A stretch of DNA of 22,464 nt from a virus. Each line of letters opens with the position of its first letter. Position 1 is the stretch's first letter. Both the position numbers and the translations under genes were made by a program. Positions 1 through 22,464 of this stretch are shown one piece after another. The notes beneath the pieces are model-generated. The model worked only from the letters and a program-made list of their open reading frames with translations, had not been told where the DNA came from and ran no database searches. Location: positions 1 to 22,464 of the IMG/VR virus record IMGVR_UViG_3300047317_000022; one strand, written 5' to 3'.

Positions 1-1
1 C

Positions 2-142
2 CCCGCGATTGTCACTGAAGTCGTCGACGAGCTCGATGCCGCAGCAGCCAAGATCAAGGCTGTCTATGACAAACTCGGCATCGACGTGCATGCGTGGGCT
101 GAAATCGTGGCGCTCGCCAAGGCGCTCGCCAAGGCGCTCTAG
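2..142 (+). CDS. C-terminal fragment of unknown phage protein
   Basis: The frame starting at base 2 is open from the window edge to a TAG at 140-142 and encodes the last 46 residues of a protein that starts outside the window. The sequence is rich in Ala, Val, Asp and Lys and looks helical. It ends in the repetitive LAKALAKAL, encoded by a 12-bp tandem repeat. I do not recognise the family. It lies 27 bases upstream of a tRNA gene and in the same orientation as the packaging genes, so it probably belongs to the phage genome rather than to a host flank. The reading frame is well supported but the function is unknown. Confidence 0.6.
   Translation, partial: PAIVTEVVDELDAAAAKIKAVYDKLGIDVHAWAEIVALAKALAKAL
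109..139 (+). repeat. 12-bp tandem repeat, about 2.6 copies
   Basis: The unit GGCGCTCGCCAA occurs at 109-120 and 121-132, and its first seven bases recur at 133-139. Being in frame, it encodes repeated ALAK at the C-terminus of the upstream partial protein. It is probably a slippage-derived coding repeat. Confidence 0.7.
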
Positions 143-169
143 TCGCCTTCTATGGCGGCTAACCAATAC

Positions 170-246
170 TGCGCGGTAGAGAAGCCCGATATCTCGCATG
201 GCTCATAACCATGAAATCGTCCGTTCAAATCGGACCTGCGCAACCA
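170..246 (+). tRNA. tRNA with CAT anticodon, initiator (fMet)-like
   Basis: A complete 77-nt cloverleaf can be folded by eye. The acceptor stem TGCGCGG (170-176) pairs with CTGCGCA (236-242) with one G-T wobble. It is followed by discriminator A and an encoded CCA at 244-246. The D arm is GAGA/TCTC, the anticodon stem is CATGG/CCATG around loop CTCATAA (anticodon CAT), the variable loop is AAATC, and the T arm is GTCCG/CGGAC around TTCAAAT. Several features match bacterial initiator tRNA: A11:U24 in the D stem, a D loop starting AGCCC, a weak U1:A72 top pair, the 3' end GCAACCA and two of the three conserved anticodon-stem G:C pairs. The third is T29:A41. The usual G19 is A. Elongator tRNA-Met or lysidine tRNA-Ile2 remain possible. 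The gene lies 15 bases before terS. Confidence 0.88.
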
Positions 247-261
247 ACCACGGTAAAGACC

Positions 262-666
262 ATGCCTGTCCTCAAGAACGCCCGGCACGAGAAGTTCGCC
301 CAGGCGTTGGCCAAGGGCAGCACAGCAGACGATGCCTACGAGAACGCCGGCTTCAAGCCTGACAGGGGCCATGCAAGCCGGCTGGCAGCAAATGGCAACG
401 TTCAGGCGCGAGTTGGCGAGATAAAGTCCAGAGCGGCCGAGAAGGCTGAGTGGACCGCAGCTGACCGTCTCGTGATGCTCAAAGTCATCGCCGAGAAGAA
501 CATCAGGGCCGATCCCAGATCGACGATCGCTGCCATTGGTGAGGCGAACAAGATGCAGGGCAGCCACGCCCCAGCCAAGCTTCAGCACACCGGGGCAGAC
601 GGCGGCCCAATCAAGACCGAGAACAGGACATGGCGGGAGGTTCTGCGGCAAGAGGGCAACGAGTGA
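262..666 (+). CDS. terS: Terminase small subunit
   Basis: This 134-aa protein fits a phage terminase small subunit, which recognises phage DNA and loads it onto the large subunit for packaging. The N-terminal part (about residues 5-55) reads like the DNA-binding region of this family: a 'KFAQALAKG' helix, then 'DAYENAGFKP' and 'AARLxANGNVQARV'-type helices. The C-terminal part is the oligomerisation and large-subunit contact region. I chose the ATG at 262. An in-frame ATG at 211 lies inside the tRNA and would read tRNA sequence as protein. The ribosome site before 262 (GGTAAAG) is weak. Its stop overlaps the likely GTG start of terL. The family call rests on similarity recognised by eye plus position immediately before terL. 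Confidence 0.85.
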   Translation: MPVLKNARHEKFAQALAKGSTADDAYENAGFKPDRGHASRLAANGNVQARVGEIKSRAAEKAEWTAADRLVMLKVIAEKNIRADPRSTIAAIGEANKMQGSHAPAKLQHTGADGGPIKTENRTWREVLRQEGNE

Positions 667-2096
667 ATGCTGCCGTCCAGCACGACGCCAATCTCCCGCT
701 GACCAATCCAGCGCTCTATGATTTCTGGGAGCGCGTCTTCCTCGGCAAGGCCGATATCGCCGTCCTTCATGGCGGTCGATCCAGTTCGAAAACGAGAGAT
801 ACGGCCTGCCAGCTTGTTCGCCTGATCGACCATATCACGGTCAAGATGCGCGTCTTGTGCATCCGGCGGTTCCAGAACCGCATTCAGGAGTCCGTCTATA
901 CGGAGCTGAAATGGGCGATCAATCATCTGGGCTTGAAGGATAAGTTCGACGTCCAGAAGACGACGATCATCCACAAGGCATCAGAATCAGAATTCATATT
1001 TTATGGCATAGAGCGCAACCTTGAGGACATCAAGGGAACGTCGGATATCGATATTCTCTGGGTGGAGGAGGCTGAAAAGCTCACCGAGGAGCAATGGACC
1101 GTCATCGCTCCGACGATCCGAAAAGAAGACAGCTTAGCGATCCTGCTATTCAATCCGAAGTTCGTGACCGACTATGTCTGGCGCAACTTCGTGGTGAATA
1201 CGCCACCGCATTGCGTCGTCCATCAGATCAATCACACGGAAAACCCTTTCCTTTCGGAGAAGGCAACCCGCGATATCGTTGCCATGCAGGAGCGCGATCC
1301 TGAGACATTCGAACACATCTATGGTGGCGTTCCCCTCGGCGATAGTGAGCTTTCGATCTTCAAGCGCAGATGGCTCGATGCCTGCATTGATGCTCATACG
1401 GTGCTGCGGATCGACCTGACTGGCCGAAACATCATCGGTTTCGACCCAGCTGACGACGGTGAGGACAAGAGCGCGACAGCTGACAAGCTGGGCGGCGTGT
1501 TTACCGATGTCGAGGATTGGTCATCCGGCAAGGATGAATTGGTCCAGAACGCAAAGCGCGTTTGGACCAAGGCCAGAAACGCCAAGGCGACTGTGTCTTA
1601 CGATACGATCGGCGTCGGCGCGTTTGTTGGTGGCTACATCGACGAGCAGAACCAGAGCAACGGCGCCAGTGTGGAGCATTATGCCTTCCATGCCGGCGGT
1701 GCGGTGATGGATGGCGACAAGCCGAGCGATCCGCAGAACGACAATAGCCCGCTCAACAAGAATGAGTATCTGAACCTGAAGGCGCAAGCCTGGGCGAATA
1801 CGGCCCGTAAGGCGATGCTGACCTTTAACGCGGTTGTCAGAGGTCAATCAATCAAGGCAGCGGATGTCTTGTCCTTCTCTTCGGAGATTGGGCCTGAAAA
1901 GCTGACCGCCTTGTTTACTGAGCTTTGCGTTCCCTGGTGGGTGGAGAGCGAAGGGAAAAAGCGAGTTGTGCCGAAGTCCAAGCTTAAGAAGGACTTAGGC
2001 GTGAAGTCTCACAACTTGGCTGATGCTGTCATTGCCGCTGACAATGTCGATACCGACGGCTTTGATTTGGAAATGTGGAAGAGGTTGGCCGGATAA
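663..2096 (+). CDS. terL: Terminase large subunit (PBSX/Terminase_3 type)
   Basis: This is the ATPase-nuclease that drives DNA into the prohead and cuts it. Visible motifs, numbered from the GTG start, are Walker A GGRSSSKT (37-44), Walker B DILWVEEAEK (130-139), and an LLFNP segment about 30 residues later. A C-terminal nuclease half starts with the acidic FDPADDGEDK (260-269) and ends near SHNLADAVIAAD. The total of 477 aa is normal for the family. I prefer the GTG at 663. It overlaps the terS stop as GTGA and sits about 7 bases after an AGAGGG ribosome site. An ATG at 630 would add 11 low-complexity residues inside terS. The stop TAA overlaps the portal ATG (TAATG), consistent with translational coupling. 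Confidence 0.95.
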   Translation: MNAAVQHDANLPLTNPALYDFWERVFLGKADIAVLHGGRSSSKTRDTACQLVRLIDHITVKMRVLCIRRFQNRIQESVYTELKWAINHLGLKDKFDVQKTTIIHKASESEFIFYGIERNLEDIKGTSDIDILWVEEAEKLTEEQWTVIAPTIRKEDSLAILLFNPKFVTDYVWRNFVVNTPPHCVVHQINHTENPFLSEKATRDIVAMQERDPETFEHIYGGVPLGDSELSIFKRRWLDACIDAHTVLRIDLTGRNIIGFDPADDGEDKSATADKLGGVFTDVEDWSSGKDELVQNAKRVWTKARNAKATVSYDTIGVGAFVGGYIDEQNQSNGASVEHYAFHAGGAVMDGDKPSDPQNDNSPLNKNEYLNLKAQAWANTARKAMLTFNAVVRGQSIKAADVLSFSSEIGPEKLTALFTELCVPWWVESEGKKRVVPKSKLKKDLGVKSHNLADAVIAADNVDTDGFDLEMWKRLAG

Positions 2097-3598
2097 TGTC
2101 GAGACGCCGTAGCAACCGCATTCAGCAGCGCCAGCCGACCCACGCAAACGACAACACACCAAAAACGCAGGACTCCTATCAGAACTTCTCGGCGCGCGTC
2201 GGCGTCGGCACTGACAACGTATCGAGCGGCGCGACGTATGGGTTCAACCCAGTCACGCGCAATCGCATACAGATCGAATGGATGTACCGCGGCTCATGGC
2301 TCGTCGGTAAGGCCGTCGACGTTGTTGCTGAGGATATGACGCGCGCCGGCATTGATATCTCTGGGACTACGAATCCTGACGACATCGAGCGTCTGCACCA
2401 GACCATGAGCAGGCTGCAAATCTGGCAGGCTCTCAACGACACTGTGAAGTGGTCGCGCCTTTATGGTGGCGCCGTCGCCGTGATGCTGATTGACGGCCAG
2501 GACGTTGCGACGCCGCTGCGGCCAGAGACGGTCAGTAAGGACCAGTTCAAAGGCCTGCTGGTGCTAGACCGATGGATGGTTCAGCCATCGCTCGGCACGC
2601 CCGTCAAGGATTTCGGCCCGTACCTCGGCCAGCCAGAGTTCTACACGATCAATCAGAATGCGCCGGCGCTCATGAACAAGCGCGTGCATTACAGCCGCAT
2701 CATCCGCATTGACGGCTACGAGTTGCCATTCCAGCAGCGCCAGACCGAGAATGGCTGGGGCCTCAGCATCGTTGAGCGCCTGTATGATCGCCTCGTGGCG
2801 TTCGACAGCTCTACGCAGGGTGCAGCGCAGCTCGTCTTCAAGGCGCATCTTCGTACCTATAAGGTTGCCAATCTCCGCAAGGTGATCGCGGCCGGTGGTG
2901 TCGCGCTCGATGCACTGACCAAGCAGATGGACATGATACGCAAGTATCAATCCAACGAGGGCCTGACCCTCATGGATGGCGAAGACGAATTCGAGGCGCA
3001 CTCGTATTCGTTCGCTGGTCTGTCTGATCTGCTTCTGCAATTCGGTCAGCAGCTGTCCGGTGCGCTAGACATTCCGCTTGTGCGGTTGTTCGGCCAGTCG
3101 CCGTCTGGGATGAATTCCACCGGCGAGAGCGATCTGCGGAACTATTACGATAGCATCGCAGCGCAGCAGGAGCGGCGCCTCAGGTTGCCATTTACGACGT
3201 TGCTCAACGTGCTCTATCGATCCGAGTTCGGATCTGAGCCGCCGTCAGGCTTCAATTTTCGGTTCAACCCGCTTTGGCAGTTGAGCGAGAAGGAACGGGC
3301 GGAGACAGCACAGGTCATCGCAACGGCGGTTTCTGGCGTCTTTACCGATGGCATCATCACGCGCGTAGCCGCTCTCAAGGAGTTGCGCCAATCGGCCGAC
3401 GTCACTGGCATCTTCTCGAATATTTCCGATGAGGACATCGAGGATGCGGAAGGCGACATGCCCCCAGGCACCGAAGGATTGCTTGACGATCCAGAGGGCG
3501 ACACACCCGAAGGCGACCAGCCCGACAACGATCCAGTCGAGCAGGAGCAGTCCGAAGCCGAGCCGGCAACGTCAATCAAGACTAGCGGTGAGAAATGA
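2096..3598 (+). CDS. Portal protein, DUF1073 family
   Basis: This 500-aa protein is the dodecameric ring at the capsid vertex through which DNA passes. The signature of DUF1073-type portals is present: a WMYRGSWLVGKAVDVVAEDM-like segment near residues 62-82, then the core 'GALDIPLVRLFGQSPSGMN' followed by SDLRNYYD and an EERRLRLPF-like helix. The last 60 residues are strongly acidic and rich in Pro, Asp and Glu. The start at 2096 overlaps the terL stop and follows GAAGAGG. An ATG 21 bases upstream is less likely. Databases often label this family 'anti-CBASS Acb1', because some members carry a fused Acb1 phosphodiesterase. At this length, with only an acidic tail, I see no extra enzymatic domain. 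Confidence 0.88.
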   Translation: MSRRRSNRIQQRQPTHANDNTPKTQDSYQNFSARVGVGTDNVSSGATYGFNPVTRNRIQIEWMYRGSWLVGKAVDVVAEDMTRAGIDISGTTNPDDIERLHQTMSRLQIWQALNDTVKWSRLYGGAVAVMLIDGQDVATPLRPETVSKDQFKGLLVLDRWMVQPSLGTPVKDFGPYLGQPEFYTINQNAPALMNKRVHYSRIIRIDGYELPFQQRQTENGWGLSIVERLYDRLVAFDSSTQGAAQLVFKAHLRTYKVANLRKVIAAGGVALDALTKQMDMIRKYQSNEGLTLMDGEDEFEAHSYSFAGLSDLLLQFGQQLSGALDIPLVRLFGQSPSGMNSTGESDLRNYYDSIAAQQERRLRLPFTTLLNVLYRSEFGSEPPSGFNFRFNPLWQLSEKERAETAQVIATAVSGVFTDGIITRVAALKELRQSADVTGIFSNISDEDIEDAEGDMPPGTEGLLDDPEGDTPEGDQPDNDPVEQEQSEAEPATSIKTSGEK

Positions 3599-4362
3599 TA
3601 ATCAGCGGCAGGTCGACCCGCGACAGGTCGCAAGCGACTGAAGCTGGTAAGGCGTTTTTCAATGCCAGACGTGTCGAAAAGGAATACGCGGGCCGCCTTC
3701 GCAAGGTAGCCCGCCACATCGGCGACATCGTCAAAGGCGTCTACGATCCGAACGACACATCATCTGCCTCTCAGGTCTCGGAAGCGCTCCGGCGTTACGG
3801 TTCGATCATCGAAGGTTGGGCAAAGTCGGTTGCCATGCGGATGGTCACGGAAGTGGCCGCACGTGATCGCAAGGCGTGGATGGAAGTCTCGCAGCGCATG
3901 GGGCGTGGTCTTCGTGAGGAGATCGCCACGGCGCCAACCGGCCAGGTCATGCGAGCGCGCCTCGCTGAACAGGTCCGACTGATCAAGTCTATGCCGATCG
4001 ATGCGGCCGAACGCGTGCACAAGCTCACGATCGAGGGCATCACGGATGGCAAGCGCGCAAGCGAGATCGCCACCGAGATCATGCGCACCGGCGAGGTGAG
4101 CAAGAGCAAGGCAAATACGATCGCTCGCACGGAGGTCAGCCGCACGGCGACAGAACTGACGCGGGCACGAGCTGAGCACGTGGGCAGCAAGGGCTATATC
4201 TGGCGTACCGCTGGCGACAGCGACGTCAGGCCATCCCACAAGGCTATGGCTGGAAAATACGTTGCTTGGGAGGTGCCACCAACGCTTGACGGCATGGTTG
4301 GTCACGCGGGAGAGTTTCCGAACTGCCGTTGCTATCCAGAGCCGGTTATCCCCGACGAGTAA
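3595..4362 (+). CDS. Minor head protein, Mu gpF / SPP1 gp7 family
   Basis: This 255-aa protein belongs to the phage head morphogenesis family. Members sit inside the capsid near the portal and, in some phages, help with DNA ejection. The C-terminal domain is diagnostic: ARTEVSRTATELTRAR, then 'DSDVRPSHKAMAGK' and the final [10 protein letters not shown]. This is the family's conserved pattern of Asp-Arg, Ser-His and NCRC. The N-terminal half is helical and charged. The ATG at 3595 overlaps the portal stop as ATGA and has GGTGAG just upstream. Portal followed directly by this protein is the usual order in such phages. The last 17 bases overlap the 3' end of a small opposite-strand gene. Confidence 0.88.
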   Translation: MIISGRSTRDRSQATEAGKAFFNARRVEKEYAGRLRKVARHIGDIVKGVYDPNDTSSASQVSEALRRYGSIIEGWAKSVAMRMVTEVAARDRKAWMEVSQRMGRGLREEIATAPTGQVMRARLAEQVRLIKSMPIDAAERVHKLTIEGITDGKRASEIATEIMRTGEVSKSKANTIARTEVSRTATELTRARAEHVGSKGYIWRTAGDSDVRPSHKAMAGKYVAWEVPPTLDGMVGHAGEFPNCRCYPEPVIPDE

Positions 4363-4567
4363 TGACGGCGCGAGCGCGATCAGCGAACTTGCCGCCGTCT
4401 TCAGCGATGTCGGTCAGCAACTCGGTTGCCGATCGAATGTACGCCGCGGCTTCCCCGGCGATCGTCTCATCCTTCGGTATTTCAGGAAACGTCAAAACGA
4501 AGACTTCGCTGGCCATAGTGTCCAGGTCTTCGGCCAATTCATCAGGCGTGAATTTCGGCAATGACAT
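4346..4567 (-). CDS. Small opposite-strand protein, unknown
   Basis: This predicted 73-aa protein starts [15 protein letters not shown] and ends [11 protein letters not shown]. It is acidic in the middle, with regularly spaced Ala/Leu/Ile positions that suggest amphipathic helices. No cysteine, signal peptide or membrane segment is visible. It fills the only real gap in the head operon (4363-4611) on the opposite strand. The + strand readings of the same bases are Ser/Arg-rich and look like shadows. I took the ATG at 4567, because the longer upstream reading runs into the protease gene and becomes Arg/Ser-rich. No good ribosome site is visible before this ATG, which lowers confidence. The family is not recognised. 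Confidence 0.55.
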
Positions 4568-4611
4568 CAATTCACGATGGCATAGCCGTGCCGACACGAC
4601 AAGGACAAATA

Positions 4612-5994
4612 ATGACGTCCGCTCAGGTAGTTCGCCATTCTTTCTACGACGAAGCTGAACCGACACGATTGACGTTCTATGCGCCAATGGTTGTCGGTGA
4701 GACGCAGCGCTTGACGCCTGAGGGCTTCCTCGTCTGCGAGGCGGTCCCGATCGCACGCGTCGGCGAGATGTTGTACGCGGCCGGCGAGGTGCCAGTCGAT
4801 CCCTCCGGGGATGGCATCATTCGCGTCACACGCGACGAGGACCAAGTATTTCGGCCGGAGACCATGGCATCGTTCATGGGTAAGCCGGTCACCAACGATC
4901 ACCCCGACGAGGACGTAACGCCGATCAATTGGCGCACGCTTGCAGTCGGAGTCGTCAATAACGTCAGACGCGGCGATGGCGACATGGCCGATTTTCTATT
5001 GGCTGATCTCATCATCCAAGATGCATCTGCCATCGACGACGTGAAGAGCGGCAAGCGTGAAGTCTCGTGCGGCTATGAAGCCGACTACGAGCAGATTGAG
5101 CCCGGCCGCGGTCGTCAGCTCAATATCATCGGTAACCACGTCGCCCTCGTAGAGCAGGGGCGCTGCGGACCAAGGTGCGCCATCGGCGACAAACGAACTA
5201 TTCCTGTAGAAAGGGAAACACCAATGGTAAAGCGAACCGTCTGGGATCGCATCCGCACCGCGTTCAAGGCGAACGACGAAGCGGCTTTCAATGAAGAAAT
5301 GGATGCTGCCCAGAAGGCGGCCGACGACGGCGAAGACGCTCCCCAGCGCATCGTTATCGAGGTGAAGCAGGCCAAGGCCGATGAGGCTGAACCTGAAGCC
5401 ACCACCGAAGATGACGGCGATCCCGACGCCGAAACGGGCGTTGCTGCTCAGCTTGCCGCGCTGGCTGCCTCCATCGAAGCCATCGGCGCACGCCTTGCCA
5501 AGATCGAAGCCGGCCCGTCCACCGAAGCTACCTCTGACGAGGACAGCGAAGAGGGCGACAAGGAAGACGAGGAAAAGGACGACAAGTCCAGTGCCAAGAC
5601 CGGTGACAGCGCTTCGCTGAAGACCGAGTTCACGGACACGCTCGCACGCGCCGAGATCCTCGCACCTGGCGTCAAGCTTCCGACCTTCGATGCCAAGTCC
5701 GACCCCAAGAAGACGACTGACAGCATGTGCGCCCTGCGCCGCAAGGCTCTCGGCGTCGCATTCAAGAACGACGGCATGCGCAAGCACTTATCGCCGTTCG
5801 TCACCAGTGATTCCGCCGACTTCGCGAAGATGACCTGCGATGCCGTGAAGCTCATCTTCAATGGCTCGTCCGAACTCGCAAAGATCGGCAACAACGGCGG
5901 CGCAGCAACTCGCGACCGCGCGACCAGAGATGACGATGTGCATTCCATCACCGCCATCAACAAGCGCAATGCGGATTTTTGGAACCGCAAGTAA
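4612..5994 (+). CDS. DUF2213 prohead protease fused to scaffold domain
   Basis: This 460-aa protein probably matures the capsid. Residues 1-200 match DUF2213. A VTNDHP segment has His97, EVSCGY has Ser152, and [12 protein letters not shown] spans 175-186. This resembles the His/Ser layout of assemblin-like prohead proteases, where the catalytic pair is a His in an 'HD/HP' strand and a Ser in 'SxGY'. The catalytic roles are inferred. Residues 205-460 are highly charged and rich in Ala, Glu, Asp and Lys, as expected for a scaffold or delta domain. An in-frame ATG at 5224 with its own ribosome site could produce this half separately. The start at 4612 follows AAGGA by 7 bases. An ATG at 4561 has none and overlaps the opposite-strand gene. 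Confidence 0.85.
5208..5226 (+). promoter_or_regulatory. Internal ribosome site and ATG for nested scaffold
   Basis: Inside the protease-scaffold gene, AGAAAGGGA at 5208-5216 lies about 8 bases before the in-frame ATG at 5224. That ATG begins [14 protein letters not shown] and falls exactly where the DUF2213 protease part ends. Initiation here would give a 256-aa scaffold lacking the protease. This arrangement is known from other phages (for example lambda C/Nu3). Its use here is inferred. Confidence 0.55.
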
Positions 5995-6008
5995 GGGAAA
6001 CCTCTGAC

Positions 6009-6812
6009 ATGACTTCTTTTCTTCTCCGCATGCCGGCTGGCATTCCCGGTGACATCTCGCGCAGCCACGGTCAGGCGACGGTCGAACCGGGCCTGATGTC
6101 GTCTGCTGCTCCTTTCTCCGCATACGGCCTTCCGGCCAAGCTTAACGGCAGCGGCCTCTATGTACCGTTCGTCGGCGCCGAAGCCGCGACCGCGTTCGTC
6201 GGCCTTCTGGTTCGTCCATACCCAACCGGCGCAACTTCCTCTGATGGTCTCGGCGTTGGCACGCCTCCGCAGGACGGCAGCGTCGGCAACATTCTGAAGC
6301 GCGGCTACATGAGCGTAAAGCTCAATGGTGGCGCGACCGTCGTCAAGGGTGCCCAGGCATACGTCCGCGTTGCGAACGCATCTGGCGGCAAGCCAATCGG
6401 CGGTATCGAAGGTGCTGCTTCCGGCGCCGCTTCTGCGGTCTCGGCTGTCAAGGCATCGGGCGCCAATACCGGTAACGGCACGAACGTTCCTGACGTCACC
6501 ACACCGGTACAGGCCAATGCCAAGGCGGGTCTGTACACGCTACGCTTCACCACAGCGACCAATGTTCGCCTCACCGATCCAACCGGCGTTGTCCTCGGCG
6601 ACTACACGATCGGAGGCGCGACTGGCAACTCGGTAACGATCACCAACCAGATCAAGGTCGTCGTCACTCAGGGCGCCACCGTCTTCATCGCCACCGACGG
6701 ATTCGACGTCACCGTCGTTCTGGCCGGTTCCGAGACGATTGCACCGGCTGGCCTCGTCTTCATGGGCCCGGCTGACGCCAACGCCAACGCCGAAGTCGCT
6801 TACAACATCTGA
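6009..6812 (+). CDS. Capsid cement / decoration protein (gp24-like)
   Basis: This 267-aa protein starts MTSFLLRMPAGIPGDISR, an N-terminus I associate with phage structural cement proteins that lock capsomers from outside. Residues 1-120 form the conserved part. A linker rich in Ala, Ser and Gly follows. Next comes a beta-rich module of the type AGLYTLRFTTATNVRLTDP...DGFDVTVV, which recurs in several head-decoration proteins. The C-terminus NANAEVAYNI resembles a short trailing strand. The start at 6009 has AAGGGA about 10 bases upstream. An ATG at 5979 lies inside the previous gene. Its position between the scaffold and the major capsid protein supports the call. No enzymatic motif is visible. 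Confidence 0.75.
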   Translation: MTSFLLRMPAGIPGDISRSHGQATVEPGLMSSAAPFSAYGLPAKLNGSGLYVPFVGAEAATAFVGLLVRPYPTGATSSDGLGVGTPPQDGSVGNILKRGYMSVKLNGGATVVKGAQAYVRVANASGGKPIGGIEGAASGAASAVSAVKASGANTGNGTNVPDVTTPVQANAKAGLYTLRFTTATNVRLTDPTGVVLGDYTIGGATGNSVTITNQIKVVVTQGATVFIATDGFDVTVVLAGSETIAPAGLVFMGPADANANAEVAYNI

Positions 6813-6823
6813 CGGACGGCAAC

Positions 6824-6839
6824 GGGGCAGTAATGCCCC
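6824..6839 (+). other. GTAA-tetraloop hairpin upstream of capsid gene
   Basis: GGGGCA (6824-6829) and TGCCCC (6834-6839) form a perfect 6-bp stem around loop GTAA, which is a GNRA tetraloop in RNA. It lies 12 bases after the cement gene stop and 46 bases before the major capsid ATG. No T tract follows, so it is more likely an RNA-stability or processing element than an intrinsic terminator. Confidence 0.55.
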
Positions 6840-6885
6840 ACGCCCACCAAACTCGGCGGCAATGCCGTCTTCATCGGAGACATAT

Positions 6886-7926
6886 ATGTTCCACGATCGT
6901 AAACTGTCCGGTGTGGCGGCGCTTGCCGCTCCCGGTCTCATCCGCGTTCGCACGCGTGATGCAATGACCACCTATGACCAGGCTACTCTCGACAGCGCTG
7001 GCTCGTTCCTTATCGGCGAGCTCGAGCGCCTCGATCCGACCATCAACCAGCCGCTGGTTGCCTACACCTGGTCGCGCGACGTCGACCTTCGCGAAGACGT
7101 CACCATTGCTGACGAAGTCGCGTCGTTCACCAACTCGAGCTTTGCCGCTGCCGGCGGCATCAATCCGAACGGCAAGGCATGGGTAGGCAAGTCTGCCAAC
7201 GCCATCTCGTCCGTCGCCCTCGACATCGGTAAGACGCCGCAGCCGTTGAACCTGTGGGGCATGGAGCTCTCTTGGACCATTCCTGAACTGGAATCGGCCA
7301 TCAAGCTCGGCCGCCCAATCGATACCCAGAAGCTTGACGGTCTGAACCTCAAGCATCAGATGGACATCGACGAGCAGGTCTATATCGGCGACTCCGTGCT
7401 GCCGAACTGCTATGGTTTGGTGAACCTTTCGGCCGTCACCCCGACGAACGTTCCAAGCACCGGTACCGGCAGCTCTCCGCTGTGGATCAACAAGACCGCC
7501 GACCAGATCCTCTCTGACGTCAACACGCTGTTGTCTTCTGTCTGGGCCGCTTCCGGTTACGCTCAGGCTCCGACCGATCTCCGCCTTCCTCCTGCACAGT
7601 TTGGCTATCTGGTTTCCCAGAAGGTCAGCTCGGCCGGCAACATCTCCATCCTCGAGTTCCTTCGTCAGAACTCGCTGTCGCTTCAGATCAACGGCAAGCC
7701 GCTGAACATTCAGCCGCTGAAGTGGCTTCCTGGCCGCGGCGCTGGTTCGACAGACCGCATGGTGGCTTACACCAAGGATCCGAAGTACGTCCGGTTCCCG
7801 ATGGTCCCGCTGCAGCGCACTCCGCTGGAATACCGCTCGCTCTACCAGATCACGACCTACTTCGGTCGTCTCGGTCAGATCGAAGCTCGCTATCCGGAAA
7901 CGGTTGGCTACGCAGACGGCCTCTAA
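6886..7926 (+). CDS. Major capsid protein, DUF2184 family
   Basis: This 346-aa protein matches the DUF2184 major capsid family, which has an HK97-like fold and builds the head shell. Supporting segments are LERLDPTINQPLVAYTWSRD near residues 45-65, WGMELSWTIPELESA, and a 'DEQVYIGDS...CYGLVN' stretch. The C-terminal part has 'MVAYTKDPKYVRFPMVPLQR' and YFGRLGQIEARYPETVGY. I chose the ATG at 6886 because GGAGA lies about 8-9 bases upstream and the protein then starts at the conserved region. A longer reading from 6739 runs through the preceding gene. The hairpins on both sides of this gene suggest its transcript level may be set separately, as expected for the most abundant virion protein. Confidence 0.9.
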   Translation: MFHDRKLSGVAALAAPGLIRVRTRDAMTTYDQATLDSAGSFLIGELERLDPTINQPLVAYTWSRDVDLREDVTIADEVASFTNSSFAAAGGINPNGKAWVGKSANAISSVALDIGKTPQPLNLWGMELSWTIPELESAIKLGRPIDTQKLDGLNLKHQMDIDEQVYIGDSVLPNCYGLVNLSAVTPTNVPSTGTGSSPLWINKTADQILSDVNTLLSSVWAASGYAQAPTDLRLPPAQFGYLVSQKVSSAGNISILEFLRQNSLSLQINGKPLNIQPLKWLPGRGAGSTDRMVAYTKDPKYVRFPMVPLQRTPLEYRSLYQITTYFGRLGQIEARYPETVGYADGL

Positions 7927-7937
7927 GCCACTGCGTT

Positions 7938-7964
7938 CGGTGGGTGACGACAAGTTGCCCACCG
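7938..7964 (+). other. Stem-loop after major capsid gene
   Basis: CGGTGGG (7938-7944) and CCCACCG (7958-7964) form a perfect 7-bp stem with a 13-base loop, 12 bases after the capsid stop. No run of T follows. It may be a partial terminator or a 3' stabiliser of the capsid message. Confidence 0.5.
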
Positions 7965-7986
7965 CCCACTCTTAGAGGAGATGAAG

Positions 7987-8406
7987 ATGCCCAAACTGAA
8001 TATCTCGCACGCGTTCGTGCTCAACATGGACAACGGCAAGGTCAAGGCTTTTGAGGCCGGCGTGCAAATTGTCGAGAAGGAAATTGCGGACCATTGGTTC
8101 GTCCAGGCTCACGTCGTTGGTTTCGAATCCGAGCCCAAGCCCGACAGCCTGGAATATGCTCGCGTTCAAAGCGAGAAACTGGCGGAGGCAGCTGAGGCTG
8201 ATACAGCGCGCCAGGCTGTAGAGGCTGCGGCAAAGGTCGCCGAGGATGTTGCGCGCCAGCGGGCAGTCGAAGAAAAGATCCAGGAGTCCATCGCGACATC
8301 GGCGAAGCAGGCTCTAGCCATCGCCACCAAGGATGATCCCAAGCCAGAGCCTGAGGTCACTGACCTTCCTGCGATGCAGCTGAGCAAGCCAGAGGCCGAG
8401 GCGTAA
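7987..8406 (+). CDS. Small head-region protein, unknown
   Basis: This 139-aa protein has an N-terminal domain (1-55) reading MPKLNISHAFVLNMDNGKVK, then a long Ala/Glu/Gln/Lys-rich helix (about 65-115) that could be a coiled coil, and an acidic Pro-rich tail. I chose ATG 7987 over ATG 7981. The ribosome site AGAGGAG ends at 7980, giving 6 bases of spacing to 7987 and none to 7981. Proteins of this shape commonly lie between the capsid and connector genes in phages with this layout, but I know no assigned function. A role in head completion is only a guess from position. Confidence 0.75.
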   Translation: MPKLNISHAFVLNMDNGKVKAFEAGVQIVEKEIADHWFVQAHVVGFESEPKPDSLEYARVQSEKLAEAAEADTARQAVEAAAKVAEDVARQRAVEEKIQESIATSAKQALAIATKDDPKPEPEVTDLPAMQLSKPEAEA

Positions 8407-8409
8407 TCC

Positions 8410-8796
8410 ATGACCGATGCGGCGACGTTCCGCGCGGACTTCCCCGAATTTGCAGACACCACGGCTTACCCTGACACCCAGGTGAACTTCTGGATTGGCA
8501 TCGCATCAAAGCTTGTCAGTCTGGATCGATGGGCAGACCTCACGGATTTCGGTATCGAACTCCTGGTCGCCCATAACCTTGTGCTCTGGAAACAGTCGGC
8601 GATCGCCGTTGCGGCCGGTGCAATTCCGGGGCAGTCGAGCGGCGTTGTTTCAGCAAAAGCGGTTGCGGATGTATCGAAGTCCTACGACACGACCGTCGCC
8701 TCAGTTGAGGGCGGCGGCAATTACAATTTAACGACCTACGGAACGCGCTATCTCGAATTCGTCTCGATATTTGGCGCCGGCGGCTATCAACTCTGA
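8410..8796 (+). CDS. Head-tail adaptor, DUF4054 family
   Basis: This 128-aa protein fits DUF4054, a connector protein that binds below the portal. Its opening 'FRADFPEFADTTAYPDTQVNFWI' is typical. So are the hydrophobic helix LLVAHNLVLWK and the C-terminal pattern of a Tyr/Asn loop followed by TTYGTRYLEFV. It starts 3 bases after the upstream stop, with GAGG about 11 bases before. Its TGA overlaps the ATG of the next gene (TGATG), indicating coupled translation. The position after the capsid genes and before the neck proteins agrees with this role. Confidence 0.82.
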   Translation: MTDAATFRADFPEFADTTAYPDTQVNFWIGIASKLVSLDRWADLTDFGIELLVAHNLVLWKQSAIAVAAGAIPGQSSGVVSAKAVADVSKSYDTTVASVEGGGNYNLTTYGTRYLEFVSIFGAGGYQL

Positions 8797-9305
8797 TGGC
8801 TAAAAGCAGCGTGACGATGACCAAGGACATGTTGGCCGAGGTCATGAGCCAGATCCGAGAATTGACGAAAACCGAAGTCCTTGTCGGTATCCCCGACGCC
8901 AACGCCGGTCGCGACCCAGAGCCAGGTGAAAAGCACGAACCGATTTCGAATGCCGAGATTGGCTACGTGATGGAATTCGGCATGCCGGAGAAGAACATTC
9001 CGGCGCGTCCATTCCTTGTTCCTGGTGTTCAGGATGCGCGCGACAGGATCGGTCAGCAGCTCGAAACTGGCGCGCGGAAGGCACTGGCTGGCGACCCCAA
9101 TGCGGCGGACATCACCCTGAACAAGGCCGGCCTTACCGCACAGAACGCGGTTCGCGCGAAGATCGAAGAAGGTCCGTTCGTGCCGCTGGCACCGCGCACG
9201 CTTGCACAGCGCAAGAAGCGCGGCAGGACCGGCGAAAAGCCATTGATCGACACCGGTCAATTGAGAAAAAGTATCACGTATGTGATCGTCGAAAAAGGGA
9301 AATAA
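8796..9305 (+). CDS. Neck / tail-completion protein, gp10-like
   Basis: This 169-aa protein resembles the HK97 gp10-like/Mu gpG-like neck family, which helps attach the tail to the filled head. Key segments are KTEVLVGIP near residues 25-33, NAEIGYVMEFG (52-62), IPARPFLVPG (68-77) and the C-terminal KPLIDTGQLRKSITY. The Arg-Pro-Phe motif and the 'L.DTG.Lr.Si' ending are the strongest marks. Its start overlaps the adaptor stop and its stop is followed directly by the next ATG. The family is assigned by eye, and whether it acts as neck or tail completion is less certain. Confidence 0.75.
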   Translation: MAKSSVTMTKDMLAEVMSQIRELTKTEVLVGIPDANAGRDPEPGEKHEPISNAEIGYVMEFGMPEKNIPARPFLVPGVQDARDRIGQQLETGARKALAGDPNAADITLNKAGLTAQNAVRAKIEEGPFVPLAPRTLAQRKKRGRTGEKPLIDTGQLRKSITYVIVEKGK

Positions 9306-9686
9306 ATGCCGACCCTAGACGTCACAGACGTGCTCGACGATCCCGATTTCGTCAGCATGATTACAGTCACGCGCCTTGTTGAGACACCCGCAGGCCATGG
9401 CAGGGCAACAATCACGCCGACGGTCACGCCCAATGTTCCGGCTGTTGTTACGGCCGGTTCTGGCGACGTGATGAAGTATTTCCCAGAGCTCGCGATGGTC
9501 GCTGGCACGGTGCTCGTTCACACGAGGTTCCGGCTGACCACGACGTCGGAAACGACGCAGGCAGACGTCATCACGTACCTCGGTCGCGACTACATCGTCA
9601 GTGGTTTGAATGACTGGAGCACCTTCGGCTCCGGCTTCGTGATCGCAGCGTGCACTCTCAAGAATTTGGTTGAGGCCGCCCCATGA
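9306..9686 (+). CDS. Head-tail connector / stopper-like protein
   Basis: This 126-aa, mostly beta-strand protein starts MPTLDVTDVLDDPDFV and contains TVTRLVETPAGHGRA, then YLGRDYIVSGLNDWSTFGSGF near the C-terminus. The latter resembles the 'Y.V..v.dws.yG.g.v.a.c' ending of phage connector (stopper) proteins. The ATG follows AAAAAGGGA by about 6 bases. Its stop overlaps the next ATG as ATGA. Between a gp10-like neck protein and a tail terminator, a connector that holds DNA in the head is the expected protein. The exact role is inferred from order. Confidence 0.65.
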   Translation: MPTLDVTDVLDDPDFVSMITVTRLVETPAGHGRATITPTVTPNVPAVVTAGSGDVMKYFPELAMVAGTVLVHTRFRLTTTSETTQADVITYLGRDYIVSGLNDWSTFGSGFVIAACTLKNLVEAAP

Positions 9687-10261
9687 GCAACACGAGTGCT
9701 ACTGGCGGCTTCCTTGCCCCTACATCTACGCAACCCGCCGAAGACACTGCGCTTGAGGATCAACTGCAGTCTGTCGTTGTCGGCATTACCGGCCTTGACG
9801 ATGATCTTGTGCGTCCTCGGTGGACGCCAACGCCTCGCAGCCAGCCACCAGCCACCACGAACTGGTGCGCGATCGGCGTGGTGCGGACGCAAGCGGATAC
9901 CTATTCGGCCGTCATCCATCACTCGGATGGCAACGGTTACGATGAAGAGCAGAATCACGAGACTATCGAGGTTCTTGCCAGTTTCTATGGACCCTCGGGG
10001 CAGGGCTACGCCGCGATACTTCGCGATGGTCTGCGCATCCCGCAAAACCGCGAAACGCTCTACGCGAACAATCTCGCGCTCTACGACGCCACCGATATCA
10101 CCGCAGCCCCGGCATTGGTCAACGACCAGTGGATCCGACGCTACGACCTGACGATCCGCTTCCGGCGCCAAGTCACCCGCACCTACGACGTCCTCAACCT
10201 CCTCTCGGCGGCCGGGACAATCCACGCAGAAGACCGCTCGCAAGAGTGGGCAACGCCCTAG
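9683..10261 (+). CDS. Neck/tail terminator protein (gp12-like)
   Basis: This 192-aa protein resembles the gp12-like neck or tail terminator family, which caps the tail tube and joins it to the neck. Supporting segments are LRPRWTP-like VRPRWTPTPRSQPP near residues 43-56, a Trp/Cys-containing strand NWCAIGVV, and 'NHETIEVLASFYGPSGQGYA'. A C-terminal WIRRYDLTIRFRRQVTR strand follows, which is typical of terminator folds. It overlaps the upstream gene by 4 bases. The sheath gene begins 13 bases after its stop, the usual position for a terminator. Confidence 0.75.
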   Translation: MSNTSATGGFLAPTSTQPAEDTALEDQLQSVVVGITGLDDDLVRPRWTPTPRSQPPATTNWCAIGVVRTQADTYSAVIHHSDGNGYDEEQNHETIEVLASFYGPSGQGYAAILRDGLRIPQNRETLYANNLALYDATDITAAPALVNDQWIRRYDLTIRFRRQVTRTYDVLNLLSAAGTIHAEDRSQEWATP

Positions 10262-10274
10262 GAGATCCTAATCA

Positions 10275-11759
10275 ATGGCACTTGGCCTGAACGTAAGCGA
10301 CATCGTAAATGTGTCGGTCAACTTGGCCCCATTGGCGGCACCAACGCGCAATTTCGGCGCTCTATTGATCGCTGGCTCTTCCGATGTCATCGACACGAAT
10401 GAACGAATTCGCCAATACAGCGGCCTTACCGGCGTAGCAAATGACTTCGGAACGACGGCGCCTGAATATCTGGCCGCCCAGCTGTTTTTCGATCAGTCGC
10501 CGCAGCCCGCAATTCTATACATCGGCCGCTGGGCGCAGACAGCAACGGCTGGCCGCTTGAATGGTGGCGTACTCACGCCGACGCAGCAGCTTATGTCCGC
10601 ATGGACATCGATCACGACCGGATCCATGTCGATCCAGGTCGATGGCGTGACCAAGACGCTTTCGGCTCTCAACTTCGCCACACAGACGAACCTGAACGGC
10701 GTTGCTGCTGTTATCACGACCGCACTTGCCGGAGCAACCTGCCTTTGGGACAGCGTCAACGGCCGGTTCATCATCAAGAGCGGCACTACCGGCGCTTCGT
10801 CTGCAGTTGGCTATGCCTCCGCAACCGGCTCCGGCGTCGACGTCTCGGCTCAGCTCGGCCTCACGACTGGCGTTGCATCTGTTCCAGTTGCCGGCATCGT
10901 CGCCGAGACTGCGCTCGTTGCCACGCAGATCTTCGACAACATGTCGAATGAGTGGTACGGCTTGGAATTCGCGACCGCTACTCCGCAGAACGATGCAAGC
11001 TATCTTGCCGTTGCTGCCTATATTGAGGGCGCATCGCAGAGCCATATCTTCGGCATCACGATTATCACGACTACCGTCCTTGACCCGACGAGCACTACCG
11101 ACCTTGGTTATGTTCTGAAAAATCTCGCCTACAAGCGGACGTTCTCGCAGTATTCGGCATCGAGCCCATATGCTGTCGCGTCGATTTACGGTCGCGCCTT
11201 CACGGTAAATTTTGAAGCGAACAACACGACGATCACGCTCAAGTTCAAGCAAGAGCCTGGCATCGCTGCCGAAACGCTTACCGAGACGCAGGCTGCCACG
11301 CTGAAGGCCAAGTGCGTTAACGTATTCATCAACTACAACAACGGCACGGCGATCATTCAAGAAGGCGTGATGGCAAATGGCTACTTCTTCGATGAAGTCC
11401 ATGGCACCGACTGGCTGCAAAACGCGGTTCAAGTCGACGTCTTCAATCTGCTCTACCAGAGCCCGACGAAGATCCCACAGACCGATGACGGCACGCACCT
11501 GATCGTCACCACAATCGAAGCCACCATGGCGCGAGCAGTCAATAACGGCCTCGTCGCACCAGGTCAGTGGAATACGGCTGGGTTCGGACAACTCAAGCAG
11601 GGCCAGACGCTTCCCTCCGGATTCTATGTCTATGCGCCGCTCGTTTCGTCGCAGAGCCAGTCTGACCGCGAGGCACGCAAGTCAGTTCCCATTCAGGTCG
11701 CGGCAAAACTGGCCGGAGCCGTCCATTCGGCAAACGTCCTCATCAACGTCAACCGCTGA
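10275..11759 (+). CDS. Tail sheath protein, DUF3383 family
   Basis: This 494-aa protein matches the DUF3383 sheath family. It forms the contractile outer tube and shows that the phage is a myovirus type. The N-terminal 'SDIVNVSVNLAPLAAPTRNFG' and 'EYLAAQLFFDQSPQP' segments are family hallmarks. So are the inserted beta module (about residues 100-205: MSAWTSITTGSMSIQVDG, then a TSGTTGASSxxGYA-like stretch) and the C-terminal domain with SDREARKSVPIQVAAKLAGA. AGGAG lies 10 bases before the ATG. The tube gene follows 16 bases after the stop, as usual. Confidence 0.92.
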   Translation: MALGLNVSDIVNVSVNLAPLAAPTRNFGALLIAGSSDVIDTNERIRQYSGLTGVANDFGTTAPEYLAAQLFFDQSPQPAILYIGRWAQTATAGRLNGGVLTPTQQLMSAWTSITTGSMSIQVDGVTKTLSALNFATQTNLNGVAAVITTALAGATCLWDSVNGRFIIKSGTTGASSAVGYASATGSGVDVSAQLGLTTGVASVPVAGIVAETALVATQIFDNMSNEWYGLEFATATPQNDASYLAVAAYIEGASQSHIFGITIITTTVLDPTSTTDLGYVLKNLAYKRTFSQYSASSPYAVASIYGRAFTVNFEANNTTITLKFKQEPGIAAETLTETQAATLKAKCVNVFINYNNGTAIIQEGVMANGYFFDEVHGTDWLQNAVQVDVFNLLYQSPTKIPQTDDGTHLIVTTIEATMARAVNNGLVAPGQWNTAGFGQLKQGQTLPSGFYVYAPLVSSQSQSDREARKSVPIQVAAKLAGAVHSANVLINVNR

Positions 11760-11775
11760 TCTCGGAGCATAATCA

Positions 11776-12231
11776 ATGAGCACGTATTCCTTTATGGACT
11801 GCAGCGCGGCCATCAATGGCCCGGGCGGTTCGTTCTCGCTTGGCAATGGATCTGGTGCGGCCGAAGAAGGCATCACCATCACCATGTCAGAAGACAAGGA
11901 CACAATGACGATCGGTGCCGATGGCTCCGGCATGCATTCGCTGCACGCCGGCAATAGCGGCACCGTCACCCTACATCTTCTGAAAACGAGCCCTACCAAT
12001 GCCTTGCTGATGGAGATGTACAATTTCCAAAAGCAGTCGTCCGCAAATCACGGGCAGAACAACATCTCCGTTCGTGACCCAGTCCGCGGCGATAGCGTGC
12101 AATGCCGTGAAGTGGCGTTCCGCAAAGCTCCCAACCTGTCCTACGCAAAGGATGGTGGCACGAACGAATGGGCTTTCAACGCTGTCTACATTGACGAGAA
12201 ACTCGGCAATGGTCAGCCGGCCGCGATCTGA
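11776..12231 (+). CDS. Tail tube protein, DUF3277 family
   Basis: This 151-aa protein matches DUF3277, the inner tail tube through which DNA moves. Marks are the opening MSTYSFMDCSAAINGPGG, GITITMSEDKDTMTIGADG in the first half, and HAGNSGTVTLHLLKTSPTN. A loop with NNISVRDPVRGDSV follows, the place where related sequences have a conserved DP.RG. GGAG precedes the ATG by about 9 bases. Sheath, tube and then tail assembly chaperone is the standard contractile-tail order. Confidence 0.9.
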   Translation: MSTYSFMDCSAAINGPGGSFSLGNGSGAAEEGITITMSEDKDTMTIGADGSGMHSLHAGNSGTVTLHLLKTSPTNALLMEMYNFQKQSSANHGQNNISVRDPVRGDSVQCREVAFRKAPNLSYAKDGGTNEWAFNAVYIDEKLGNGQPAAI

Positions 12232-12239
12232 GGTGATGC

Positions 12240-12653
12240 ATGAGTTCTGATTTCACGATCGGAAGCCGCAACTACAAGGTCGGCAAGATGGACGCGATGA
12301 CGCAATTTCACGTCGTCCGCCGTCTTGCGCCGATCCTGGACAGCCTGCGGGACGTTTTGTCTAAGGCAGATGGATTTTCGATCGATGCCCTTTCTCCTAT
12401 CGCCGATGTTATCGCGAAAATGAGCGACGCAGATAGCGAATATATCATCGGTTCGTGCATGGCAGTGACCACGCGCGAAGAAGCCGGTGGCCGGGGCTGG
12501 GCAAACATCTGGAGCTTAACCGCCAAGCGTCCAATGTTCGATGATATCGATATGGGGACGATGCTTCATGTGACATTCCACGTCATCATGGATTCGATCG
12601 CCCCTTTCTCCTCCGCGCTCCCGTCAAGATCGAAAGACGCAACCACGGCGTAG
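12240..12653 (+). CDS. Tail assembly chaperone, zero-frame product
   Basis: This 137-aa protein is the upstream partner of a two-frame tail chaperone pair, comparable in role to lambda gpG. These proteins coat the tape measure while the tube polymerises and do not end up in the virion. It starts MSSDFTIGSRNYKVGKMDAM, followed by TQFHVVRRLAPIL, a pattern common in chaperones of this myovirus group. The rest is helical. Its last codons, after a slippery CCCTTTC at 12602-12608, are Ser/Ala-rich and look like the unshifted tail of a frameshift gene. GAGG lies 6-7 bases before the ATG. Confidence 0.8.
   Translation: MSSDFTIGSRNYKVGKMDAMTQFHVVRRLAPILDSLRDVLSKADGFSIDALSPIADVIAKMSDADSEYIIGSCMAVTTREEAGGRGWANIWSLTAKRPMFDDIDMGTMLHVTFHVIMDSIAPFSSALPSRSKDATTA
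12602..12608 (+). promoter_or_regulatory. Slippery heptamer CCCTTTC for -1 frameshift
   Basis: Read in the chaperone frame the sequence is C CCT TTC, a full match to the X XXY YYZ pattern for tandem -1 slippage. After the slip, translation continues as CCC TTT CTC in a frame that stays open to 12841. I see no clear pseudoknot downstream by eye. Confidence 0.75.
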
Positions 12654-12841
12654 ATTTCGAGCCGGTAGCGCTGCCCGATGGGGAGGACTGGCTCTTCCGG
12701 CCGGTTGAGCGTGGGTACTGCCGATATGAAAGCCTCGTCGACGGGACGCTCAGTCTCGTTGATGTCGCGCGCATGAACGAAGCGCTCGATGTGCGGGACG
12801 AGAACCAGTTCCGATCCCAAGAGGCCAGCAAGCGAAAATGA
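12605..12841 (+). CDS. Tail assembly chaperone extension, made by -1 frameshift
   Basis: In the -1 frame relative to the chaperone, an open stretch from 12545 to a TGA at 12839-12841 encodes coherent protein: FLLRAPVKIERRNHGVDFEP, then 'DGEDWLFRPVERGYCRYESL' and VARMNEALDVRDENQF. The frame has no ATG, GTG or TTG before the coherent part begins. Its first Met is about 23 codons from the end. This argues that it is reached only by frameshifting from the upstream gene at 12602-12608. The fusion would be about 200 aa, comparable in role to lambda gpGT. The 'CRYESLxDGTL' part resembles a small phage family I recall as DUF6889, which is not verified. The tape measure starts 11 bases later. Confidence 0.75.
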   Translation, partial: FLLRAPVKIERRNHGVDFEPVALPDGEDWLFRPVERGYCRYESLVDGTLSLVDVARMNEALDVRDENQFRSQEASKRK

Positions 12842-12852
12842 CGGAGTAGCGG

Positions 12853-14010
12853 ATGGCCAACTCGGAGACAATCCGCGAATTCCTCGTCAAACTCGGCTTC
12901 ACGGTCGATGACCAGACTGAGCGCAAGTTCACAGGCAGCATGCGGAGCGCTATGCTTCAGGCAAAGTTGCTTGGGGATGCCGTTGAGAATATGGCTCGCG
13001 TTGTCGGCGAAAGCCTTCAGAGAGTGGCGCAGAGCTTCGACGGCCTGTATTGGGCATCTGAGCGCACCGGCGCATCCGTCGAGAATATCAGAGCCCTGTC
13101 CTACGCTGTTTCTCAGCTTGGCGGCACGTATGAGGGCGCGAGGGGCGCCATTGAGGCCTTCGGGCAGCATCTGCGGAGCAATCCCGGATACGCGTCGATG
13201 TTGCGCTCCTTGGGCGTCAACACCTCCGAGAACGGCAAGATGCGCGACCAGGTCGCCATCATGGAGGATCTCGGCAAGGCGCTGAGCCGCAAGCCTTATG
13301 CGCAGGCGTTGCAATACGCCAACGCGCTAGGCATCGACGAAAACACGATGCGCGCGCTTATGAGCGGCGATCTACAGCGCAACCTCGAGCATTACAACAC
13401 GCTGCAAAAGAGCCTCGGTTTTGACAACCAGAAGGCAGCGGATTCCGCCAAGCAGTTCATGAACTCGATGCGCGAGGCTCAAACCACCATTGAAACGGTG
13501 GTTGCCAAGATCCTCACCGATCTTGAGCCGGCCATGACAAGGCTGATGAACGAATTCAGCCAATGGGTTGTCGACCATGGGCCTGAGATTGAAAAAGCAC
13601 TTATCCAAATAGGGACTGTCGTCGGCAATGTCGCCACAGATTTTAGCAAGCTCGTAGATGAGTTGAAGCCCGTATGGGAAGGCTTTGACAAGATTACACA
13701 ATCTATCGTCGGCAAAGACGGATTGACAGTTGCTATCGAGGCGCTTGTTGGTGCTTACGCTCTCGGCAAGCTCATTCGTTTGCTGGCTCTACTAGGTGGT
13801 GGTGGCGGATCTGGCGGCGTGGCAAGCCTACTTGGCTGGGGTGCTGCCGGTATCGGCGCTACGGCTGCCATTTTGGAGGCCGGTAAGGATCACATCGAAT
13901 CCGATCCCGCCATGGCCCAGCGCACAGCAGATGGCAACAGCTGGATCAAGCGCACAGGTCAACGCATTCGAGCGTGGTGGTGGCGTGCCATCGTCTGGGC
14001 AGAACGCTAA
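12853..14010 (+). CDS. Tape measure protein, N-terminal part
   Basis: This reading frame encodes 385 aa of a tail tape measure protein, which sets tail length. It starts MANSETIREFLVKLGFTVDD, a typical opening in this myovirus group, and is helical and coiled throughout. A glycine and hydrophobic stretch, roughly residues 295-345 with LGGGGGSGG, may be the membrane-active segment. GGAG lies 6 bases before the ATG. The frame continues sensibly to about DGNSWIKR (near 13957). It then reads RTGQRIRAWWWRAIVWAER and stops, which looks out of frame. The natural continuation lies in the +1 frame as the lysozyme-containing part. The gene is therefore split by a +1 frame change, whether mutation, sequencing error or recoding. 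Confidence 0.82.
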   Translation: MANSETIREFLVKLGFTVDDQTERKFTGSMRSAMLQAKLLGDAVENMARVVGESLQRVAQSFDGLYWASERTGASVENIRALSYAVSQLGGTYEGARGAIEAFGQHLRSNPGYASMLRSLGVNTSENGKMRDQVAIMEDLGKALSRKPYAQALQYANALGIDENTMRALMSGDLQRNLEHYNTLQKSLGFDNQKAADSAKQFMNSMREAQTTIETVVAKILTDLEPAMTRLMNEFSQWVVDHGPEIEKALIQIGTVVGNVATDFSKLVDELKPVWEGFDKITQSIVGKDGLTVAIEALVGAYALGKLIRLLALLGGGGGSGGVASLLGWGAAGIGATAAILEAGKDHIESDPAMAQRTADGNSWIKRTGQRIRAWWWRAIVWAER

Positions 14011-14623
14011 TGCGCTCGAGTCCTATAAGTTTTGGCGCCAGAAGGGCCTTTCGCACAATGCCGCTCTCGGCATGGTCGCGAACGAAGAAGGCGAGTCAGG
14101 CTTCGATCCGCATAACGTCGGCGACAACAATCAGGCTGGTGGTTCATTCCAATGGCACAAGCCGCGGCGTGACCAGATCCTGGCCGGGACCGGTATTGAC
14201 GTCTGGTCGAGCAAGACATCGCACAGCGACATGTTGAGGGCTGCCCATTGGGAGATGACGCAGGGTCCGGACGGCCAGGCTCGCCAAGCTTGGGACGCAT
14301 TCAAAAACGTCCAGACGCCCGCTGAAGCAGCTGCCGTGGGCGTGAAGTACTACGAGAGGCCGCTCAATCAGGTCGGTGACGCAGCAACGCGCGGCATGAT
14401 GGCCAATCGCTGGGCCGGCCGCATTCCGGCGAATACGGACTTCTCAGTCCAGCCGCTCGGCTCCGGTCCAAACGCGGCGGGTAATAGCGCCAACGTGAAG
14501 CAGACGACCAATATTAACGTTGTCGGCGCGACCGATCCGACGGCTACGGCTAGCGCGATCGAGAAGAAACAGCATCTCGTGAACCTCACGATGCAGCGGA
14601 ACATGCAGGGGGCGGTGCGGTGA
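13931..14623 (+). CDS. Tape measure C-terminal part with tail lysozyme domain
   Basis: This +1 frame relative to the tape measure encodes VNAFERGGGVPSSGQNANAL and then a domain of about 130 residues: SYKFWRQKGLSHNAALGMVANEEGESGF, HNVGDNNQAGGSFQWH and 'AAHWEMTQG'. I recognise this as the phage tail lysozyme type (Phage_lysozyme2). The Glu residues in NEEGESGF are candidate catalytic residues. Such domains cut peptidoglycan during entry and are normally fused to the tape measure. The C-terminal NINVVGATDPTATA and HLVNLTMQRNMQGAVR are usual tape measure endings. The ATG at 13931 has no ribosome site, so I give it only as a nominal start. The frame is open further upstream (a GTG at 13796). The stop overlaps the next GTG as GTGA. 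Confidence 0.78.
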   Translation: MATAGSSAQVNAFERGGGVPSSGQNANALESYKFWRQKGLSHNAALGMVANEEGESGFDPHNVGDNNQAGGSFQWHKPRRDQILAGTGIDVWSSKTSHSDMLRAAHWEMTQGPDGQARQAWDAFKNVQTPAEAAAVGVKYYERPLNQVGDAATRGMMANRWAGRIPANTDFSVQPLGSGPNAAGNSANVKQTTNINVVGATDPTATASAIEKKQHLVNLTMQRNMQGAVR

Positions 14624-15150
14624 GCCTATTAGACGATGCATTCGCACTGATCTTCTCGCCTGTCCGCGTCATCGGCACGCTCGTTCCTGACGTTGTCGTC
14701 GAAGAAGCGCACCGCGATCAGTTGGTCATCACAGATCATCCGGTCGAGCGCGGTGCTGCCATTTCAGACCATGCCTTCAAGATGCCGTCCGAGGTAGAGA
14801 TCCGCTGCGGCTGGTCTAACTCTTCGGCTGGCGAGGAAGGTTACGTCCAGGCGGTGTATGAGGAATTCCTCGAGCTTCAGGCAACGCGCCAGCCGTTCGA
14901 TGTCTTCACCGGAAAGCGGCACTATTCGAACATGTTGGTGCGGTCGCTTGAGGTCACCACGGACGAACACAGCGAACATGCGCTTTATGTGACAGCAGGG
15001 CTGCGCGAGATCATCATTGTAGATACCGCGACGACATCTGCGCCGGCGCAAGACAAGCAGGCATCGCCGCAACAGACGGCAGGCGTGGTGAATACGGGCG
15101 CAAAGCAGCTGCAAACCGCCCCTAACGGGTTTGTTATTGGCGGCGTCTAA
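14620..15150 (+). CDS. Dit-like distal tail / tail tube initiator protein
   Basis: This 176-aa protein matches the Dit-like phage tail family, which forms the ring joining tube and baseplate. Segments include 'VVVEEAHRDQLVITDHPVERGAAISDHAF' (split around residues 25-55), then RCGWSNS, YEEFLELQATRQPFDVFTGK and a TAGLREIIIV strand. The tail is Gln/Ala-rich and ends NGFVIGGV. The start is a GTG at 14620 overlapping the previous stop, with AGGGGG 7 bases upstream. Its stop overlaps the stop of the convergent opposite-strand gene by 3 bases. Confidence 0.82.
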   Translation: MSLLDDAFALIFSPVRVIGTLVPDVVVEEAHRDQLVITDHPVERGAAISDHAFKMPSEVEIRCGWSNSSAGEEGYVQAVYEEFLELQATRQPFDVFTGKRHYSNMLVRSLEVTTDEHSEHALYVTAGLREIIIVDTATTSAPAQDKQASPQQTAGVVNTGAKQLQTAPNGFVIGGV

Positions 15151-15515
15151 GAAGTAGGAAGGCCGGCAGGTTCAACCTTGACGAACCATTTATCGGACAC
15201 CTTGTAATTCCCGTATGTGATCGGCTGCTTCATTGCGTTCGAGAGGACAGCCGTGCCGGTGCATCGAAGTCCGTCTTCGCTATCGGACAGCGTCTGCTCG
15301 TCGACGACGTCGATGATCTTCGGAAGAAGAGCGCTGCCGTTTTCCTTGGATGCCGACACGACCGAAGAAATTGAACTGTGACAGGTTGGCTTGCCCATTC
15401 CAGGCACTCCGACAACCAAAAAGTAGAAAGCAGCTAACCCAACGACCGGCGCTATTGCGCGACGCCACAGTGGATGTGGCGTTGGTTCGGATGATGCTGT
15501 GGCTACCTCGGTCAT
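15147..15515 (-). CDS. Membrane-anchored moron-like protein, unknown
   Basis: This predicted 122-aa protein lies on the opposite strand inside the baseplate genes. Residues 1-19 are cytoplasmic and end in WRR. Residues about 20-40 (AIAPVVGLAAFYFLVVGVPG) form one membrane helix. The remaining 80 residues are predicted to lie in the periplasm, with Cys45 and Cys85 that could form a disulfide. The C-terminus has LRCTGTAVLSNAMKQPITYG and a strand-rich ending. I chose ATG 15515 because AGAGGGAA lies just upstream on that strand. An ATG at 15548 has no such site. A TATGAT -10-like box (15544-15549) suggests its own promoter. A role such as superinfection exclusion would be a guess. The gene is clearly not structural. 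Confidence 0.75.
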   Translation of the reverse strand: MTEVATASSEPTPHPLWRRAIAPVVGLAAFYFLVVGVPGMGKPTCHSSISSVVSASKENGSALLPKIIDVVDEQTLSDSEDGLRCTGTAVLSNAMKQPITYGNYKVSDKWFVKVEPAGLPTS

Positions 15516-15543
15516 TTGTTCCCTCTTGTTCTCAACCGCACAT

Positions 15544-15549
15544 ATCATA
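15544..15549 (-). promoter_or_regulatory. Possible -10 box for opposite-strand membrane gene
   Basis: On the - strand the hexamer TATGAT (5 of 6 matches to TATAAT) lies 28 bases upstream of the ATG at 15515, giving a leader of about 20 bases. At 17-base spacing the -35 position is poor (CCCCTC). A TTGCCC is present only at 20-base spacing. The site is therefore tentative. Confidence 0.3.
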
Positions 15550-15577
15550 TTTCACGTAAAAGTCGAGAGGGGCAACG

Positions 15578-15892
15578 GTGTCCACTACCTATGAAATTCC
15601 GCTGACGCCTTCGCCGCAAACTTTTTCCATCCTGCTCGCCGGCGTCTCATATCAGTTGACGCTCCGCTATATCGACGCGACCGATGGCGGATGGCTGATA
15701 GACATTGCCGACAATGCTGAGAACAATATCCTTTGCGGCGTGCCGCTCGTGACCGGTCACGATCTATTGGAGCAATACGATTACCTGGGGATTGGCGGTC
15801 AATTGTTCGTTCAGACAGACGGCGATCCGGACACAGTCCCGACATTCCAGAATTTGGGCCTTCAGGGCCATCTCTACTTCGTGACGCCATGA
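15578..15892 (+). CDS. Baseplate plug protein (Pam3 gp18-like)
   Basis: This 104-aa all-beta protein resembles the baseplate plug described for cyanophage Pam3, which closes the tube lumen near the hub. It has the opening YEIPLTPSPQTFSILLAGVS, a YQLTLRYIDATDGGWLIDIAD strand pair, LVTGHDLLEQYDYLGIGG, and the ending GLQGHLYFV. The start is GTG at 15578 with GAGAGGGG 7 bases upstream. Its stop overlaps the hub ATG as ATGA. It is separated from the Dit-like gene by the opposite-strand membrane gene, although in similar phages these genes lie close together. Confidence 0.8.
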   Translation: MSTTYEIPLTPSPQTFSILLAGVSYQLTLRYIDATDGGWLIDIADNAENNILCGVPLVTGHDLLEQYDYLGIGGQLFVQTDGDPDTVPTFQNLGLQGHLYFVTP

Positions 15893-16827
15893 CCCAGCAG
15901 TGGCTTCGCGCATGCCGGCTGACCGTTGAGGGAGGCGGGGAGACGGTTGACCTGTCGCAACTTCGCATCCGGTTCACGGTTGATCAGCACACCCTACAGA
16001 CGCCGAATGTCGGCGATATCACAATTTCCAACCTGTCCGATCAGACGCAGCAGCGCATCAAGGGCGAGGGCACTCTCGTAACGCTCGAGGCTGGCTATGA
16101 GAGTGGCTATGGCCTGATCTTCAAAGGCCAGATCATTCAGAAGCGCACCGGTAGAGAGAACCCGGTCGATACCTATCTGAACATTCTCGCTCAAGGTGGC
16201 GACCAGGCTTACAACCACGCGGTCGTCAACAAGACGCTTGCGGCCGGCCATACCTACAAAGATCAGGTGCAGGTCGCGTTTGAAGCCATGAAGCCCTACG
16301 GCATCACGATGGGCTATATGGCCGACCTCGGCGCCAAGAAGATGCCGCGGGGCAGGGTGCTGTTCGGAATGGCGCGCGACGTCCTGCGAACTATCGCGAT
16401 CTCCACAGGCACGTCTTGGAGCATCAGCAACAACCAGCTCACAATCGTCAAGGATACTGAGGCGTCGCCAGGCGGCGCGATCGTCTTGAATTCGCGCACT
16501 GGCATGATCGGGCTTCCGACGCAGACAATCGACGGCATTCAGGTGCGGTCACTGCTCAATCCGATGATCGGGCCGGGTACGCTCATTCAGATCGACCAGA
16601 ACGACATTCAGGACGCCAAGTTGAGCGCCGACTACCTCGGCGAGGTCAGCAATTCTATGATCCCGACGAAGGCCGATGACGGCTTTTACAAGGTTCTTAT
16701 GGTCACCCACGCCGGCGATACGCGCGGGGACACTTGGTATTCCGACATGCTGTGCATCCGCGCAGATGGCAAGGGACCAATTCCGCTCGGGCTCGTGCCT
16801 AAGGGCATTTCAGTGGATCCGCAATAA
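15889..16827 (+). CDS. Baseplate hub protein (gp27/gpD-like)
   Basis: This 312-aa protein is probably the central hub on which the spike sits, comparable in place to T4 gp27 or P2 gpD. The opening 'QQWLRACRLTVEGGGETVDL' and 'RFTVDQHTLQTPNVGDITISNL' are typical hub N-termini. Further marks are TLEAGYESGYGLIFKGQI and a C-terminal GFYKVLMVTHAGDTRGDTWYSD, the latter matching the 'G.Yrv....H.GDtRg..W.t' pattern common in phage hubs. The ATG at 15889 overlaps the plug stop. A longer reading from 15733 runs through the plug gene and is rejected. The spike follows with a TAATG overlap. Confidence 0.82.
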   Translation: MTQQWLRACRLTVEGGGETVDLSQLRIRFTVDQHTLQTPNVGDITISNLSDQTQQRIKGEGTLVTLEAGYESGYGLIFKGQIIQKRTGRENPVDTYLNILAQGGDQAYNHAVVNKTLAAGHTYKDQVQVAFEAMKPYGITMGYMADLGAKKMPRGRVLFGMARDVLRTIAISTGTSWSISNNQLTIVKDTEASPGGAIVLNSRTGMIGLPTQTIDGIQVRSLLNPMIGPGTLIQIDQNDIQDAKLSADYLGEVSNSMIPTKADDGFYKVLMVTHAGDTRGDTWYSDMLCIRADGKGPIPLGLVPKGISVDPQ

Positions 16828-17474
16828 TGGATGTCAGAGAGCGCTTAGGCGACCACCAAGAGACGACGCGAGCTATGCTCGACGAGCGACTGGCCAAAGT
16901 CTGGACGTCGCTGCCTTGCGTGGTTGTCAGTGTCGATGCAGACGGTCAGCACGCGACGTTCCAGCCAACTGTAAAGTCGATACAGCGCAATCCGGATGGC
17001 ACCACTACTGCGGTTGATCTGCCAGTCTTGCCGAACGTGCCGATGCAGTTTCCAGGCGGCGGCGGCGTCAGCATGACGTTTCCGGTGAAGACCGGTGATG
17101 AGGCGCTGGTCACTTTCTCGTCTCGTCCGGTTGACGCATGGCACCAGCAAGGCGGCGTGCAGCCGCAAATCGATGCCCGCATGCACGATCTATCGGATGG
17201 CTTTGCGATGATGGGCTTTAGGTCCACGCCGCGGGCACTGTCCGGTGTCAGCTCGACGTCGACGCAGATCCGCTCTGACGATGGTCTGCACGTCATAGAT
17301 TTGCATCCAGGTACGGGGCTCACGCTTACGTCTAGCGGCGTGTCGATGGCTATGACGCCAGCAGGGATCGCCTTCACGGGCGGCACTATCACACACAACG
17401 GTCACGACATCGGTTCTACGCACGAGCACACCGGCGTTACGGCAGGCGCCAGCAATACCGGGCCGCCAGTCTAA
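16827..17474 (+). CDS. Tail spike / baseplate puncturing protein (Gp138_N type)
   Basis: This 215-aa protein is the trimeric needle that pierces the outer membrane. Residues about 28-120 fit the Gp138 N-terminal OB-fold: LPCVVVSVDADGQHATFQPT, then VDLPVLPNVPMQFPGGG and GDEALVTFSSRPVDAW. A beta-helix-like repeat region follows (IDLHPGTGLTLTSSGVSM). The end, HNGHDIGSTHEHTGV, carries the HxH motif (His-Glu-His) used to bind metal at spike tips, and a short Gly/Pro tail. The start overlaps the hub stop as TAATG. Order hub, spike, then sheath initiator is as expected. Confidence 0.88.
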   Translation: MDVRERLGDHQETTRAMLDERLAKVWTSLPCVVVSVDADGQHATFQPTVKSIQRNPDGTTTAVDLPVLPNVPMQFPGGGGVSMTFPVKTGDEALVTFSSRPVDAWHQQGGVQPQIDARMHDLSDGFAMMGFRSTPRALSGVSSTSTQIRSDDGLHVIDLHPGTGLTLTSSGVSMAMTPAGIAFTGGTITHNGHDIGSTHEHTGVTAGASNTGPPV

Positions 17475-17483
17475 GGGGCACCA

Positions 17484-17837
17484 ATGCGATATCGAAAACT
17501 GGACGCGAATGGAGACAGGATCTTCGGTCACCAGCAGTCCGACTTCTGGCGAGACGTTCCTGACGCTCCGGCTCAAGCGGTCGTCACTCGGCTGCATATG
17601 GAGCTCGGAGAGTGGTTTCTCGACGTCACGGACGGCACGCCGTGGAAGACACGCGTGCTCGGCAAATATACCGGCTCGACGCGTGATCCCACCATCCGAT
17701 CGCGCATCCTTGGAACTCAAGGCGTGACAGGCATCTCCGACTATTCCAGCAATCTTGATCGCGATACGCGCGCCTTTTCGGCGAATGCGACGGTCGACAC
17801 CCAATATGGCCAAGTGGTCATCGCGGAGACCATGTAA
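17484..17837 (+). CDS. Sheath initiator / baseplate wedge, gp25-like
   Basis: This 117-aa protein fits the gp25-like family that starts sheath polymerisation at the baseplate. Its opening MRYRKLDANGDRIFGHQQSDF is typical of the group. So are RLHMELGEWFLDVTDGTPW in the middle and RSRILGTQGV before a strand-rich end. AAGGGG lies 5 bases before the ATG. The stop TAA shares its last base with the ATG of the gpJ-like gene. Confidence 0.85.
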   Translation: MRYRKLDANGDRIFGHQQSDFWRDVPDAPAQAVVTRLHMELGEWFLDVTDGTPWKTRVLGKYTGSTRDPTIRSRILGTQGVTGISDYSSNLDRDTRAFSANATVDTQYGQVVIAETM

Positions 17838-19015
17838 TGGCAACAACGCCGGTTTGCACAATCGATGCCACAGGTATCCATGTGCCGTCTTTCAATGATG
17901 TTCTGACCTATCTGCAGGGCCAGTATCGTGGCATTTATGGCGCCGACGTGTATCTGGGCAACGATAGCCAGGACGGCCAGCTTCTTGGAATTTACGCGCT
18001 CGCCATTTCCGATTCCAATGCGGCTGTCGCCGCAGCATATAACGCTTTCTCGCCAGCAACAGCGCAGGGGGCCGGACTATCTAGCGTCGTCAAAATCAAC
18101 GGGATAGCCCGCAACATCGCCAGCTTTTCTTCGGTCGACCTGACAATTGTCGGGCAAGCAGGCACCACGATCTCGAACGGCATCGCCGCTGACGCCAATG
18201 GCAATCAGTGGCTACTTCCAGCAAGCGTCACGATCCCTCCGGCTGGCACGATCATTGCTACGGCTACGGCTGCTTCGATCGGTGCGCAGGCGGCGGCCCC
18301 GAACACTATCACCAATATCGCGACACCGACTCGTGGTTGGCAGACGGTTAACAATGCGTCCAGTGCGGCGGCCGGCGCTCCGGTAGAGTCGGACCCGGCT
18401 CTACGCAAGCGTCAGACGACATCAACTGCGTTGCCTTCCAACACGATCCTTGAGGGGATTATGGGAGCAATCGCTGAAATCACCGGCGTGACGCGCTATC
18501 AGCCTTATGAGAACGACACGATCACCACGGATAGCCACGGCATACCGGCAAACGCCCTCGCCATCGTTGTCGAAGGCGGTGATGCTCAGACGATTGCGAA
18601 TACGATTGCCGCAAGAAAGTCTATCGGTGGCCCAACGTTTGGCACTACGAGCGAGACAGTCACCGACGTCTACGGGATTTCTCGGACGATAAACTTTTTC
18701 AGGCCGACAGCCGTAACTATCACGGTCGCAATCGCCCTGAAAGCACTTACCGGCTACACGACCGCTGTTGATACGTCCATCAAGCAGGCGGTCGTCGATT
18801 ATATCAACGCTACGGGCATAGGCGGGCAGCCTAGCGGCACGGTCGAGTGGGATGGTGCAATTACCGCAGCCAAGTCGGTCTCCGGTGCTGCGACGTTCAG
18901 GATGTCGTCTTTGGCGTTGTCTCGCACGAGCGGAGCAGGAACGCCAGACGTTCCTCTGACATTCAATGAGGCTGCAACCGCAGCCCTCGTAAACGTGACA
19001 ATCACGGTGACCTGA
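17837..19015 (+). CDS. Baseplate wedge protein, gpJ-like
   Basis: This 392-aa protein matches the baseplate J-like family, the wedge that surrounds the hub and changes shape when the sheath contracts. It starts with FNDVLTYLQGQYRGIYGADV and DSQDGQLLGIYALAI, which are characteristic. A TGAGLSSVVKINGIAR-like helix follows, then a central beta domain with 'SDPALRKRQTTSTALPSNT', and a C-terminal TAVDTSIKQAVVDYINATGIGG domain. It overlaps the next gene by one base. Size and position are as expected. Confidence 0.9.
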   Translation: MATTPVCTIDATGIHVPSFNDVLTYLQGQYRGIYGADVYLGNDSQDGQLLGIYALAISDSNAAVAAAYNAFSPATAQGAGLSSVVKINGIARNIASFSSVDLTIVGQAGTTISNGIAADANGNQWLLPASVTIPPAGTIIATATAASIGAQAAAPNTITNIATPTRGWQTVNNASSAAAGAPVESDPALRKRQTTSTALPSNTILEGIMGAIAEITGVTRYQPYENDTITTDSHGIPANALAIVVEGGDAQTIANTIAARKSIGGPTFGTTSETVTDVYGISRTINFFRPTAVTITVAIALKALTGYTTAVDTSIKQAVVDYINATGIGGQPSGTVEWDGAITAAKSVSGAATFRMSSLALSRTSGAGTPDVPLTFNEAATAALVNVTITVT

Positions 19016-19695
19016 TGGCAACGGTAGATGATTATACCGGCCGCATGACGTCGTATTGGCGCGGGCAGCCGAAGTTCACGTCTGAGCTGATTGCGCTCGT
19101 CAAGCCGATGGCTGATCTGCAGTCAGTGATTGCGGGGATGCCATCCGACTTCGATCTCGATGGTGCGATCGGAGCGCAACTTGACGCCGTTGGCGAATGG
19201 GTCGGACGATCTCGATTTATCCCCATCCCGATCGCCAACGCTTGGTTCACGTTCGACTCGGCTACGAAGGGTTTCGATCTCGGCGTCTGGCGCGGTCCCT
19301 TCGATACCGCATCAGGGATTACTCGGCTTGATGACAATACCTATCGTCTATTCCTTCGGGCCAAAATAGCGGCCAACAATTGGGATGGAACCGTTGAGAC
19401 GGCCGCTGCTGCTTTCAATCTCATCTTCGCGCAATCGCCTGGAACGCTGATTTTCGTTTCGGACAATGGCAACATGTCGATGACGGTTGGTATCGCCGGA
19501 GCAATCCCTTCAATCCTCTTTCTTGCCCTGCTTGAACAAGGGTTTCTGCCCCTTAAGCCGGAAGGCGTTCTTGCGCACTACGAGGTGACCTCCCTGAACG
19601 GAGCGCCGCTCTTCGGCTTCGATGTCGAGAACCAATACGTATCCGGCTTCGACGTCGGAGCGTGGGGCGTCGATCCCACATACTTCACCTCCTGA
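19015..19695 (+). CDS. Baseplate protein, DUF2612 (gpI-like)
   Basis: This 226-aa protein fits DUF2612, which takes the place of P2 gpI/T4 gp53 at the baseplate periphery and likely carries the fibre. It opens MATVDDYTGRMTSYWRGQPKF and has GAIGAQLDAVGEWVGRSRFI, then FLRAKIAANNWDGTVE. Two related stretches are visible: GFDLGVWRGPFD near residue 90, and GFDVENQYVSGFDVGAWG at the end. Such repeats are usual in this family. It overlaps the gpJ-like stop. The fibre gene follows after 18 bases. Confidence 0.85.
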   Translation: MATVDDYTGRMTSYWRGQPKFTSELIALVKPMADLQSVIAGMPSDFDLDGAIGAQLDAVGEWVGRSRFIPIPIANAWFTFDSATKGFDLGVWRGPFDTASGITRLDDNTYRLFLRAKIAANNWDGTVETAAAAFNLIFAQSPGTLIFVSDNGNMSMTVGIAGAIPSILFLALLEQGFLPLKPEGVLAHYEVTSLNGAPLFGFDVENQYVSGFDVGAWGVDPTYFTS

Positions 19696-19713
19696 TCTCT
19701 CGGAGAAATCCCC

Positions 19714-20898
19714 TTGACCACGAATCAGTATCTTCCGTTCGCCACGGCGGGCGGAGCTAACGTTCATACGCCTGCGGACTACTCAGCTCTTGCCGCCCGT
19801 CTTAGCGGTTTCACGGCTGGAACCGCATTGTCGATGGATTTGAACTCTGTCTGGCGTCAAGCCTCCGTTGCAGCAGCAGCGCTCGGTCAGTTCGTCGGAG
19901 ACATCGGCGGATTTGATGCACTGGATGATGGCAACGTCGCCAACTTTGCGACATCCTTCGAACGATCAATCCAGAACGGGAAGATGAATTCGGCCGTCGC
20001 TGGCGGCTCGGTCAATGTCTTCACCGCGACGCTGACGCCGGCTCCGGCCGCGCTGACGACCAGTATGGAGATCGTTGTCAATTTCGGCACGGCGAACACG
20101 ACCACCACGCCGACACTCAACGTCAACGCCTTAGGCGCCAAGACAATCGTCAAGCAAAATGCCGCAGCGGTAGCCGCCGGCGACGTCACTGGTTACATGC
20201 CGCTGATCTATGATGGCACCAACTGGCGCATCAATGGTCTGGCGGTCAGTGACATCGCAAATTCTGGACTTATCCAGGTGGCGCCACGCAATATCGTTCC
20301 ATTCTTGGCCTCGACGACGTGGACATGTCCGGCCACCACCACGCGCGTCCGTGCGAAGGTCTGGGCTGGTGGTGGTGGTGCAGGTGGCGCTGGCGATACT
20401 ACCGCTGTCGCGGGAGCCCCTGGCGGTGGTTCCGGTGAATATCGCGAAGGCACATTCACAGTCGTTCCCGGTACCGTCTACACAATTACGATTGGCGCTG
20501 GCGGCGCCGGCGGCACCAGCGCGCCCACCAGCGGCGGCAACGGTGGGACTTCTTCATTCGACGCCTTCTGCAGTGCCATCGGGGGAACTGGGTCGACCGG
20601 CGTACTGAACACCGTCAGCGGTACTCTGGCAGGTGGTGGAACAGGCGGTTCTGGCGGCCAGATCGCGCTCGCCGGTAATGGCGGCGGCCAGGCTATTCAA
20701 TATGCCGCAACGACTGTCGGTGGGGGGATCGGCGGCGCTCCCGGTTTTGGTCGCGGCATCAACAGCCCGAATATCAATGGCCCCGGCTCGGCTGGCAATT
20801 TTCCAGGCAGCGGCGGCACGGGCGGCGCATCTGTCGTCACCAGCACTGGCAATGCTGGCGGTGCCGGCGGTGCTGGCTACATCATTCTGGAATATTGA
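19714..20898 (+). CDS. Tail fibre protein with glycine-rich C-terminal domain
   Basis: This 394-aa protein is the likely host-recognition fibre. Residues 1-190 form a virion-attachment and shaft region with a repeat-type module: 'MEIVVNFGTANTTTTPTLNVNALG' and GYMPLIYDGTNWRI. Residues from about 200 start with a TWTCPATTTRVRAKVWAGGG strand and become extremely glycine-rich. There are many GGxGG runs, ending GGAGGAGYIILEY. This is the Gly-rich adhesin-like domain seen in phage fibre tips, where glycine runs may pack as polyglycine helices. The start is a TTG at 19714 with GGAG 9-10 bases upstream. The receptor is unknown. Confidence 0.8.
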   Translation: MTTNQYLPFATAGGANVHTPADYSALAARLSGFTAGTALSMDLNSVWRQASVAAAALGQFVGDIGGFDALDDGNVANFATSFERSIQNGKMNSAVAGGSVNVFTATLTPAPAALTTSMEIVVNFGTANTTTTPTLNVNALGAKTIVKQNAAAVAAGDVTGYMPLIYDGTNWRINGLAVSDIANSGLIQVAPRNIVPFLASTTWTCPATTTRVRAKVWAGGGGAGGAGDTTAVAGAPGGGSGEYREGTFTVVPGTVYTITIGAGGAGGTSAPTSGGNGGTSSFDAFCSAIGGTGSTGVLNTVSGTLAGGGTGGSGGQIALAGNGGGQAIQYAATTVGGGIGGAPGFGRGINSPNINGPGSAGNFPGSGGTGGASVVTSTGNAGGAGGAGYIILEY

Positions 20899-20907
20899 GG
20901 ATATCGC

Positions 20908-21090
20908 ATGTTTGCCTTGATCATAGACGGCGTCGTTTGGGAACTCTTTCCCGAGAAGCCTGTGTTGCATCCAAGCCTAGACGTCAGGGACGTTTCGGCG
21001 GTCACCGGCATAGAAGCGGGATGGCTGGTGGACGGCGAAGAGTATTCGCCACCGCCTGCGTCAACGCCTGCGTCAAAGGGAGACGCCTAG
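20908..21090 (+). CDS. Small fibre-linked protein, unknown
   Basis: This 60-aa protein reads MFALIIDGVVWELFPEKPVL, then HPSLDVRDVSAVTGIEAGW and a Pro/Ala/Ser tail. GAGG lies 7 bases before the ATG. Short proteins with this layout (strand, WELF, HPSL, GW, then a low-complexity tail) commonly follow fibre genes in phages of proteobacteria. They are thought to help fibre assembly or attachment. That is an association by position, not a demonstrated function. The tail is encoded by a 12-bp tandem duplication at 21054-21077. Confidence 0.7.
   Translation: MFALIIDGVVWELFPEKPVLHPSLDVRDVSAVTGIEAGWLVDGEEYSPPPASTPASKGDA
21054..21077 (+). repeat. 12-bp tandem duplication in small fibre-linked gene
   Basis: GCCTGCGTCAAC at 21054-21065 is followed by GCCTGCGTCAAA at 21066-21077, one mismatch. 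It encodes the PAST/PASK tail and probably arose by slippage. Confidence 0.6.
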
Positions 21091-21092
21091 AA

Positions 21093-21878
21093 ATGTGGCG
21101 CACAGCAAATCTCCACGCCGACAATGACGCGACATATCCGACTGTCCAAATGCGGCTTAGCGCCGATTTCGTGACGCTCTACAACCCGGTTACGGGCAGT
21201 ACAGAACACACAGCCACGGCTCCCTCAGGCCTTGGTTGTGCAATCAATTCAACGGGCCCTGGCGCCCGCGATGCGGGAGCTTACGCCGCTGGCGATGTCG
21301 TCTGGTTCTATTTCATCTGGGGCTCGGCGCCGGGTCTTTCGACGATCAACAGCAAGATAGGACCGATAGATCTGAATTCTGGCGGCACAACGGGGCCAAT
21401 CCTGCCAACCGGATTCACATCCTACGCGCCTGCATTCCCTATCCCGATGATAGACGCAGCGACCTGCAAGCCGATGATGCTGGGGCAGTCGTATTCTAAT
21501 ATCCAGGTCCGCGGGAACGTCGTCAATTACCCAACGCCTCCGCTTATTGAAGGCGCGGGTTATCCGACGATGGCCTTCGACCTATCGAAGTGGATACCTC
21601 CTCAGGCATTGCTTTCGCACTTCCTTGTCGATGCTGAACTTCATGCACCTGCCTGTGTGCAGGTCATAGGCGGTTTGGTCTGCTCAACGCCATCAGGGAA
21701 TTTTCTGAACCAGTCTCTTTACCCGCAAAACGGTTGGGCCGCCTCGGATGTTGACGCTTGGACAGCCCTCCCAGCAAACCGCCAGATGACAGCGACGTTC
21801 GCGCACTCAGGGACTAATCTCCCTGATAACGCGGTCTGCGTCATTTTCGTCAACGGCTACACGTTCTCAAACGGCTGA
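21093..21878 (+). CDS. Putative tail/receptor-binding structural protein
   Basis: This 261-aa protein is predicted to be mostly beta strand. The N-terminal half contains 'YNPVTGSTEHTATAPSG', CAINSTGPGARDAGAYAAGD and VVWFYFIWGSAPGLSTINS, then LPTGFTSYAPAFPIPMIDAA. This ordering resembles the jelly-roll tail or fibre-end proteins in which a 'wYyvyvia...g..a' strand is followed by 'P.lP.Gyt'. The C-terminal half is less familiar. The start at 21093 follows GGGAG by about 10 bases. A longer reading from 20895 is Arg-rich and is a shadow of the previous gene. Coming last in the tail operon, after the fibre, it is a candidate host-recognition component. Confidence 0.65.
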   Translation: MWRTANLHADNDATYPTVQMRLSADFVTLYNPVTGSTEHTATAPSGLGCAINSTGPGARDAGAYAAGDVVWFYFIWGSAPGLSTINSKIGPIDLNSGGTTGPILPTGFTSYAPAFPIPMIDAATCKPMMLGQSYSNIQVRGNVVNYPTPPLIEGAGYPTMAFDLSKWIPPQALLSHFLVDAELHAPACVQVIGGLVCSTPSGNFLNQSLYPQNGWAASDVDAWTALPANRQMTATFAHSGTNLPDNAVCVIFVNGYTFSNG

Positions 21879-21882
21879 AGCC

Positions 21883-22164
21883 CTACTTCGGAACGAAAAT
21901 AGGACCGTGCGGAAAATCTAGCTTGACGAGTTCGGGATAGTCATGGGTATCCGAAATGAAATAACCCCCAACCCATTGGCCTTTCATCACAGGAGCTTCA
22001 ACGGTGGTTTCGACATGCACAGGGGCGGCTACCGTCGCATTCTCTTCCAAGGCTTCACGGTAAGCTTCCGTAAGCACCCGAGTTGCCTCAGACAGTTGCT
22101 CGACAGGAATGAGTTCGCCGTTGCGAGACCTGTCTGCGATTTGGGTGGCTTGCCATATTTTCAT
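21883..22164 (-). CDS. Small opposite-strand protein, unknown
   Basis: This predicted 93-aa soluble protein begins MKIWQATQIADRSRNGELIP. A helical segment SEATRVLTEAYREALEENAT follows, and it ends GGYFISDTHDYPELVKLDFP then HGPIFVPK. No signal peptide or membrane helix is seen. AGGAGC lies about 11 bases before the ATG on its strand, which supports the start. It is convergent with the tail operon, with only 4 bases between the two stops and no clear terminator. It lies 45 bases downstream of another opposite-strand gene, so the two may be co-transcribed. I do not recognise the family. Confidence 0.7.
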   Translation of the reverse strand: MKIWQATQIADRSRNGELIPVEQLSEATRVLTEAYREALEENATVAAPVHVETTVEAPVMKGQWVGGYFISDTHDYPELVKLDFPHGPIFVPK

Positions 22165-22209
22165 GTCAATCTTGCTCCTAGGACAAGGTTTTCAGCGGAA
22201 GGAGATCAG

Positions 22210-22464
22210 TTATGCCACCGGCGCAATGGAAAGCGTGGTCGCATAGTCACCCCAAGTGCCGCGGGAAAAGTCAAGTTTTGTCTGATAGGGTGAATCCTCA
22301 TACAAACGCGTGACGTTATCGTGAATGAGAAGATTGGATTGCATACCTTGGCGAAAGGTTCGGCACTCTGGCCAGTACTGAGGTGGGTATCCTCTTCCAT
22401 CGCTGCCCACTACCAGCACAGACATCCCCTTCGCAAACAGTTGCCGAGTGAAACTGTTAGGCCC
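22210..22464 (-). CDS. C-terminal part of unknown opposite-strand protein
   Basis: The frame is open from the window edge (22464) to a TAA at 22210-22212 and encodes 84 residues. These begin GPNSFTRQLFAKGMSVLVVG and continue SDGRGYPPQYWPEC, LLIHDNVTRLYEDSPYQTKL and DFSRGTWGDYATTLSIAPVA. The ATG at 22425 has its purine-rich stretch directly abutting it and coherent protein continues upstream, so the true start is probably outside the window. The Trp/Tyr content and the Cys are consistent with a globular protein. The family is not recognised. Confidence 0.65.
   Translation of the reverse strand, partial: GPNSFTRQLFAKGMSVLVVGSDGRGYPPQYWPECRTFRQGMQSNLLIHDNVTRLYEDSPYQTKLDFSRGTWGDYATTLSIAPVA

Follow-up and report, generated by a model that had tools for sequence, protein, structure and literature searches.

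The window analysed here, a virus record of 22,464 bases taken as a whole, carries a single tRNA gene, which ARAGORN placed at exactly 170–246 on the plus strand as tRNA-Met(CAT). This initiator-like gene is 77 nt long, has its anticodon CAT at 204–206 and encodes the CCA end. The Rfam tRNA model (RF00005) gave 55.5 bits in a local search, the gathering score being 29; a default scan of the whole window at that threshold reported no hit, an outcome that its fast filters probably explain. The covariance model of the tRNA family described below scored the gene at 90.1 bits, the window tRNA being one of the 21 sequences from which that model was built. The predicted fold is a full cloverleaf with all four stems (-24.6 kcal/mol, z = -2.8).

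Upstream, the 3′ end of an alanine-rich ORF occupies positions 2–142 (plus strand), its stop lying 27 nt before the tRNA. The complete version of this ORF, for which no PHROG match was obtained, is found at 3474–3881 of contig L019, which shares both the tRNA and TerS with the window. On the other side, the tRNA ends 15 nt before the ATG (262) of terS, in agreement with the preliminary description of this DNA, which had placed it before that gene. terS (262–666, plus strand) encodes the small terminase subunit, as judged from a match to phrog_51 (E = 9.8e-12) and from alignment, and terL (630–2096, plus strand; phrog_3717, E = 1.2e-63), encoding the large subunit, is the first packaging or head gene downstream. 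The order after the tRNA is terS, terL, portal, head morphogenesis, protease, capsid, sheath, tape measure and baseplate, and these genes are predicted to form the late operon of a myovirus. The closest named phage is Sinorhizobium phage phiLM21 (a prophage, KJ743987), whose TerL is 82% identical; the relatives point to a rhizobium-type soil bacterium as the probable host. A promoter scan recognized no promoter near the window tRNA, and no terminator was found between the tRNA and terS.

Initiator marks and resemblance to host tRNAs

The 5′ strand of the acceptor stem (TGCGCGG, 170–176, plus strand) places U1 opposite A72 (base 242) and provides the pairs G2:C71, C3:G70 and G4:C69. The D loop (AGCCCGATA, 183–191, plus strand) is of initiator-type length, with 17a, and carries A19 (base 189) where host initiators have G. 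The anticodon stem-loop (CATGG-CTCATAA-CCATG, 197–213, plus strand) contains U29:A41, G30:C40 and G31:C39, and the gene ends with A72-A73-C-C-A (242–246, plus strand), which is invariant in the 21-sequence family alignment. The marks listed in the preliminary description are indeed present: the CAT anticodon, A11:U24, an AGCCC-type D loop with 17a, U1:A72, the encoded CCA within the 3′ end GCAACCA, and A in place of G19. This last replacement should break the usual G19:C56 contact between the D loop and the T loop.

The determinants that govern formylation and P-site entry of initiator tRNAs have been described in detail (PMC9976931, PMC7949028, PMC4611024). All the secondary formylation elements given in the first two of these sources (A73, G2:C71, C3:G70, G4:C69 and A11:U24) are present in the window tRNA, as is the CAU anticodon within a CUCAUAA loop. 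Initiators also lack a Watson–Crick pair at 1:72 (C1xA72 in E. coli), where the window tRNA has U1:A72, a weak standard pair in which A72 is kept, and they possess three G:C pairs at 29:41, 30:40 and 31:39, from which the window tRNA departs at 29:41 (U:A) only. Owing to the standard pair U1:A72, we name the tRNA initiator-like rather than a proven initiator.

For comparison, six genomes with related terminases supplied host tRNAs, and initiators were collected across 121 genomes of the order (Hyphomicrobiales). In these 121 genomes, the matched host initiators are near-uniform, with C1xA72, the anticodon stem TCAGG/CCTGA in all matches but one and A29:U41, G30:C40 and G31:C39 in nearly every match, although the search pattern allowed only C, G or T at position 1 and prescribed GCAACCA and further bases, so that deviant host initiators may escape it. 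The three pairs T29:A41, G30:C40 and G31:C39 are as the preliminary description had them, but the loss of the third G:C pair, to which it drew attention, is no departure from the host norm: since host initiators have A29:U41, two out of three G:C pairs is mostly the state of the clade, and only the direction of 29:41 differs. The unusual features of the window tRNA are U1:A72 and A19.

The host Hyphomicrobiales initiator tRNA-fMet (CGCGGGGTGGAGCAGCCCGGTAGCTCGTCAGGCTCATAACCTGAAGG...) shares with the window tRNA its length of 77 nt, CAT, a D loop with 17a, A11:U24, A72-A73-CCA, G2:C71, C3:G70, G30:C40 and G31:C39, and is likewise without G29:C41. In contrast to it, the window tRNA has U1:A72 instead of C1xA72, the anticodon stem CATGG/CCATG instead of TCAGG/CCTGA (three of the five pairs differ, the loop being identical), the D stem GAGA/TCTC, and A19. 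Identity amounts to 69–73% with host initiators as compared with 54–56% for elongator Met and 45–50% for Ile2 tRNAs, and simple profile scores are 75, 40 and 25, respectively; identity, simple profile and a tree were used in place of host covariance models. In the tree (23 sequences), which with 79 columns is a rough guide, the window tRNA pairs with a prophage tRNA of Rhizobium sp. Root1203 (support 0.83) on the host-initiator side, apart from elongator Met and Ile2. Membership of the host elongator Met or Ile2 class would call for a paired 1:72 of type G1:C72 or G1:U72 and the elongator body of the host; the window tRNA has A72 and is 45–56% identical to these tRNAs. The main reading of the preliminary description, a phage-borne tRNA of initiator type, survived alignment with host fMet, Met and Ile2 tRNAs, of which the initiators are closest, and on these comparisons the window tRNA belongs to the initiator lineage.

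A tRNA family in related phages

Searches with TerS and TerL returned 97 loci in viral sequences and 59 in genomes, and in many of these ARAGORN called CAT tRNAs upstream of the terminase. The covariance model detected the tRNA in 48 of the 97 sources, which are not independent and comprise many near-identical prophages, always upstream of the terminase and on the same strand. This count leaves aside the matches in L023, which are other tRNAs, and two matches with E > 0.001; some of the 48 are clearly decayed (41–60 bits). Strong matches were obtained in nine of 60 further loci. Most relatives have the tRNA 0.4–3 kb upstream of terS, with genes between. RHph_TM3_14A, Rollin and Vibrio 1.210.O, with related TerL, have no annotated tRNA beside TerL.

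The family alignment contains 21 distinct variants, 20 from terminase loci (including the window) plus L174. Pairing is retained in 91.2% of the cloverleaf cells, with compensatory (both-side) changes at 16 of the 21 stem pairs, and none of 500 shuffles reached any of five family pairing measures; selection has acted on the RNA. C3:G70, G30:C40, A72, A73 and CCA are invariant. Position 1:72 is unpaired in 20 of the variants, with C, G or A facing the constant A72, the window being the sole one with U1:A72; the largest subgroup has U2 opposite C71 as well. An unpaired 1:72 combined with a fixed A72 is the trace that selection for an initiator-type acceptor end would be expected to leave. Compared with the host initiator consensus, the family differs at 74% of positions in the outer anticodon-stem pairs and 55% at 29:41, as against 0% at 30:40, 2% in the anticodon loop, 9% in the D loop and 0% in the ACCA end. 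The host anticodon stem-loop is kept by none of the 21 variants.

The phiLM21-like Sinorhizobium prophages belong to the same phage group and carry a related initiator-like fold at the same site, between replication and terminase genes. The phiLM21 tRNA differs in having G1 U2 against C71 A72, a double mismatch, and lies ~0.86 kb before terS, whereas the window tRNA has U1:A72 and G2:C71 and only 15 nt separate it from terS. A 2025 survey of 25 phiLM21-like prophages lists ten tRNA-Met, four tRNA-fMet and one tRNA-Val(CAC), as well as one prophage with two (PMC12429752); in the accessible part of this source, we found no analysis of the role or structure of these tRNAs.

Several peculiarities of individual members deserve mention. 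Two unlike initiator-like tRNAs per prophage precede the terminase in L020, L066, L060, L090 and L098, often with one degraded. G1 U2 opposite C71 A72, a double mismatch, occurs in L008, L014, L100, L463, L464 and L529, and recurs with unrelated terminases; in the predicted fold of the L014 copy, G1 pairs with C71 and U2 is bulged. The tRNA at L041:3185-3261 is identical to the L008 type save for a CAC anticodon in place of CAT; this initiator body would read GUG, and charging with valine is possible. Finally, the tRNA-Met of phiLM21 (L099:3063-3139; KJ743987.1 21148-21224) is on the minus strand in GenBank, and on the plus strand according to ARAGORN and the covariance model.

Recurrence in phages with other terminases

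In a survey that started from the tRNA, an initiator pattern was run over 101 Rhizobiaceae genomes and gave eight places unlike the host type. Five of the eight lie 0.8–3.4 kb upstream of a phrog_9 TerL, on the same strand, the TerL of the window being of another, unrelated family (phrog_3717 and phrog_2). At L526 (the same locus as L132), the tRNA is 1.6 kb upstream of a window-type terS; as for the remaining places, one runs off its contig and L524 is without a terminase nearby. The tRNA is upstream of a terminase in six of the seven assessable cases, as against ~7% expected at random (P about 8e-7), the expectation being our own rough figure for random placement on a 50-kb phage.

The prophage tRNA of Rhizobium sp. 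Root1203 (L174, within L314), nearest to the window tRNA in the tree, has the same GAGA/TCTC D stem and CTCATAA loop, the same AUGG/CCAU in its anticodon stem and a similar location, ~0.4 kb before terS. It differs in being 75 nt long, in having C1xA72 and in preceding a phrog_5601 TerS and a phrog_9 TerL. U1:A72 also recurs in other phages. No nearby terminase was shown for L313, which has U1:A72, or for L315. The latter (7907–7983, minus strand), again from Rhizobium sp. Root1203, is a C1xA72 initiator-like tRNA with C11:G24 beside genes of phage families of unknown function (phrog_8246 and phrog_6856).

Among 49 IMG/VR contigs chosen by their tRNA alone, 16 have a recognizable phrog_2 TerL, and in six of these 16 the tRNA is 0.5–3.5 kb upstream on the same strand, two of the six being in tRNA clusters. 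Three TerL lineages, each chosen by one tRNA-bearing member and hence informative on conservation and recurrence rather than on frequency, were then followed. In the first, an unrelated aquatic one, CAT accounts for 37 of the 51 tRNAs called upstream of TerL; the CAT tRNAs lie 0.5–1.9 kb from TerL, and in 21 of 22 distinct ones A72 is kept while position 1 (C, G or A) is unpaired. The tRNAs of this lineage (L324-L373) join an elongator-type body (C11:G24, 31:39 A:U) to an initiator-type acceptor end, as though this end had arisen on a different body. The second lineage contains eight CAT tRNAs, with U1:A72 commonest, among 18 others. In the third (L319), an independent TerL lineage, the tRNA is present in only one of 29 assessed relatives, so that presence is patchy in some groups.

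Other tailed phages, too, encode CAT tRNAs with about 75–78% identity to the window tRNA, for example the tRNA-Met pairs of large Streptomyces phages; the window has one isolated tRNA at the packaging operon. A recurrent tRNA position before terminase genes was not found described in the openly licensed literature.

Proposed function and alternative explanations

On balance, we lean towards the view that this temperate rhizobial myovirus carries, at the start of its packaging operon, a gene for a functional tRNA of initiator lineage that would supplement, and perhaps replace when it is cleaved by toxins, the initiator of the host. Given the 15 nt to terS and the lack of a terminator or a recognized promoter between the two, the tRNA would be transcribed together with terS and the late genes and then cut from the packaging transcript by host tRNA-processing enzymes. 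Charging by host MetRS could proceed via the CAU anticodon and formylation via A72/A73, G2:C71, C3:G70, G4:C69 and A11:U24, while the P site would read the two retained pairs G30:C40 and G31:C39. The phage tRNA might in this way add to the supply of initiator for a burst of late translation. The data establish the gene, its fold, its kinship with initiators, the recurrence of its conserved position and selection on the RNA, whereas expression, charging, formylation and the benefit to the phage are what we infer. U1:A72 would be expected to keep the tRNA out of elongation somewhat less strictly than C1xA72 does in the host, and a dual role in initiation and elongation is thus conceivable.

Against a working initiator stand A19, U1:A72, the relatives without the tRNA or with decayed copies, the lack of a recognized promoter nearby and the presence in host genomes of one to several initiator genes of their own. 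Since so many relatives are without the tRNA or have decayed copies, it is not essential. Nor does its position alone prove a role in late translation, since other tRNAs and HNH genes lie before terS in some phages.

The anticodon stem, being unlike that of the host, may also let the phage tRNA survive VapC-type nucleases that cut the host initiator there. Taken further, defence evasion could be the main purpose, the tRNA acting either as a replacement initiator whose altered stem resists host VapC-type nucleases or as a decoy occupying them; we regard this as an unlikely, if serious, alternative. Initiator tRNA is cut by VapC1 from Bosea, an alphaproteobacterium, and additional copies of initiator genes gave partial rescue when tested in E. 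coli (PMC8522696). The near-invariant host stem-loop has been rewritten throughout the alignment, its stem being the most diverged part of the family with pairing kept, and several variants swap 31:39 to C:G, adjoining the stem/loop junction cut by VapC. A stem rewritten with pairing kept where VapC-type nucleases read may hint at evasion. However, the loop is unchanged, and in the window so is 31:39, and resistance is therefore not assured; the outer stem pairs may merely be weakly constrained; and L529, a member detected through its T arm, carries the host stem-loop. Phage tRNAs with changes that evade anticodon nucleases have been proposed, yet Shigella phages, whose hosts have a VapC targeting the anticodon of tRNA-fMet, generally avoid tRNA-fMet (PMC10264068).

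The remaining explanations seem to us less probable still. A decaying or neutral passenger, i.e. a host initiator gene that was captured and now drifts where an intergenic position tolerates it, would account for A19 and U1:A72 in the window, for the relatives without the tRNA or with copies of 41–60 bits and for the prophages with two copies, one degraded. It sits badly with full pairing, compensatory changes and invariant A72, A73 and CCA across the family, and with recurrence at this site in phages whose terminases are unrelated. The decaying copy envisaged in the preliminary description loses ground in the same way, all stems of the window tRNA being paired and decay being seen in other members, and we consider a passenger improbable. 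Since only 15 nt without a terminator separate the tRNA from terS, processing would necessarily shape the terS leader, and the fold could be a cis-acting RNase P/RNase E site, cleavage at which would define the 5′ terminus of the terS mRNA or free its RBS. For such a role any tRNA would serve, yet the CAT anticodon, A72 and unpaired 1:72 are kept, and in most relatives other genes intervene between the tRNA and terS; a cis element is accordingly very improbable. A role in elongation, either at internal AUG codons or, as Ile2, at AUA, would agree with the ARAGORN label, which says only Met, and with the paired end U1:A72, which would favour EF-Tu. These readings were rejected on the identities and profile scores given above; moreover, none of the host elongators examined shows the initiator features A72-A73, A11:U24 or the 17a D loop, and position 1 varies in the family while A72 is fixed, leaving an elongator role a very slim chance. 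The old attachment site also raised in the preliminary description, whether as a remnant or through integration into a host initiator gene, gains something from the apparent use of host initiator genes as integration sites, half-gene remnants adjoining foreign DNA in one Pararhizobium genome. The window tRNA is, however, located directly before terS, on the late strand and mid-genome, rather than at a prophage end beside an integrase; it is internal in relatives on contigs of ~50 kb; and it is 27–31% different from host initiators with its stems compensated. Furthermore, the integration sites of phiLM21-like prophages are tRNA genes for Lys, Ser, Leu or Pro (PMC12429752). The attachment-site reading was rejected and appears to us scarcely credible.

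It has long been asked why phages carry tRNAs, and the usual answer, codon usage, cannot account for an initiator tRNA. Phage tRNA-Met and tRNA-fMet were already known in this group; their recurrence across unrelated phages is the most interesting part. Repeated placement before unrelated packaging operons, with the acceptor signature fixed and the anticodon stem rewritten, makes a small testable system, and would imply either that initiation is limiting late in infection or that anti-phage defence is directed at the initiator tRNA of the host. The same arrangement in unrelated viruses suggests that control of translation start matters late in infection. It is tempting to speculate, although we think the whole of this proposal rather doubtful, that unrelated temperate phages have repeatedly acquired, and kept under selection, a dedicated initiator tRNA in the late operon, its acceptor end relaxed (U1:A72, or G1xA72 with U2xC71) and its anticodon stem rewritten, which would take over late initiation when the host initiator is limiting or cut by a toxin. 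The phages also offer natural variants of initiator identity for tests, namely U1:A72, G1xA72 with U2xC71, C31:G39 and elongator-type bodies with initiator acceptor ends.

Two observations concern host-type initiator genes. In the Pararhizobium genome mentioned above, 3′ halves of the host initiator are fused to unrelated 5′ sequence (L161, L167, L182 and L185), the pattern that integration of elements into initiator tRNA genes would leave behind. In L323, an IMG/VR contig of 18,208 bases, identical 3′ ends of a host-type initiator occur at 825–868 and 18064–18107 in the same orientation, separated by ~17.2 kb; they may mark both termini of an element that has inserted into an initiator tRNA gene.
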